Part shown: piece by piece, positions 1 through 42,877 of the stretch
How the letters are laid out: every line of letters starts with the position of its first letter
Position numbering within the stretch: position 1 is the first letter of the stretch
Virus record (IMG/VR): IMGVR_UViG_3300032018_000009
Location: 1 to 42,877 of that record
Length of the DNA stretch: 42,877 bases
Source of the DNA: a virus
Reading direction: 5' to 3' (one strand)
Position numbers and translations under genes: made by a program
The notes under the pieces: generated by a model
The model's database searches: none
Seen by the model: only the letters and a program-made list of their open reading frames with translations
What the model was told of the DNA's origin: nothing

Positions 1-776
1 TAGCTGTTTCTGGGAGGTATGCTTATATTGTAACAATGACGGTTCCAGCCAAGGTAGTAGTAGTTGATATTTCAAATCCAGCTTCACCAACTAGAATTGG
101 AGCAGTAACTTTAAATGAAGGTGAAGATAGTGGTGCTTCAATAGCTGTTTCTGGGAGGTATGCTTATATTGTAACAATGACGGTTCCAGCCAAGGTAGTA
201 GTAGTTGATATTTCAAATCCAGCTTCACCAACTAGAATTGGAGCAGTAACTTTAAATGAAGGTGAAGACAATGGTACTTCAATAGCTGTTTCTGGGAGGT
301 ATGCTTATATTGTAACAGAGACATTCCCAGCCAAGGTAGTAGTAGTTGATATTTCAAATCCAGCTTCACCAACTAGAATTGGAGCAGTAACTTTAAATGA
401 AGGTGAAGACAATGGTACTTCAATAGCTGTTTCTGGGAGATATGCTTATATTGTAACAATGACGGTTCCAGTTAAGGTAGTAGTAGTTGATATTTCAAAT
501 CCAGCTTCACCAACTAGAATTGGAGCAGTAACTTTAAATGAAGGTGAAGACAATGATGCTTCAATAGCTGTTTCTGGGAGGTATGCTTATATTGTAACAA
601 TGACGGTTCCAGCCAAGGTAGTAGTAGTTGATATTTCAAATCCAGCTTCACCAACTAGAATTGGAGCAGTAACTTTAAATGAAGGTGAAGACAATGGTAC
701 TTCAATAGCTGTTTCTGGGAGGTATGCTTATATTGTAACAGAGACAGTTCCGACCAAGGTAGTAGTAGTTGATATT
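1..776 (+). repeat. Tandem 141-bp LVIVD coding repeats (left part of array)
   Basis: Units start at 36, 177, 318, 459 and 600, exactly 141 bp apart and almost identical in DNA. A partial unit lies before 36 and a half unit covers 741-776. Differences concentrate at two places per unit: the codons for MTVPAK/ETFPAK/MTVPVK/ETVPTK and those for DSGAS/DNGTS/DNDAS. The array continues from the right end (42510-42877). Bases 1-30 repeat bases 42848-42877. Confidence 0.95.
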
Positions 777-1373
777 AGAGGAACAGAAATTAGCAGTCTA
801 ATAGCTCATAGTTTAGAAGCTGGCAGTTTACAAGTCAGAAAAGACTTGACTGTTTATGATCATTTGAAAGTTGGTGGTGGAATAAATGTTGGTCCTGGTG
901 GTATTTACTCTGCTGGTCCTTTTTCTCTTATTTCTGGTTCAACTGGGGCAACATCTTCAGCTTTAGATATCAGAAATTCAGCTGGCACCAATTTATTATA
1001 TGTCAGAGATGACGGTAACGTCGGCATTGGGACGGAAGCTCCTTTAGCAAAATTACATGTAGTTGGTGATGCAATTATAAATGGTGCTTTTTCTACTATA
1101 GTAACTACAATAACTACTGATACAACCCTTGATAATACTTATCATATAATTTTAGCTAATGCTACAAATGGTACAATAACAATCACATTACCAAGTGCAA
1201 CCACTTGTTCAGGTAGGCAATATATTATTAAAAAAGTTGATAGTTCTACAAATGCAGTTACTGTCACACCTCAGACAGGACAAACTATAGATGGGCAAAC
1301 AAGTATAAGTATCACAACACAGAATGATTTAAGAAGAATAGTATCAGATGGTACGAATTGGTATATTATTTAA
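3..1373 (+). CDS. LVIVD-repeat tail fibre / receptor-binding protein, C-terminal part (continues from the right end of the window)
   Basis: The frame is open from base 3. The ATG at 36 lies inside a repeat and is not a start; the N-terminus is at 42238 across the circular junction. Seen here: five full 47-residue repeats containing VVVVDISNP..P and SGRYAYIVT, a half repeat ending VVVVDI, then a fibre region with a GNVGIGTEAPLAKLHVVG motif at about residues 328-345 of this part, and a C-terminal domain ending SDGTNWYII. The repeats match the LVIVD beta-propeller repeat family known from surface proteins. GNVGIGT..P..KL.V.G segments are common in phage fibres just before trimeric tips. It lies next to the lysis and portal genes. 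Role as host-binding fibre is inferred; the propeller assignment is from visible motifs. Confidence 0.85.
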   Translation, partial: AVSGRYAYIVTMTVPAKVVVVDISNPASPTRIGAVTLNEGEDSGASIAVSGRYAYIVTMTVPAKVVVVDISNPASPTRIGAVTLNEGEDNGTSIAVSGRYAYIVTETFPAKVVVVDISNPASPTRIGAVTLNEGEDNGTSIAVSGRYAYIVTMTVPVKVVVVDISNPASPTRIGAVTLNEGEDNDASIAVSGRYAYIVTMTVPAKVVVVDISNPASPTRIGAVTLNEGEDNGTSIAVSGRYAYIVTETVPTKVVVVDIRGTEISSLIAHSLEAGSLQVRKDLTVYDHLKVGGGINVGPGGIYSAGPFSLISGSTGATSSALDIRNSAGTNLLYVRDDGNVGIGTEAPLAKLHVVGDAIINGAFSTIVTTITTDTTLDNTYHIILANATNGTITITLPSATTCSGRQYIIKKVDSSTNAVTVTPQTGQTIDGQTSISITTQNDLRRIVSDGTNWYII

Positions 1374-1393
1374 AAGATTTAGAAGGTGATAAG

Positions 1394-1477
1394 ATGGCTG
1401 AAATAACGATTGTAAGATTAGAACAATATCTACCAGATGAACCTACAGGCTGGGCTGTAGGGGTTTATGTAAAATGA
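1394..1477 (+). CDS. 27-aa peptide of unknown function
   Basis: A short frame starting at ATG 1394 behind a good ribosome site (AGAAGGTGAT at 1381-1390). It encodes a peptide beginning MAEITIVRLEQYLPDEP and ending in a VGVYVK-type tail. Its stop overlaps the start of the next gene as ATGA, which is typical of translational coupling. It lies directly downstream of the fibre gene. No family is recognised. The ribosome site and the 4-base overlap are the only support for expression. Confidence 0.55.
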   Translation: MAEITIVRLEQYLPDEPTGWAVGVYVK

Positions 1478-1791
1478 ATTACAGAAGAATTGGTTTATTT
1501 TTGCTTGGATTAATTTTAATATTTGGTTTAATTTTTATCGTTTGGCGTAGTCATAGAGAGAATACAATTTTAGAACAAGCTTTACAACAGCAAAAGCAGA
1601 TGATTAAGCAGAAAGAAGAACAGATACAGCAATTACAGGAGCAATTGGGGGTTTTACAAAAAGAGCAAGTATTGAGAGAAGAAAAGATAACAACACTAAA
1701 AAAGCAAAAGGAGCAAATACAGAAGCCAAAGACTGTTGAGGAATTGGTAAAGGAATTTAAGGAGCTTGGATATAATGCTTCAATGCGGTAA
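1474..1791 (+). CDS. Membrane-anchored coiled-coil protein, spanin-like candidate
   Basis: A 105-aa protein. Residues about 6-24 form one strongly hydrophobic segment (IGLFLLGLILIFGLIFIVW), followed by a long Gln/Lys/Glu coiled coil (about 30-85) and a short C-terminal tail. One N-terminal membrane anchor followed by a periplasmic helix is the layout of inner-membrane spanins (Rz type). The position in a run of small membrane proteins after the fibre gene also fits a lysis role. It overlaps the preceding 27-aa gene by 4 bases and the next gene by 17. No sequence-level match to a named spanin is claimed. It could instead be a virion or superinfection protein. Confidence 0.6.
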   Translation: MNYRRIGLFLLGLILIFGLIFIVWRSHRENTILEQALQQQKQMIKQKEEQIQQLQEQLGVLQKEQVLREEKITTLKKQKEQIQKPKTVEELVKEFKELGYNASMR

Positions 1792-1981
1792 TAAAATAAG
1801 CGGTTTTCAATTGCTATTATTGTTCTTTGCAATGTGTTTTGGATTTGGGTGGATTTTTTGGGAGATGTTGGGAAGCAAAGCTTGGGATATTATAATTTTT
1901 TTAGCGATAATGTTTATACTTAGTTGTTTAGGATCGATTGATTGGGGCGCTTTAGTGAATGCAAAAAAGAAAAAAAAATGA
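1775..1981 (+). CDS. Two-helix membrane protein, holin-like candidate
   Basis: The ATG at 1775 is preferred over the in-frame TTG at 1766 because AAGGAG at about 1759-1764 is then correctly spaced. The 68-aa product has two hydrophobic segments (about residues 10-28 and 36-53) and ends in NAKKKKK, a positively charged tail common in holins. It overlaps the coiled-coil membrane gene upstream and is followed by another membrane/coiled-coil gene. Size, two helices, basic tail and neighbours suggest a holin. A second holin candidate exists at 40966, so this assignment is tentative. Confidence 0.55.
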   Translation: MLQCGNKISGFQLLLLFFAMCFGFGWIFWEMLGSKAWDIIIFLAIMFILSCLGSIDWGALVNAKKKKK

Positions 1982-1996
1982 AGAGGATGATAGATT

Positions 1997-2374
1997 ATGG
2001 ATGCGAAACAGATAATAAGTAGTGTATTAGTGTGTCTATTTTTGGCAAGCCAAGCATATGCGGTTGACCTCTGTTTGCCTGAGGAGCAAGCTAAGCAGGT
2101 AGTTGTCGAGCTGAAGCAAAAGCGTTTGTTAGAGCAAGAAGTTCGCGAGTATGAAGCGTTAGTTGAAAACTTGAAGAAGCAGAATGAAATTTTGAAGGAG
2201 CAAAATCAGTTGTTAAAAGAACAGATAGAGCTCTATAAAAATCAGAAACAACTATATGATACGGCATTAAAGGAATGTGAAAAGAAACAACGGGTTAGTT
2301 TATTTGAGAAAGGGAAATGGTTTGTTTATGGTGCTGTAAGTGGATTAATATTTTTAATGTTTTGGGTGAAATAG
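1997..2374 (+). CDS. Exported coiled-coil protein with C-terminal membrane helix
   Basis: A 125-aa protein. Residues 1-22 look like a signal peptide with an AYA cleavage site before VDLCLPEEQ. A Lys/Glu/Gln coiled coil covers about 30-95 and a hydrophobic C-terminal helix (FVYGAVSGLIFLMFW) about 107-122. A signal peptide plus coiled coil plus C-terminal anchor is often seen in small phage lysis or envelope proteins. Two cysteines (C26 and one near residue 93) could pair. It is the last gene of the small-membrane-protein run. No family is recognised; a spanin-type role together with the gene at 1474 is a guess from layout. Confidence 0.6.
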   Translation: MDAKQIISSVLVCLFLASQAYAVDLCLPEEQAKQVVVELKQKRLLEQEVREYEALVENLKKQNEILKEQNQLLKEQIELYKNQKQLYDTALKECEKKQRVSLFEKGKWFVYGAVSGLIFLMFWVK

Positions 2375-2495
2375 CTTGACAAAAATGAGAATGTGTTTAA
2401 ATTGCAAAATAAGGGGCACTGAGTATGCAGTTAGCTATTATTGTAAATTTGAAAAATGAAAATATCAAAAGAAGATTAATTTTAGGAGGGCAACG

Positions 2496-2552
2496 ATGGC
2501 TCGCAGGAAGAGAAGGGCTAAGAAAAGGGGTTCTCGCAAGAAGAAAAGATAA
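2496..2552 (+). CDS. 18-aa Arg/Lys-rich peptide
   Basis: ATG at 2496 follows TTTAGGAGGG at 2481-2490, a near-ideal ribosome site. The product is 18 residues, thirteen of them Lys or Arg (MARRKRRAKKRGSRKKKR). Its stop codon overlaps the rise of a terminator hairpin, and the unit sits inside the 16-bp inverted repeats. Protamine-like peptides of this kind are found in some phage virions and could neutralise packaged DNA. That role is inferred from composition only. Confidence 0.65.
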   Translation: MARRKRRAKKRGSRKKKR

Positions 2553-2574
2553 TTGTTCATGAGCAATTATTTTT
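2549..2574 (+). terminator. Rho-independent terminator after the 18-aa peptide gene
   Basis: ATAATTG (2549-2555) pairs with CAATTAT (2564-2570), extended by TTC/GAG pairing, and is followed by a T run to 2574. The stop codon of the peptide gene lies in the left arm. Confidence 0.65.
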
Positions 2575-2610
2575 ACATACTCAGTGCCCCTCCTTGTATA
2601 GGAGGTAGAT

Positions 2611-3087
2611 ATGCCAGAAAAAGAAGAAATTTTAGGGGCTTTAGGGTTAGACAAGCCTGTTCCTCCTCCAACTGGGAGTGGTCCTATATCGCCCGATACT
2701 TTAAGGGCGGATTTGGCGGGACCCGCACCAGCTGGGTTGGATGCACTTAAAGAAGGGATGATGGCGTTTATGTATCTGTTAGCTCAGACTGTTGCAACTA
2801 CTCCTCCTTTTGACGAATTGACTGAGGCAAGCTTGGATGTTATGAAGCGGATAGGTAAAGTTATTGATATTAATGAAGCTTTAGTCAAGGCTCAGGTTGT
2901 TATGGGAGGGTTAGGTGCAGGAGCTCCTATGGCTGGAGGTCCTATGGCGGGAGCACCAGTGGCTGGAGGACCTACACCGCCACCGCCAACACCACCAACA
3001 CCACCAACACCACCAACACCAGCGACACCTATGGGAGGGGCTTCACCTGAAGGGGGAGCTCCTAATTTAGAAGGTATCGAAATTTAA
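2611..3087 (+). CDS. Proline/glycine-rich structural-module protein
   Basis: A 158-aa protein starting behind TATAGGAGGTAGAT. Residues 1-45 are Pro/Gly/Ala-rich, about 46-98 are helical and hydrophobic (GMMAFMYLLAQTVATT and a DVMKRIGKVIDINEALVKAQ helix), and about 100-150 are low complexity with repeats of MAGGP/MAGAP and PPTPPT. It is the first gene of the run scaffold - capsid - adaptor - nozzle, so a virion assembly role is likely, but no family is recognised. The Pro-Thr tract is encoded by near-perfect CCACCAACA repeats that may vary in length. Confidence 0.65.
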   Translation: MPEKEEILGALGLDKPVPPPTGSGPISPDTLRADLAGPAPAGLDALKEGMMAFMYLLAQTVATTPPFDELTEASLDVMKRIGKVIDINEALVKAQVVMGGLGAGAPMAGGPMAGAPVAGGPTPPPPTPPTPPTPPTPATPMGGASPEGGAPNLEGIEI

Positions 3088-3101
3088 CGGAGGTGATAAC
3101 A

Positions 3102-3263
3102 ATGGCTAAGAAAGCAAAAACTAAAGTTTTTACTCCTGAGAAGTATTCAGGTATTATTACCAGCAAGTCTGCTCCTTTATCTGGAGGGCAAATTGCTGGT
3201 AAAGATGAGCCTATTTATGAAAACTTTATTAAGCCTTCTCGTGGGAAGAAAGGTAGAAAATAA
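3102..3263 (+). CDS. 53-aa basic protein of the capsid gene cluster
   Basis: ATG 3102 follows GGAGGTGATAACA. The product begins MAKKAKTKVFTPEKYSG and ends PSRGKKGRK, with about a quarter basic residues and no membrane segment. It lies between the Pro-rich gene (14-base gap) and the scaffold-like gene (14-base gap) in one operon with the capsid gene. It could be a minor capsid or DNA-contacting protein; no family is recognised. Spacing and ribosome site make it very likely to be translated. Confidence 0.7.
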   Translation: MAKKAKTKVFTPEKYSGIITSKSAPLSGGQIAGKDEPIYENFIKPSRGKKGRK

Positions 3264-3277
3264 AGGAGGAATAATTT

Positions 3278-3796
3278 ATGGAAGAGAAGGCTATTAATTT
3301 AGACCAATTAGGAGTTCAAGCTTTACAGAAGCTTATAGAAGAAATTCAGTATGATGACGAGTTAAGAGAAAAGTTTAACCAAATTCTAAAAGATACTGAG
3401 TATTATATCCCCCCGCCAAAAGAGAAGAAAGTTGAGGAAAAAATCAAAAGCGAAATAAAAAAAGTAGAAGAGGAAAAAGAAGAGATAAAAACAAAACTGC
3501 AAGCTATTGAAAACGAGAAAAAGCTTCAAAAGGCATATGAGATAATGGACAAGTATAACATACCTCGGGATATGATAGCCGAGGTAGAAAAGTATGCGAG
3601 GGAAAATGGAATACAAAAATGGGAAACTGCTTGCAAGCTTTATGCTTTAGAGCAAAAACAGTTGCAGTCGTTAACTGTTAATCAGCCTCCTCACAAGAAG
3701 AATAAAGACTTAATGAGCCGTTATGCAGGTGAGGAGGGCAAAACTAATTTGAAAGAAGATTTGCTACAAGTTTATAGAAACATTGTAAACTTTTAA
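3278..3796 (+). CDS. Probable scaffolding protein
   Basis: A 172-aa, highly charged, helical protein directly upstream of the major capsid gene. A Lys/Glu coiled coil covers about residues 45-90, a second helical part about 92-125, and the C-terminus is basic and Gln-rich. Position immediately before the major capsid protein, coiled-coil content and lack of Cys are usual for phage scaffolds, which guide shell assembly and leave before packaging. Function is assigned by position and composition, not by a sequence motif. The ribosome site AAAGGAGGAATAA is strong. Confidence 0.65.
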   Translation: MEEKAINLDQLGVQALQKLIEEIQYDDELREKFNQILKDTEYYIPPPKEKKVEEKIKSEIKKVEEEKEEIKTKLQAIENEKKLQKAYEIMDKYNIPRDMIAEVEKYARENGIQKWETACKLYALEQKQLQSLTVNQPPHKKNKDLMSRYAGEEGKTNLKEDLLQVYRNIVNF

Positions 3797-3819
3797 AATT
3801 AGAAAAGGAGGTGTAAGCG

Positions 3820-4926
3820 ATGGCAATAACCCCATATGTAACTGATGTCGGAGGCGGTTTTCGGGATACCGCCACTTTAACCAGATGGTTAAATGTAACT
3901 CGAAGAAACCTTTTGATGTATGCTTTAGCTCAAAACCTACCTAAAGTATCAGCGTTATTTAAGCTCTTGATTGAAAAGCAAGACAGTCAGCCATTCCAGC
4001 ATGATTTTGTGATTTTCCCTGTGTATGGTGGGCCTGATGCAACTAACCAAGCTAACATGCAACCAAGGTATATCGACTTCACTACAGGGACTTTCACCAA
4101 ACAAGATTACTTTGTAGATGTTGAGTATGCGAAGTTTACTCCTACTGGATTATATCAAACCTTCACTGTGAACTTCTTTGAAGGGCTAATTATGGAAAGC
4201 CCGAACAACATTATTGATACTGTGCAATTAAAGATTGAGGAAGCAATTAGGCAAATGTTCCTTGCTTTGCAGACTGATTTAATGGGGACAAGAGGAACTA
4301 ATGATCAAAAGTTCTATGGATTAAAAGACATCATTGACAATGGAGTTAACCAACCAACTTTTGGTGGATTAGACAGAGCTACTCATCCTTGGTGGAATAG
4401 TCCAATTTATAACTATAGCGATTTGCTTGGGAGCGATACTGGTATACCTATTTATGCAGTGATTAACCGTGGAATTAATAAGTATTGGAATGACCACGGC
4501 AATGTTTATGGTATGCCAAAAGTTGGATTTACTGACACTATGACTTTTGCTAAGATTGCTGAAAGCTTTATGTCCTTTGAGAGATACATTGTGGGCGACA
4601 TCAGAAATATCGCAGATATCAGGGAATACAACATCAGAGGAATTGACATCGGCGGTATAGCAATCTTCCCTGACCCATATTTACAGCCATACACAGTAAC
4701 TTCAGGGAATACAACTCAAACAGTAGGAGACATTTATTTCATTAATTTTGACCACATTTTCTTTACTGGTGCAAGCCCAATTGAGTATTATATGCATGAA
4801 TGGTGGTCTGAGGTTGTAAACGGCAAGCTTGCATTTAGTTCTCTCTGCTTGCTTACTGGGCAATTTTACACTGATAGACCAAGAGCACACTTTGTAATTA
4901 AAGGCGTTCCATCTATGGGAGTTTAA
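3820..4926 (+). CDS. Major capsid protein (HK97 fold expected)
   Basis: A 368-aa protein with the strongest ribosome site of the region (AAAAGGAGGTGTAAGCG). It is rich in aromatic, Asn, Thr and Gly residues. It has the order expected of HK97-fold capsid proteins: N-terminal arm, a spine-helix-like stretch around residues 118-150 (IIDTVQLKIEEAIRQMFLALQ), a central domain and a C-terminal beta part. It lies after the scaffold and before the adaptor and nozzle genes, and is followed by a terminator-like hairpin, consistent with high expression. Length is typical for podovirus capsid proteins (330-430 aa). The fold is inferred; the identity by position is strong. Confidence 0.8.
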   Translation: MAITPYVTDVGGGFRDTATLTRWLNVTRRNLLMYALAQNLPKVSALFKLLIEKQDSQPFQHDFVIFPVYGGPDATNQANMQPRYIDFTTGTFTKQDYFVDVEYAKFTPTGLYQTFTVNFFEGLIMESPNNIIDTVQLKIEEAIRQMFLALQTDLMGTRGTNDQKFYGLKDIIDNGVNQPTFGGLDRATHPWWNSPIYNYSDLLGSDTGIPIYAVINRGINKYWNDHGNVYGMPKVGFTDTMTFAKIAESFMSFERYIVGDIRNIADIREYNIRGIDIGGIAIFPDPYLQPYTVTSGNTTQTVGDIYFINFDHIFFTGASPIEYYMHEWWSEVVNGKLAFSSLCLLTGQFYTDRPRAHFVIKGVPSMGV

Positions 4927-4934
4927 TGAATAAA

Positions 4935-4967
4935 GGGGAGGGTTAACCTCCCCGCTTTAACTTTTTT
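4935..4967 (+). terminator. Terminator-like hairpin behind the capsid gene
   Basis: GGGGAGG (4935-4941) pairs with CCTCCCC (4947-4953) around a 5-base loop. A TTTTTT run follows at 4962-4967, 8 bases away, so termination is probably partial and would lower expression of the tail genes relative to capsid. Confidence 0.6.
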
Positions 4968-4979
4968 AGGAGGTGAAAG

Positions 4980-5261
4980 ATGCCAATTCTGTATAATCAT
5001 ACTTCAAAGCCAATTAGAATAAAGTATGGTTTCGAGCCTGAGTGGTTAGAAATACCTGCAGAGGCTGAGTTCGAGATACCTGATAATTATGCTTATGTGT
5101 TTTTTGGTTATGGATTAGAGACAGAGGCTCAGTTGAAGGAATGTTATAACAGGTTGAGGACTTTGGGTAATGAGTTGACTTATGAGGATTTTTTGAAAAT
5201 ACATGACAGCATAGCAACAGCAACAGTAGTTAAATATGGCAAAAAGAAAGGCGTTGAATAA
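4980..5261 (+). CDS. Small structural-module protein, unknown
   Basis: A 93-aa protein behind TTAGGAGGTGAAAG. The first half is beta-like (PILYNHTSKPIRIKYGFEP, then EIPAEAEFEIPDNYAYVFFG). The second half is helical (ETEAQLKECYNRLRTLGNEL). It lies between the capsid gene and the adaptor gene. Short beta-rich proteins here are often capsid decoration or head-completion proteins, but nothing specific is recognisable. Role uncertain; existence is well supported by the ribosome site and tight packing. Confidence 0.65.
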   Translation: MPILYNHTSKPIRIKYGFEPEWLEIPAEAEFEIPDNYAYVFFGYGLETEAQLKECYNRLRTLGNELTYEDFLKIHDSIATATVVKYGKKKGVE

Positions 5262-5267
5262 TATGCC

Positions 5268-5945
5268 ATGCCAACAGCACAAGAATATTTTCAAAGAGTA
5301 TTTGATAGGTATCCAGTAGCATGGGATGAGGGACCTTTTTTATATAGACAACTTAATTTTGCTCGCAATCAGGTAGCTCTTGATTGTGATGTAATAAAAA
5401 AAGCAGTATTTCCTGCAGTTACTGATATTATTATTTTAGCTCGGCCATTTCTTTCTGTAAAAAAAGTTTATTACAAAAAAGGTACTAATTATCCGATTTA
5501 TATCACTTGGAATAGATTTAAAACTTGGTTAGAATGGGCACAAGTAACAAAAGGTAAATGGTATGATGCCAAATCTTCTTATAGTTTTATTTTTTCTTAT
5601 GAATTAAAATATAAAGCTACCCCATTTTCTCCTTTTTCAAAATGGTCTAATTTGCCAACAAATTTTTATTTGATTTATCCTAATCAAATTAGGGTATTAC
5701 CCTCTGATTTTACCAGAGCTGAAAATGATTATTTTGAAATTTATTATGTTCCTAAGTGTAAAGATATGTCTTCTTTGATCGATATTGAAACTGATTTACC
5801 CGAACAATTAGCTGAGCTTGTAGTTTTGCAAGTTTGCATGAGACTTGCTGAGAATGACCTGCAATATGCAGTAAAACAGTATTTTGAGAATGAATATAAA
5901 TTACAACTTTTAAAAGTGCCTAAGGCGAGTTATTTATATGTCTAA
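5268..5945 (+). CDS. Head-to-tail adaptor / tail tubular protein A-like
   Basis: A 225-aa protein located between capsid and nozzle genes, where T7-like and P22-like phages carry the adaptor ring protein (T7 gp11, P22 gp4 type). It opens with an amphipathic helix (TAQEYFQRVFDRYPVAWDEG). The middle is beta-rich with many aromatics, and it ends with long helices (DLPEQLAELVVLQVCMRLAE, then a Gln/Tyr-rich tail), the usual build of this family. It overlaps the next gene by 8 bases. Start ATG 5268 has a poor ribosome site and probably relies on coupling to the gene ending at 5261. Assignment is by synteny and layout. Confidence 0.6.
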   Translation: MPTAQEYFQRVFDRYPVAWDEGPFLYRQLNFARNQVALDCDVIKKAVFPAVTDIIILARPFLSVKKVYYKKGTNYPIYITWNRFKTWLEWAQVTKGKWYDAKSSYSFIFSYELKYKATPFSPFSKWSNLPTNFYLIYPNQIRVLPSDFTRAENDYFEIYYVPKCKDMSSLIDIETDLPEQLAELVVLQVCMRLAENDLQYAVKQYFENEYKLQLLKVPKASYLYV

Positions 5946-7341
5946 AGGGAAAAAAGTTGTTAACATCCAAGCAGATAAAAAATATCAAGGGCTTGGTAGT
6001 TTATTTTATGTTGAGAGCTCTATTCTTGGGCTTGCAACCAATTTAGAGGATAGTAAGCGTGAGCCGTTTCATGCGATGGAACTTTATGCTTTGCCTGATT
6101 TGCGGTATGGATGGATAAGTATCCCAAAAGAGACAATAATCTCTGTTCCTTCAATAAATCATATCCAATTAGTTTCTCCAATTACTTATTTAGTTGGTTG
6201 GGAAGGTTCAAGTTTGTATGTTTATGATTTAGAACAGCGAGAAGTTCCTTTCTATACTAATTTAGATGCTAATATTAGTTCAGCAATTTTTCTTAATGAT
6301 GCAACTATAGCTTGTATATGCCCTCTTTCACAAAATCCTTTAAAAATCATTTTTTACAAAAGCGGTGTTGGAAGATCTTATAATAAAAAAGGCGATTATT
6401 TAGCTTTTTTTAAAGGGCGTCTTTTTATAGCAGAAGGTAAAATTTTGCATTTTACAAGTGCAAGCATTACAGATCCAAGTTTTAGTGGTGACCCCTTTGC
6501 TTCAGAAAATGGTGGTGGATATTTAATTTTAAATTATCCTCAAGTTTCAAAGGTTTGTTATCTTTTACCCTATGAGGATATGCTATACATTTTTACTGAT
6601 GGGGGGCTCTATGTTTTAACTGTTTCTTTAGCGAGTAATTCTCCTTCTACTTTTTATATTATTGATGCTGGTATTAATTATAATTTTTCTAAGGCAAAAG
6701 TTTTGCAAATAGGAGATACTTTAGCAGTTATTACAAACGTAGGCATGTTTTTCTTATCTGGAATGAGTTTAGAAAGATTTGATTGGCCAGTTGCTGATCA
6801 ATTGAATAAGTTAGATTATATGAAAGCAGGCGGTGGGTATTTCCAAGGGCAAAGATTAATTTTAGTTCCTTATATAACTGACAAAAAAACTTTAGTTTAC
6901 AGCATGGAACATAGTCAATTTTTTTATTTGCCATATAAAACAGCTAATTGCATTTTTTCTCCAAGTGGATTGACTTATGATTTTTCTCAAACAACCTTAA
7001 GAATATTGTTTGATAACACAAATTATTATTATCCATTCCATTTTGCTTCTGTGCTCCATGATTACAATCAGCCTCGTTTTAAATATATTAAAGAAGTTTG
7101 GGTAAATGGTAAAGGTGATTTTCAAGTTGATTTTTTATATGATTATTATGGGATTTCTACAAAATATAGTCAAATAGGTGCGAATTTATCGTATTATCGA
7201 AAAAGTTTTGGTGCAAAAGGGTATAAAATAGGTTTGCAAATTACATCTTCTACAGAATGCGAACCTTTTGCTTATGTAAATAAAATCCGTTTAACTTTGC
7301 ATCTATTAGGAAGCGTGAATTATCTCTATTATAGAGGTTAA
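5938..7341 (+). CDS. Tail nozzle / tail tubular protein B-like
   Basis: A 467-aa, beta-rich protein full of Tyr, Phe and Gly. Repeated strand motifs such as LFIAEGKILHFTSASI, YEDMLYIFTDGGLYVLTV and TLAVITNVGMFFLSG are typical of the propeller-like nozzle proteins (T7 gp12 / P22 gp10 group). It directly follows the adaptor gene with an 8-base overlap, the same order as in those phages. It would form the tube end through which DNA leaves. Shorter than T7 gp12 (about 790 aa), but P22 gp10 is of similar length. Assigned by motif style and synteny. Confidence 0.65.
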   Translation: MSKGKKVVNIQADKKYQGLGSLFYVESSILGLATNLEDSKREPFHAMELYALPDLRYGWISIPKETIISVPSINHIQLVSPITYLVGWEGSSLYVYDLEQREVPFYTNLDANISSAIFLNDATIACICPLSQNPLKIIFYKSGVGRSYNKKGDYLAFFKGRLFIAEGKILHFTSASITDPSFSGDPFASENGGGYLILNYPQVSKVCYLLPYEDMLYIFTDGGLYVLTVSLASNSPSTFYIIDAGINYNFSKAKVLQIGDTLAVITNVGMFFLSGMSLERFDWPVADQLNKLDYMKAGGGYFQGQRLILVPYITDKKTLVYSMEHSQFFYLPYKTANCIFSPSGLTYDFSQTTLRILFDNTNYYYPFHFASVLHDYNQPRFKYIKEVWVNGKGDFQVDFLYDYYGISTKYSQIGANLSYYRKSFGAKGYKIGLQITSSTECEPFAYVNKIRLTLHLLGSVNYLYYRG

Positions 7342-7346
7342 TTAAA

Positions 7347-7724
7347 ATGTTGTATGTTAAAATAAACAAAAATTATTATGACAAGCTTGAGGATTGGATG
7401 TATGATATTGATAAAGATCATTTAAATTTTTTAGATACTTTGCAGGCATTGTACAAGGCTTATACTGGAGAAGAAAGGTTGTTAAATTTGCCTGTTATAA
7501 AACAGGTAATTAAATCAGAAGATTGGAGCGAGATATCTCTTTGGAATTACAGAATACATTTAGATTTATATCAATTCATGGCTGATTTAGGAGCAAGGTT
7601 AACACCACCGATAGTAGTGATACCGAAGATACTGAAGGCTTCAAGCGAGGAAGATGCAATATATAAAGAGTATTTAATGCATCGGGACATTGAGCAGTTT
7701 TTAATAAGCTTAGGAGGTGGTTAA
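7347..7724 (+). CDS. Unknown protein between nozzle and ejection genes
   Basis: A 125-aa, mainly helical, aromatic-rich protein (MLYVKINKNYYDKLEDWMYD, a long central helix, and the tail KEYLMHRDIEQFLISLGGG). It starts 6 bases after the nozzle gene and its C-terminal codons contain the ribosome site of the next gene (GGAGG at 7711-7715). No family is recognised. A virion role is probable from its place in the tail/ejection operon. Confidence 0.65.
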   Translation: MLYVKINKNYYDKLEDWMYDIDKDHLNFLDTLQALYKAYTGEERLLNLPVIKQVIKSEDWSEISLWNYRIHLDLYQFMADLGARLTPPIVVIPKILKASSEEDAIYKEYLMHRDIEQFLISLGGG

Positions 7725-7725
7725 G

Positions 7726-8292
7726 ATGAGTAAGAAAAAAAAAGCTAAGAAAGCGATGCGAAGTACTTCTGATTTAAGCGCATACATAGCGAGATTAAAG
7801 ACTTCAGCCCCAAAGACAGCAAAAGATGAAATGATAAAAAGGCTTTTAAGTGATTTATTACCAAAAGTGAGGGGCAAAGTTGCTGATGAGTATACTAAAG
7901 TGTTTCAGCCAGCAGAGCGATCAGGAACAGCGTTAGCATCAACAGTAGTAGGAACGCCAGCTGAGGCATGGAAACAGTTTTTTGCAAAGCGGAAAGAAGA
8001 AGCGGTTGAGGGGAAGATGAAGGAATTAACCCCTCAGTATGTAGAAAATCTTAGTCAATTTTTAGGAGAGTTATATAAGCCTGAAGTTGCTGAGGTTTAT
8101 GGTTTAGAGAAGACAGCACCGCAATGGTTAAGTAGGGAGTGGTATAAAGCGAGACCGCAAGTAGAACAGCAGTTTGCAGAGGTTCAAAAATCGTATAGTA
8201 ATTTAGTGAGCAACATTCAGAATTATTTGAAGGAGATAGGGTTAGATAATATTAAGGCTGAAGATATTTTAGGGCAGATATGGACGGTATAA
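7726..8292 (+). CDS. Basic/helical virion-module protein
   Basis: The ATG at 7726 is chosen because the GGAGG at 7711-7715 is properly placed for it; the in-frame GTG at 7717 is too close. The 188-aa product starts with a Lys-rich arm (MSKKKKAKKAMRS), then is helical (KDEMIKRLLSDLLPKVRG) and ends in an amphipathic region (NIQNYLKEIGLDNIKAEDIL). It overlaps the next gene by 13 bases. It lies just before the predicted ejection proteins and is probably an internal or minor virion component. No named family is seen. Confidence 0.65.
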   Translation: MSKKKKAKKAMRSTSDLSAYIARLKTSAPKTAKDEMIKRLLSDLLPKVRGKVADEYTKVFQPAERSGTALASTVVGTPAEAWKQFFAKRKEEAVEGKMKELTPQYVENLSQFLGELYKPEVAEVYGLEKTAPQWLSREWYKARPQVEQQFAEVQKSYSNLVSNIQNYLKEIGLDNIKAEDILGQIWTV

Positions 8293-8582
8293 GGCAGTTG
8301 CAGGATTTGATTAAATCTTGCATAAATTTAGGTTGGTTTTATGCTGACGATGAAATGTTTTTAGTTTGGGTTTATACTAACGAGGAGCTAAGGCAAGTGA
8401 AAACAGCGGAGGAGTTTTTAGCAAAGATAGACAGTCCTAAGGATGAAGTTTGGTTGCTTAAGTGTTATGGAAAGCCTAAATTTTCTGTGTTTAGGAATTT
8501 CATACGAAGATGGAAGCAAGAAGGCATAAAGCGAATAATATGGTTTAGAAATTTAGAGGAGGTGAAAACATGGATGCTATAG
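8280..8582 (+). CDS. Unknown 100-aa protein, weakly acyltransferase-like
   Basis: The product opens with a helix (DGIRQLQDLIKSCINLGWFYADDE), continues with beta strands (MFLVWVYTNEE, DEVWLLKCYGK) and finishes with a basic helix and strand (FRNFIRRWKQEGIKRIIWFRN). The alpha-beta order and the final strand resemble small phage proteins related to GNAT or toxin-activating acyltransferase folds that precede ejection proteins. The resemblance is from memory of that pattern and is weak. It overlaps both neighbours (13 bases each), so it is translationally coupled. Confidence 0.6.
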   Translation: MDGIRQLQDLIKSCINLGWFYADDEMFLVWVYTNEELRQVKTAEEFLAKIDSPKDEVWLLKCYGKPKFSVFRNFIRRWKQEGIKRIIWFRNLEEVKTWML

Positions 8583-9319
8583 GTAAGCTTTTTAGTTTTG
8601 TTTCAAGTGCTTTAGGGCCAATAGGTTCTATTATTGGAGTAGTTTCTGGTGTAGCTCAATTAATGAGTGCTTTTAAACCACCAAAATTGCCTAAAATCGA
8701 ATTTCCAAAAGAGTTGTTTGATAGACTTAATGCTCGGATACAAGCGATAACTCCTTTATCTGATGAAGCAAGGAAAATAGCTACTCAGGCTTTAGAAAGG
8801 TTTAAGACAGGGCAATTAGACGATAGATACAAAGCTCAGCTTGATTTGATGTATGCACAGAAGAAAGCTCAAGCGAAGGCTATGTTATCAGCAAGAGGAT
8901 TAGAGGGAAGTTCTATAGAGCAAGAGGTTATGAATGAAATAGACAAGTGGTATCAGCAGAATTATTATGGATTGCTTAATCAGCAATTACAAGATGCGTT
9001 AACTATGGCGGGTTTAGGCCAATCTGATATTAATGCTTTGATGGAAGAGCTAAAGGCATATGGAGTGACATGGGCAGGATTAGGGACAGGTTTGCAAGCA
9101 GGTAGTCAAATATGGACAGGTAGGATACTCGGATTATCACAAGGAGGAGCAACCTTAGGGCAAAGTTTAGAAAAGCTTGCAGGCTCTACAGGTACTACTA
9201 CTTCAACAGGAGCAACTCAAGGACTGAATTTATCTTTCCAAGATTTAAATTTAGCGAACAAGTTTAGTCAAAATTATCAGCCGACCCAATGGTTTAAACA
9301 GTATAATTTTGGAGGGTAA
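8570..9319 (+). CDS. Probable ejection / internal virion protein
   Basis: A 249-aa protein. Residues 8-36 are hydrophobic and Gly/Ser-rich (SFVSSALGPIGSIIGVVSG), suited to membrane insertion. Residues 60-125 are long helices including AQLDLMYAQKKAQAKAMLSA followed by RGLEGSSIEQEVM. The pattern of a long helix ending in ARGL.GSSI is common in podovirus internal proteins. The C-terminus is Gly/Thr/Gln-rich. It starts behind GAGGAGGTGAAAAC and heads three consecutive genes (249, 487, 1294 aa), a size series like T7 gp14-gp15-gp16, the ejection proteins that line the DNA channel through the cell envelope. Confidence 0.65.
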   Translation: MDAIGKLFSFVSSALGPIGSIIGVVSGVAQLMSAFKPPKLPKIEFPKELFDRLNARIQAITPLSDEARKIATQALERFKTGQLDDRYKAQLDLMYAQKKAQAKAMLSARGLEGSSIEQEVMNEIDKWYQQNYYGLLNQQLQDALTMAGLGQSDINALMEELKAYGVTWAGLGTGLQAGSQIWTGRILGLSQGGATLGQSLEKLAGSTGTTTSTGATQGLNLSFQDLNLANKFSQNYQPTQWFKQYNFGG

Positions 9320-9321
9320 AA

Positions 9322-10785
9322 ATGGCTAATCCTCTTGTTGATGTTATAAAGAACATATTTTCAGGAAATCAAACAGATTTCAATGCTTTAAGCAAACAAT
9401 TTGAAATGGTATCGTCACAATTACAGCAACCAAATTTAATACCTCAAAAAACTCAGCAACAACCAATTCAGCCTCCCCAATCTACTCAATCTCTCCAACT
9501 TCAAAAATTACCTAAGCAATCTAAGCAGACAACTTCTTCTGATGCAAAAAAGGCTCAATCAACCAAAAAACCTTTAACTGCAAAAACATTAGAAAGTGCA
9601 ACGGAGCCTCAATCTTTTATTCCTATATTACCTTATACACCTCAAGGAATTGCTGAATTAGTTAAACAGGGCAAAATAACCCCATTGCAAGCTCAACAAA
9701 TATTAGAAGCATTTGCCATGCAAGACTTATCCATAGAAAATTGGTTAGCTCAAATTAAACAGAATATTGAAAAATTACCAGAGGAGTTTGAGAAAAAAAT
9801 GAATAAAGTAGAAGATAAAATGGAAAAAGCTTATAATGAATTAACACAAAATTTAAATAAACAAATAGAAGTCCAAAAAAAGTATGCAGACAAACATATT
9901 GAACTAATTGAAAAGCATTTGAATTGGGTTCAACAAGTGTTTTTAGATTTAATGAAAGAGAAGCCCAATTTAGAGCCAGATAAATGGACTTTATTTGGTC
10001 GGCAGTTAGCGATGGCTTTGGGCTCGATATCGGCTTTAGCTCATCCTGGTTATGCTCCTTATTTCTATATGGCTATACCGCAAATAGTTCAGTATTGGCA
10101 GAATGAAGATATGTATAATTTTGAAAAGGCAATGAAAAAATTTGAGTTAGCTTTGAAATTAGCAGGAACACAATTAGATTTTTATAATCAAATTATGGAG
10201 CATAATTTAGCAATTTTAGAAAAGCAAAAGGAAAAAGAATTATTGCCATTAACTATAACAGGGCAGTTATTAATGGAGAAATATCATAATTTCGCAGATA
10301 CTTATAATAAAATGGCAGTTGAACATGCTAAGCTACTTAGCGATAGGATAGCGCATCAATTGTCAGCTATCAAAACAGATATTGTGTATCGACATTATAA
10401 AGACTGGAGAGAAATACAAGAGTTAGCTAAAAAAATAGAATTAGAAAGGTTAAACGAACTAAAGAGGCATAACAGAGTAATGGAAGGAATAAGAAACTTA
10501 ATGGCTAAAATAACGGGCGAGAGATTAAATCTTACAAAAATGGAAAAGTTTTATCCAATGCTATTCCCAGATAAAGTGATGAAAATGCTTCATATACAAG
10601 ATCCACAATTGGCATATCAAATTTTAGCGACATATGCACTATACGGCCCAGAAAAGGGCTTTGCTAAATTACAGGAAATTATTTCTGAGGGTTCTTTTGG
10701 GGCATCTTCAGATAAGATAAAAAAGGATCGCGAGGCTGACATTCCTCTCGGAGAAGGAGCGGAAGATTTTCCTATATGGTGGTAG
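9322..10785 (+). CDS. Probable second ejection / internal virion protein
   Basis: A 487-aa protein 2 bases after the 249-aa gene. Residues about 30-80 are Gln/Pro/Ser/Lys low complexity, with QQPIQPPQS-like runs. Residues about 115-215 form coiled coils (EEFEKKMNKVEDKMEKAYNE). A more hydrophobic patch lies around 225-260 and the rest is a long helical domain. Position and size order match the middle member of a T7-like three-protein ejectosome. No enzymatic motif is visible. Start behind GGAGGGTAAAA. Confidence 0.6.
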   Translation: MANPLVDVIKNIFSGNQTDFNALSKQFEMVSSQLQQPNLIPQKTQQQPIQPPQSTQSLQLQKLPKQSKQTTSSDAKKAQSTKKPLTAKTLESATEPQSFIPILPYTPQGIAELVKQGKITPLQAQQILEAFAMQDLSIENWLAQIKQNIEKLPEEFEKKMNKVEDKMEKAYNELTQNLNKQIEVQKKYADKHIELIEKHLNWVQQVFLDLMKEKPNLEPDKWTLFGRQLAMALGSISALAHPGYAPYFYMAIPQIVQYWQNEDMYNFEKAMKKFELALKLAGTQLDFYNQIMEHNLAILEKQKEKELLPLTITGQLLMEKYHNFADTYNKMAVEHAKLLSDRIAHQLSAIKTDIVYRHYKDWREIQELAKKIELERLNELKRHNRVMEGIRNLMAKITGERLNLTKMEKFYPMLFPDKVMKMLHIQDPQLAYQILATYALYGPEKGFAKLQEIISEGSFGASSDKIKKDREADIPLGEGAEDFPIWW

Positions 10786-10802
10786 AATAACGGAGGAATA
10801 AA

Positions 10803-13800
10803 ATGGAAAAATCAACAAAGTTTCAAACAATAAAAACTCCTTTTTCTGAGATAAAATTACCCAAATTATCTAACATACCTGGGCCATATCCTTTTTCTCC
10901 AGAGGTCAAAAAAGAGCTTGAGCGAGTAGTAAAGCCAAAGTCTTTAGAGATTACAACTCAAGTAAAAAAAGAAAAGAAAGAGGGAGGATCTTTTGGTTGG
11001 CAATTAGCAACTGATGCGCTTTTAACTTTGGGGAGTGTTTTAATCCCTGAGGTAGGGGTTATCACTTTACCTTTTAGACTTATGCGAATGGGGAAAACAG
11101 CGGAGGCGATTGCGGGGTTTTTAGCTAATGTTGATAAAATTAAAGCTTTCAGATATTTAAAACCCTTTGCTGAAGAGTTTAAAACAGCAACGGTAGTTTG
11201 GGGTGGTGAAGAGTTAGTCAGTCAGTTTACAGACAAGGTCAAGCCAACTCCGTTATTTCATCTTTATAAAGATTTTTTATGGGGAAGAGGCTTTTTAGGA
11301 GTTGCAGGTAGAGGGTTGAAGGTTGGTTTTAAAGCAACTACTATAGCATCGAAAAAGTTAATAGACTATGCTTATGGGAAGTTTCCGAAATTGCCTGAAC
11401 ATGTAGATAAAGCGATTAATGCGTTCTACAAAAATTTTACTGGGATGTCAAGGGAAGCTTGGCTTACTCTGCACAAACTTAGTGGCAAGATACAAACTAA
11501 TCTATTAGAAGCAAAAGTAGCACAAGAACTTTTTTCTGCTTTAGATAATCCTGATGTGGCGAGAGAACTTGAACAGTATCTTCCTTATTTACGCAAAAGA
11601 TTACATGATAGAGCTGAGGGGTTCGACGACAAGTTCTATCAAAACTTACAAAGATATATTCCTGGGTTTGACAAAGATACTCTGAAACAATTAGCAGATG
11701 TAATATACCTGAAATTGATGCAATTAGATAATTTGCAAAATCCCATATTAGGTGCTTTTGTAGAAAAAGTATTGCAAGGATATGAAGCACCGAATTTTAG
11801 AAAGTTATTTTGGGGGAAACTAAAGGGAGATTTAGAAGAAATCTGGAACGATAGCAAAAAAGCTTTTGTTGAAAATGCTTGGCATATAACACTTGGAGCT
11901 GTTAAAAAAGCCAAGGGCACTATAGTTTTACCCAAAGCTAAACCCAAGGAAGAAAAGCAGTTGAACAAGTTAGCTCAGTTTTTCCTTAGGCGTCTTTATG
12001 AAATGGAAGGAGCAAAACAGCATAGAACAGGAAGGATAACAATACTAAATTACTTGTTTGAGCCTCTTCTCCAATTACACGGTGATGACCCATTAAAATT
12101 ATTACATGAAGGCTTAAAAGTGAATGTTGATACTAAAAAATTAGCTAGCATGGTGGGAGCTTTAATGAATGCCCGTCAGCAAAGTTTTTCTTTGTTTTTA
12201 GAGTTATTAGGAAAATATGCTTACAATTATGGGACAGATTTTTCCTTTATTAGAGGTAGAGCTTGGCAATTATTAAAGGGAGATTATAGAGGGTTGCAAA
12301 AGTTATGGAAGCGGGATTATGTGCCGATTATAGAACAGTTTTATGAACAATATATCCCGAGAGTAGGATTTAAACATCCTCTTCGAAAAATGGGGATCAA
12401 GGAAGCAGGAATTAATGATGTTTTGGAACCTTTAGATTTAGATCGTATTTATTCTGACAGCGTTTATCGCTTCATGATAAGGTATCATCCAACTTCAGTA
12501 TTAAAACCCCGTTTTTATAACAATATCGAAGATATTTTAGTAATCGGTATTCCTACAAGCATAATAAAAACTTTGATAAAATATCCTCATTTAAGAAACG
12601 AACCAGAAAAGTTAGCGGAAACTGTTTTAAAAGAATTCGGTTTTACAGGAGGGTTGACTGTACCTAAATGGGTAGCAAACAAATTTGTAGTCCCTCAATT
12701 TATGCATAATCTTTACAATCATATTGACGAAATTTTAGCTCATCCTGAGATAGTAAAGAAACTCGGCGACCCGATGATAGGGAAGCAAAGGTTCACTTTA
12801 ATGGACAAAACAGTGGAAATGACTACAGGAATGCTTGATGCCTTGAAAGATTATTTCATGGCTATAACAGGCAGAAACGCCCAAGCTTGGCAAGAAAGCA
12901 AGTTATATTCTTTTAACCGTTGGATGAAAAGATTTATATTGATGTGGTCGCCGTTCTTCCATGCATCAGCGTTAACTCTTTCTGGGTTGGCTATTTCGGG
13001 AAAGTATAGAATTACAGCTTGGGATATAGTAGGAAGGGCTTTTTTAGATAGTATGCAAGTTATGACCCGAGGGCTTAGTCACCCTGAGTTTGGATTTATG
13101 GCTAAGGAAGTTACTCAGGTAATTAATGATTTAGTGAAACAAGGTTATAAAGTAAACGAAATAATTTTGTCTGGATGGAATGAAGGGGAAACTTTATGGG
13201 GCAATTACATTTTGACAGGTAGGAATATTCTTCAAGAATTATTACAAAAAGGAGACCTTCAAGCTTTTAAAGAGGTTGCGAAAGAGTTTGAAAAATTTGA
13301 AAAAGAAGCAAAAGTAGACAAAATTTTCAGTATCTTCCACACACCTGAACGGTGGTTGTGGGCTGGGTATTATCAAGCGTTAAAACTAAGAACTGCATAT
13401 AATTTGGTTAACGCTTATAAAAAAGGGTTAATGAGTGCTGAAGATTTAGTGAAAAATTTGAACACGATTAACTACATTTTTGGTGGATTGCATACTTGGT
13501 TTTATATCAATCCGAAGCATGCTCAGCTTTACAGATTTTTCTTCTTTGCTCCTGACTGGTATCTAACGCTGTTTCATAACTTCAGGACTTGGTTGTATGG
13601 TGATGCTCCTTTAGTTGCAAACTTTTTCCCGACTATTTTGCGGATGAGGTTTTATTTATCTGTTTATGCTAACTATGCATTCAATGGTCATTCTCCTTGG
13701 GACAACTACAACTTGCAAGACCCAAAAGAATGGTTCAGACTATTTTTGAGGGATTGGCCTGAGCTTTTTAAAATTCATATACCCATCGTAGATAGCAGAG

Positions 13801-14687
13801 GGCACTATAGAGTGTTTACCTTGAACCTTTTAGGTTTTGACATAGAACCTTTAGAGATGATTGGATTAATGCAATTCTCAAAAAATCTATACGAAGCACT
13901 TACTCATCCTACAATGAGCATAGATCAGAAGCTTTTGAAAGTTACTTTAGGGTCAGTAAAGGACTGGTTAGAATTTTGGTTTAGAAAAGGAAGTATGATG
14001 GTAAGAACCTTAATTACGATGTATGAAGCGACGAAACCTAAATTTTCTTCAACTAAAGAAGAAGGCATAACACTTACAGAGGCTTTCTATGACTTTATAC
14101 AGAGGTTTGCTCCTTTGTCGGCTTTACAGCTTATAGCTCCTGTTAGATATCCTTATCAAACAACCCCTGAATACAGAGATGCTATGCTTTTTGCTATTAG
14201 ACTTAACATGTTAGGAATGAAAACCCAAGTGCATGAGAATTTGACAATGCAGTTATTTGAGAATAAAAATAGACCGCAAGTAGTATCTGAAATTTTGAAA
14301 GATTGGTTGCGTTCATATAGAGAGATTAAGCAAGCACAGAAAGAACTTGGTTTGGCTTCTCCTAAGACAAAAGATGTTTATCAAAGTTTAATTGCCTCTT
14401 TGAGCCATGCTTATTACAATTACTATTTGTATCCTTGGCTAAAGAAACATGCACATAAAGACTTAAAGGAAATCCAAAAAGAAGCGGAAGAAATTTTGCT
14501 GACGATAAGGAACGATATAAAGAATTCAGCTTTTCCTGATAAGCTCAAGTATGACCTATGGAATGCTATTCGGAGAAGATTTCAGAGTGAGATACGGGAT
14601 GCTTATAGGGCTATAGGAAAGAGAGATTTACCTGATATAATAGAAGAAAGAATAAAATACGACCGTATACGTAGGGGGGTACAATAA
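10803..14687 (+). CDS. Giant internal virion / ejection protein (1294 aa)
   Basis: The largest gene of the window. The size is close to T7 gp16 (1318 aa), which enters the cell first and helps pull in DNA. The product is almost entirely helical and rich in Lys, Leu, Phe and Trp. A hydrophobic stretch lies near residues 60-85 (ALLTLGSVLIPEVGVITLPF), with further amphipathic aromatic regions at about 715-750 and 890-960. I do not see a clear lysozyme or transglycosylase motif of the kind T7 gp16 carries at its N-terminus. It begins behind ACGGAGGAATAAA and its stop overlaps the next start (TAATG). Role inferred from synteny and size. Confidence 0.65.
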   Translation: MEKSTKFQTIKTPFSEIKLPKLSNIPGPYPFSPEVKKELERVVKPKSLEITTQVKKEKKEGGSFGWQLATDALLTLGSVLIPEVGVITLPFRLMRMGKTAEAIAGFLANVDKIKAFRYLKPFAEEFKTATVVWGGEELVSQFTDKVKPTPLFHLYKDFLWGRGFLGVAGRGLKVGFKATTIASKKLIDYAYGKFPKLPEHVDKAINAFYKNFTGMSREAWLTLHKLSGKIQTNLLEAKVAQELFSALDNPDVARELEQYLPYLRKRLHDRAEGFDDKFYQNLQRYIPGFDKDTLKQLADVIYLKLMQLDNLQNPILGAFVEKVLQGYEAPNFRKLFWGKLKGDLEEIWNDSKKAFVENAWHITLGAVKKAKGTIVLPKAKPKEEKQLNKLAQFFLRRLYEMEGAKQHRTGRITILNYLFEPLLQLHGDDPLKLLHEGLKVNVDTKKLASMVGALMNARQQSFSLFLELLGKYAYNYGTDFSFIRGRAWQLLKGDYRGLQKLWKRDYVPIIEQFYEQYIPRVGFKHPLRKMGIKEAGINDVLEPLDLDRIYSDSVYRFMIRYHPTSVLKPRFYNNIEDILVIGIPTSIIKTLIKYPHLRNEPEKLAETVLKEFGFTGGLTVPKWVANKFVVPQFMHNLYNHIDEILAHPEIVKKLGDPMIGKQRFTLMDKTVEMTTGMLDALKDYFMAITGRNAQAWQESKLYSFNRWMKRFILMWSPFFHASALTLSGLAISGKYRITAWDIVGRAFLDSMQVMTRGLSHPEFGFMAKEVTQVINDLVKQGYKVNEIILSGWNEGETLWGNYILTGRNILQELLQKGDLQAFKEVAKEFEKFEKEAKVDKIFSIFHTPERWLWAGYYQALKLRTAYNLVNAYKKGLMSAEDLVKNLNTINYIFGGLHTWFYINPKHAQLYRFFFFAPDWYLTLFHNFRTWLYGDAPLVANFFPTILRMRFYLSVYANYAFNGHSPWDNYNLQDPKEWFRLFLRDWPELFKIHIPIVDSRGHYRVFTLNLLGFDIEPLEMIGLMQFSKNLYEALTHPTMSIDQKLLKVTLGSVKDWLEFWFRKGSMMVRTLITMYEATKPKFSSTKEEGITLTEAFYDFIQRFAPLSALQLIAPVRYPYQTTPEYRDAMLFAIRLNMLGMKTQVHENLTMQLFENKNRPQVVSEILKDWLRSYREIKQAQKELGLASPKTKDVYQSLIASLSHAYYNYYLYPWLKKHAHKDLKEIQKEAEEILLTIRNDIKNSAFPDKLKYDLWNAIRRRFQSEIRDAYRAIGKRDLPDIIEERIKYDRIRRGVQ

Positions 14688-15178
14688 TGCCTAAGACTTG
14701 GAAGGAATTAGCTGAAGAGCTGAAAAGCTTAGCTGAAGTGATTTTAGAACAAGCGAAGCAGGCATTTAGGGAAGGAGATTTACAGACGGGTTTATTGCTG
14801 ACAAAGGAGTTCAGGAGTGCGATAAAGACAGCGGGGGATCTAAACATGATAGCACAGGGGGCTGGTGAATTAGAGGAAGACTTTGAAGAGGAAGACATAG
14901 AGAAAGCTTTAGGATTAGAAGATGAAGAAGACTTAGAAGAAGGGGAAGAAGGAGATGAAGAAGATGAGATTGAGGAAGATGAAGAGAGCGAGGAGGATTA
15001 CGACGAATATGCCGATGACGATGAAGAACTTGAAGAAGAAGTTGACAACGATGAGGATGAATTGGAAACCGAATATGATTTTGCAGAGAAAGAGAAACAA
15101 AAAATCAAAAACCAAGTAGGAGAAAGTATTATCAGTCTTGAGCAGATCTTGCGTGGTATCGCAAGAAAGAAAACTTAA
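14687..15178 (+). CDS. Helical protein with extreme acidic tail
   Basis: A 163-aa protein. Residues 1-60 are helical with a repeated style (KELAEELKSLAEVILEQAKQ then FREGDLQTGLLLTKEFRSAI). About 62-135 is almost pure Glu/Asp, and the C-terminus returns to basic (QILRGIARKKT). The start codon overlaps the stop of the 1294-aa gene. Acidic tails occur in DNA-mimic and scaffold/chaperone proteins. Its place between ejection proteins and terminase could also suit a packaging partner. No family is recognised. Confidence 0.6.
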   Translation: MPKTWKELAEELKSLAEVILEQAKQAFREGDLQTGLLLTKEFRSAIKTAGDLNMIAQGAGELEEDFEEEDIEKALGLEDEEDLEEGEEGDEEDEIEEDEESEEDYDEYADDDEELEEEVDNDEDELETEYDFAEKEKQKIKNQVGESIISLEQILRGIARKKT

Positions 15179-15190
15179 AGAGGGTGATTT

Positions 15191-15442
15191 ATGCCAAGAC
15201 AAAAGAAAGCTACACCGCCAGAGCAAAAACCAAACACTAAAACCAACTTAGTGGGGTCAGTCGTGAGCATTCTGATTGGTATTTTAGCCAACATGAAAAA
15301 CTTTTTGTATGTTTACACAACCTCGCTATCAGCTTATTTATTTTATGAAGCGATGCAAAAGGATGTAATGTTTACTTTGCCTGTATTAGGATTTTTGGCA
15401 ATTAGCTATTTCCCGCTGTTCTACCGCAGACGCAGTGAATAA
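15191..15442 (+). CDS. Small membrane protein before terminase
   Basis: An 83-aa protein: basic, Pro-rich N-terminus (PRQKKATPPEQKPNTKTN), a first hydrophobic segment about residues 20-34 (LVGSVVSILIGILAN), a middle amphipathic part, and a second segment about 60-77, ending RRRSE. It starts behind GAGGGTGATTT and overlaps the next gene by 8 bases. A membrane protein here may be part of the ejection apparatus or a holin-type protein. Undecided. Confidence 0.6.
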   Translation: MPRQKKATPPEQKPNTKTNLVGSVVSILIGILANMKNFLYVYTTSLSAYLFYEAMQKDVMFTLPVLGFLAISYFPLFYRRRSE

Positions 15443-15707
15443 AAACGACAGAGAAACACTGAAGCTGATACAGAAGTTTTATACTTTGCTTGACAGTGCT
15501 CATCCTGCGAGGAGAAGAATTATTGCTATGAAAATACTTGAGGATCTTATGCCTTTTGTGCTTGGGAAAGGCGAGAAAGTAGATAGCCGATACGATACGG
15601 ATTTGTTTTCCCGAGCTAAACAAGTAGGTGCGTTTTTGATACATCATTATGGGAAGGTTGGCTATCTTTTGCTTGAATACTTCATTAAGTATCATGAGAT
15701 ATGTTAA
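15435..15707 (+). CDS. 90-aa protein before terminase; small-terminase candidate by position only
   Basis: It begins with GTG at 15435, inside the end of the membrane-protein gene, and overlaps the terminase start by 7 bases. The product is helical and charged (NDRETLKLIQKFYTLLDSAH, then ARRRIIAMKILEDLMPF). It is short for a small terminase subunit (usually 120-180 aa) and no DNA-binding motif is evident, so only position supports that idea. Tight overlap on both sides argues it is real. Confidence 0.55.
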   Translation: MNKNDRETLKLIQKFYTLLDSAHPARRRIIAMKILEDLMPFVLGKGEKVDSRYDTDLFSRAKQVGAFLIHHYGKVGYLLLEYFIKYHEIC

Positions 15708-17452
15708 AAGAGCTAATCAAGAAATTTTGGGCGTGGTCAAAGTATTTAAAAATCAACTCAAAGGATTACGGTCTCATTAGATTTAGTCCTGAGAAGTGGT
15801 GGGGCTCTCAGAAGTGGTTGTTAAAAGCTATCTATAGTGCAGATGAAGACCAACGAACCTTTGTAGTTCTCAAAGCAAGACAGCTTGGTATAACTTCTCT
15901 TTGTAATGCGTTAACTCTGTTTTATCATCAGCTCATTCCTAACTCAAAGGGAGCTGTTTTTGTAGCTAACTACAACGATATTGACTATATCAGGAAAACT
16001 ATCGTGCATGATTTTTATGACATGCTTGCGGAAAAAGTCCGAGTGATGTTGACGAATAGTTCAAGAGAAGGATTGCGATTTGCTAACAATTCTACCATTC
16101 ACTTTATTTACACTTCAAAAAGGATAACAGGTCAAGGTAAAGCTGGTCGTGGTAGAGGTTATAATTATCTTCATGCTACAGAGGTTGCTTATTTTAACTC
16201 TTGGGATGATTTAAATGCGATGCAAGCTTCTCTTTCTGATGTGCATCCTTACCGCCTCTATATCTATGAAAGCACCGCTAATGGATATAATGAGTTTTAT
16301 GACCTTTATGAGATAGCAAAAACTTCTCCAGCAATGAAGGCTGTTTTTATTGGTTGGTGGACTAAGGAAACTTATCGGTTAAAGCCTGAGAGTAAAATTT
16401 ACAAGCATTATTCTTATCCACCAAATAAAGAGGAAAAAGAATGGATAAGGGCAGTCAAACAACTATATGATTATGAGATTACAATGGAGCAATTAGCGTG
16501 GTGGCGTTATCAGATGTGGGACAGGTATCGTGGTAATAAGATGTATGCCTTACAGGAATTACCTTTCTTTGAAGATCAAGCATTTCAGTTATCTGGTGAT
16601 AGGTTCTTTGATGCAGTAATTCTGAAACAATATGAAGAAGAAATTAAAAGAGAGCTTGCTAATGGTTCCCTAAAGGAAAAGTATTATCGTCTTAGATATG
16701 ATGGGGAAAAGTTTACTTTTGAAGAGACAAGCTCGGATAGATGCAATTTGACCATTTGGGAATATCCCTCGGCTCATTGTGTTTATGTTTTAGGGGCTGA
16801 CCCAACTATGGGAGCTAATCCTGAGAGCGATAATGCCGTGATTTCTATTTGGCGGTGTGAAGAAGATAGAATTATCCAAGTTGCTGAGTTTGTAGACAAT
16901 CAAGTGCCCCCTCAGGTTTTTGCTCGTTTTATTCTGTTGCTTGGTGGTCTTTATAATGGAGCTTATGTAAACTTAGAAGTGACAGGACCTGGGCAATCTA
17001 CTTTGAAAGAGTTTGATTATTTGCGTTCACAAGGGTGGGTTCCCGAAGTTGTAATGGATGATATCACAAAAGAAGCTCTTCAGAATAATATTAGATACAT
17101 GCGGGATTATCTTTACTACAGAGCAGATAGCTTTAGAAGAAGCTTTTTGAGGCATTGGAAGACAACTCCTGACTTAAAAGTTGATTTAATGCAGATGTTT
17201 AAGGGATGTGTGCATGAAAAAAAGACAGTAATTAGGTCAAAGGCTTTGCTAAAGGAGATGGCTAAGGTAGTCAAAGATGGGTCAGTAATAGAAGCTGAGA
17301 GCGGTTTTCATGATGACAGAGTGATTGCAGGAGCTTTAGCAGTAGAGTATTGGGTAAGATATCTAAGAGGCAAAGTGCACTCATTGAAGCATGGTTATTC
17401 TTCAGAGCAGAAAATAATCAGAATTGGCAATGTAGTTATCCCGATACACTAA
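15701..17452 (+). CDS. terL: Terminase large subunit
   Basis: A 583-aa packaging motor ATPase and nuclease. The Walker A-like segment LKARQLGIT is at residues 57-65, where the usual GKS is replaced by the R-Q-L-G form common in terminases. A GRGRGYNYLHATEVAYF stretch gives the catalytic Glu at E161. The nuclease domain shows D367 in GADPTMG followed by NAVISIWR, and D538/D539 in GFHDDRVIAGALA, the expected acidic metal ligands. It would cut concatemers and drive DNA into the prohead through the portal. It is the last late gene; its TAA overlaps the stop of the convergent early gene. Confidence 0.92.
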   Translation: MLKELIKKFWAWSKYLKINSKDYGLIRFSPEKWWGSQKWLLKAIYSADEDQRTFVVLKARQLGITSLCNALTLFYHQLIPNSKGAVFVANYNDIDYIRKTIVHDFYDMLAEKVRVMLTNSSREGLRFANNSTIHFIYTSKRITGQGKAGRGRGYNYLHATEVAYFNSWDDLNAMQASLSDVHPYRLYIYESTANGYNEFYDLYEIAKTSPAMKAVFIGWWTKETYRLKPESKIYKHYSYPPNKEEKEWIRAVKQLYDYEITMEQLAWWRYQMWDRYRGNKMYALQELPFFEDQAFQLSGDRFFDAVILKQYEEEIKRELANGSLKEKYYRLRYDGEKFTFEETSSDRCNLTIWEYPSAHCVYVLGADPTMGANPESDNAVISIWRCEEDRIIQVAEFVDNQVPPQVFARFILLLGGLYNGAYVNLEVTGPGQSTLKEFDYLRSQGWVPEVVMDDITKEALQNNIRYMRDYLYYRADSFRRSFLRHWKTTPDLKVDLMQMFKGCVHEKKTVIRSKALLKEMAKVVKDGSVIEAESGFHDDRVIAGALAVEYWVRYLRGKVHSLKHGYSSEQKIIRIGNVVIPIH

Positions 17453-18093
17453 ATCAGAACAGTTTTGATTTTCTTTTTCTTTAATTCTTGTTCTTTTTTT
17501 GCTTTTTCGTAGCGATACAAGAAGTAATTATCAACGATGTCCTCTTCTTCTACTTCAAAGTGAGAAAGGAGCTCATTGAAGGTCATTTTTTCTCCTCTAA
17601 GGATACCTTTAGTTTTCAAACGCTCGAAAGCTTTTTCGAGGTTTTCTCTTGTGAAGTAGCGTTTGACCCCTCTGATACAAATAGCGTCGGTTAAAGTAAG
17701 AAGTGCGACATGCAAAGGATTTCCCAAGAAAGCAGGTTGAACAAGGGCGTATAAAATAGCCCACATCCTTGCCATTTCCTTAGGGAATTTTAGAAGGAAA
17801 TAGAGGTAAAGCATTCTGACTTCGCAAGCGAGGTCCTGAAGGGGAGGAGGGATAAACATCTTAGCGTATTTGGATTTAAGCTTTCTGAAGAAGGTTGCTT
17901 CAGCCTTCAGGACCTCTTTTAAATCTTTGAAATCAACGAGATTGATATCAAATTCTCGCATAATGGTTTGCCAGACTTCATCAAAGGTTCGTTTATTCTT
18001 AACATGCTCAATAAAGGTTAGAGTTATAGCTGTGTAAACGACATCGTGGAAAGCATTCAAAAATTGATTGCCTATTTTCCACTTCTTACCCAT
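17449..18093 (-). CDS. Unknown protein at the end of the early operon
   Basis: A 214-aa, mostly helical protein with a central hydrophobic part (EVRMLYLYFLLKFPKEMARM, then a WAILYALVQPAFLG segment) and a Lys-rich C-terminus (KKEQELKKKKIKTVLI). It starts 1 base after the Cas4-like gene stop and is the last leftward gene. Its stop overlaps the terminase stop tail to tail. No family is recognised. Proximity to the nuclease and annealing protein allows a recombination or replication role, but nothing in the sequence shows it. Confidence 0.65.
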   Translation of the reverse strand: MGKKWKIGNQFLNAFHDVVYTAITLTFIEHVKNKRTFDEVWQTIMREFDINLVDFKDLKEVLKAEATFFRKLKSKYAKMFIPPPLQDLACEVRMLYLYFLLKFPKEMARMWAILYALVQPAFLGNPLHVALLTLTDAICIRGVKRYFTRENLEKAFERLKTKGILRGEKMTFNELLSHFEVEEEDIVDNYFLYRYEKAKKEQELKKKKIKTVLI

Positions 18094-18094
18094 T

Positions 18095-19087
18095 TTATAC
18101 CATTTCTATCACAATTCTGCATCTGGGGGCTTTGACAGCGTATTGCTGTTTAATCTCCTTAGGCACTTGATATTCGGTTTGCCAATAAAGCTTCTGTTTA
18201 ATGACAAACCTATCGACCACAAAAAACTTTTCTGTTTCTTTTTTCTCAAGCATCTCAGTTTGCAAGTCTTTTGGTATAGTAAAAGCTTCTTTAATCTTCT
18301 CAGTCAATTCTTCATATCTTTTGGCGAATTGTTCAAGTTCTGCTCTTTCTTTTAGCATCATAAGAAGCTCATTGTCTTCACGAAAGATAATTTTCTCAGA
18401 GCCTTGCATCTCGGTCATGCACATGTGCTTATATGGACAGATGAGACACACAGATAAGTCGTCAGGATTAACTTTCCATAACGGCTCAGGATAAGTTCGT
18501 TTTTCTACATGCTCATTAATCCTCTTAGCTTTTTCTAAAATCTCTAAAGCTCGCTCTTCATCTAAAGTCATATGGATTTCTTTCCAAGAACCATCGAAGC
18601 CTCTTAGAATGAAAATACCACTCTCTATTTTCTCACCTTGCTCACGCATCATATAAAGATATAAATTTAACTGATGGTAATAGCCTCTGTAATAAAACTT
18701 GTCTGCCTCTAAGAAGTCCTCAGCTTTGTTAAACTTCTTGAGGTTCCAACTTTCCATTGATTTTATCTCAATGGCGTGCACATTCCCATTAGTCAAAATT
18801 TTTCCATCAATCTTTCCTGAAATCTGATAATCTCTGAGGAAATAAGGGACTTGCTGATGGATTACCTCAAAGCCTGCTTGAAGCAATTCAACAATAGTCT
18901 GCTTCTCAATAAGTTTACCCATTTCCATTTTCATTAAAACTGAGGAGGGGAGTGGCGCTTTCTGATCCCAGTGCAGCCTTTCAAAGACTAAATATCTAAG
19001 GCAAGGATGCCCCAGAGATGAGCATCTATTACTATTGACAGGGAATTGCACAGGCTGATATTTTTCTTTAATTTTTTCTACTATCAT
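18095..19087 (-). CDS. Cas4/RecB-like PD-(D/E)XK nuclease with Fe-S cluster cysteines
   Basis: A 330-aa protein. Core nuclease residues are clear: D94 in SGKIDGKI, then E107-x-K109 in AIEIKSM, and a QxxxY motif (Q139, Y143) in YYHQLNLYLY. One cysteine near the N-terminus (C29 in SSLGHPCLRY) and three near C214, C217 and C223 (CLICPYKHMC) match the four ligands of the 4Fe-4S cluster of Cas4 and AddB-type nucleases. It is expected to resect DNA ends. The gene lies two genes downstream of a putative annealing protein, the usual exonuclease-annealing pair of phage recombination. Start behind AAAAGGAGGGCAAA. Confidence 0.85.
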   Translation of the reverse strand: MIVEKIKEKYQPVQFPVNSNRCSSLGHPCLRYLVFERLHWDQKAPLPSSVLMKMEMGKLIEKQTIVELLQAGFEVIHQQVPYFLRDYQISGKIDGKILTNGNVHAIEIKSMESWNLKKFNKAEDFLEADKFYYRGYYHQLNLYLYMMREQGEKIESGIFILRGFDGSWKEIHMTLDEERALEILEKAKRINEHVEKRTYPEPLWKVNPDDLSVCLICPYKHMCMTEMQGSEKIIFREDNELLMMLKERAELEQFAKRYEELTEKIKEAFTIPKDLQTEMLEKKETEKFFVVDRFVIKQKLYWQTEYQVPKEIKQQYAVKAPRCRIVIEMV

Positions 19088-19110
19088 TTTGCCCTCCTTT
19101 TAATGTTTTT

Positions 19111-19347
19111 TTAGCTCTTTTTTCTTCTTCCACTTATTTTGACTGTCCCCATCTGCTCTTCAAAGATTTTCCTTATTTGCTCTTTTTCCTCGTCAGAAAC
19201 ATCAGTATAATCAAGATAGAAGCCTGCTTTAAACCAGAAGCGGACATCCGCCTCATTAGGATGTTTTTTTCTATTGCCAAAGGTCACCGCAACGATATCC
19301 TCTTGCCTGAGGATATCGCCATCTTCGCCAATAATTATGAATGCCAT
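19111..19347 (-). CDS. Small beta-rich protein (member of a local three-gene family)
   Basis: A 78-aa protein: MAFIIIGEDGDILRQEDIV opens with strands, then a DVRFWFKAGFYLDY strand pair and an acidic helix (SDEEKEQIRKIFEEQ). The same plan (short strand, D/N-x-V turn, strand, V-x-F-x-F strand pair with G, acidic helix) recurs in the genes at 23077 and 25980. It overlaps the upstream gene by 13 bases. No known function; similar short proteins occur widely in bacteria and phages. Confidence 0.65.
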   Translation of the reverse strand: MAFIIIGEDGDILRQEDIVAVTFGNRKKHPNEADVRFWFKAGFYLDYTDVSDEEKEQIRKIFEEQMGTVKISGRRKKS

Positions 19348-19622
19348 ACCTTCACCTCCTCTTTTATTTTTTTGTCAGCTTTTTCTGTTGTTAGTATTTT
19401 CATTTCTAAGTCTTCTATTTCTTTGTCAAGCTCTCTCAGATACAGCGACCTCGCATAGTAAAAGAGTTTAACATAATGCTTTGCTTTCTCAAACATGCCT
19501 GCAGTAATATAACTGCAGGCTATATAGGCATAAGAATTCATCACAGCTTCTAATCTTTGCAAAAGAGGCCCTGTTGCTCTTCTCACATCTCGCATCACTA
19601 TCTCTCTAATCGGCTTATCCAT
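19335..19622 (-). CDS. Small helical protein between annealing protein and nuclease
   Basis: A 95-aa protein, nearly all helix. Residues 30-60 contain aromatic and Ala-rich repeats (MNSYAYIACSYITAGMFEKA) and a Glu/Lys C-terminal helix follows. It overlaps its upstream neighbour by 8 bases and its downstream neighbour by 13, so translation is coupled. A partner of the recombination pair is possible. No family is recognised. Confidence 0.6.
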   Translation of the reverse strand: MDKPIREIVMRDVRRATGPLLQRLEAVMNSYAYIACSYITAGMFEKAKHYVKLFYYARSLYLRELDKEIEDLEMKILTTEKADKKIKEEVKVWHS

Positions 19623-20259
19623 TGTTCTTTACCTCCTTGGTTTTAAACTCAACTTGCTGTTCTATCTTGCCTACCATTTTAACCACATCTTGAATTTTAA
19701 GCCCTCTCAATCCTAACAGTGTAGAAACCCCTCTTGCAATCAAATTAGACCTTGCGGATTTAATAACATCAGAAAGTCGAATTTGATGTGGTGGTATGTC
19801 TTGTTTATGGGCTCTACTGAAGAAGGGATCCTTTGAAGAACGAATACCAATTTCCTCAATTGTCTTGTCGCCCCATGTGAAGGTTCCTCTGAAAATAACT
19901 GTAAAGTGTCCGTCTTGGTCATACTTGATTTCTGGTTCTCCTATCTTGTAGGAGATGTTAAACAGTAGCATCAACCGTTCTGCACCGTAAGCTGAGAGAT
20001 AGGCATTCCCGCCAAAGTTGACCCAATCGTAGGGTTTGGTCAATTTTAAGATAAGCATTCTCTGTTTAGAGAGAGCTTCGAGGCGTTTCTCTGCTTTCTC
20101 TACTTCCTCAACGAAGTAATCCTTTTCCTCGACAACCGAGGGTAAACCTGAAAAAGCCTCAGCGACAGGATCCCCATTGGTAATAATTTGGGTGTCAACT
20201 ACTTCCTGCCCGTTCTGGTTCTGGGCTGTTTCTTGTTGCTTGTTGAAGAGCTCCCTCAT
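19615..20259 (-). CDS. Putative single-strand annealing/recombination protein
   Basis: A 214-aa protein. After an acidic/Gln-rich start, residues 70-110 read LTKPYDWVNFGGNAYLSAYG then AERLMLLFNISY. Further on are IGIRSSKDPFF, a DVIKSARSNLIARGVSTLLG run, and LRGLKIQDV. This arrangement recalls a conserved phage family that sits next to RecB/Cas4-type nucleases and probably pairs single strands (Rad52/Erf/Sak-like role). The family link is by remembered pattern and synteny, not by a named domain. It is the first gene behind the promoter at 20295-20323 and has an AAAAGGAGGTGGAGCG ribosome site. Confidence 0.55.
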   Translation of the reverse strand: MRELFNKQQETAQNQNGQEVVDTQIITNGDPVAEAFSGLPSVVEEKDYFVEEVEKAEKRLEALSKQRMLILKLTKPYDWVNFGGNAYLSAYGAERLMLLFNISYKIGEPEIKYDQDGHFTVIFRGTFTWGDKTIEEIGIRSSKDPFFSRAHKQDIPPHQIRLSDVIKSARSNLIARGVSTLLGLRGLKIQDVVKMVGKIEQQVEFKTKEVKNNG

Positions 20260-20294
20260 CGCTCCACCTCCTTTTGATTTTTGCTTTTGCTTAT

Positions 20295-20324
20295 AATATA
20301 ACTTGACTTTTTCCTTTTGTCAAG
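20295..20324 (-). promoter_or_regulatory. Sigma70-type early promoter with embedded palindrome
   Basis: On the minus strand TTGACA (20318-20323) is followed after 17 bases by TATATT (20295-20300). The inverted repeat CTTGAC-N11-GTCAAG (20302-20324) covers the -35 and most of the spacer, so a protein bound there would block RNA polymerase. It drives the annealing/nuclease operon. The same arrangement is at 26210-26239. Confidence 0.8.
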
Positions 20325-20328
20325 ACCT

Positions 20329-23061
20329 CTAAAAAGGTATACCATCATCAGGCGTCGGAACATTAATTTCTCTTATTTCCTCCGTTTCTTCCCCTTCCTC
20401 ATTTTTTTCCTTAGGCATTGTTATCACTTGAGCCAGAGGGTTAGGTCTCCCTGTGCTTCTTATCACTGCTCCCGCAAGCTCATTGACAATGTTCTCAGAT
20501 ATTTTCTTCAAATCAAACTCATAAACAGAGACGGTCATCTCTGTGCCCCCGTATTTAACCTTTCTCGCTTTAGTATATCTTTTAACTGACCCCGTTGCGT
20601 CAGTCGAATAAAACACAGAGATCACACCCGCTTCTTCAAAAAGCTTTAAAATTGTTCTCAAGTCTAATTTAACAAAATCTCTAAAATATTCCAAACATTC
20701 TCTCGTGACATAAACCTTCTCGTGCACAGTATCTATCTCTCCAAATACTAAATTCCTCGGAACTTGCTGATCTATCGAGTTTCTTATAACAAAATGAGGC
20801 GCTCTCGAAAGTAAAAACTCAGTAAAAGTAGATAAAAATCTCTCAAGACTTAAATCAAGCTTCTCTAACTGATAAGACAATAAAGCACAAAGATTTCTTT
20901 CAAGAGTGCTTATTTCTTGCTGTGAAAGATTGTAAAACTTCTTCAAAAAGTTAAAACTTTTCTCTATCAATGGCGTAAAGGTAAAAATCTGAAATTGCTC
21001 AGGCAGTTCTATTTCTATCTCTACATCTCCTTCTTGCTCAAGAAATTTGATATAATCAAACGCACAACCACATGCTATTCTCATCAACTGATGTAAATCT
21101 TGCGGGCTTACTTTCTCTGTATAATTGCCCCAATGGTCAACAGGAACTAAAATATATCGCCTTTCAGCCCCTCGCCTTTCAAACTGTGGGTCTACCTCCC
21201 CCGTTATGAAAACTACCGACTTAAGCAAAGTAATATCTATCGATAAGTCCTTGGTTCCTCTTAACTTTCCTACTCCGCCCGCTATCTTAAAGACACGCTC
21301 TTGAAGCTTGCTATCTGATATCAATGCTGTTTCATCAAAAAGTATAGGCAAATTATGAAACCGTCTCATGTAGAGCTCAAATCCCGTCTCTGTCGCATTC
21401 AAAGTCATCGGCACATTAACATTGTAAAAAAGGCTCATGACGAATTGAGAAGTCGTTGTCTTTCCTACTCCACGAGGACCTACATCAAACACTGTAAATC
21501 CTGAAAGATTGTTCTCTATAAATAAACTCGCTACTCCTAAGACTATTTTTACTCCAAGCCATCGTCCTTCTATTAACAACTCCCTGACTAATTCATGCTG
21601 TTTCGAAGCGTTCACATATTTAAAATGTTCGACTTCTTTTGGGTCAAGATCACAATATAAGCCATTTTCGACTAAAGCACTTTGATTAAGCGGATGAACA
21701 AATAACCGTTGGCTTCCCGTTTTATACCATCCAATTTCCTGTAAAAATAGCTTCTCTTGGTGATTACGAATTAAAGCATCTAATAAGAACTTGAGGTTGC
21801 TTCCGTCTAAAATAGGTCTACCGAGAAAATTTTGCAGTTCTAAAGTATCAAGTCTAATCCTTCCTATCCGTCTCGTTTCGCAATTATATACTACATAAAC
21901 AGGCTCATTAGTAGTAGGCTTAAACCCTCTGTCTTTCAATAAAAAACCCGCACAAATAGGTTTTAACTTCTTAGGCTTTTTGTCTTCTTTATCTTTCTCA
22001 CTGTCGATAAGCAGATACCAGTCATTTTCAATGAGAGCAAAGACTTTAGTTCCATGTTTAATAATCTCTTGAGCTCTTCCTAAATCATCCTCAGTGTAAA
22101 CGGGAACACCTGGGACTTTGGGTTTGGAAAGTCTACCTAAAATGAAAGAAGCTGTTCGAGCATCCTCCTCATTAAAAACTTGCTGTGTCAAAATACTAAT
22201 CCCCGCTACTTCCTCTATCGGCTTTTTGTAGGTCTCCTCTATTGCTGATAAGCGTTGCTTGTAGCTATCATCATCGTTTAACCCTTCATAAAGTTCTTTC
22301 TTTAAAATGTCCTCTACAACTTCACGAGGTAGAAATAACTTTCTTGCTATCCCTGCTAAACCGAGCCAAATTGTCTGTCTCAACCCCTCTACATAATATT
22401 TCTTGCAAAGTTCAACTATCTGTAAAAACTTAGATACTTTTGTTTCATCGCCTACCCTTGAAGCAAATACTTGAACGTTAGCTTGAACCCGTTCTGTCTC
22501 AAATTCTTTGCCTGAACGCTTGTATGCTTTGACTAGAAGCTTTTTAAAAGCTTCAAAATCAAGTAAAGCAATATTGAGCTCATGATTTACTACATCGTAA
22601 CCATCAATGAAAATGTATTTATGAATAGTTCCATTATTCCGAACTTCAGAAGGAGGGGCTACTGCGTATCTGCGACCAAATAGAAATTCAATCTTAAACA
22701 CTTCATCAGGGTCATTAAGCTTAATTGACCGTCTTTCAAAATCATCAGGAACATTGTATAATCCATACCAGTAATGATGCCCTCTTCGGGTCTTGACAGT
22801 AACTGTTGGGATAAATTCTTCTTGAGCTTCAAACCAGGTGATAGCTTCAGGACTGTCGCAATCAATGATAAGTAAATTGTTAAATCCTGAAACTATTCCA
22901 ACATTACCCTGATGTTTTTCCCAGTAGTATTCTACTTGCCCTGTATCATAAACTTTTTCTAAATCGAAGCCTTTTACTGGAACTTTTGAAAGCTGAGCAA
23001 GCGGAATGGCAACGAGGCCATACTTTCGATATAGACGCAAAAATTTTTTTAGCTCGCTCAT
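20329..23061 (-). CDS. Primase-polymerase (AEP) fused to DUF927-like helicase
   Basis: A 910-aa replication protein. Residues 1-200 are an archaeo-eukaryotic primase-polymerase domain: GIVSG followed by LLIIDCD (metal ligands D67 and D69), TRRGHHYW with the conserved His, and FGRRYAVAPPSEV. Residues about 450-690 form a P-loop ATPase: Walker A GPRGVGKTT (K534), Walker B LPILFDET (D576, E577), VVFITGE sensor, and an arginine-rich ERRGAERR. The KIAGGVGKLRG segment after Walker B resembles DUF927 helicases. It would prime and unwind at the phage origin. No separate DNA polymerase is seen, so the host enzyme or this PrimPol does synthesis. The C-terminal tail is acidic (EEGEETEEI). Confidence 0.87.
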   Translation of the reverse strand: MSELKKFLRLYRKYGLVAIPLAQLSKVPVKGFDLEKVYDTGQVEYYWEKHQGNVGIVSGFNNLLIIDCDSPEAITWFEAQEEFIPTVTVKTRRGHHYWYGLYNVPDDFERRSIKLNDPDEVFKIEFLFGRRYAVAPPSEVRNNGTIHKYIFIDGYDVVNHELNIALLDFEAFKKLLVKAYKRSGKEFETERVQANVQVFASRVGDETKVSKFLQIVELCKKYYVEGLRQTIWLGLAGIARKLFLPREVVEDILKKELYEGLNDDDSYKQRLSAIEETYKKPIEEVAGISILTQQVFNEEDARTASFILGRLSKPKVPGVPVYTEDDLGRAQEIIKHGTKVFALIENDWYLLIDSEKDKEDKKPKKLKPICAGFLLKDRGFKPTTNEPVYVVYNCETRRIGRIRLDTLELQNFLGRPILDGSNLKFLLDALIRNHQEKLFLQEIGWYKTGSQRLFVHPLNQSALVENGLYCDLDPKEVEHFKYVNASKQHELVRELLIEGRWLGVKIVLGVASLFIENNLSGFTVFDVGPRGVGKTTTSQFVMSLFYNVNVPMTLNATETGFELYMRRFHNLPILFDETALISDSKLQERVFKIAGGVGKLRGTKDLSIDITLLKSVVFITGEVDPQFERRGAERRYILVPVDHWGNYTEKVSPQDLHQLMRIACGCAFDYIKFLEQEGDVEIEIELPEQFQIFTFTPLIEKSFNFLKKFYNLSQQEISTLERNLCALLSYQLEKLDLSLERFLSTFTEFLLSRAPHFVIRNSIDQQVPRNLVFGEIDTVHEKVYVTRECLEYFRDFVKLDLRTILKLFEEAGVISVFYSTDATGSVKRYTKARKVKYGGTEMTVSVYEFDLKKISENIVNELAGAVIRSTGRPNPLAQVITMPKEKNEEGEETEEIREINVPTPDDGIPF

Positions 23062-23076
23062 TTTTTACTCCATGAA

Positions 23077-23322
23077 TTAAGCTTCCCAACTATTTACATA
23101 GATTGCTCCTTTCCCCAAAATTTCCATTGCATCTTTAAAACTTTCCATTGCATCTTTAAACCTGTTGAATTCCTCTTCTGGAACTTCTTCCCCTTTTACA
23201 TAAGCAACGGGCCCCTGATGAAGCCAGAAAATCACTCTTTCTCTGCCTTCATCATCAACATCAAACTCCACGATTGGGACTGCATCGAGGTTAATATAAA
23301 CGTTACCAAGTTTTACAACCAT
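23077..23322 (-). CDS. Small beta-rich protein (family of 19111 and 25980)
   Basis: An 81-aa protein: VVKLGNVYINLDAVPIVEFD, then EGRERVIFWLHQGPVAYV, an acidic turn and a C-terminal helix. The helix contains a duplicated FKDAMES/FKDAMEI unit, encoded by a 19-bp direct repeat with a 21-bp period (23121-23139 and 23142-23160). It lies 15 bases upstream of the PrimPol gene, probably in its operon. Function unknown. Confidence 0.65.
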   Translation of the reverse strand: MVVKLGNVYINLDAVPIVEFDVDDEGRERVIFWLHQGPVAYVKGEEVPEEEFNRFKDAMESFKDAMEILGKGAIYVNSWEA

Positions 23323-24164
23323 TTTAAACCCCCTGTAGATGAATTTTACCTATCCAATACATCACGGCACATGTCTCTTTTCCACCCCACCATCTCAGCA
23401 CACCACCGCACTACACCACCACCCCATGTTTCCGCATCCTACACAACCTCTACCCAATCCCTTTCAACAAAACTCAACCTTCCAACAGCTCCATACTAAA
23501 CGGGTCCTTACCTGTTCGCTACTTTACTACTCGCTACCTTTACAAAACAAATCAGTTTTATACAATTCACGACTTTTACGCCTCAATACATTATCAATTT
23601 TTACTTTACCTCTACTCAAAAGAATAATACGCTACCTCCACATTTCGTATGAAAACCTTTTATTACCCCTGACGATACTTCTCTTCATATCACCTCTACT
23701 GTATAGCTTGACACGACACATCACCCTCACTTTACCAATTCTATACTAAACCACTGGCCTCCTCACAATACCGTTACTGGTCTCTTTACTTCGCCTCGTT
23801 TCCGCTACTCTTATCATAGCCCTTCGTCACCCCACGAAACAATACGACACCGCTACTTAACAAAAGCCCTCCGCTCTATACCTGAACATATCATCACCCT
23901 TCGTCACCACCACTAAACTCTTCTTTATACCTACTACTCCGACACATTACACCACCACAAAGCTCATCTCTAAATAAAACCATAACCCCATTACACAAAA
24001 CAATACCACAATTATACACTTCTTTAGCACTTCTTTCTTCACCCACCACTTTACTTGTTAACATAAGTCTCCACGAGACCCTCACTCCTTAATTTCCCTT
24101 TACTTTACACTACAGCACCTCACGGAACCTCTACTTGACACCTTAGTATCCCACGGAACAGGAC
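23323..24164. other. 842-bp region without a convincing gene; strongly strand-biased, with short repeats
   Basis: The + strand is very poor in G; the - strand is G/A/T-rich. No frame over 63 codons is open. The best minus-strand micro-ORFs are one of 56 codons (ATG at 24064, stop at 23894) and one of 29 (ATG at 23721, stop at 23632, with an AGTGAGGGTG site). Neither resembles a known protein. On the minus strand GTAGAGGT recurs four times (23446-23453, 23608-23615, 23692-23699, 24127-24134), GTAGCG about five times and GTGACGAAGGG twice. It could be an untranslated leader or ncRNA, a chain of micropeptides, or decayed genes. Confidence 0.5.
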
Positions 24165-24941
24165 TTACTTCTTAATGGTAATCTTCTTTACTTTCCGAAC
24201 ATCCCCTGGCACCTCAGATATACGGAATTCTTTAACAAAATACCTTCCATAACGAGCCGTTCGCCACCCCGAATGCCCCCAATGCACGCCATAATATAAA
24301 ATTCTTTGAATGTGTTCTGCAGTTGGTTTTTTTTCCTTTTTCTCAATATCCCAGATGACCACTCTAAACTTTAATTCAGCTGGTGGATTAATTATCTCTG
24401 AGCTGGATATCGTAACTATCCTCTGTGTGCCTACCCAAGAAGCAAGAGGTCTTGATAAAACCCCATCAGGTTCTTTGATTGGCTTCCCGTTTCGTAGAAT
24501 TGGTATTAAATCCGCTTCTGGGTTTATTTTTTCAATATCCCATTCATACGGGAAAATATCAACAAATCTCGATATCGCATTCCTCAACCAAGTTTCAGAC
24601 ATTCTATATTGGACTATCTCTTTGAAATGCCCCTTAATTTGATGATGGCTCCAACACAGAGCACCATCTTTGTTTCGAAGGAACACTTTGACCTTTTTAT
24701 TGCCAAACTCATCGTCTTCTTCGTTATTTGTAATTGACATGAGCTCTTGCTGAAGTCTCTCAAGCCTCATCTCTAAAGCCTGCCTTTCTTCCTCATCTTT
24801 CACTTTTGATAACTTTTTTTCGACTTTTTCGATTTCCTTCTTGATACGCTCCTCAAAGTAGGTTAAACCAATGTCATCAATCGGGTTAATACCAAGGATA
24901 GGCGTAATATACTCGATAGTCACATCGATTACTGTTGGCAT
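24165..24941 (-). CDS. RAMP-like phage protein of unknown function
   Basis: The ATG at 24941 is used because it follows AGGAGGGAGAGCT; an upstream in-frame ATG at 25034 would run through the tRNA-like element. The product is 258 aa. It shows VTIEYITPILGINP, an acidic coiled coil (about 30-70), then VKVFLRNKDGALCWSHHQIK followed by GHFKE, GVLSRPLASWVGTQRI, TISSSEIINPPAELKF and near the C-terminus WGHSGWRTARYGRY. The order of beta strands with a glycine-rich GxWRtarYGR close recalls RAMP/Cas5-like ferredoxin folds, and a family of this shape recurs in Firmicutes phages. Biochemical role unknown. It lies downstream of the ring-nuclease gene. Confidence 0.7.
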   Translation of the reverse strand: MPTVIDVTIEYITPILGINPIDDIGLTYFEERIKKEIEKVEKKLSKVKDEEERQALEMRLERLQQELMSITNNEEDDEFGNKKVKVFLRNKDGALCWSHHQIKGHFKEIVQYRMSETWLRNAISRFVDIFPYEWDIEKINPEADLIPILRNGKPIKEPDGVLSRPLASWVGTQRIVTISSSEIINPPAELKFRVVIWDIEKKEKKPTAEHIQRILYYGVHWGHSGWRTARYGRYFVKEFRISEVPGDVRKVKKITIKK

Positions 24942-24972
24942 AGCTCTCCCTCCTTTTTTGTTTTTTTTTAAA

Positions 24973-25048
24973 TCGGGCTGGGGGGAGTTGAACCCCTCCT
25001 CCCCTAAGGTTTTATCCTTAGGAGCGCTCTCCACTGAGCTACCGCCCG
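24973..25048 (-). tRNA. tRNA-like element with aberrant anticodon arm (probable tRNA pseudogene or mimic)
   Basis: On the minus strand the acceptor stem CGGGCGG/CAGCCCG pairs with one mismatch, TA follows, the D stem is GCTC/GAGC with a short AGTGGA loop, and the T arm has a TTCAACT loop on a G/C stem. The middle, however, is a 9-bp perfect helix CTCCTAAGG/CCTTAGGGG with the 6-base loop ATAAAA, instead of a 5-bp stem and 7-base loop. No standard anticodon can be read. The 76-nt length is normal. No CCA is encoded. Confidence 0.6.
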
Positions 25049-25060
25049 CTTCGCTCCAAT

Positions 25061-25567
25061 TTAATAAACTTTGCTGAAAACAAAATCAAAATCTAAAGTT
25101 TTTAGCTCCTCTTCTGAGAGCACCTTGCCCTCTGGCAATCTTGTTCTGAGGACAAAGTGGAGGGCGCTGTCGCCCTCTCTCATTTTGACTGCTATTCTGT
25201 TATAGGGTATCTCTACCCCTAATAGCTCTGTGAGCACTTTTGCAGTTGCCTCGTGCCCAATTGCCGATACAAAAGAATTTCTTCTGACAAGCCCCTTAGC
25301 GGTTTTCAAGTCAACTTTTAAAATCTCAACCAAATACCGATCCTTCTCTTGCAAATCAACAGGTATAACAAGTGTGTTTAAAATGTAAAGCATACCCGCA
25401 CCTCCTTTTTTTTGATTTTTTTGCTGAGTTATTAACTCCCAGATGCCCTCTTTTAGTAGATCCGACTTCGTTCTCCCGAACATTCGGGCAATCTTGCAAA
25501 GTTTCTGATATAGCTTTGGGTTAACTGCCGTTCCTATTCGCTCTTCTACTGTCTTCATTTTTGGCAT
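25061..25567 (-). CDS. RHH domain fused in frame to AcrIII-1 (DUF1874) viral ring nuclease
   Basis: 168 aa. Residues 1-50 look like a ribbon-helix-helix DNA-binding domain (ERIGTAVNPKLYQKLCKIAR, then MFGRTKSDLLKEGIWELI). From M59 (base 25393) the protein matches the DUF1874/AcrIII-1 family: MLYILNTLVIPVD, FVSAIGHEATAKVLTELLGV, NRIAVKM, RTRLPEGKVLSEEEL. Numbered from M59, His47 lies in GHEATA with R66, R85 and E88 in the positions conserved in SIRV1 gp29. Known family members degrade cyclic tetra-adenylate and so switch off type III CRISPR effectors. An ideal ribosome site (AAGGAGGTG) sits in the linker codons, so a separate 110-aa nuclease is probably also made. Confidence 0.88.
   Translation of the reverse strand: MPKMKTVEERIGTAVNPKLYQKLCKIARMFGRTKSDLLKEGIWELITQQKNQKKGGAGMLYILNTLVIPVDLQEKDRYLVEILKVDLKTAKGLVRRNSFVSAIGHEATAKVLTELLGVEIPYNRIAVKMREGDSALHFVLRTRLPEGKVLSEEELKTLDFDFVFSKVY
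25398..25422 (-). promoter_or_regulatory. Internal ribosome site and A-runs at the RHH/AcrIII-1 junction
   Basis: On the minus strand a run of seven A (25416-25422), TC, and a run of eight A (25406-25413) lead into AAGGAGGTG (25399-25407), 5 bases before ATG at 25393. These bases encode the linker QKNQKKGGAG in the long frame. The A runs are possible slippage or assembly-error sites. Confidence 0.8.
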
Positions 25568-25712
25568 TATTCCCCTCCAAATACTTTTTGCAAAGAAGGT
25601 TTATAGCCCGCTCAAACAACTCTGCATAACTTATTCCTTCTTCTCTACAATAATTATTTATCCGCTCAAGAAACCATCTTGACACTCTAAAAACGATAAT
25701 CCTCTCAGCCAT
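25521..25712 (-). CDS. Ribbon-helix-helix DNA-binding protein
   Basis: A 63-aa protein. AERIIVFRVSRWFLERINNY followed by CREEGISYAELFERAINLL has the beta strand - helix - helix pattern of Arc/CopG/RHH repressors, and a basic tail follows. The last 47 bases overlap the start of the next RHH-AcrIII-1 gene in another frame. It is the first coding gene behind tRNA-Arg. RHH proteins act as dimers, often autoregulating. The palindrome CTTGAC-N11-GTCAAG in the early promoters and the periodic arrays at 33.5 kb are candidate targets (inference). Confidence 0.72.
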   Translation of the reverse strand: MAERIIVFRVSRWFLERINNYCREEGISYAELFERAINLLCKKYLEGNNAKNEDSRRANRNGS

Positions 25713-25731
25713 TCTGTCCTCCCCATAAATA

Positions 25732-25805
25732 AGCCCCTGGGAGGATTTGAACCCCCACCCTTGGGATTAGAAGTCCCATGCTCTGTCCTATTGAGCTACA
25801 GGGGC
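25732..25805 (-). tRNA. tRNA-Arg (anticodon UCU)
   Basis: A complete cloverleaf of 74 nt on the minus strand: acceptor GCCCCTG/CAGGGGC, D stem GCTC/GAGC, anticodon stem TGGGA/TCCCA with loop CTTCTAA (anticodon TCT), variable AGGGT, T stem GGGGG/CCTCC with loop TTCAAAT, discriminator U. No CCA is encoded. It would read AGA, a frequent arginine codon in these genes. Confidence 0.95.
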
Positions 25806-25818
25806 TTTTATCCGTAGT

Positions 25819-25959
25819 TTATCTCTTGATTAATTTTCTAAAATACTTTGCAATTTTTTTCACAATCCCTTGACGACATTCAAAATCCTCTCTCTTGAGA
25901 AAAATCCACCTGCCATCTTTCCACATAGTTAAATACTTAGGGGATTGCATCTCTCTCAT
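25819..25959 (-). CDS. 46-aa protein upstream of tRNA-Arg
   Basis: ATG at 25959 follows AGAGGAGGTGGAGCG, the extended ribosome site shared by many early genes; the longer in-frame start at 26016 lacks one. The product is MREMQSPKYLTMWKDGRWIF, a charged middle with one Cys, and a basic helix (IVKKIAKYFRKLIKR). It ends 13 bases before the tRNA. No family is recognised. Confidence 0.6.
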   Translation of the reverse strand: MREMQSPKYLTMWKDGRWIFLKREDFECRQGIVKKIAKYFRKLIKR

Positions 25960-25979
25960 CGCTCCACCTCCTCTGTTTT

Positions 25980-26183
25980 TTAACTTAAAACTTTTAAATT
26001 GTTTAAATGGTGCCACGCATACTCAAACTCTCTGTCTTCTACATTTGCCTCTAAGTTACAATAGCAATAACTTCCATCAATGAAATAGAACCGAATTTCT
26101 CTCCCTCGAGAGTTTTCTATCAACTCAATAAATTTGACATTTTGCAAATTAACTATCCTTTGCCCAACTTTGATGAACTGCAT
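25980..26183 (-). CDS. Small beta-rich protein (family of 19111 and 23077)
   Basis: A 67-aa protein: MQFIKVGQRIVNLQNVKFIE, then GREIRFYFIDGSYCYCNLEA and a helix (EFEYAWHHLNNLKVL). It matches a widespread short pattern in which a residue-NL.NV.FIE strand is followed by an I.F.FxDG strand pair. It is the first gene behind the consensus promoter at 26210-26238, so it is probably among the more highly expressed early proteins. Function unknown. Confidence 0.68.
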   Translation of the reverse strand: MQFIKVGQRIVNLQNVKFIELIENSRGREIRFYFIDGSYCYCNLEANVEDREFEYAWHHLNNLKVLS

Positions 26184-26209
26184 TGCCCCACCTCCTTTTC
26201 GTTTTTTAA

Positions 26210-26239
26210 ATTATAACTTGACCTTTTCCTTTTGTCAAG
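26210..26239 (-). promoter_or_regulatory. Perfect-consensus sigma70 promoter with embedded palindrome
   Basis: On the minus strand TTGACA (26233-26238), 17 bases, TATAAT (26210-26215). CTTGAC-N11-GTCAAG covers 26217-26239. The 23-bp block differs from the one at 20302-20324 by only one base, which indicates a shared operator. It starts transcription of the 25980 gene, tRNA-Arg, RHH/AcrIII-1 and beyond. Confidence 0.88.
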
Positions 26240-26262
26240 AGGGGGACTTAAAAATCCCCCTC
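26239..26262 (-). terminator. Terminator-like hairpin abutting the promoter
   Basis: GAGGGGGA pairs with TCCCCCTC (26239-26246 and 26255-26262) around the T-rich loop TTTTTAAG. It directly follows the 26271 gene stop and directly precedes the -35 box on the minus strand. It lacks a trailing U run, so it may insulate only partially. Confidence 0.55.
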
Positions 26263-26270
26263 AAGCCTTG

Positions 26271-26768
26271 CTAATGCAACATTTTACTAATTTGGTCAAT
26301 CTTCCCCTCGATGGAGGCTAATACCGACAAGGCAAACTCAGCATTCTCTTTAAATAAAAATATCAGCACTGCATCCCTAATCCCTTCATCCCCTTTCATC
26401 TGAGATATTGTCTCCATATATTCTATAAATTGCTCTTCTAACCGCCTAACCACTTCACTCATCTTAGCCATCTGTATCTCTTTCGGCAATAACGCCGATA
26501 AAAGCAAATACCACATTTCAGCATGGTGCTTCACTTCGACAAAATACATCATAGTTAACCGTATCAGCAACGCTAAAAATTCTTCATCAGTCAGCTCTCC
26601 GCCTTTCCCTTCAAGATACTCAACCGCTCCCATCAGGCACGCTTTCTGGAATGTTTGCTCTTCATCTCTAAACTCAAACTTCTTCAAACTCTCAAGTATC
26701 TTACGACCATTAATCTGATTGTATCTCTCTAAAATCTGCGATAAAAGCTCACTCTTTACATCAACCAT
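26271..26768 (-). CDS. Unknown helical early protein
   Basis: A 165-aa, all-helical protein with an acidic bias. Residues 60-100 are hydrophobic and amphipathic (EEFLALLIRLTMMYFVEVKH, then HAEMWYLLLSALLP), and about 105-125 form a coiled coil. Last gene before the hairpin at 26239-26262, so it closes the first early unit. Ribosome site AGAGGAGGTGCAGCC. No family is recognised. Confidence 0.65.
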   Translation of the reverse strand: MVDVKSELLSQILERYNQINGRKILESLKKFEFRDEEQTFQKACLMGAVEYLEGKGGELTDEEFLALLIRLTMMYFVEVKHHAEMWYLLLSALLPKEIQMAKMSEVVRRLEEQFIEYMETISQMKGDEGIRDAVLIFLFKENAEFALSVLASIEGKIDQISKMLH

Positions 26769-26788
26769 GGCTGCACCTCCTCTTTTTT

Positions 26789-27268
26789 TTATTGATTTTC
26801 AATTATTCCAGCACACATTGCTATCAACTTGTCTTTTTCAAACCACACAAAATATGCTTCCAATTGCTCATTCTTTATCACATATAACTTTGGATTGCTA
26901 CTACATAATGCGCACAAAAAATCTGCATAGATCTTAAGTATTGAAATATCTCGCAATTCCCTATCATAAAAATAATACACAGATTTCTTTTTGTTCTCGA
27001 CCCATACTTGCTTAGATAGAGCAAAAAACACTTCTTCTTTGGCTACTTTACCTTTTTCTACAATTTCGTTAAAAAGCTTCTTGACTTCCCTGTTTTTTAG
27101 TTTGTTAATTATGAAATCTTGATATGGCAAATTGTATCTTTTAAGCACTTCTTTTTTTACTGCCCAGTCAGTGTTGGTAATAAACTTATCTTTAGTTTCA
27201 TACAATCGAGCATACTTACCCCAAGGATCTATCACTCTCAAAAATAACTTTTCTACACTTTTAATCAT
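26789..27268 (-). CDS. Unknown early protein, 159 aa
   Basis: A mixed alpha/beta protein: basic N-terminal half (MIKSVEKLFLRVIDPWGKYA and a KLKNREVKKLFNEIVEKGK helix) and a C-terminal part with strands (KSVYYFYDRELRDISILKIY, then KLYVIKNEQLEAYFVWFEKD). Cysteines cluster near residues 118-121 (CALC). It overlaps the upstream gene by 4 bases. No family is recognised. Confidence 0.62.
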   Translation of the reverse strand: MIKSVEKLFLRVIDPWGKYARLYETKDKFITNTDWAVKKEVLKRYNLPYQDFIINKLKNREVKKLFNEIVEKGKVAKEEVFFALSKQVWVENKKKSVYYFYDRELRDISILKIYADFLCALCSSNPKLYVIKNEQLEAYFVWFEKDKLIAMCAGIIENQ

Positions 27269-27480
27269 CTCTGTCTCCTCCTTCTTTGGTTTTTCTCTTT
27301 TTCAAATCTAATTTTTAATTTTTGCATCACCAACGCCCTGATTTGGTCTTCCCTCCAACCTTTCCAAAGCTTTCTTCCTTCTTCCGTAAATAGCAATTCG
27401 AATAGTTTATTCTCTTCGATTGCCCGCTCTACCACTCTTTCAATACAAGCTTCGGGGAACAGTCTAAAGCTTACAGGCAT
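27265..27480 (-). CDS. Unknown early protein, 71 aa
   Basis: ATG at 27480 is preferred because GGGAGGTGAAGTA lies just upstream; the in-frame ATG at 27501 lies before that site. The product is MPVSFRLFPEACIERVVERA, an acidic helix, and a strongly basic end (KEKNQRRRRQR), possibly nucleic-acid binding. The stop overlaps the next start (ATGA type). No family is recognised. Confidence 0.6.
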   Translation of the reverse strand: MPVSFRLFPEACIERVVERAIEENKLFELLFTEEGRKLWKGWREDQIRALVMQKLKIRFEKEKNQRRRRQR

Positions 27481-27596
27481 TACTTCACCTCCCTCTTGCA
27501 TTTTTACTACTCTGTTTTATACTGCCTATTAACCGCTCCTCCCTCACCGCATAATATCACCCCCTTTCTTGTGGTCTCTCCAAGGCTCCACCTCCC

Positions 27597-27613
27597 GCCC
27601 CCCGCAAGGGGGC
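27597..27613 (-). terminator. G/C hairpin between early genes
   Basis: GCCCCC and GGGGGC pair around a 5-base loop just after the 27624 gene stop on the minus strand. No U tract follows; instead GGGAGGTGGAGCC follows. It may be a weak attenuator or an RNA-stability element. Confidence 0.35.
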
Positions 27614-27623
27614 GTTGCGGTAA

Positions 27624-27857
27624 TTAGTAGCCTAATTCAATCAATTTGTCGAAAAATTTCTCTGCTGTCATTGGGTCCTTGCTTAATTCTACCAAAAACT
27701 TTCCTATCCATTCTAACTCTGTGTATCCTGTATTCTCGAGAATAATCCTCAGACCTTTCATAATATCCCGTATTTCTTCAGCATCATAATTGTCCACTCC
27801 TCCAACTCCAAAGTTGTCCCAAAACCATTTGAACGGATCCTTCTTGCTGATACGCAT
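27624..27857 (-). CDS. Unknown early protein, 77 aa
   Basis: An acidic, helical protein: MRISKKDPFKWFWDNFGVGG, then AEEIRDIMKGLRIILENTGY and a C-terminal helix ending FFDKLIELGY. Ribosome site CTGAGGAGGTGGACT. No cysteines and no membrane segment. No family is recognised. It is followed by the G/C hairpin at 27597-27613. Confidence 0.6.
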   Translation of the reverse strand: MRISKKDPFKWFWDNFGVGGVDNYDAEEIRDIMKGLRIILENTGYTELEWIGKFLVELSKDPMTAEKFFDKLIELGY

Positions 27858-27883
27858 AGTCCACCTCCTCAGTTTTTTTTATT

Positions 27884-28255
27884 CTAAGCTTTCAATGGTC
27901 TTACAAAAATGAAAACATTGCAACCGCTTAGTATCTCATCAGACCGCTCATCCCTATAAACAACCTCTTCAATGCCATGTTTTCTTAAAACAGCCTCTAT
28001 GCCTCTTCTCGTTTTCTCATCCTCTTCCTTTAACCATTCTAAATATTCATACTCTTTTGCCTCGTCTCCTTTTAATCCCTCCTTTTGGAGTTTCAACTCT
28101 AAATCTCTATGCCTGCTCGCTATATCGAAAGTGTAGCGAAGGAGATCTGTATAAATGTCTATTGCCTTATCAAACCTACTTCTGGATATCTTTACTCGGA
28201 ATGTTGCATTTGGATAATACATCTTCAAAATTTTTTTTATTTCTCTACCGTTCAC
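27884..28255 (-). CDS. Unknown early protein, weak LPD29-like N-terminus
   Basis: It starts with GTG at 28255 behind ACAGAGGAGGTGGCGCC. 123 aa. The opening REIKKILKMYYPNATFRVKI followed by a short basic turn and AIDIYTDLL resembles the pattern of the LPD29 domain found in phage polyvalent proteins (helix, FP.v.F.Vr, strand). A charged helix about 50-90 and a C-terminal strand (GCNVFIFVRPL) complete it. The family link is tentative. Confidence 0.58.
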   Translation of the reverse strand: MNGREIKKILKMYYPNATFRVKISRSRFDKAIDIYTDLLRYTFDIASRHRDLELKLQKEGLKGDEAKEYEYLEWLKEEDEKTRRGIEAVLRKHGIEEVVYRDERSDEILSGCNVFIFVRPLKA

Positions 28256-28277
28256 GGCGCCACCTCCTCTGTTTTTT

Positions 28278-28592
28278 TTACTCTGTGTAAATCTCTACCG
28301 TTAGCTTATATGCTTTGTCATTAACAATCTCATACTTTTCAAAAACGTAAATCAAATCTTCGTCATCATAACAGACATCTAACCGCCAGCCTCGAAATTT
28401 ACACTTATCTACCTCTTGTGCTTTTAATCGGACTATAAGCTTACCTGAACCATAATCCTTTGTCGCATACAAATATCCTTCTACGAAAGAAAACTCCTCT
28501 GGCTCTCGTTCAAATGCTTTCATAAAAACTTCTCTGAGCTCTTTTATTCTTCGCTCTTTCATTTTCTCAAAATCATCAAAGACTGTTGTCAT
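28278..28592 (-). CDS. Unknown early protein, 104 aa
   Basis: An N-terminal charged helix (DFEKMKERRIKELREVFMKA) followed by a beta-rich part (FVEGYLYATKDYGSGKLIVR, then DLIYVFEKYEIVNDKAYKL). Ribosome site AAAGGAGGTGGAGCT. The layout is plausible for a small single-domain binding protein. No family is recognised. Confidence 0.6.
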   Translation of the reverse strand: MTTVFDDFEKMKERRIKELREVFMKAFEREPEEFSFVEGYLYATKDYGSGKLIVRLKAQEVDKCKFRGWRLDVCYDDEDLIYVFEKYEIVNDKAYKLTVEIYTE

Positions 28593-28735
28593 AGCTCCAC
28601 CTCCTTTGTCTTTTTACTCTTTCGTTATTTTTTCGTTCTTTCGTCTTTTCGCTCCTTCAGCACGGATCTCTACACTGCATCACTCTCCACCTCCTCCCTC
28701 AGCTCCTGCACCGCTGAGGCACAGGGGCATTGAGT
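28593..28735 (-). other. 143-bp gap with hairpin and octamer-spaced TTCG motifs
   Basis: A perfect 7-bp hairpin CCTCAGC/GCTGAGG lies at 28697-28719, and GGAGGAGGTGGAGAGTG follows it on the minus strand, serving only an 7-codon frame. On the + strand TTCG occurs at 28632, 28640 and 28648, spaced 8 bp, like the array at 33811-33898. No real gene is seen. It probably holds a decayed gene and a leader. Confidence 0.45.
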
Positions 28736-29143
28736 TTATTCTACATACGCTCGCTCTGCCTCTTCTACTATTTCAAAAACGCCCGCTGTATTCTCCCCCC
28801 TCAATTCTCGCATTTTCGCTATGCAATACTCATCCAACTTGTCCTCTGGGAACGCTTCCGCATATTTGAAGATCTTCAATGTAGTTTCTGGGTCGATCTC
28901 AAGAACTCTTCTCGCTCGATTTAACAATGCTTTACTCGGATATATCCAGAAGGGCAATATAACCAATAACGCTTTTTCTATTGGATCATTGGGGAAAATC
29001 CTCAATCTCGGATGCCTACTTCGCAAAGCATATACTCCATCCTCTACTAATACTACTGCTCGATTGCCCCTCGGACAGTGGAGTAAATAGGTAAATGGAT
29101 AATCAAACAATTCATACAGTATTCCCCTCTGCACTACACCCAT
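28736..29143 (-). CDS. Unknown early protein, 135 aa
   Basis: Mixed alpha/beta: GVVQRGILYELFDYPFTYLL, CPRGNRAVVLVEDGVYAL, then helical (LLNRARRVLEIDPETTLKIF) with an acidic C-terminus. The ATG at 29143 lies inside the last codons of the peptidase gene (10-base overlap), whose KEVEP codons supply the ribosome site GGAGGTGGAGCC. Translation is thus coupled. No family is recognised. Confidence 0.62.
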   Translation of the reverse strand: MGVVQRGILYELFDYPFTYLLHCPRGNRAVVLVEDGVYALRSRHPRLRIFPNDPIEKALLVILPFWIYPSKALLNRARRVLEIDPETTLKIFKYAEAFPEDKLDEYCIAKMRELRGENTAGVFEIVEEAERAYVE

Positions 29144-30090
29144 GGCTCCACCTCCTTCATTTTTTGTCTAATGCACTTTGGATGCTCTGGATCTGGACTA
29201 TCTTCCAATTGCCAACAATAATAGCCCACGACCCTGTCCCAATCTAACGCTCCGCAATTCCAACACTCAATTGGGCAATCCTGTTCCTCATTCACCTTTG
29301 TCTCATCATACCACCAGAGGTAACTGCTTTTTTCTACTTTGTTAACTCTTCTACTCTTGCTCTTGCCCTTGCCACTGCTCCGATATGAATAATACGTCCA
29401 CAGGGGTAACTCTGGTAATTCATACCTCTTGTCCCCAAGCTCACTGATTAACTTGGGTATTGTCTTAATTGTGTATTCTAACGCTGGCAAATAAATATAT
29501 TCCGATGTTTTGCTGTGCTCATTAAAGTAACCTGCACTCAAATTCGTTGATGCGACTTTGAAATGCGACCCTAATATACTGATATCACTGAAACTCCCCC
29601 TCTCAATCTGAAAATACTTCTCAACCACTTTGACAAAATCGACTGCGACAATTTCTTCATCATTATAAAACACCGCTTGCCTCATGCCTCTGCGGTCTAT
29701 TTCAATAAAGTAAGGGGTCTCTTGCAACTGCGGACAATCGCAAGCTTCAATCGCCCCCGCTCCGCCACGCTCTTCTAAATCACAAAATAACGCATTGACT
29801 TCTAATTCATTGAACAACTTCATCACCGCATAAACACCCGCTCGGTCATCTCCAGCAATCCCCATTGGAGACCAGAGATATTCTTCGTTGTATAAAATCG
29901 GTCTCTTGCTCCAATTTTTCTCTTCATATACATGGTCAATGTGGGCTACCAAACAAGGTAGCCCTTCGCCCCTATACCATAGCACATAATGCTTTCCACA
30001 TACAGCATAAGGGCGCTTCTTCAACTCTGCAAATAACCTTGCTGTCGGCAATCTCAGAATGCGGATTAATTCATTAACATCAATCTTCAT
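29134..30090 (-). CDS. M28/M20-like zinc metallopeptidase
   Basis: A 318-aa protein with the metal-binding and catalytic order of co-catalytic di-zinc peptidases: H50-x-D52 in VAHIDHV, bridging D81/D82 in GIAGDDRAGVYAV, catalytic E106/E107 in DLEERGGAGA, D132 in IEIDRRG, and a late H192 in NLSAGYFNEHSKTSEY. A zinc-finger-like end follows (CPIECWNCGALDW and a further pair of Cys). It would cleave a peptide or amino-acid bond in the cytoplasm; no signal peptide is seen. Substrate unknown. Such enzymes are uncommon in phages. It is the second main gene of the first early operon. Confidence 0.8.
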   Translation of the reverse strand: MKIDVNELIRILRLPTARLFAELKKRPYAVCGKHYVLWYRGEGLPCLVAHIDHVYEEKNWSKRPILYNEEYLWSPMGIAGDDRAGVYAVMKLFNELEVNALFCDLEERGGAGAIEACDCPQLQETPYFIEIDRRGMRQAVFYNDEEIVAVDFVKVVEKYFQIERGSFSDISILGSHFKVASTNLSAGYFNEHSKTSEYIYLPALEYTIKTIPKLISELGDKRYELPELPLWTYYSYRSSGKGKSKSRRVNKVEKSSYLWWYDETKVNEEQDCPIECWNCGALDWDRVVGYYCWQLEDSPDPEHPKCIRQKMKEVEPWV

Positions 30091-30100
30091 TCTCCACCTC

Positions 30101-31648
30101 CTATTCAGATAATATTTCTCTTAAAACTTGCTCTGCTGGATCTACTACATTTTCATTCTTTGCGAACAATGACGCATGATCCTTACCTTCAAAAGCACTC
30201 TCAATAAACGCCTTCTCTCTGTCATAATAGCAAAATGAACAAATCCCTAATCTAACAATGTTCCTCAATTCTGAGCTTACCAAATAATCTCTAATTAGAT
30301 ACCTCACCTCTCTTCCACACTGCTCGCACTGATAAACCCTCATATGCCTCTCTGCACACCTATCACAAATGTATTCCTCATGCCTCCAACTCCGATACAA
30401 AATCTGATATTCCTGCACCGTTACTTCATCCTCTTCTTCTTTGTCAAAATAGAAAAATTCTCCACATACAGAACACCTCGCCCCTACTTCCAATGCACAA
30501 TCCTCACATAATACTCTATTATCAGGCGTAAATACTGCATAATCTCTACGATAAACCCTCTCACACCTTTCACAGAAGAAATATCCATCCTCATAACACC
30601 TATCACATACAAAACCTACACCATCAATAAATGTCGCATCATCTCTACTAATCAATTCCCCACAATCAGCACACTCAACCATATTTTCTAAGTCATAAAG
30701 ACAATCTGAACATACAATCAATCCGCTTACATCATCACTGGCCGGAGAGTAGTAAATACGCTCATCATATTTTTTCAAATCCTTTACTCTCTCTTCAGCC
30801 CCACACCATAAACAAGTGCTCCACAAATTCTCTAATGCATCTAAAACTTGATCCGAATTCTCATAATGCGCCGGCTCGTATATTACGATACCGTCGCCAT
30901 TGAGATATATTGGCATATCTGGAGTTCTCATTCTAAACTTCACATTTTCAGAAAGATCAAATAATTTCCTCAACAATCTCACAATCGTATACTTGTATCT
31001 TTCATCTTTTAGTTCCACACCTTTACTATAAAAATTCGTCACATATATAGCGTAGGGAGACACTTTATACACCCAGCATCTCCCTACACCAACCTTTGAG
31101 CCATTCTGATAGTGAAATACTACCAGCTTGGCTCTGTCATACTTGCGATCTTCCTTAATCAGCCAGAGGACATTCCCCTCATTACATCCTCCGTCTCTAA
31201 AACATGAATTAGTATCCCCTAAGTCATAGGGGATACCGTAATACTCTCTCTTTCTAAATGCTTCCGCTGGAAACAATCCAGCGAATAATACACCTTCATC
31301 TCCATACATCTTTCTAACAACATTGAGAATTCGAGATAAACTATCATTTGACAATTGTAAATTGCGTTCCTTGCAAATGTTTCGTATGACCTTCTTGAAT
31401 AAGTTCGTCACTGGTTCATTCTTTCCATTTCTAAAATACCTCAAATCCCATTTCCGCTCCTTTGCTTCTTTTTCCACTATCTCATAGAACTCTAAAAACA
31501 ATAAATCAAGGTTCTCACTCCCCACTTCTTCTCTCAAACTCATTAATACCACATCCGTCAACTCCCTCACTTCACAGAGGAGCTCTGCTTTAATCTCCTC
31601 TGCCTCTACTTTCAATGCTTTACTAAATAACTCCTCCCGCTTTACCAT
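30101..31648 (-). CDS. Large zinc-ribbon early protein (ten CxxC motifs)
   Basis: A 515-aa protein. Residues 1-130 are helical and charged; about 130-280 are mixed alpha/beta, including a LGDTNSCFRDGGCNEGNVLW segment. The last 230 residues contain ten CxxC pairs (CLWC, CSDC, CADC, CDRC, CERC, CEDC, CSVC, CDRC, CEQC, CSFC), enough for five zinc ribbons or LIM-like modules. It is the first long gene of the early operon and follows a 19-codon leader frame. Multi-ribbon proteins usually bind nucleic acid or protein partners; host takeover is possible but not shown. Family not recognised. Confidence 0.72.
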   Translation of the reverse strand: MVKREELFSKALKVEAEEIKAELLCEVRELTDVVLMSLREEVGSENLDLLFLEFYEIVEKEAKERKWDLRYFRNGKNEPVTNLFKKVIRNICKERNLQLSNDSLSRILNVVRKMYGDEGVLFAGLFPAEAFRKREYYGIPYDLGDTNSCFRDGGCNEGNVLWLIKEDRKYDRAKLVVFHYQNGSKVGVGRCWVYKVSPYAIYVTNFYSKGVELKDERYKYTIVRLLRKLFDLSENVKFRMRTPDMPIYLNGDGIVIYEPAHYENSDQVLDALENLWSTCLWCGAEERVKDLKKYDERIYYSPASDDVSGLIVCSDCLYDLENMVECADCGELISRDDATFIDGVGFVCDRCYEDGYFFCERCERVYRRDYAVFTPDNRVLCEDCALEVGARCSVCGEFFYFDKEEEDEVTVQEYQILYRSWRHEEYICDRCAERHMRVYQCEQCGREVRYLIRDYLVSSELRNIVRLGICSFCYYDREKAFIESAFEGKDHASLFAKNENVVDPAEQVLREILSE

Positions 31649-31651
31649 AGC

Positions 31652-31711
31652 TCACACCTCCTCATTGTGGGTTTTCTCTCTTTTAACTTTTTCTCTCTCT
31701 TTACTCTCCAT
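31652..31711 (-). CDS. 19-codon leader peptide frame
   Basis: ATG at 31711 has its own site (AGAAGAGGTGGAGCA). The product is MESKEREKVKREKTHNEEV and its stop codon is 3 bases before the ATG of the 515-aa gene. The GAGGAGGTG codons at its end are that gene's ribosome site. It may couple translation of the long gene. It could also be chance. Confidence 0.4.
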   Translation of the reverse strand: MESKEREKVKREKTHNEEV

Positions 31712-31744
31712 TGCTCCACCTCTTCTTCTCTTTTTCTACTGTCT

Positions 31745-31773
31745 ATCTTAGTTAAACAAGCTAAAAAGGTCAA
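31745..31773 (-). promoter_or_regulatory. Early promoter upstream of the 515-aa gene
   Basis: On the minus strand TTGACC (31768-31773), 17 bases, TAAGAT (31745-31750). It starts the first early operon. It has the same TAAGAT -10 box as the promoter at 32749. Confidence 0.7.
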
Positions 31774-31970
31774 GCTTGATTTTAGCTTGTTTTAGCTTGT
31801 TTAGGCTTGGCTTGGCTTGGTTTTCTTGTTTTTTTCTTGTTTTTTCTTAAAATTTTTTGGCTTGGCTTGGCTTGAAAAAATTGGCTTTAAATTGGCTTAT
31901 ATTGGCTTGAATTTGAAAAGGTAGGGTTTGAATACTACCTTGACCTAAAAAGGGCATCGTAGGGCATTTT
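31774..31970. repeat. Short-unit AT-rich repeats upstream of the early operon
   Basis: Runs of TTAGCTTGTT, TTGGC (three or four in tandem, twice), TTTTTCTTG and ATTGGCTT fill 31774-31911. AGGGCAT-type repeats with 10-20-base spacing follow from about 31937 (AGGGCATCGTAGGGCATTTT). Gene-free. It could unwind easily or bind several protein copies; no coding signal is seen. Confidence 0.65.
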
Positions 31971-32002
31971 AGAGCATTTAGAAGGGCATTTTAAGAGACC
32001 TT

Positions 32003-32021
32003 AGAGGGCAAAAAGCCCCCT
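32003..32021 (-). terminator. Terminator-like hairpin behind the 222-aa gene
   Basis: AGGGGGC and GCCCTCT pair (one G-U) around TTTTT on the minus strand, about 30 bases after the stop of the 32052 gene. No downstream U run. Confidence 0.4.
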
Positions 32022-32051
32022 AAAGCCCCATTGATACACTATGCCACTTAA

Positions 32052-32720
32052 TTAATCCTCAAAACCACCATCAACCTCTTCTATCTCTTCCTCTAAAGTC
32101 TGCTCCACTTCCCGAACTAATATCGAATTACCCGCCACAGTCACTCCCTCAATCCTCTTCTCAGCCTTTAATATACTTTTCAATTGAAACAAAACCTCTG
32201 ACAGCCTCTTCTCTATCATAACATAATAACCACTCACCATGCTCCTATTCGGCTTGGTTATCCTTACCGCTATACAATACTGCCTCTTACCCTCTCTCTC
32301 CCAATACCTCAATATCCCTAAATCACCTAATAACTTCAATACCCCTTGCTTACTATACCCTAAATCAAATGCCCTATCTAAAAACTCCTGCATCGTCCCC
32401 CTCTTCAATAATATTAATCCCCTCTTCTTATCAAAACCCTCCATCTCCCCATTGTCATAACTAACACTCCACTCCTTCTTCCTCTCTAATACCCACTGCC
32501 AAAATACTTTTAACAACTCTAACTCCTCTCTACTCAAATCCCCTACCTCTAACCGCACTTCCCCTACCTTCCCCTCAACCCTCTTCAACTTCCTCCCTAA
32601 TAACCGCTCCAATATCAACCGCATGTCCTCTAACTCCCTCCTCATCTCCCGCACCTCTACCACTAAACTATCCACTAACCCCACTAATCCCTCTACCAAA
32701 CGCTCAATCTTACTCTCCAT
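32052..32720 (-). CDS. Coiled-coil protein with winged-helix-like domain; possible origin/array-binding protein
   Basis: A 222-aa protein. Residues 1-45 form a coiled coil (VEGLVGLVDSLVVEVREMRR). About 70-150 contain a helix-rich domain ending in a winged-helix-like part (MQEFLDRAFDLGYSKQGVLK, LLGDLGILRYWER then GKRQYCIAVRI). The C-terminus is acidic. It is the first leftward gene next to the repeat-filled control region and has its own promoter (32749-32777). Iteron-binding initiators and partition proteins are commonly encoded beside their sites, so this is the best candidate for such a role. No named family is recognised. Confidence 0.62.
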   Translation of the reverse strand: MESKIERLVEGLVGLVDSLVVEVREMRRELEDMRLILERLLGRKLKRVEGKVGEVRLEVGDLSREELELLKVFWQWVLERKKEWSVSYDNGEMEGFDKKRGLILLKRGTMQEFLDRAFDLGYSKQGVLKLLGDLGILRYWEREGKRQYCIAVRITKPNRSMVSGYYVMIEKRLSEVLFQLKSILKAEKRIEGVTVAGNSILVREVEQTLEEEIEEVDGGFED

Positions 32721-32748
32721 CTCTGCACCTCCTCTCTGTTTTTCTTTA

Positions 32749-32777
32749 ATCTTAACTCAACCTCTGTTCTTTGTCAA
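32749..32777 (-). promoter_or_regulatory. Promoter of the 222-aa gene
   Basis: On the minus strand TTGACA (32772-32777), 17 bases, TAAGAT (32749-32754). The -35 box lies inside the first iteron-like repeat (GTCAATAGTATTACAGCAT on the other strand), so a repeat-binding protein would repress it. Confidence 0.75.
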
Positions 32778-33270
32778 TAGTATTACAGCATGACATCATC
32801 ATCCTTAGCCCTTGTCAATAGTATTACAGCATTACAAATATGACAACCTGCCCTTTATATGCCCGCAATGCCCCTCTGTCGATACTATGACAGTATTACA
32901 AGGATTACAGTCAATAGTATTACAGCATTACAAGCATGACAACTTACCCTCTGCTATCTTTCCCTCTCTCCCTGTCATACTATTACAGCATGACAAGTAT
33001 TACAAACTAACCCCCTATATATCCCTGATGTCCCCCTGTAATGCTATGACAGCATTACAAGTATTACAATATGCCCATTCCTGTACTTCTCAGATGCTCT
33101 CTCCGTTTCGTTCTATTTTGCTGATGGTGTTCTTTTTTCTGTTTTGTAATGCTGTCATACTTTCTCTGAAATACTAATAAATTCTACTTTTCCTATGATA
33201 TGTAATACTGTTACTAAACTATTATCATACTGTAATCTGTGTGTCAATACTTTACAGCATTACAGTCATA
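32774..33270. repeat. Iteron-like repeats built from TATTACAG/CATTACAA octamers
   Basis: TCAATAGTATTACAGCAT is present at 32774 and recurs at about 32816 and 32911. Variants with ATKACA boxes follow (GTCGATACTATGACAGTATT, GTCATACTATTACAGCATGA, GTAATGCTATGACAGCATTA) and two more, one inverted, lie near 33145 and 33242. Within a unit the ATTACA/ATGACA boxes are 8 or 9 bp apart. At least seven units in about 500 bp, spaced by C/T-rich filler. Frames through it look like chance. Confidence 0.8.
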
Positions 33271-33283
33271 CTTTTCCCTTTTG

Positions 33284-33495
33284 CGTGGAACATTTGCTTC
33301 TAAGTCAGTATTCATGCGGTCTCCGAGACATGCTTCCGTGGAACATTCTTTTAATCCACACTAAACAAATCAGTAATTACCCTCTGTGTCTTGTCCCCTC
33401 AGCCCTTCAGACAATCTGTATTGCTCCAATCTTCCCTTTTTCCGTGGGACACTCTGCGTGGAACACACCATCTGTGGAACACTTTCCATGGAACA
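33284..33495 (+). repeat. Six direct repeats of NGTGGAACA
   Basis: CGTGGAACA at 33284, 33337 and 33457; CGTGGGACA at 33443; TGTGGAACA at 33473; CATGGAACA at 33487. The last four are 14-16 bp apart. The motif equals one half-site of the bacterial parS palindrome TGTTCCACGTGGAACA, but no full palindrome occurs. Confidence 0.6.
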
Positions 33496-33529
33496 CTTCT
33501 CCGTTTGCTCGCTGTGGGTTCTGGACGAT

Positions 33530-33785
33530 ACTCTATCAATCAGGCATTCAGGCACTTAGCCGTTCGGTCACTCGGTCTCTCGGGCACTCCGCACTTCGGA
33601 ACTCAGGCTCTTCGGAACTCAAGCACTTCGGCGATCGACCACTCGGCCGTTCAGACAATCAGACACTCGACCACTCGACCACTCGATCACTCGATCACTC
33701 GATCACTCGATCACTCGATCACTCGGATAATCAGGCATTCAGGCACTTAAGCATTTGACCGCTTGACCACTTGACCACTCAGAGC
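33530..33785 (+). repeat. Octamer array, consensus CTCGRNCA, strict 8-bp period (about 32 units)
   Basis: Five perfect CTCGATCA units run from 33682 to 33721, flanked by CTCGACCA (33666, 33674). Degenerate units in the same register extend left (ATCAGACA, TTCAGACA, CTCGGCCG, ATCGACCA, back to about 33530) and right (CTCGGATA, ATCAGGCA, TTCAGGCA, CTTGACCA twice, to 33785). The + strand frame through it gives an 8-residue repeat peptide and has no ribosome site. Confidence 0.88.
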
Positions 33786-33810
33786 TCAAGCAATCTGTAT
33801 TTAACCACTC

Positions 33811-33898
33811 TGCATTCGTTTATTCGCTTTTTCGTTTATTCGCATAATCGCTTATTCGTTCTTTCGAGCAGTCGGCGACTTGGCTACTGAGAAACTGA
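33811..33898 (+). repeat. Second octamer array, TTCG every 8 bp (11 units)
   Basis: TTCG at 33815, 33823, 33831, 33839, 33855 and 33863; ATCG at 33847; GTCG at 33871; CTTG at 33879; CTGA at 33887 and 33895. All are exactly 8 bp apart, but the phase differs from the CTCGRNCA array. The filler between boxes is A/T-rich. Confidence 0.82.
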
Positions 33899-33902
33899 GC
33901 TT

Positions 33903-33997
33903 GTGAAAAATTTCACGAGCCCTTGACAAGGGCATGTGAAAAAATTCACGTGAAAAAATTCACAAAGTCCTTGTCAAGAGATTGTGAAAAATTTCAC
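33903..33997. promoter_or_regulatory. Dyad-symmetric cluster of four GTGAAA..TTTCAC boxes (operator or origin)
   Basis: 14-bp boxes GTGAAAAATTTCAC (33903-33916 and 33984-33997) flank two abutting GTGAAAAAATTCAC boxes (33936-33949 and 33950-33963). CCTTGACAAGG and CCTTGTCAAG lie between the outer and inner boxes on either side, so the whole 95 bp is an imperfect palindrome centred at the inner junction. The outer boxes with flanks read TGTGA-N6-TCACR, like CRP/FNR-family sites. Confidence 0.78.
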
Positions 33998-34147
33998 ATA
34001 GACTTGACTTTTGGCAAGTTTAGGCATAGGCAAGGTAAGCTTGTTTTTTTGGTTTAAAAATTTTAGCTAAGATAAGAAAAAAAGAGAAAAGAGAAAAAAA
34101 GGCAAGATTAAAAAGAAAGACTTTTTAAATTTGGCTTTTTAGAGGAC

Positions 34148-34175
34148 TTGACAAGTTAAAAATTATGCTTATATT
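34148..34175 (+). promoter_or_regulatory. Promoter of the winged-helix gene
   Basis: TTGACA (34148-34153), 16 bases, TATATT (34170-34175), about 65 bases before the ATG at 34240. It overlaps a CTTGACAAG element like those in the box cluster. Confidence 0.65.
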
Positions 34176-34239
34176 GATGCTTAAGATGCAAGGGCAAGGG
34201 CAAGTTAAAAAAACAAAAAACAAAAAAGGGGGGATCGGT

Positions 34240-34527
34240 ATGGATAGGATTAAAGAACAAATTAAAGAATTTATAGTCAAAAAAGTTAGAGAGAATGTAT
34301 CCGAACAAAGACCTTTTTTCTTTGTTAGATGGTCAGGATTATTTGAATTATGTCAGAATTACAATTTAGATTTATTGAAGTTAATTGATGAATTACATTC
34401 CGAAGGTAGAATTAGAAAAGCCCTTATTAAGGGCAAATTAGCTTTAACAACGGTAGAATTGGCTAAAAAAGCTAATAAAAAAGCTAAGAATATTCTTGAA
34501 GAATTTGCTCAATTTGCTCAAAGATAA
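34240..34527 (+). CDS. Small winged-helix-like regulator
   Basis: ATG at 34240 follows GGGGGGATCGGT; an upstream in-frame ATG at 34165 overlaps the promoter and is rejected. The 95-aa product is basic: a leading helix (DRIKEQIKEFIVKKVRENVS), FFFVRWSGLFELCQNYN, then LLKLIDELHSEGRIRKALIK and GKLALTTVEL, a helix - helix - two-strand wing pattern seen in small DNA-binding proteins. It is a one-gene unit with its own promoter and strong terminator between the early and late modules, as expected of a switch regulator. No named family is claimed. Confidence 0.68.
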   Translation: MDRIKEQIKEFIVKKVRENVSEQRPFFFVRWSGLFELCQNYNLDLLKLIDELHSEGRIRKALIKGKLALTTVELAKKANKKAKNILEEFAQFAQR

Positions 34528-34552
34528 TAATTAATAGCCCTTGCCCTTGCCG

Positions 34553-34585
34553 AAGGGGATCGGCATCTACCGATCCCCTTTTTTT
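34553..34585 (+). terminator. Strong rho-independent terminator
   Basis: AAGGGGATCGG (34553-34563) pairs perfectly with CCGATCCCCTT (34570-34580) around CATCTA, followed by T's to 34585. The right arm ACCGATCCCC is also exactly complementary to GGGGATCGGT just before the ATG of the same gene. Confidence 0.92.
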
Positions 34586-34666
34586 ATGTTTTAATCCAAT
34601 ATTGAAATTGACTTTCAAAATCAATTGGGGACTTGGTGTTTAGAATTATTCCAATTGCAAAGTTAA

Positions 34667-34735
34667 AATTGGTTTAATCCGTATGTTGGAATTGTTTTAA
34701 TTCGTAATTTGGAATTGGTGTAAATCGCATTGTTG
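34667..34735 (+). repeat. Three degenerate 23-bp tandem repeats before the late promoter
   Basis: Units at 34667, 34690 and 34713, each built on AATTGGTTTAAT-C/T-CG followed by TTGG or TTG. A GC-richer stretch follows, then the promoter at 34809. It probably binds a regulator of the rightward genes. No gene lies in 34586-34863. Confidence 0.65.
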
Positions 34736-34808
34736 CAGTGGACGCAATGGGGCAGTAGGCGTTCGTGCGCGTGGGCGCTCAAGCTTGCACCCCCCAAAAC
34801 AAAAAATC

Positions 34809-34836
34809 TTGACTTTTCTTTACCGTGTGCTATGCT
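34809..34836 (+). promoter_or_regulatory. Rightward promoter with extended -10
   Basis: TTGACT (34809-34814), 16 bases, TATGCT (34831-34836) preceded by TGC, an extended -10 element. It lies 28 bases before the ATG at 34864, whose ribosome site is CAGGAGG. The best visible promoter for the methyltransferase/portal side. Confidence 0.65.
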
Positions 34837-34863
34837 ATCAGTATCTCTTTTCAGGAGGTCTTT

Positions 34864-35319
34864 ATGGTAGGGTCAAATGAGTTTCCTCCAATTCAACCTT
34901 CTATAGCACCGATAGCTGGCGTATTAGTGGATCAGAGTGCGGGTAGTTGGGTAGATTTGGTGGTTATTTTGGTATTGGTGGTTGTTTTGGTTGTTGGGTT
35001 GTTATTAATTAAAGATTTTTATAGTTTAAAGAGATTGAGAGCTTTTAGGGATTTAAAGAAGTTTTGTAAGGAGAATGGAGCAAGTGAGGCTATTTGCATT
35101 ATTAGTTTAGGGTATTTAGTTTTGTTGAATGAGAAAGGTGAGGTAGTTAAGGGAGTGTATAGGGATGAGTTAGAGTTGGGATTTTATGAATTTTTGGAGA
35201 GTGTAAGGTATTTAGGTAGGGAGCTTGGGATTGGTGTTAGGTGGTTTAACACTGCGATGGATGTGGATAGTGGGTTAGTGGATAAAATTTGTAAGTATGA
35301 GTGGAGTGGAGTGAGGTAG
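34864..35319 (+). CDS. Membrane-anchored protein of unknown function
   Basis: ATG 34864 is chosen for the CAGGAGGTCTTT site upstream. 151 aa: a Pro/Ser-rich start, one strong membrane segment about residues 28-48 (VDLVVILVLVVVLVVGLLLI), then a cytoplasmic alpha/beta domain (SLKRLRAFRDLKKFCKENGA, then AICIISLGYLVLLNEKGEVV). It ends inside the methyltransferase start region. First gene behind the rightward promoter. The coding strand is G/T-rich with very few C, like its neighbours to 38.6 kb. Confidence 0.65.
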   Translation: MVGSNEFPPIQPSIAPIAGVLVDQSAGSWVDLVVILVLVVVLVVGLLLIKDFYSLKRLRAFRDLKKFCKENGASEAICIISLGYLVLLNEKGEVVKGVYRDELELGFYEFLESVRYLGRELGIGVRWFNTAMDVDSGLVDKICKYEWSGVR

Positions 35320-36017
35320 TGTTTGAGTATTTTAGGACGGAGTTAGGTATTTTATATCGAGGTGATGCGATAGAAGTATTGAAGAGTTTACCTGATGAGA
35401 GTGTTGATTTAGTGGTAGCGGATCCTCCGTATAATTCGGGGATAGAGTGGGACAGTAAGGATGACGAATGGCAGTTTCAGTGGTTAGAGGAAGTGAAGCG
35501 GGTGATGAGGGAGGGGGCAAGTCTGTATGTTTTCTTTGCGCCGATGAACATGTATGGGGTTGAGGGTTGGATAAGGGGTAATTTGACTTTGAAGAATGTG
35601 ATGGTTTGGTGGCATCCGAATTTATATGGGTCTAGGATGAGTTATGGGTCGGACAGGTGGAAGAGCACTTGGGATGTGGTATTTTATGCGGTGAAGGGGA
35701 AGCGGGCGAAGCATGGTAAGAAGGTAGCTGAGGAGGGGTATAAGCTTAATTCGAATGGTGGTAGGTTTGATGTGATGGTTTATTCTCAGCCGAGACCGCT
35801 TTTACACAAGGCGCAGAAGCCGTTGGAGTTAGTGATGAAGTTGGTGTATTGTTCGAGTAATGAGGGGGATGTAGTGCTTGATCCGTTTTTAGGGAGTGGG
35901 ACGACGGCGGTGGCTTGTGAGAAATTGGGGAGGAAGTGGATTGGGATAGAGATAGAGGAAGAGTTTTGTGAGGTTGCGAAAAAGAGGTTGAGGGATATTA
36001 GTGGTAAATTATTGTAA
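35301..36017 (+). CDS. DNA methyltransferase, N4-cytosine/N6-adenine type (beta class order)
   Basis: 238 aa from GTG at 35301; a GTG at 35319 is an alternative start. The catalytic motif DPPY (D41-Y44) in VVADPPYNSGIEW lies near the N-terminus. The S-adenosylmethionine-binding motif DPFLGSGTTAVACEKLGRKW starts at about D194. DPPY before FxGxG is the order of beta-class enzymes (PF01555 type). No restriction enzyme is nearby, so it probably protects phage DNA from host restriction or marks it for regulation. Recognition site cannot be read from sequence. Confidence 0.9.
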   Translation: MEWSEVVFEYFRTELGILYRGDAIEVLKSLPDESVDLVVADPPYNSGIEWDSKDDEWQFQWLEEVKRVMREGASLYVFFAPMNMYGVEGWIRGNLTLKNVMVWWHPNLYGSRMSYGSDRWKSTWDVVFYAVKGKRAKHGKKVAEEGYKLNSNGGRFDVMVYSQPRPLLHKAQKPLELVMKLVYCSSNEGDVVLDPFLGSGTTAVACEKLGRKWIGIEIEEEFCEVAKKRLRDISGKLL

Positions 36018-36090
36018 AGGTAAGGTAGAGAGAATTGGGTAATGAGTGTGTTTAGTTTACAGTAAAGTAATGTATTGTAATGGTAATGAC

Positions 36091-36561
36091 TTAAGGCGAA
36101 GCGTGGGTGGTGAGGTAGTAGTAGAGGAGATTTAAAGCATCGTAGATGTGAATGAGTTTAGGTGGTAGTTGGGTGGGGGAATAGGATTTTTTAGGTTTGT
36201 TGATGAGTTTATAGGGTATCTGGTAGGTATCTGCGATGGCGGTAAGGTAGCCGATTGAGATGAGGCAATCTGTAGCGTGTTTTCGAGGTGAGTAAAGGTT
36301 GAAGTTTTCGATGATGATGAGGGAGTAATTGTGGGTGTGTAGGAGGTTTTTGAGGGTGGATGAGAGGAGTTGGGAGTTGGTGTCGTAGAGGAACTGGAGG
36401 GCGAGTGGAGGTTGGGTGGAGATGAGCGCTGAGTTGGTTGGTCCTGGGTCGATTGAGATGATTGGAGGTAAGTTAGAGGGTAGATAGGGTTTGATATCGA
36501 AGTGGATGATTTTTGGTATTAATGTTTTTATGCGAGTTGTTTTTTTCTTTTTCTGTGGCAT
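36091..36561 (-). CDS. RuvC-like Holliday junction resolvase (RNase H fold)
   Basis: 156 aa on the strand opposite to its neighbours. ISIDPGPTNSALI gives catalytic D38, SLIIIENFNLYSPRKHATD gives E85, and KLIHIYDALNLLYYYL gives H138/D141. This matches the D - E - (H/D)xxD order of RuvC and poxvirus/phage resolvases that cut branched DNA before packaging. The coding strand is almost free of G: the protein has no Val, two Gly and a single Glu, which is E85. No clear ribosome site precedes the ATG, so it may be leaderless or weakly expressed. It converges with the methyltransferase gene and diverges from the 36607 gene. Confidence 0.82.
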   Translation of the reverse strand: MPQKKKKTTRIKTLIPKIIHFDIKPYLPSNLPPIISIDPGPTNSALISTQPPLALQFLYDTNSQLLSSTLKNLLHTHNYSLIIIENFNLYSPRKHATDCLISIGYLTAIADTYQIPYKLINKPKKSYSPTQLPPKLIHIYDALNLLYYYLTTHASP

Positions 36562-36606
36562 AGTTTAGGTTGGGAGTATACTATATTCTGATGAGGAGGT
36601 CAAGTA

Positions 36607-36957
36607 GTGCCGTATATTTGGATACCGAAGATACCGCATCGGAAGCGGAGGGAGATGGAGAAGGTAGTAGAGCATGTGGTAGAGAGTGCTACGAAGGGAA
36701 TGGAGAAGGTGGGGAGCGGAGCTCAGGAGAGAAGAGCTGTGGAGAGTGGAGCGAGTGGTGGGACTGGTGGTTATTTAGATGAGAGGAAGCTTGGTGAGTT
36801 TGCTGGTAAGGCGAGGGGGGATGAGCATGGTAGGGTTGCTGTGGTGAAGGGAGAGGGTGGGCAGGTTTATTTGAAGGCTGGGCATGAGGAGGTAGAAATA
36901 AAGAGGTCGAAGTTTACGGTAGCCAATTTGGTAACTGGGGAGAAGAAGAAGATATAG
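36607..36957 (+). CDS. Small protein upstream of portal
   Basis: 116 aa from GTG 36607 behind GAGGAGGTCAAGTA. A basic start (PYIWIPKIPHRKRREMEKVV), a Gly/Ser-rich middle, then a charged C-terminal half (GRVAVVKGEGGQVYLKAGHE). It ends 10 bases before the portal gene and is probably in its operon. The coding strand is very rich in G. No family is recognised. Confidence 0.6.
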   Translation: MPYIWIPKIPHRKRREMEKVVEHVVESATKGMEKVGSGAQERRAVESGASGGTGGYLDERKLGEFAGKARGDEHGRVAVVKGEGGQVYLKAGHEEVEIKRSKFTVANLVTGEKKKI

Positions 36958-36967
36958 GAGAAAATAG

Positions 36968-38623
36968 ATGGCTAAGAGGCGATTAAGGAAGCAGGAGGAC
37001 AGGGTTCAGCGGGATGATCGGGTAGAGTTTTTAGGAGTAGATGAAGTTCTTGATATAGTTTCGACGGCGAAGGCTCAACGGGATTTCTTGATGCCTCGAT
37101 GGGTAGCGGTGATAGAGGAGCTGTTTAAGGTTCAGAGTGGGTTGGATTATATGATGCGGTATGTGAATTTAGTTTCTTCTTTGATATATAGTGCGGATAA
37201 TCTTCTGTTTGATTTAGAATTTGAGGAAGATATCGAGGATGATGCGTTATTGAAGTTAGGGGAAAGATTAAAAAGCAAGATAGAGAGGAACTTTTATGAG
37301 TTAGGGTTTGATTATGTGTTTTATTTGGCGTCATATATTGGGGAGCTTTTTGGGACTTCGGGTGTTTATTTAGCTCCGAGGCCGAAGGGGCGGGCTAAGG
37401 CTCTTCTGATATATCCTTGGGACCTTTATTTCTATTATCCGCAATTGGGGATTGATGATCCGTCGCAGGTAATAGTGCGTGTAGTGCGGATGAGCAGGAA
37501 GGAAGCTGAGAGGAAGTTTGGGGTGGAGGTAGCGTCGCAGGCTGAGATGAGTGGTGAGTTGGGTCGGGCGATGTTGATGAGTGATTTAGATGAGAGGGCG
37601 TTGAAGAGGGTTCAGGAGTTTGTGTCGAGGAGTTATGGGACGGATGAAGGACTGGAATTGAGACCTGCGGTAGAGGATTATAGTGATAGGTTTTTTGACT
37701 ATTTAAGATATCTGTTGTTTGGTCAAGGGAGCTTAAGTGGGCAGTTGGTAAACATTTATGAAGTTTGGTATAAGGATGGGAATTTAGGGCAGGTATGTCG
37801 GGCTGTTGTAGTAGGGGACAAGGTAGTAAGTCATGATGCGATGGCTGAGTTAAGCGATTATCCTTTTAGCGTGTATAATTCGGAGCCTATTTTAGGGATG
37901 ACTGGAGTGGGGTTAGGGACTGGGGATAAGGCGTTAGTAGTGCAGAGGGAGATACGGGAGTTGCATGATTTATTGGATGAGGCAACGAATAGGTTTGTGA
38001 GACCGACGATAATAGTTATGCATTTTGGAGGGGCTTTACGGAAAGATATGTTAGTTCAGGCGATAAGGAATGGGGATGAGGTAATAGATATAGAAAGTCC
38101 TGATACGAAGATAGAGGAGTATGTGCCGAAGGTCAACTTAGAGGCGTTGTATGCGTTAATACAGAGGAAGGAAGAGAATTTAAGGCAGACTTTAGGTTTG
38201 ATGAGCGATTTGATATTTGGGCAAAATATTTCAGGGGTAAGGTCAGCAAGTCATGCTCAGTTAATCAGTATGTTTGCTTCAAGTCATTTGAAGACTAAGG
38301 CTATACGGTTTGAGAAGTTTATCGAGGAGTTGATGACGCTTTATGGTCAGTATATAGTAATGTATGATGAAAAGTTTGCGAGTTTATATGGGATGCCGTT
38401 TAGGATAGAGGTGTATGCGCATACGAGTAGTCCGATAATGGCGTTGAATTATCAGGAGATATTAGCGAGTTTGGTTGATAGCGGATTAGTTCCGAAGGAG
38501 ATACTAATTGAGATGTTGCCGATACCGATGAAGGCGAAGGTGAAGAAGGAGTTGAAAAAGAAGGAGAAGATGGCTGAGATTATGCAAGTTATGATGTTAA
38601 AAAAAGAAGGAGGGGAGGTATAA
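36968..38623 (+). CDS. Portal (head-tail connector) protein
   Basis: A 551-aa protein. A basic start, then RDFLMPRWVAVIEELFKVQS followed by a strand/helix wing (about 60-180) with SLIYSADNLLFDLEFEEDIE and a YPWDLYFYYPQLG segment. A central EPILGMTGVGLGTGDKALVV region (about 305-325), long helices (EIRELHDLLDEATNRFV), and a C-terminal part with NISGVRSASHAQLISMFASS and a Lys-rich end. This matches the wing-stem-crown layout of podovirus portals (usually 500-560 aa), although the gene is about 7 kb from the capsid gene on the circle. It would form the dodecameric ring for packaging. Confidence 0.8.
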   Translation: MAKRRLRKQEDRVQRDDRVEFLGVDEVLDIVSTAKAQRDFLMPRWVAVIEELFKVQSGLDYMMRYVNLVSSLIYSADNLLFDLEFEEDIEDDALLKLGERLKSKIERNFYELGFDYVFYLASYIGELFGTSGVYLAPRPKGRAKALLIYPWDLYFYYPQLGIDDPSQVIVRVVRMSRKEAERKFGVEVASQAEMSGELGRAMLMSDLDERALKRVQEFVSRSYGTDEGLELRPAVEDYSDRFFDYLRYLLFGQGSLSGQLVNIYEVWYKDGNLGQVCRAVVVGDKVVSHDAMAELSDYPFSVYNSEPILGMTGVGLGTGDKALVVQREIRELHDLLDEATNRFVRPTIIVMHFGGALRKDMLVQAIRNGDEVIDIESPDTKIEEYVPKVNLEALYALIQRKEENLRQTLGLMSDLIFGQNISGVRSASHAQLISMFASSHLKTKAIRFEKFIEELMTLYGQYIVMYDEKFASLYGMPFRIEVYAHTSSPIMALNYQEILASLVDSGLVPKEILIEMLPIPMKAKVKKELKKKEKMAEIMQVMMLKKEGGEV

Positions 38624-39355
38624 ATGGGGTATACAAATAGACCTTTTAATTATACTGGAGAATTAGAAAATCAAGTTCAACATGATTTAGATTTAGCGAA
38701 TGAAAATTTTGATATTTTATCTCAAGCGTTTGTTAGCAATGATCCGACTACTGGAACAGTAAAAAAATCCGATACTGTAGATAATTTCCATGCAAGTCAA
38801 ACACCCCAAGCTAACACAATACCAGTAGCTAAAAGTGACGGGAAGTTAGATGCAGGTTGGATACCTTTAGTTGGTAATTTAAATCAAGTAGAATTTGCTT
38901 CAAATGGAAATTGGACTGTTCCCTCAGGAGTAAATAGAATATTGATTATAGCTGTAGCTGGAGGTGGAGGAGGAGCTGGGGGATATGTTGATGGTAGTGG
39001 TAATAATTTTTATGGAGTAGGTGGAGAATGTGGGGAAGCGTTTATTGGAATGAAAAATGTTGTTCCAGGGGAAACTTTAACAATAACGATTGGTAATGGA
39101 GGGAATGGTGGAACAGGGGGTAGTAATGGAGATGGTGGTAATGGAGGTGATACAACGATAACAGGTTCATCTTCGGGCGCAATATTAAATTTACAAGGTG
39201 GTAGAGGCGGGAAAGGGAGGTTAAGCGTTCAGATTTATGGTTATCCTTCTATTTTTGGGAGGTCTGGTTATGGTAGTGGCGGAGATGGAGGTTATGGATC
39301 AAGTAGTGGTGGTGCTGGGAAAAATGGTTTTGTAAGAATAATTTTTTATGCTTAA
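38624..39355 (+). CDS. Tail adhesin with glycine-rich tip domain
   Basis: 243 aa, ATG 38624 behind GGAGGGGAGGTATAA. Residues 1-90 are a fibre-like region (ENQVQHDLDLANENFDILSQ, ANTIPVAKSDGKLDAGWIP). About 95-243 are a glycine-rich domain starting WTVPSGVNRILIIAVAGGGG with repeated GGNGG/GGDGG and ending FVRIIFYA. This is the pattern of polyglycine-sandwich tips in phage adhesins (T4 gp38-like group and the 'glycine-rich domain' of tail fibres). Such tips contact receptors and vary quickly. Confidence 0.75.
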   Translation: MGYTNRPFNYTGELENQVQHDLDLANENFDILSQAFVSNDPTTGTVKKSDTVDNFHASQTPQANTIPVAKSDGKLDAGWIPLVGNLNQVEFASNGNWTVPSGVNRILIIAVAGGGGGAGGYVDGSGNNFYGVGGECGEAFIGMKNVVPGETLTITIGNGGNGGTGGSNGDGGNGGDTTITGSSSGAILNLQGGRGGKGRLSVQIYGYPSIFGRSGYGSGGDGGYGSSSGGAGKNGFVRIIFYA

Positions 39356-39390
39356 AAAGTTAAGTTGAATAAATAAGGAAATTAAGTGGG

Positions 39391-40473
39391 ATGGATTGGG
39401 AAGGTAAGATTTACGATTATTTATTAACTTATAAAAAATATGAAGTTAGATGGAGGCAGAAGTGGGTTGATTATAAAAAGTGGATTGATTTTGGTCGCAA
39501 TTGGACACCAGCTTCTGAGAAATATTATACTGAAGAAGAAATGCTAAAAGAGATATTGGAGCCATGTTATAAATTTTTGTGGGTTAAATTGTATAGTAAA
39601 GATATAATTATTATCCCTTTTGAACCTCCTGTTAGTGGATGGTTATGGCAATGCGATAAAGTAAAATACGTAGGATATGTAGATCTTGTAAATTTAAGTG
39701 ACATTGAATATATTGATCATGGTATGTTTTTTAGCCCTGATGGCACTAATTTATATGTATCAGGTTTTTTAGGTAGAGGGAATATATTTTGGTTTAAATT
39801 GGCAACGCCTTGGGATATAACTACAGCTATTTTCCAAAATACAATGAATGAAGACGCCTTAGGGGCAATTTTAGGGAGGCCTAAGAGTATATATTTTTCA
39901 CCAGATGGAAATAATTATTATACTTCTGTTCTTAAAGAGGATGGTACTTTTTTTTCGCAAATTACTTTAACAAACCCATGGGATATTACAACAATGTATA
40001 CACATAATGGAGTTCGATTAAATTGGTTTGTTTATAACATTAATTTTAACCTTGATGGCACTAAATTGTATTTATTTGGTCATGATACATTTCAATATAT
40101 TTTAGTTGAATATACTTTATCAACTCCTTGGGATATTTCTACAATTGTTAATCTTGATGGGGATGTGTCCTTACATTTAAATGAAGTGCCTCCTGATGAG
40201 GTTATTGATAGTCTTTATTTTAAACCAGATGGAAGTGGTTTTTATGTGGCAACTTATAGTGGTGATGTTCTTTATTATGATTTGCCAACCCCATGGAGTT
40301 TGAGTGATTATATATATAAAGGTATATGTTTTAATCCGAAAAGTATTTTAAATGCAATTGATATATACCCTTATGGGGGGACGTTTAACTTTTTCATGAG
40401 CTATAATGGAAAGTTTGCTTATGTTAGTTTTGAACTTGGAACTCAAATTTTTATGTTTACCAGTGGAACTTAA
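39391..40473 (+). CDS. Beta-propeller tail protein
   Basis: 360 aa. After an N-terminal helical part (residues 1-75), four or five repeats of about 48 residues carry FSPDGTNLYVSG / FNLDGTKLYLFG / FKPDGSGFYVAT followed by a strand and TPWDITT or TPWDIST. This repeat is common in phage tail and appendage proteins and is predicted to form a beta-propeller. It lies between the glycine-rich adhesin and the lysis genes, so an accessory host-binding or fibre-associated role is likely. The repeats are unrelated in sequence to the LVIVD repeats of the fibre gene. Confidence 0.72.
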   Translation: MDWEGKIYDYLLTYKKYEVRWRQKWVDYKKWIDFGRNWTPASEKYYTEEEMLKEILEPCYKFLWVKLYSKDIIIIPFEPPVSGWLWQCDKVKYVGYVDLVNLSDIEYIDHGMFFSPDGTNLYVSGFLGRGNIFWFKLATPWDITTAIFQNTMNEDALGAILGRPKSIYFSPDGNNYYTSVLKEDGTFFSQITLTNPWDITTMYTHNGVRLNWFVYNINFNLDGTKLYLFGHDTFQYILVEYTLSTPWDISTIVNLDGDVSLHLNEVPPDEVIDSLYFKPDGSGFYVATYSGDVLYYDLPTPWSLSDYIYKGICFNPKSILNAIDIYPYGGTFNFFMSYNGKFAYVSFELGTQIFMFTSGT

Positions 40474-40518
40474 AAGGTTTTTAATAAATGTTTTATGTAG
40501 TTTTTAAAGGAGTGCATG

Positions 40519-40668
40519 ATGCCTGAAAAGCTTGACCGCTGTGTTCGAAAAGTAAGGCGAAAAGGTTATTCTAAATCTCAAGCATATGCGATATGCACTA
40601 AATCAACAGGTTGGGTTCGTAGTAAAGGTGGTAAGTGGATTAAAAAAAAGAAAAGGAGGAAGAAGTGA
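40519..40668 (+). CDS. 49-aa basic phage protein
   Basis: ATG 40519 (an ATG also at 40516) behind TAAAGGAGTG. The product starts MPEKLDRCVRKVRRKGYSKS and contains AYAICTKSTGWVR, with a tail of Lys/Arg. A short family with the pattern MPEKLDRCV.KV...G.....AYAIC..STG is recurrent in tailed-phage structural regions, usually unnamed. Two Cys and a strongly basic end suggest nucleic-acid contact. Its stop overlaps the next start. Confidence 0.72.
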   Translation: MPEKLDRCVRKVRRKGYSKSQAYAICTKSTGWVRSKGGKWIKKKKRRKK

Positions 40669-40955
40669 GCCCAGAGACAGTAGTTTATTTATTTGTTTCT
40701 GGATGTATTCTTTTATTATTTAAGATAGTTTGGGATTGGTTGAAAAGTTTGAAAAATCCTAATGGAATAAAAAACAATGGAATAAAGGAAATTTGTCAGC
40801 AAAGGATGAAAATGTTTGATAATGAAATTTGTCGGTTGTATGAACGATTAGAAAAAATTGAAGAGAAATTGGAAATAGCGTTAGACAAAATTAATAAAAA
40901 AATGGATGAGAAATTTGAGCTGTTAATTAAAATGTTAACTCAAGAACGGTCTTAG
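40665..40955 (+). CDS. Membrane-anchored coiled-coil protein (lysis-cassette candidate)
   Basis: 96 aa from GTG at 40665, overlapping the previous stop. An N-terminal membrane segment (about 5-22, VYLFVSGCILLLFKIVW) is followed by a long Lys/Glu coiled coil (RLYERLEKIEEKLEIALDKI). Single anchor plus coil is like inner-membrane spanins or small tail proteins. It directly precedes the three-helix membrane protein and the lysozyme-like gene, so a lysis role is likely but not proven. Confidence 0.58.
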   Translation: MSPETVVYLFVSGCILLLFKIVWDWLKSLKNPNGIKNNGIKEICQQRMKMFDNEICRLYERLEKIEEKLEIALDKINKKMDEKFELLIKMLTQERS

Positions 40956-40965
40956 GAGGTCAGAA

Positions 40966-41292
40966 ATGAACAAGTATTTACAGCAATGGATGGCAAGTAT
41001 AAAAAATTATTTACAGCAACTGAGTGCGAATAGGTATTTACGGCAATTTAGTTTACCGAATTTAGTAATCATTATAGGCTTAATGCTTTTTGCAACAGGG
41101 TTGATTGCTTTGTTTTTTGAACCATTGCAGTATGTATTTAAGAAGATTTTTTTGGTTAGCTTATGGTATTCATTCTGCTATATTATAAGAAAACTTAGGA
41201 TAGGGGGCATTGATTGGTCGGATGAGAAAGATAAGAAGCTTTACTATTATGTATTATTGATTGGCTCGGCGTTGATAATCGCTTTTGCTTAA
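40966..41292 (+). CDS. Three-helix membrane protein, holin candidate
   Basis: 108 aa behind TTAGGAGGTCAGAA. Hydrophobic segments at about residues 31-52 (PNLVIIIGLMLFATGLIALF), 56-74 and 92-107 (YYYVLLIGSALIIAFA), separated by a basic turn (RKLRIGGIDWSDEKDKK). It lies immediately before the exported lysozyme-like gene (8-base gap), the classical holin-endolysin order. No family name can be given. Confidence 0.6.
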   Translation: MNKYLQQWMASIKNYLQQLSANRYLRQFSLPNLVIIIGLMLFATGLIALFFEPLQYVFKKIFLVSLWYSFCYIIRKLRIGGIDWSDEKDKKLYYYVLLIGSALIIAFA

Positions 41293-41300
41293 GAAAATCT

Positions 41301-41909
41301 ATGAAAAAAGCAATCATTAGTTTAATTTTAAGTTTGCTTTTTTTAGCTGAGGCATCTTTTGCGGATTGTAAAAGATTGGTGCCGAAGGTGCGTCAAGCTT
41401 CTGAATTTGTGTTAGGGTTAGATTATTCTTATTGGTATAACTTAGGGCAAATAGAAACGGAGACTAATTGCATATGGCGGACTTCTTTAGATGGATGGGG
41501 TTCAGTAGGTTATGCTCAGTTAACAGAAAGATTTTTACCTTGGCTGAATGTGATGTTCCCGAATTGGAAGGTGAAGGGGCATATAGACCATTTTATGGCT
41601 CAGGCATATTTGATTAAGCAGTTGATTGGTCAAGTAAGTTGCAAGAAGCTTTGGTGTGTGTATCAGTGTTATAATCGGTCATGTTGGAAGATTGATAGGG
41701 AAGCGATGCAAGCTGGTTGTATATGGGAGAGGGCATTTGAATTGTGTAATGAGAAGTTTGCGGAGAGTATTTGTGTATGGAAGCGGGCAGGTCAATGTTT
41801 ACAGTGGCGGACAAGTTGTGATATTAATTATAACTATGGGTTTAAAGTTTGGAAGAATGGGATAAAATATAAAAATGGAATGATGGAACGAACTTATCAA
41901 TATTGGTAG
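41301..41909 (+). CDS. Secreted lysozyme/transglycosylase-like endolysin
   Basis: 202 aa. Residues 1-21 form a signal peptide (LILSLLFLAEASFA). The mature part reads YWYNLGQIETETNCIWRTSL followed by DGWGSVGYAQLT, the helix-Glu and GSVGYAQLT pattern of soluble lytic transglycosylases (SLT), with E52 as likely catalytic acid. About twelve Cys suggest disulphides in the periplasm. It would cut peptidoglycan at lysis, or serve as a virion transglycosylase. It follows the three-helix membrane gene. The ribosome site is weak, so coupling is likely. Confidence 0.78.
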   Translation: MKKAIISLILSLLFLAEASFADCKRLVPKVRQASEFVLGLDYSYWYNLGQIETETNCIWRTSLDGWGSVGYAQLTERFLPWLNVMFPNWKVKGHIDHFMAQAYLIKQLIGQVSCKKLWCVYQCYNRSCWKIDREAMQAGCIWERAFELCNEKFAESICVWKRAGQCLQWRTSCDINYNYGFKVWKNGIKYKNGMMERTYQYW

Positions 41910-41919
41910 GAGGTAAGAA

Positions 41920-42222
41920 ATGGCTATACAAAGTTGGTATGAAGTAATGTTAAAAAGTTTTTTTACTCAACAAATTTTGAAAAATTATGCTTTAACAATC
42001 AATAATGCAACAAAGATACAACCACAAGATGCAAGAACTAATCAGATGGTTATTATGAATAATTCAAGCAATCCTATTTATTTAGGGGCAGATGCAACAG
42101 TATCTGCTTCTAATGGATTTCCAATTTTACCAAGTGAAGCAATAACTTTTGTTTGCGATAGTTCTTTTTCGTGTTATTTGTATGGTAGTAATCAGGAGAT
42201 AAGAGTTTTAGAATTATTATAA
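41920..42222 (+). CDS. Small fibre/decoration-type protein
   Basis: 100 aa. The first half is helical (IQSWYEVMLKSFFTQQILKN). The second half is a beta pattern common in phage head fibres and decoration proteins: NQMVIMNNSSNPIYLGADAT, SASNGFPILPSEAITF, SCYLYGSNQEIRVLEL. It starts behind GGTAGGAGGTAAGAA and ends 15 bases before the LVIVD fibre gene, so it may be part of the fibre attachment. Function assigned by pattern only. Confidence 0.62.
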   Translation: MAIQSWYEVMLKSFFTQQILKNYALTINNATKIQPQDARTNQMVIMNNSSNPIYLGADATVSASNGFPILPSEAITFVCDSSFSCYLYGSNQEIRVLELL

Positions 42223-42237
42223 GGGAGGTGTGATGTT

Positions 42238-42877
42238 ATGAAATTTTTGCGCAAAGTTTCACCGATTGCTACAGGCGCCATTACGAATACTGTTGGGGGG
42301 GATTTAACAGTTCAAGGGAATATAAATATTCAAGCAGGTAATAATGCTTCTATTGGAACGGTTGATAACTATAATTTGAGTTTGAGAACGAATAACGCTG
42401 ATAGAATTTTTATCACAAACACTGGCAACGTTGGCATCGGGACGGCAAGTCCATTGGAAAAATTAGATGTTATTGGTAATATTCAGAATATTCTAAGTGC
42501 CGATGCTCCACCAACTAGAATTGGAGCAGTAACTTTAAATGAAGGTGAAGACTATGGTACTTCAATAGCTGTTTCTGGAAGGTATGCTTATATTGTAACA
42601 GAGACATTCCCAGCCAAGGTAGTAGTAGTTGATATTTCAAATCCAGCTTCACCAACTAGAATTGGAGCAGTAACTTTAAATGAAGGTGAAGATAGTGGTG
42701 CTTCAATAGCTGTTTCTGGGAGGTATGCTTATATTGTAACAATGACGGTTCCAGCCAAGGTAGTAGTAGTTGATATTTCAAATCCAGCTTCACCAACTAG
42801 AATTGGAGCAGTAACTTTAAATGAAGGTGAAGATAGTGGTGCTTCAATAGCTGTTTCTGGGAGGTATGCTTATATTG
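42238..42877 (+). CDS. LVIVD-repeat tail fibre, N-terminal part (continues at base 3)
   Basis: ATG 42238 behind AAGGGAGGTGTGATGTT. The first 85 residues are a fibre stem (FLRKVSPIATGAITNTVGG, then RIFITNTGNVGIGTASPLEKL). The frame then enters half a repeat starting at PPTRIGAV and two full 47-residue LVIVD repeats and runs off the end. Joining through the 30-base overlap gives about 660 aa: half + seven full + half repeats, flanked on both sides by GNVGIGT..P..KL.V.G motifs. The two halves complement each other, as in propellers closed by pairing of first and last strands. Confidence 0.88.
   Translation, partial: MKFLRKVSPIATGAITNTVGGDLTVQGNINIQAGNNASIGTVDNYNLSLRTNNADRIFITNTGNVGIGTASPLEKLDVIGNIQNILSADAPPTRIGAVTLNEGEDYGTSIAVSGRYAYIVTETFPAKVVVVDISNPASPTRIGAVTLNEGEDSGASIAVSGRYAYIVTMTVPAKVVVVDISNPASPTRIGAVTLNEGEDSGASIAVSGRYAYI
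42510..42877 (+). repeat. Tandem 141-bp LVIVD coding repeats (right part of array)
   Basis: Half a unit from about 42510, one full unit beginning with the ETFPAK codons near 42600, and a second (MTVPAK type) reaching the window end. Bases 42848-42877 equal bases 1-30, so the array is continuous with the left end. The true copy number cannot be known from this assembly. Confidence 0.93.

Follow-up and report, generated by a model that had tools for sequence, protein, structure and literature searches.

Near-identical LVIVD units in a phage tail-fiber gene vary at two loops of a predicted seven-bladed propeller

Introduction

Phage receptor-binding propellers are known but few. The adsorption proteins described in PMC4901313 include Gp45 of phi11 and P2 of PRD1, both with five-bladed propellers, and gp131C of phiKZ, which is seven-bladed. 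Propellers with almost identical blades have been described in cellular organisms, where WRAP and other recently amplified WD40 propellers are documented (PMC6805158, PMC9218822) and where the HNWD genes of Podospora anserina vary the loop codons on one surface of near-identical units (PMC2873952). In Bdellovibrio, mosaic adhesive trimers present exchangeable adhesin tips on a fiber shaft (PMC10769870). A further relevant group is the Patescibacteria, bacteria of ultrasmall size. According to PMC12206443, those in cultivation live on other microbes, and their host choice is largely unknown.

Here, we analyze a tail-fiber gene in the window, that is, the whole 42,877-base virus record. Its propeller belongs to the LVIVD family and its blades are almost identical in DNA. 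A preliminary description read the repeats as a recombination-driven receptor-binding switch. We find it probable that they instead form a fixed seven-bladed LVIVD adhesin on the tail fiber of a hot-spring phage, with re-amplified or homogenized blades whose loops, on a single face, would bind the host.

Results

The fiber gene and the ends of the record

The fiber gene spans the ends of the record (table 1). The first and last 171 bases of the record are identical, and joining the ends on this overlap, which lies inside the LVIVD array, gives 613 codons (613 amino acids) in frame, without a stop, and with seven units. Another exact overlap, of 30 bases, also gives an in-frame join and yields eight units, and an overlap of 312 bases yields six units at the cost of nine mismatches. 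The blade number in the record is thus seven by the longest exact overlap and eight by the 30-base alternative, neither of them proven, and because this number rests on the end overlap the record cannot show copy-number variation. Apart from the number of units the join is right, and the genes flanking it follow the order found in two relatives (G005 and G002). Since the 171-base end repeat sits in the blade array, the label "direct terminal repeat" would mislead; near-identical blade genes are where assemblers cut, and work on recently amplified propellers gives the same warning about assembling identical units (PMC9218822, PMC6805158).

The preliminary description placed the array at 1-776. 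A tandem array of a 141-base unit (47 codons) does lie there, with 5.5 copies, 95% matches and a frame open from base 3, but its apparent stop at base 1 is an artifact of the position at which the record was cut: a further 2.6 copies lie at 42505-42877, the gene starts at 42238, and the DYGTS variant occurs only at the right end (42550-42564). The description was accurate about the units themselves, which are near-identical, and about their variants, as MTVPAK, ETFPAK, MTVPVK, ETVPTK, DSGAS, DNGTS, DNDAS and DYGTS are all present.

Table 1. Features of the fiber gene and its surroundings in the window
Feature	Coordinates	Strand	Remarks
Fiber gene, whole	42238..42877, then 1..1373	+	spans the record ends
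5' part of fiber gene	42238..42877	+	213 aa, runs off record; N-terminal segment, NVGIGT..KLDV fiber motif, two LVIVD units (1 and 2) and the first part of unit 3
3' part of fiber gene	1..1373	+	456 aa, read from base 3; remainder of the array, then cap, NVGIGT..KLHV motif, tip domain at the C-terminus and stop codon
100-aa gene just upstream of fiber gene	41920..42222	+	absent together with the fiber gene from two site-spanning relatives; no Pfam family
End overlap	42707..42877 = bases 1-171	+	within array; not a packaging repeat
LVIVD unit 1	42511..42651	+	patches DYGTS / ETFPA
LVIVD unit 2	42652..42792	+	patches DSGAS / MTVPA
LVIVD unit 3, start	42793..42877	+	cut by record end
LVIVD unit 3	87..227	+	assuming the 171-base overlap; same as unit 2 (DSGAS / MTVPA)
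LVIVD unit 4	228..368	+	DNGTS / ETFPA
LVIVD unit 5	369..509	+	DNGTS / MTVPV
LVIVD unit 6	510..650	+	DNDAS / MTVPA
LVIVD unit 7	651..791	+	DNGTS / ETVPT; last five codons depart into cap
Patch 1, example	126..137	+	unit codons 14-17, a-b loop; offset alike in every unit
Patch 2, example	177..191	+	unit codons 31-35, c-d loop; offset alike in every unit
Cap after propeller	777..932	+	also present in Patescibacteria proteins; 8 rows 44-58% identical to the window, L038 58%
C-terminal tip domain	1143..1370	+	also found in tail proteins of unrelated phages and in the fiber of a relative with a 67% identical terminase (G004)

The family assignment is clear, as the two halves of the gene score 154.7 and 74.4 bits against PF08309, for which the curated cut-off is 20.2, and the repeats are in tandem. 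The 5' part matches PF08309 (E 4.4e-21) and a PHROG tail fiber protein (E 2.1e-7); the 3' part matches PF08309 in five stretches (E 3.6e-46) and PHROGs only weakly. Together with the tail-fiber profile match, the neighborhood of tail genes and a tip domain shared with tail proteins identify the product as a tail fiber, in which the propeller is placed between NVGIGT-type fiber motifs. When solved structures were searched by sequence with the fiber protein, they matched at the fiber motif only (NVGIGT..KLHV to 8ond and 8ojn). Pfam matches such as Arteri_nucleo and VCPO_N on the repeats were taken as composition effects.

Repeats of other kinds occur elsewhere in the window. Several short-repeat families lie at 31700-33900, e.g., CACTCGAT in 7.8 copies at 33664-33725, and 41-base repeats of the ATTACAGCAT type at 32773-33077. 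Two 48-base copies with operator-like palindromes of the GTGAAAAAATTCAC type lie at 33903-33997. The minus strand encodes a Cas4-domain exonuclease at 18095-19087 (E 1.6e-48), and a Cas4-like gene is also reported for a hot-spring Roizmanbacteria phage (PMC6509639).

Amino-acid variation among the units

Each unit has the layout PTRIGAVTLNEGED-xxx-SIAVSGRYAYIVT-xTxPx-KVVVVDISNPAS. Variation was counted over the first 42 codons (126 columns) of the seven units that result when the record ends are joined on their 171 shared bases. Sixteen of the 126 columns vary, affecting 11 of the 42 codons; six of these codons change the amino acid (15, 16, 17, 31, 33 and 35) and five are synonymous only, three of them within the patches (14, 32 and 34) and two outside (23 and 24). 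Amino-acid change thus affects six of nine codons inside the patches and none of the 33 outside. Random placement of six codons reproduced the tightness of the two clusters in 1670 of 200,000 trials. As a test that takes the patch limits from the data is circular, its very small p-value was set aside in favor of a test based on loops, by which all six amino-acid-variable codons fall in the two inter-strand loops, which hold 14 of the 47 codons (p=0.0003).

Silent sites behave similarly. Within the patches pS is 0.32 and pN 0.19, and outside them pS is 0.022 and pN 0, with three of the five silent-only codons lying in patches (p=0.057). The greater silent divergence of the patches hints at an older or imported patch sequence or at homogenized strands, and not at selection on amino acids alone. 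The patch pN/pS of 0.58, from seven units only, stays below the value of 1 that an HNWD-type system would be expected to exceed. The units are 88-100% identical in protein, above the 60% threshold for median blade identity that is used to mark recently amplified, WRAP-type propellers.

Predicted fold and the variable face

An AlphaFold2 model of L038, the nearest complete relative, built with 54 aligned relatives, has a mean pLDDT of 91.1 and a pTM of 0.85, and its 28 strands form a closed ring of seven blades with four strands each. Compared with solved structures, this model resembles WD40 and other seven-bladed propellers (Z up to 35.9, 281 residues, 1.9 Å). The 456-residue half from the window, a fragment of just under six units that is cut by the record end, was modeled with a mean pLDDT of 86.8 and a pTM of 0.62, again with four-stranded blades. 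Its strands comprise residues 30-36, 44-50, 53-58 and 64-69, which places variable residues 43-45 in the a-b loop, where they extend into the start of strand b. Variable residues 59-63 lie in the c-d loop. By the strand order of an up-and-down blade, the a-b and c-d loops would point to one face. The prediction made in the preliminary description, that the variable patches would share a face, is borne out to this extent.

Propeller relatives and blade number

A comparison of the LVIVD array with GTDB contigs retained 79 loci, 31 of which belong to Patescibacteria groups by record title. The closest two are L038 (56%, E 4e-91), a surface protein of 863 aa from Candidatus Parcubacteria KatS3mg094, and the protein L070 (72%, the match being cut by the contig end), from Patescibacteria SKYG101. 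We take the KatS3mg MAGs to be geothermal. L038 is 54% identical to the window protein over 310 residues and has seven units and the same cap, and L070 shares the segment that precedes the repeats (66% over 112 residues, first units included); homology therefore extends beyond the repeats. Past the first 17 bases, the two visible units of L070 differ only at unit bases 47, 50, 51 and 98, which fall within the two patches seen in the window. In the L070 fiber protein (500-2758), the fiber is preceded by an N-terminus with a match to phage-integrase SAM-like domains (PF02899, E 6.9e-11).

Seven units are present in all 13 distinct arrays that carry an HSLEAG-type cap, counting those that could be parsed and leaving aside the window itself and L117, which is L038 again. 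Eleven were counted by script, and the second array of L052 and the array of L060 were read from the full domain list, the filter having split both. Arrays that lack such a cap have 3 to 14 units by script; the filter had split some of these too. The units of L038 are mutually only 32-59% alike, and those of the window form a single cluster apart from the units of L038 and L070 (support 0.96). The constancy of seven units in capped relatives, taken with the diverged units of L038 as against the near-identical ones of the window, suggests that seven blades probably predate the homogenization or re-amplification of the phage array.

The same loops are variable in other arrays. Loop codons make up 7 of 11 amino-acid-variable codons in L134, 7 of 12 in L118, 10 of 20 in L044 and 13 of 27 in L041, each above expectation (p 0.004 to 0.012), with loop limits set by hand from strand motifs and with L044 and L118 coming from one genome. 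L039 was left out of this count as its unit frame is shifted.

Annotated phages searched with the LVIVD repeats and with the L038 module gave no match, and only the tip domain matched, in six records. Viral contigs were scanned with the 3' half, with the blade motif and with the cap, and returned no relative and no second allele. A looser LVIVD scan of viral contigs gave eight loci at 28-38% identity (L030-L037), whose units were counted as well. Among 19 publications that name LVIVD, none is phage-centered by title.

Kinship of the phage and the fiber cassette

The record is 83.8% identical in DNA to Hydrogenobaculum phage 1 over 15 kb, and their terminases are 98.5% identical. According to PMC7689252, that phage was assigned to Hydrogenobaculum through CRISPR spacers. 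The relatives of the fiber suggested a Patescibacterium as the phage host, a candidate that we rejected given the terminase and DNA kinship to Hydrogenobaculum phage 1; by these comparisons, the window phage probably infects an Aquificota bacterium. Searches with terminase profiles gave no match in GTDB contigs and a single weak one in 379 genomes from the phylum to which G007 belongs. One IMG dataset of the relatives, 3300005860, is associated with papers that, by their abstracts, concern geothermal sediments. Hydrogenobaculum phage 1 (KP282676) was deposited as complete at 19,351 bases and aligns to only part of the 42.9-kb record, without the capsid and fiber part; judged from this alignment, the deposit is probably a fragment.

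Two relatives cover the site of the fiber gene. In G005, whose terminase is 91% identical, the counterparts of window genes 41301-41909 and 1474-1791 adjoin (4017 and 4091 in L010), and in G002 they lie at 1325 and 1378 in L024; both relatives are without the fiber gene and without the small gene at 41920-42222. The fiber gene is a cassette, and since the relatives that cover the site lack the whole gene, its distribution shows cassette gain or loss and not the shuffling of units. LVIVD was found in none of the 17 loci of relatives, which are parts of seven contigs and include several fragments that do not reach the fiber site. In G004 (terminase 67% identical), a 711-aa fiber shares the C-terminal tip at 61% identity and has no LVIVD units. 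Two kelch-repeat proteins, kelch being another propeller kind, lie beside the G004 fiber (L012 8450-10990). The tail module of the window also encodes a second propeller-like protein with SPDGTNLYV / PWDITT repeats (39391-40473), which has distant matches in 11 phage records, one of them annotated as isomerase ybhE. A G005 gene (L010 259-1089) has an N-terminus related to that protein and a quite different repetitive body.

Discussion

We propose that the gene encodes a tail fiber in a relative of Hydrogenobaculum phage 1, and that a capped seven-bladed LVIVD β-propeller would sit between fiber-shaft motifs, ahead of a C-terminal tip domain common among phages. Its blades may have been re-amplified or homogenized recently from one blade type, which would have left the strands near-identical, whereas the two loops on one face would have retained or acquired differences; together these loops most likely make up a repeated ligand surface by which the host cell is bound. 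Ring closure would hold the blade number at seven, and variation of the fiber would come from point or short-tract changes in the loops and from swaps of the whole gene between phages; the phage group may swap propeller types. The computed elements of this proposal are the gene structure, the family, the blade fold of the nearest complete relative, the positions of the loops, the conservation of seven units and the absence of the cassette from relatives. Receptor binding, the trimer, the ligand and the mechanism of homogenization are what we infer. In particular, the propeller is probably the host-gripping tip, although loops vary in most propellers and loop variation alone does not show binding.

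An alternative history, in which one blade was recently copied to seven in the manner of WRAP and drift has begun to separate the loops without any bearing on the choice of binding partner, is a possibility that we take seriously but doubt. According to PMC9218822 and PMC6805158, single blades continuously give rise to propellers whose blades are nearly identical, and the units of the window are nearest to one another. The distribution of changes fits drift poorly, given that all 33 codons outside the patches keep their amino acid when six of nine inside have changed, although strong purifying selection on the strands could explain part of this, and drift would also have to account for the variation of the same loops in other arrays. 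An assembly artifact, i.e., a collapse or chimera of the arrays of several strains with a unit order and variant list belonging to no single genome, seems unlikely. The cut in the record does fall within the array, where two units are identical and the ends overlap by 171 bases, and the cellular contig of L070 likewise ends within its array; nevertheless, the frame is intact across both halves, the flanks are conserved and the unit number under the longest exact overlap matches that of the relatives.

We assign a still lower probability to the switch, in which unequal crossing-over or gene conversion between blades would reshuffle the loops, and perhaps the number of blades, and so change the receptor, much as in Podospora HNWD. 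Near-identical DNA would permit unequal crossing-over, as the preliminary description argued, and the restriction of amino-acid variation to loops of units that are otherwise so alike is what such exchange might leave. There is a precedent in the concerted evolution, the diversifying selection at four surface codons and the unit gain and loss described for Podospora (PMC2873952), and the denser silent differences in the patches are as short conversion tracts would give. The blade count argues the other way, as seven units recur throughout the capped relatives and L038 is modeled with seven blades; given these relatives, one would expect the ring to fail to close if the count changed. Three scans of viral contigs, for the gene, the units and the cap, gave no second allele, and the pN/pS of the patches is low for a switch. 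The two patches do vary, as the preliminary description stated, but its mix-and-match pattern is less marked than it suggested: none of the pairs formed by the 16 variable columns has the full set of four combinations, and no pair of sites thus requires recombination. This is only mild evidence against exchange between the patches, since 624 of the 5040 orders obtained by dealing the patch-2 types anew among the units likewise lack such a pair. The statement that no reverse transcriptase is present holds for the record, in which RVT_1 finds none (the control registers in 3 of 14 genomes), and by this search the element lacks the enzyme that a diversity-generating retroelement would carry. Overall, we prefer to read the propeller as an adhesin tip with a fixed number of seven blades; a switch is possible but finds no support in these data.

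The nearest propeller relatives of the fiber are surface proteins of Patescibacteria. The shared adhesin module may have moved between phage and Patescibacteria in a common habitat, or both may bind one kind of cell. A more elaborate version, in which both share the capped LVIVD propeller because they dock on the same host bacteria, and in which gene conversion between blades at a fixed blade number tunes the loops in both, strikes us as improbable. If phage and epibiont do use the same tip, the shared target would be a testable lead on the host choice of Patescibacteria.

Among the systems compared, L038 and L070 are closest. L038 has fiber-type motifs and the same cap behind its seven LVIVD units, and L070 has near-identical units that differ at the same two loops. 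Unlike the window protein, both are cellular, and L038 ends in a Peptidase_S74 domain, has diverged units and carries no phage tip domain. The loop-codon variation on one surface recalls HNWD, which is, however, a fungal WD40 system in which the gain and loss of units and diversifying selection have both been proven (PMC2873952); neither is shown for the window. The WRAP-type propellers share the almost identical blades and the recent amplification, but they are cellular WD40 proteins, and WRAP is without the synonymous differences that the array of the window has (PMC6805158, PMC9218822). With the Bdellovibrio trimers the fiber shares the motif matched in 8ond and 8ojn; those trimers are cellular, and the word propeller is absent from that paper (PMC10769870). 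Finally, phi11, PRD1 and phiKZ provide the precedent for a propeller on a phage adsorption protein, and none of theirs is described in PMC4901313 as belonging to the LVIVD family or as having near-identical blades.

Follow-up and report, generated by a model that had tools for sequence, protein, structure and literature searches.

A tandem array of 8-bp units occupies a noncoding gap between divergent gene blocks in the window, by which we mean the whole 42,877-nucleotide stretch of DNA analyzed here, from a bacterial virus of a hot spring. The array lies at the genome's cumulative GC-skew minimum and adjoins a dyad, and one relative carries an octamer block at the syntenic place. From this setting we infer a candidate replication origin, and we tentatively propose that the array, an octamer tandem repeat of a known kind, is a satellite in the origin of this thermophile phage whose units may serve as direct-orientation sites for a phage DNA-binding protein.

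The genome and its relatives

The window is related, in circularly permuted form, to Hydrogenobaculum phage 1 (HP1; KP282676), with 93% identity in PrimPol and 98% in the terminase. Its termini share a 171-bp exact overlap and a related contig, G003, spans the window ends, indicating that the genome is circularly permuted or circular, at about 42.7 kb. The HP1 record (locus L089; 19,351 bp), although labeled "complete," aligns only to 8.6-28.8 kb of the window and therefore probably represents under half of a genome of about 42 kb. HP1 was assigned to Hydrogenobaculum via CRISPR spacers (PMC7689252), and it is from this assignment that we take the host of the window.

Searches with the portal, PrimPol, 222-aa, 95-aa, and terminase proteins identified G001, G003, G004, L004, HP1, and G005 as relatives; a PrimPol search of genome contigs returned none. 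Among the HP1-like relatives, only G001 (IMGVR 3300034696_000043, loci L005 and L101) covers the gap with both flanking genes, and G003, G004, HP1, and L004 stop short of it.

Three further features of these sequences were observed. GANTC is absent from the window, where about 148 occurrences are expected, and is found 5 times across all six sequences versus 521 expected, which suggests that the host has a HinfI-like restriction system; strong avoidance extends to CTAG and CGCG. In-frame 141-bp repeats at 1-776 and 42505-42877 correspond to LVIVD beta-propeller repeats (Pfam E 3.5e-43) and run across the assembly junction, which makes their copy number in the assembly uncertain. Lastly, GTTGCAATCGAACCATTATGGTA(TTGAAAT) occurs three times at the end of G005 (3300005298_000015; locus L316), at positions 39802, 39869, and 39937; with the short spacers between them, the copies resemble a small CRISPR array carried by a phage contig, and an assembly join could also account for them.

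An array of 47 octamers

Lag-8 identity and a dynamic-programming parse define the array and its internal features as follows.

33529-33900, plus strand: octamer array of 47 consecutive units, consensus CACTCGRN, core YANTCR
33538-33558, plus strand: 21-bp segment AATCAGGCATTCAGGCACTTA, repeated exactly at 33729-33749, 191 bp away
33680-33719, plus strand: five contiguous identical CACTCGAT units, read from the sequence and contained in a TRF repeat at 33664-33725 (period 8, 98%)
33729-33749, plus strand: second copy of AATCAGGCATTCAGGCACTTA, an exact duplicate of 33538-33558
33813-33876, plus strand: second block of octamers, TATTCGCT-type, whose syntenic counterpart in G001 (L005) is the octamer block at 7352-7407

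Identity at lag 8 reaches 0.665 over 33530-33785, compared with 0.26 +/- 0.03 in 2000 dinucleotide-preserving shuffles (z 13.7), whose ceiling across lags 1 to 16 was 0.39. Segments outside the perfect core are significant by themselves (33530-33663, z 7.6; 33726-33785, z 6.9; 33786-33885, z 5.5), and the array is the top lag-8 segment of the whole window. The autocorrelation check proposed with the original prediction of about 32 octamers in strict 8-bp register thus bears out the array, with a signal far above shuffles. Its length was underestimated: there are 47 units over 33529-33900, and the interval first described left out the second block at 33813-33876. The register is nearly strict. 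With steps of 7, 8, or 9 bp permitted, the step is 8 bp in 42 of 46 cases and 7 bp in the other four (33585/33592, 33776/33783, 33791/33798, and 33806/33813), with none of 9 bp; two of the four slips touch 33530-33785. Long runs of fixed 8-bp steps leave the parse no choice of register.

It had also been suggested that conservation seems to apply to the period and not to the exact sequence. The columns of CACTCGRN are instead very uneven (0.76, 1.11, 0.55, 2.00, 1.01, 0.43, 0.47, and 0.07 bits), part of this conservation being built in by the fit of the parse to a weight matrix. T4 is present in 47 of 47 units, A2 and C5 are mostly retained, and position 8 is random, indicating that the core YANTCR is kept in the array beyond the period alone. 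Every unit is in direct orientation, with 22 occurrences of YANTCR on the plus strand and 0 on the minus strand.

The array grows by copying, as judged from the five identical CACTCGAT units and the 21-bp exact duplicate. The former, noted already in the original prediction, are its most recent expansion; the latter, with copies 191 bp apart, points to segmental duplication within the array. A single copy of TAATCAGGCATTCGAG, a piece related to this duplicate, is found at about 7290 in L005. Unit similarity declines with unit separation, from 0.64 to 0.51, as slippage predicts. The DNA of the array shows no special secondary structure, folding worse than its shuffles (z +1.3), and is the most stable of the gap, not the least. 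A methylation-related cluster of GATC sites was considered and rejected, as the 6 of the window's 59 sites that fall within the array are unremarkable.

Alignment with relatives shows that the 8-bp period is kept at the syntenic place in G001. The strongest lag-8 segment of that contig is located there (z 7.5 over 7340-7420) and parses into seven CATTCGCT-type units with T4 in all seven; the core is common to both genomes, and the unit is different. Block A of the array (33529-33782) has no octamer counterpart in G001; the simplest account is that an older and shorter octamer element expanded in this lineage alone, and block A may alternatively have been lost in G001. In G005 (67% terminase identity), the surroundings of the skew minimum contain no octamer array. 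Pattern scans of viral contigs returned 83 and 19 stretches, the first set consisting mostly of tetranucleotide CATT/CACT repeats, with 28 that are not tetranucleotide. Horizontal spread of the same octamer was rejected by BLAST of this first set, in which the L005 contig is the sole phage relative of the window; one 49-bp match, within octamers, was to L044.

The gap as a candidate replication origin

The gap spans about 1.5 kb between a minus-strand gene with its start codon at 32720 and a plus-strand gene starting at 34240. The following features lie in it or flank it.

32052-32720, minus strand: gene for a 222-aa protein, 38% identical in L005; a low-confidence structure model (mean pLDDT 52) tentatively gives an N-terminal helix, likely a coiled coil, and a winged-helix-like region at residues 107-155
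32821-33072, plus strand: five 22-bp triple-box repeats (TATKACAGCATKACAAGTATKACA) to the left of the array, with boxes 8 and 9 bp apart
33902-33998, no strand assigned: dyad with 30-nt arms and four GTGAAAAATTTCAC-type palindromes, adjoining the array on the right
34000-34240, no strand assigned: AT-/purine-rich stretch adjoining the dyad; alignment shows part of it to be conserved in L005
34240-34527, plus strand: gene for a 95-aa helical protein (mean pLDDT 70), 57% identical in L005, with a promoter-like site at 34148-34175

The cumulative GC skew of the genome has its minimum at 33865. When the C-rich array is removed the minimum moves to 33502, just left of the cut and still inside the gap; as the gene strands switch in the same gap, transcription skew is inseparable from replication skew. 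The dyad folds well as single-stranded DNA (z -7.15 versus shuffles) and is kept in a shorter form at 7442-7483 of L005 (z -3.79). Against Rfam at a lax threshold it gave only two chance-level miRNA matches, far below gathering scores. Three of the five exact TTWTNCACA DnaA-consensus boxes in the window fall in the dyad, within 90 bp (33902-33991). The adjacent AT-rich stretch is modestly less stable than the genome mean, by 0.8 to 1.6 SD, and is a possible unwinding region.

The triple-box repeats consist of T(T/G)ACA at offsets 0, 8, and 17 and start at 32824, 32888, 32920, 32983, and 33047 (spacing 64/32/63/64 bp). None is expected by chance in the gap and none occurs elsewhere in the window, nor were any found in the relatives compared; in G001, neither these repeats nor the DnaA boxes are kept. 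Iterons, such as those of lambda O, are usually 17 to 22 bp long and spaced by about helical multiples. Like plasmid and phage iteron origins, the gap has direct repeats near an AT-rich stretch, whereas the array units are 8 bp long and contiguous; the triple-box repeats resemble classical iterons more than the octamers do.

A role as an origin handle, one of those originally proposed, fits this arrangement of divergent gap, skew minimum, dyad, and DnaA-like boxes, and has a parallel in the origins of Aquificae viruses. In those distantly related viruses, a divergent gap of 750 to 1350 bp at the GC-skew switch carries stem-loop-forming repeats and is the proposed bidirectional origin, the proposal being that they replicate like mini bacterial chromosomes; HP1 is a peripheral member of their network (PMC7689252). 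The likeness to "Pyrovirus," TOSV OS3173, and others extends to divergent blocks, a strong skew switch, a noncoding gap of about 0.75 to 1.5 kb, repeats, and stem-loops (PMC7689252), and the window indeed has divergent blocks at its skew minimum and a stem-loop-forming dyad. Gene types are similar as well (DUF927 primase/helicase, Cas4-like nuclease, and a STIV-type Acr-like protein). A difference is that the published description of the Aquificae virus gaps speaks of stem-loop repeats and not of octamer arrays (PMC7689252).

Two other repeats were observed near the flanking genes. The 95-aa gene lies between complementary repeats about 335 bp apart (34185-34204/34537-34556 in the window; 7670-7690/8004-8024 in L005). 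Their unit is GGGCAA (6 bp) in the window and GGCAA (5 bp) in L005; both arms have changed together, suggesting selected 5'-3' pairing in the transcript or the DNA. An array of period 10 (AGCTTGTTTT) separates the 222-aa gene from the gene next to it and is kept in three relatives (window 31768-31880, G001 7158-7285, and G003 34386-34506).

Binding sites or a by-product of slippage

In the mechanism that we propose, the array would belong to a region of an HP1-like Hydrogenobaculum phage that holds the replication origin and divergent promoters. A short block of octamers in an ancestor would have grown into the array through slippage and unequal exchange, gaining copies in exact 8-bp steps, and point mutation, mostly transitions, would then have diversified the units apart from the core YANTCR. 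The result would be a row of about 45 sites in direct orientation, at 8-bp intervals, to which a DNA-binding protein of the phage would attach. Such a protein may cover the duplex alongside the dyad and the AT-rich stretch, contributing to the assembly or regulation of initiation.

The best candidate for the binder is the 222-aa protein with its modeled coiled-coil and winged-helix-like features, which is transcribed away from the array and might alternatively bind the iteron-like repeats. The 95-aa protein is a candidate regulator or binder. No homologue of known function was found for the 222-aa protein, and fold searches with the models of both proteins, together with PDB sequence searches, gave no match.

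Nearly as likely is that slippage and unequal exchange generated the array as a simple-sequence repeat in noncoding DNA that tolerates it, functionless though it lies in the origin region, and we regard this by-product and a binding function as about evenly matched. Octamer arrays as such are ordinary. Five consecutive YANTCG octamers occur in more than 116 stretches of bacterial genomes, from unrelated bacteria of many phyla, and the commonest other arrays nearby have periods of 7 and 8 and cluster together. Several arrays among the pooled bacterial and viral loci have about 20 to 47 units, some being as long and degenerate as that of the phage. Heptameric repeats have been noted to be over-represented, and slippage has been offered as the explanation (PMC4692102). 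Like such long simple-sequence repeats (5- to 11-bp units, including the heptamers of Xanthomonas and Nostoc; PMC4692102), the array is a short tandem unit in mostly noncoding DNA with transition variants, its copy number or presence differs among relatives, and neighboring units are more alike. Indeed, tandem units above chance, neighbor similarity, and a copy-number difference between relatives were all found here. The lineage-specific block A, the internal 21-bp duplication with its local decay in similarity, and the lack of special secondary structure also fit a by-product.

Unlike long simple-sequence repeats, the array combines an invariant with a random column across its 47 units and occupies an origin-like position in a phage. 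Forward simulations of tandem duplication and mutation, matched for divergence and run under three mutation biases, produced an invariant together with a near-random column in 0 to 1.2% of runs. Among 10 degenerate control arrays, retrieved by a TCR-containing pattern and hence a biased rather than a clean null, 4 have an invariant column and none pairs it with a near-random one. The invariant T4 and random position 8 are therefore mild evidence for constraint on the core. Also difficult for a functionless repeat are the G001 octamers, which have the same core at the same place and form the top lag-8 segment of their contig.

On balance, the reading of the array as binding sites draws on the reality of the array, the skew minimum, the dyad kept in L005, the clustered DnaA boxes, the triple boxes, the syntenic G001 octamers, the rarity of its column pattern in neutral simulations, and the published origin gaps of Aquificae viruses (PMC7689252). 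Against it stand the octamer arrays of many unrelated bacteria, the 4 of 10 controls with an invariant column, the absence of block A from G001 and of an array at the G005 skew minimum, the slippage-like decay in similarity, the confounding of skew with gene strand, the lack of conservation of the DnaA and triple boxes in G001, and the high stability of the array DNA.

Other possible roles for the array

A more specific form of the binding hypothesis, which we consider unlikely, takes the array to be an octad analogue of the heptads bound by omega. A phage protein (222-aa or 95-aa) whose family went unrecognized by the libraries searched would polymerize at the origin along contiguous YANTCR sites of 8 bp, with successive units rotated by about 270 degrees, and the resulting helical filament would direct origin opening. 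The triple boxes 500 bp away, with their 8- and 9-bp steps, would then be a second array of nearly the same step.

Less probable still is an operator or silencer array, on which a spreading regulator would repress or switch two divergent early promoters. The array does lie between divergent genes with promoter-like sites at 32777 (minus strand) and 34148-34175 (plus strand), and the palindromes GTGAAAAATTTCAC and CTTGACAAG look operator-like, one of them being kept in L005. The array is, however, about 750 and 250 bp from these promoter-like sites, and neither sequence nor fold searches found a regulator.

We give little credence to a partition site (centromere), at which a ribbon-helix-helix (RHH) protein would polymerize along octamers in the way that omega/ParB of pSM19035 does along heptads, the parallel drawn in the original prediction. 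Two genes bear on it.

25061-25567, minus strand: 168-aa STIV-B116-like protein (B116 E 2.9e-27) with a weak N-terminal RHH_3 match (E 0.029, below the cut-off)
25521-25712, minus strand: 63-aa protein with a weak RHH_1 match (E 0.016, below the Pfam cut-off)

Like parS of pSM19035, the array is made of contiguous short non-palindromic repeats in noncoding DNA, with far more than the four contiguous repeats that omega function requires at minimum (PMC9499535), and its uniform units contain GATCACT, one base off WATCACW. The two RHH proteins attributed to the phage are present as matches, both below Pfam cut-offs; they are 8 kb from the array, fused to or beside the STIV-B116-like gene, and no clear RHH ParB adjoins the array. 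The unit is 8 bp and not 7 bp, all units are direct, and the core is YANTCR, with no WATCACW heptads. A Pfam scan of 50 ORFs, all but a few small ones, detected no ParA-type or other partition NTPase. Further, parS overlaps the par gene promoters (PMC9499535), whereas the array stands hundreds of base pairs from either promoter-like site. The omega parallel thus finds little support.

That the array is a packaging (pac) site or encodes a repeat protein is very improbable: the terminase gene is about 17 kb away with nothing linking terminase to the array, and, although all plus-strand frames are open across the uniform units (ORFs of 187 and 119 aa), the 8-bp period shifts the reading frame at each unit and there is no ORF of at least 60 aa at the syntenic place in L005.

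Implications

We are aware of no Aquificae virus whose origin has been tested. The gap described here, with its phased triple boxes, octamer array, and dyad with DnaA-like boxes, is a compact and testable origin candidate. If the array is bound, contiguous 8-bp steps would be unusual for a protein that coats DNA; if it is unbound, it would cleanly illustrate how simple repeats can give the appearance of design.

Follow-up and report, generated by a model that had tools for sequence, protein, structure and literature searches.

A tract of 8-bp direct repeats in the putative origin region of a Hydrogenobaculum phage 1-like virus

In a 42,877-base record from IMG/VR (the whole of it is called the window), which comes from a hot-spring bacterial virus, we directly observed that a run of TTCG octamers near 33.8 kb shares its 8-bp period and the core of its words with a longer tract lying between two diverging gene blocks, that this run keeps its place in one diverged relative (contig L012), and that ribbon-helix-helix (RHH)-like genes are present in the virus. 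We give about even weight to the reading that the array, itself real, is a functional iteron-like or operator-like part of the origin region of an Aquificae virus. The start of replication in Aquificae viruses has so far been guessed from base composition and gene layout, and the conserved octamers, with an A-rich stretch next to them, offer a concrete site and four candidate proteins.

Period, extent and words of the octamer tract

The stretch 33811-33898 had a lag-8 identity of 0.65 compared with 0.27 in dinucleotide shuffles (z = 7.9); across all lags of 3 to 30, none of 2000 shuffles was as high, and lags 7 and 9 were flat. A preliminary description of this DNA had reported eleven TTCG boxes here at exact 8-bp spacing, and the period analysis placed that spacing well beyond random expectation. 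The eleven positions indeed fall at exact 8-bp steps (33815, 33823, ... 33895), but TTCG occupies only six of them; three hold the near-matches ATCG, GTCG and CTTG, and the final two have decayed to CTGA. Because these last two boxes are off-pattern, the array proper comprises about nine boxes. The octamer features are as follows.

33812-33883, plus strand: TTCG array in the strict sense, nine octamers with consensus YATTCGYT in exact 8-bp register; the array keeps its place in L012 (7351-7406)
33541-33790, plus strand: left part of the period-8 tract, degenerate CAYTYR octamers; remnants in L012 at 7281-7305
28617-28659, plus strand: a further site of TTCG octamers (the second site), within the leader of the gene at 28278-28592 (minus strand)

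The boxes had been described as a second array, with a different core and in another phase than the CTCG array beside it. The difference in phase was confirmed (mod 8 = 7 for TTCG versus 2 for CTCG), but the separateness was not, as the TTCG boxes form the right end of a single near-continuous period-8 tract of ~340 bp (33541-33883), interrupted by phase slips and, around 33785-33811, by a short gap, that gives the strongest lag-8 signal in the window. Nor are the cores different: the words read NCAYTYRR in the left part and TYATTCGN in the right part, and since RNCAYTYR and YTYATTCG have YAYTCG in common, they are not unrelated. Judged by their letters, the TTCG and CTCG arrays are variants of one word.

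The left part includes a perfect block of CACTCGAT at 33664-33725 (7 copies in the window), and a 16-bp higher-order duplication is present within the tract. The register is held, with few slips, though adjacent units differ at ~35-45% of positions. Searching the window for TTCGNNNNTTCGNNNNTTCG with up to two mismatches gave 13 matches where 1.7 were expected, and those with 0-1 mismatch were confined to the array or to 28632-28659. T stands at octamer position 5 in 40/40 units from both parts of the tract and L012, a count that leaves out 33592-33638, where the phase is ambiguous. In the left part, changes at positions 6 and 8 were all transitions, as were most at position 7. Changes between neighbouring units were unevenly spread over the eight positions and avoided position 5 (pooled p ~0.0007); this test takes the units as independent though duplicated units share ancestry, and the phase was picked by eye, so the position bias is a lead and not proof. 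The tract contains at least four contiguous repeats of 7-8 bp, as RHH-bound arrays do, and it also has the identical tandem units of a simple-sequence repeat, with a copy number that differs between relatives (CACTCGAT in the window, CATTCGCT in L012).

Two other roles were rejected. Both folded stretches (33541-33900 on the plus strand and 33808-33902 on the minus strand) folded worse than most shuffles; hairpins are therefore not the point of the tract, and a structured-DNA role was dropped. A coding repeat was set aside as well, the frames 33195-33758 and 33391-33750 having no counterpart of at least 80 aa in L012. No known RNA family was found in 28200-35000.

Genome setting and conservation

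The first and last 171 bases of the record are the same sequence, and on this ground the genome is probably a circle of ~42.7 kb; the overlap, however, falls inside a 141-bp repeat and might have arisen in assembly. Copies of the 141-bp repeat occupy 1-776 and 42505-42877. Hydrogenobaculum phage 1 (HP1, KP282676) encodes a primase 93% and a terminase 98.5% identical to those of the window. Three more contigs, the phage 1 record among them, align collinearly with the window in long DNA matches, and replication and structural genes are homologous with their order kept. Its gene content makes the window a relative of Hydrogenobaculum phage 1, and the record looks circular. The HP1 record (19.4 kb) does not include the array region and all three collinear contigs end before it, and L012 alone among the relatives spans it, so that conservation of the array refers to one relative, a point that counts against a functional reading. 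A phage DNA collection searched with the array region gave no match, and a genome-contig search with the primase found no relative. No virus of Aquificae had been isolated as of a 2020 study (PMC7689252).

In L012 the TTCG part lies in the same place as three to four CATTCGCT units in exact register, and the CTCG part is nearly gone, leaving only traces. The two viruses have diverged considerably here: the neighbouring 95-aa proteins share 57% identity, and a large part of the intergenic DNA fails to align. The second TTCG site also occurs with 8-bp spacing in L002, L003 and L004, and with ~9-bp spacing in L012. In the window as in its relatives, TTCG triplets with 0-1 mismatch were confined to two addresses, 33.8 kb and 28.6 kb. 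Directly preceding the second site, and a gene that differs between the viruses, is a seven-codon frame, (M/V)(Q/R)CRDPC-stop, with a ribosome-binding-like site and silent codon changes; it was seen in five viruses (window 28657-28680, minus strand; L002 3382; L003 575; L004 156; L012 5170-5193, minus strand). AGCTTG repeats with 10-bp spacing fill another intergenic stretch (window 31739-31930, L002 116-258, L012 5678-5818).

The period-8 tract sits in a 1.5 kb intergenic gap. On one side of it, replication and early genes form a block on the minus strand; on the other, a plus-strand block includes the structural genes. GC skew changes sign at this region and is strongest on both flanks, and the same holds in L012. 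The putative bidirectional origins of the Aquificae viruses TOSV and 'Pyrovirus' have been described with diverging gene blocks, ~1 kb of intergenic DNA, a GC-skew switch and repetitive elements (PMC7689252). The window shows this layout (intergenic position, diverging gene blocks, skew switch) together with repeats and a related host phylum; in contrast, the published repeats form stem-loops (PMC7689252), whereas the window tract is less structured than its shuffles. GC skew also follows gene orientation and is therefore weak evidence for an origin. On layout, the intergenic region is likely a bidirectional replication origin. Its other elements are listed here.

32782-33068, plus strand: RYATKACA boxes, five triads with internal spacing of 8 then 9 bp, plus one pair
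33441-33504, plus strand: TGGAACA boxes at ~14-bp spacing; similar TCCGTGGAACATT elements in L012
33903-33997, plus strand: GTGAAAAAWTTCAC palindromes, part of a 48-bp repeat that also holds CTTGACAAG; L012 keeps one copy
34022-34140, plus strand: A-rich low-GC stretch adjoining the arrays, 79% A+T in 100 bp from 34041
34148-34175, plus strand: conserved promoter-like site TTGACA-16-TATATT

The A-rich stretch is a possible unwinding element. No exact DnaA box was found in the region, and matches with a single mismatch were near chance. The RYATKACA triads recur every 32 or ~64 bp, distances close to three and six turns of the helix, and are set apart from the octamers by their 8 + 9 spacing; of the three arrays with different words and nearly the same spacing that had been described, two are thus one tract with a shared core and only the ATKACA boxes remain distinct. 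Elements like CCYTATATANCCC lie between the triads, and L012 has similar TATATA elements.

Candidate binding proteins

Four proteins are candidates for binding the array.

25524-25712, minus strand: RHH protein 1 (RHH1, 63 aa), a candidate to bind the array; its Pfam RHH_1 match (E=0.016) is below cut-off
25403-25558, minus strand: RHH protein 2 (RHH2), candidate array binder; Pfam RHH_3 E=0.004, below cut-off
34240-34527, plus strand: conserved protein of 95 aa (57% identity with L012), modelled as helical with a possible HTH; no known family
32052-32720, minus strand: divergent protein of 222 aa (38% identity with L012); no known family

The structural model of RHH1 has an extended N-terminus followed by two helices and matched CopG, Arc, TacA, AtaR and MatP chains, with modest scores (Foldseek E ~0.7, Z up to 6.2). 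RHH2 runs for ~51 aa, after which its frame reads through into a B116-like gene. The two RHH-like genes are adjacent and in tandem in the window, L002, L004 and L012. Going by the model, the virus likely encodes an RHH-fold protein; PDB profile searches with the RHH alignments returned no RHH chain. The RHH promoter has no TTCG array, the only match being one with two mismatches at 25467-25486, inside the RHH2 gene. This promoter and the sub-threshold Pfam calls argue against RHH proteins as readers of the octamers, as does L003, which has neither RHH gene at the equivalent place but does have a long TTCG array at the 28.6 kb address; the L003 contig is incomplete, so this last observation is suggestive only.

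Protein searches with the 95-aa and 222-aa proteins matched the L012 contig only, and Pfam, PHROGs and PDB profiles gave nothing useful for either; Foldseek with the 95-aa model gave no match. No ParA-type ATPase was found among 28 window reading frames scanned against Pfam.

Adjoining the RHH pair is a tRNA-Arg (TCT) in the window (25731-25806), L002 (6580) and L004 (1772). L003 has this tRNA (2186) with no RHH genes between it and the B116-like gene, and L012 has a tRNA-Phe nearby instead (1113). The frame that continues from the RHH2 gene, at 25061-25567, encodes a bacterial-virus homologue of STIV B116 (Pfam E=3e-27).

Readings of the tract

As the tract lies in a probable origin region and is found in the same place in a relative, a DNA-binding protein probably uses it as a landing strip, though octamer repeats of this sort also arise commonly by slippage in bacteria. 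We infer the origin, the octamer binding and the binder as follows. The array would be the conserved, origin-proximal end of the ~340-bp tract of 8-bp direct repeats, within the putative bidirectional origin and divergent control region of a circular HP1-like virus. Each octamer, with its core YTCG, may serve as one low-affinity site, and a small DNA-binding protein, most likely either RHH protein or either of the uncharacterised flanking proteins, would occupy adjacent octamers cooperatively and coat the tract beside the palindromes and the A-rich stretch. Such coating could start or time replication and/or control the divergent promoters. Slippage-type duplication of 8- and 16-bp units would make the tract grow and alter its words, and the bound protein would maintain the 8-bp register and the core.

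Known arrays offer partial parallels. RHH proteins bind the contiguous 7-bp heptads (WATCACW) of pSM19035 parS (PMC9499535) and the 8-bp met boxes (PMC3228920), and ParG coats the parH array of TP228, in which tetramer boxes have AT-rich spacers (PMC7308502). The window tract is like these arrays in its contiguous, degenerate units of 7-8 bp, its several copies and the RHH-like genes of the virus; it differs in having ~40 units where they have 2-10, no ParA was found among the 28 frames scanned, the RHH genes are not adjacent to the array, and binding is putative here. Plasmid and phage iterons are likewise direct repeats by an A-rich stretch, between divergent genes and at a skew switch. Typical iterons are ~17-22 bp long and spaced near whole helical turns, whereas the window units are 8 bp, and the flanking proteins match no initiator family.

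The strongest alternative, which we consider possible but doubtful, is a neutral or nearly neutral octamer microsatellite, in which slippage makes and renews units, drift alters the words and no protein reads them. Perfect blocks of 7-8 identical units stand next to decayed ones, 16-bp units occur, and the CTCG half is almost absent from L012, all of which slippage would explain. Scans of viral and genome collections for TTCG and CAYTYG octamers gave, among the matches listed, tracts in unrelated genomes, including adjoining blocks of different words under one 8-bp period in unrelated viral and bacterial loci (L018 11200-11420, L064 150-300, L070 5850-6110, L153 6640-6830 and L215 7120-7260). 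These loci were chosen by bait word and so show that such tracts occur, not how often. Two Bacteroidota MAGs (L163/G006 and L153/G004) have dozens of CAYTYG matches dispersed across many contigs; in G006 a reversed control pattern was as common as the CAYTYG octamer arrays, the word-frequency comparison covering three genomes. In 1.39 Mb of flanking DNA, units of 7 bp (32 arrays) and 8 bp (8 arrays) exceeded those of 9-15 bp (0-4 per size), and heptameric repeats are over-represented in bacteria, for which slippage has been proposed as the explanation (PMC4692102). Octamer tracts with changing words are not peculiar to this virus, being found in unrelated bacteria and viruses, and slippage alone can make them; shared spacing is by itself no proof of a protein scaffold.

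Like the prokaryotic 7-8 bp simple-sequence repeats, the tract has perfect tandem blocks, an intergenic site and changing words, but it differs from them in an invariant core position and in a part conserved in position and register between diverged viruses. Four observations tell against slippage without a reader: the TTCG half holds its place and register in L012, position 5 is spared from substitutions in old, decayed units, register slips are few despite strong unit divergence, and nearly all near-exact TTCG arrays, in the window as in its relatives, are found at two places. We regard a protein lattice as better supported than slippage alone. The preliminary description had traced the shared spacing to one scaffold geometry or one generating mechanism, and each drew some support: the scaffold, with binding putative, from the register, position 5, the conservation in L012 and the RHH-like genes, though not in its version with three unrelated words; and the mechanism from the perfect blocks, the 16-bp duplication and the similar tracts in unrelated genomes.

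Two narrower readings are both improbable, and to much the same degree. One is a lattice origin with 8-bp geometry in which a duplicated small RHH family would read two to three diverging words, slippage supplying the words for paralogous binders. In the other, the octamers are operators only: a repressor bound to them would control the 95-aa gene's promoter together with the divergent early promoter, and they would have no role in replication. The second TTCG site in another gene's leader (window, L002, L003 and L004) and the conserved promoter at 34148 fit such an operator, but the array is upstream of that promoter by ~260 bp, an interval that holds palindromes and the A-rich stretch, and the second site might work through the leader RNA and not as DNA. 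Least likely of all is an RHH-coated partition centromere of the parS/parH type that would segregate a plasmid-like prophage: contiguous 8-bp repeats, two RHH-like genes and a window word containing ACTC, which we take to be the parH box word, recall one, but the ParA-type ATPase is missing from the 28 scanned frames, the RHH genes lie 8 kb off and outside any par operon, the gene content (terminase and portal) is virus-like, and the repeats do not overlap the RHH gene promoter.

Two minor observations concern GATC and methylation genes. The perfect octamer block of the window contains GATC every 8 bp, and methyltransferases differ at the equivalent place in the two viruses, being of the N6_N4_Mtase family in the window (35301-36017) and, by eye, Dam-like in L012 (8252-9163).

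Follow-up and report, generated by a model that had tools for sequence, protein, structure and literature searches.

A mirror-image array of four GTGAA boxes as a candidate replication-origin core in a relative of Hydrogenobaculum phage 1

Genome organization and setting of the dyad

The window analyzed here, that is, the whole stretch of 42,877 bp, is a single virus record and corresponds to a hot-spring phage genome of about 43 kb that is kin to Hydrogenobaculum phage 1 (HP1), with 98.5% identity for the terminase and 93.4% for the 910-aa Prim-Pol/DUF927 protein. According to work cited in PMC7689252, HP1 has been linked to the host Hydrogenobaculum via CRISPR spacers. A DNA search of annotated phages with the dyad region described below yielded no match; the HP1 record comprises 19,351 bp and ends before this region. 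Bases 1-171 are identical to the last 171, both within a gene made of 141-bp tandem repeats, which points to a probably circular or permuted genome. Both ends of the record (1-776 and 42505-42877) fall in this LVIVD-repeat gene, the repeats of which are 95% alike, and the repeat copy number is therefore uncertain.

The dyad is located in a non-coding region of about 1.5 kb between two divergent gene blocks, namely a leftward block that encodes the Prim-Pol/DUF927 protein, a Cas4-like exonuclease and other proteins, and a rightward block that encodes the portal, capsid and terminase. Three genes are central to what follows (identities refer to a related genome, denoted L032):

20329-23061, minus strand: 910-aa Prim-Pol/DUF927 protein with a winged-helix-like C-terminal domain, the proposed initiator
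32052-32720, minus strand: 222-aa protein, encoded at the start of the leftward unit; conserved in L032 (38% identity)
34240-34527, plus strand: 95-aa protein; conserved in L032 (57% identity)

The leftward block also contains a tRNA-Arg (TCT) gene (25731-25806, minus strand) and a gene (25061-25567, minus strand) for a protein with an STIV B116-like domain, the N-terminal part ahead of this domain having the look of a ribbon-helix-helix; a separate small ORF of similar kind sits just upstream. The STIV B116-like family includes the ring-nuclease anti-CRISPR AcrIII-1.

Anatomy of the 95-bp dyad

The 95-bp dyad with four boxes that had been recognized in the original prediction is real, its boxes being exact instances of GTGAA-N4-TTCAC:

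33903-33916, no strand: box 1 (outer), GTGAAAAATTTCAC
33921-33931: first CTTGWCAAG element, CCTTGACAAGG, with the core CTTGACAAG at 33922-33930, 4 bp from each neighboring 16-bp box
33936-33949, no strand: box 2 (inner), GTGAAAAAATTCAC
33950-33963: box 3 (inner), GTGAAAAAATTCAC, abutting box 2; the junction TTCACGTGAA is the dyad center
33968-33980: second CTTGWCAAG element, the imperfect TCCTTGTCAAGAG
33970-33978: CTTGTCAAG, including GTCAAG (33973-33978), which is kept in L032
33984-33997: box 4 (outer), GTGAAAAATTTCAC, orthologous to the single box of L032
34003-34008, plus strand: CTTGAC, the mirror image of GTCAAG about box 4 (6+4+16+4+6 bp), conserved in L032

Read from left to right, the array consists of a 16-bp box, 4 bp, CTTGACAAG, 4 bp and a second box that abuts the third one, followed by 5 bp, CTTGTCAAG, 4 bp, the last box, 4 bp and CTTGAC; this last element falls beyond the interval 33903-33997 that was initially delimited. 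The elements predicted between the boxes are present as well, but the two halves of the dyad are off register by one base and the second element is imperfect. The distance to the downstream gene, predicted as 240 bp, is 242 bp to the ATG at 34240.

The boxes are confined to this site: four GTGAAN4TTCAC boxes are found at the dyad and none elsewhere in the window even with one mismatch allowed, and the exact count of 4 compares with a mean of 0.045 and a maximum of 2 in 200 dinucleotide shuffles of the whole window. The outer inverted repeat (33902-33931/33969-33998) spans 30 nt with 83% complementarity. Within 33400-34600, the best dyad score is 17.5, centered at 33950 (mean 9.4 and maximum 13.5 in 100 shuffles). 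When folded as single-stranded DNA (-27.4 kcal/mol, z = -7.15), the dyad is predicted to adopt an outer stem with two apical box hairpins.

Repeats and promoter-like sites around the dyad

The dyad is embedded in a series of further elements:

32749-32777, minus strand: promoter-like TTGACA-17-TAAGAT of the leftward (replication) unit
33441-33504: 14-bp repeats TCCGTGGAACACTC; TCCGTGGAACA is found in L032 too
33664-33725: iteron-like 8-bp repeat CACTCGAT, 7.8 copies
33814-33866: 8/16-bp repeats ATTCGCTT / TTCGTTTATTCGCTTT
34040-34140, plus strand: purine-rich stretch with about 70% A+T, right of the dyad, kept in L032 (AAGCTTGTTTTT...GATAAGAAAAAAAGAGAAAA)
34148-34175, plus strand: promoter-like TTGACA-16-TATATT of the rightward unit, conserved in L032
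34552-34581, plus strand: hairpin resembling an intrinsic terminator, 3' of the 95-aa gene

The 8-bp periodicity reappears between 33530 and 33866. Repeats and an A+T-rich stretch adjoin the dyad; in an iteron-type origin, an A+T-rich region would lie beside repeated initiator sites, which are putative here, and the stretch at 34040-34140 is a candidate melting region. On neither strand does 33903-34140, the dyad included, contain a consensus sigma-70-type promoter, and the TTGAC hexamers at the dyad lack a good -10 element. The nearest promoter-like sites are located at 34148 on the plus strand and at 33247 and 32777 on the minus strand, which places them 150 bp to the right and at least 650 bp to the left of the boxes.

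The sequence GCAAGGGCAAGGGC (34188-34201), ahead of the 95-aa gene, is fully complementary to GCCCTTGCCCTTGC (34537-34550) after it, and the L032 gene is bracketed by a different pair, GGCAAGGCAAGGC / GCCTTGCCTTGCC, that is again complementary; recurrence of such a pair in both genomes suggests conserved pairing of the 5' and 3' untranslated ends in the mRNA.

Strand skew

The lowest point of cumulative GC skew, at 33865, is also that of cumulative purine skew and is 38 bp away from box 1; the GC skew of L032 bottoms out at 7475, less than 10 bp from the box at 7456-7469. The dyad thus sits exactly where the strand bias of the genome flips, which makes it probably an origin core rather than a site for a host regulator. 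The bias tracks the arm of the genome and not coding strand or codon choice, given that the reversed gene 36091-36561 (minus strand) retains the plus-strand G excess of its arm (0.74; 0.84 at third positions), as does its L032 homologue (0.83 and 0.96, respectively). In both arms, skew strength drops with distance from the dyad (Spearman -0.63 and -0.52). A second flip, at 17.5-17.9 kb, coincides with a change in gene direction instead of lying opposite the dyad, and part of the skew can therefore be due to transcription.

The gene 36091-36561 is the only reversed gene of the rightward arm and has the same orientation in L032. Its product is proline-rich, which fits a C-rich strand, and contains DPG and IIIENF motifs that look RuvC/RNase H-like, with no Pfam match.

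The dyad region in related genomes

Only three genomes hold the dyad region: the present one, L032 (also G005) and G001 (also L028). The orthologous region of L032 comprises TTGTCAAGA, the box ATGAAAAATTTCAC, CTTGAC, the A+T-rich stretch, a TTGACA..TATATT promoter and the conserved 95-aa gene. Its single box, which corresponds to box 4, has one degenerate half (ATGAA), is enclosed by a perfect 10-bp inverted repeat (fold z = -2.99) and is flanked symmetrically by outward TTGACA hexamers; the spacing of GTCAAG and CTTGAC about it is identical to that about box 4, and copies of ATTCGCTC sit just before it. The presence of one box in L032 implies that four are not required in this group. G001 likewise has one box, a full match to TTGTGAAN4TTCACAA, which caps a dyad that has other arm sequences and is able to form a hairpin (fold z = -5.90). 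About 110 bp separate this box from the end of the contig; the surrounding stretch is still C-rich, so that the skew minimum of G001 falls elsewhere. What the three genomes have in common is a larger dyad tipped by a box; its outer arms differ in sequence among the genomes while mirror symmetry is retained, and the four-box form is particular to the present genome.

The 95-aa, portal and 515-aa proteins, used as queries, identified no contigs beyond those already found. Two contigs retrieved via the methyltransferase gene (L026 and L027) share that gene only, have no boxes and were discarded as relatives, and a match of the 95-aa protein in an Aquificota genome (G114) falls inside a SecA-like frame and was taken as chance. 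A scan of the collection for paired boxes detected TTGTGAA-N4-TTCACAA clusters in 21 stretches of unrelated viral contigs (L005-L025), one of which (L009) contains a run of 29-bp tandem copies of the box; no shared regulator was seen in the few ORF lists of such contigs that were examined.

Candidate binding proteins

The 910-aa protein has significant matches to Prim-Pol and DUF927 domains. The model of its C-terminal 221 residues (mean pLDDT 66, 80-88 in the core) was compared with known structures using VIA-align. The SaPIBov1 Rep helicase (8tch) ranked first (Z 11.3, rmsd 7.3 over 153 residues) and SCCmec Cch (5dgk) second (Z 9.8, rmsd 2.7 over 98 residues), followed by structures of the pCW3 relaxosome accessory protein (Z 8.8 and 8.7), one of them bound to oriT DNA. 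All these matched structures are winged-helix domains belonging to proteins of replication or transfer. Foldseek alone yielded no significant match for this model, and the P4 origin-binding domain 1KA8 is not among the VIA-align matches listed, which excludes nothing. Thus, in a model of moderate confidence, the C-terminus of the 910-aa protein resembles the winged helix of SaPI Rep and SCCmec Cch. For the 95-aa protein, the earlier description as winged-helix finds no support: its predicted model is all-helical and has no PDB match, and Foldseek alone detected nothing significant.

Weighing the alternatives

The outer boxes had been compared with CRP/FNR sites, and they do fit the TGTGA-N6-TCACA core, lying within one base of the full 16-mer, with the inner boxes sharing GTGA-N6-TCAC. 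The Rex operator consensus TTGTGAAN4TTCACAA (PMC5317091), TTGTGAANNNNTTCACAA, is an even better fit, with 0-3 mismatches for the six boxes of the three genomes (1-3 in this genome and L032, 0 in G001). Accordingly, the boxes could be a site for a host global regulator, namely the redox repressor Rex or a member of the CRP/FNR family; of 136 Aquificota genomes, 131 encode CRP-type HTH proteins (PF13545). However, neither motif is clearly enriched in these genomes: TGTGAN6TCACA occurs about 99 times versus 86 for the control (hand tally) and TGTGAAN4TTCACA 10 times versus 8. Furthermore, no Rex DNA-binding domain (PF06971) scored over the cut-off in any of the 136, a set in which the membership of Hydrogenobaculum is uncertain, although controls were detected. 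Rex was therefore dropped despite the strong motif match, as was CRP/FNR; the phage also differs from known Rex regulation in having four sites at one locus and no metabolic gene. We consider a host regulator highly improbable, and the lack of Rex together with the unenriched motifs favors a phage protein.

Such a protein, whether the 95-aa one, the 222-aa one or one of the ribbon-helix-helix type, could bind the four boxes cooperatively as a transcriptional operator controlling the divergent units, with CTTGAC and GTCAAG serving as outward-facing -35-like hexamers that need the regulator. The outward hexamers about the L032 box agree with this possibility, as do two unrelated viral contigs, L011 and L014, in which a pair of boxes lies immediately beside a TTGACA-N17-TAAAAT promoter-like site, and the location of the dyad between divergent units keeps it under consideration. 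Nevertheless, the dyad itself overlaps no consensus promoter, the boxes occur at one place of the genome and are absent from other promoters, and an operator leaves the skew minimum in two genomes unexplained. We regard an operator as possible but tentative; of the early/late switch or origin core originally envisaged, the switch lacks direct support, no consensus promoter overlapping the dyad, and the origin core is the better supported. It is also conceivable, if distinctly doubtful, that the dyad is a structural element, a cruciform or T-shaped hairpin that functions as a nick, resolution or strand-switch site and in which the boxes are tips and not duplex sites for a protein. The fold scores in the three genomes and the mirror symmetry kept by diverged outer arms are compatible with such a role, but any operator dyad folds well in silico, the box sequence is conserved more than the arm sequence, which points to protein recognition, and neither an HUH nickase nor a protelomerase was identified in the subset of the genome's proteins that was searched. 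Protelomerase or telomere sites and partition sites were considered briefly and set aside, no matching gene being seen and L032 lacking the central palindrome.

The skew minimum, the conserved single box with its flanking dyad, the iteron-like arrays and the phage-encoded protein of the initiator type jointly argue for the dyad being the core of the phage replication origin, with a phage protein binding the GTGAA half-sites; we estimate the probability of this reading at slightly above one half. Against it, the true initiator sites could be other repeats of this region, the initiator assignment relies on a C-terminal model of only moderate overall pLDDT that Foldseek alone did not match, the four boxes are dispensable in the group, the G001 box is off the skew minimum, and the comparison covers three genomes. 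An origin that acts by structure, in which a T-shaped cruciform with an outer stem and two box hairpins at its head would be read by the Prim-Pol-type initiator of a tailed phage, appears to us rather unlikely.

A model of the origin and its relation to known systems

Under the origin-core reading, the putative binder, for which the winged-helix C-terminus of the 910-aa protein is the likeliest candidate and a small origin-linked protein the alternative, would recognize the GTGAA half-sites and assemble on the mirror-image array. The dyad might extrude as a hairpin or cruciform with the boxes at the tips, the adjacent A+T-rich stretch at 34.0-34.14 kb would then be opened, and forks would depart both ways, giving the two arms their opposing strand biases.

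The combination of a helicase and a winged-helix C-terminus in one protein is shared with P4 alpha, SaPI Rep and SCCmec Cch; the resemblance of the phage domain to the latter two comes from a predicted model, and its binding to the boxes is putative. P4 alpha differs from the phage protein in having a bacterial (Toprim) primase instead of a Prim-Pol.

Among Aquificae viruses, a bidirectional origin has been proposed for the 'Pyrovirus' genomes (TOSV/OS3173 and relatives), to which HP1 is peripherally related; the proposal places it in the equivalent intergenic region (PMC7689252). That region (750-1,350 bp) similarly separates divergent gene blocks, shows a sharp GC-skew switch, contains repeats predicted to form stem-loops and is accompanied by counter-oriented replication genes, including those for a DUF927-containing protein and a Cas4-like nuclease; unlike the present phage, the Pyroviruses carry a PolA polyprotein (PMC7689252). 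The GTGAA boxes are not named in the parts of PMC7689252 compared, a comparison of text alone. In the Prim-Pol plasmid pRN1, a stem-loop of about 100 nt is experimentally required for replication and serves as the origin (PMC4234260). The pRN1 protein ORF904 likewise combines Prim-Pol, helicase and a C-terminal winged helix, and the structure but not the sequence of the stem-loop is conserved; however, pRN1 has its stem-loop directly behind the rep gene and without iterons (PMC4234260), whereas the phage dyad adjoins repeat arrays and is separated by about 11 kb from the gene for the proposed initiator.

Implications

An origin in related Aquificae viruses, with repeats that form stem-loops, is thus already a published proposal (PMC7689252); the four-box dyad and the candidate initiator domain are not described in what we have consulted of PMC7689252 and PMC4234260. 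When the former appeared, no virus of Aquificota had been isolated, and the start of replication in such viruses is a proposal from skew and repeats alone. The present analysis adds a precise 95-bp candidate origin core, kept in reduced form in relatives, and a candidate initiator domain, so that the origin proposal can be reduced to a test of binding and plasmid replication. If the origin did act by structure, the dyad would parallel, in a phage, the stem-loop origin of pRN1, with the GTGAA-N4-TTCAC hairpin tip as the conserved signal and a stem of drifting sequence. The dyad accordingly bears on whether phage Prim-Pol initiators recognize stem-loops or duplex boxes.
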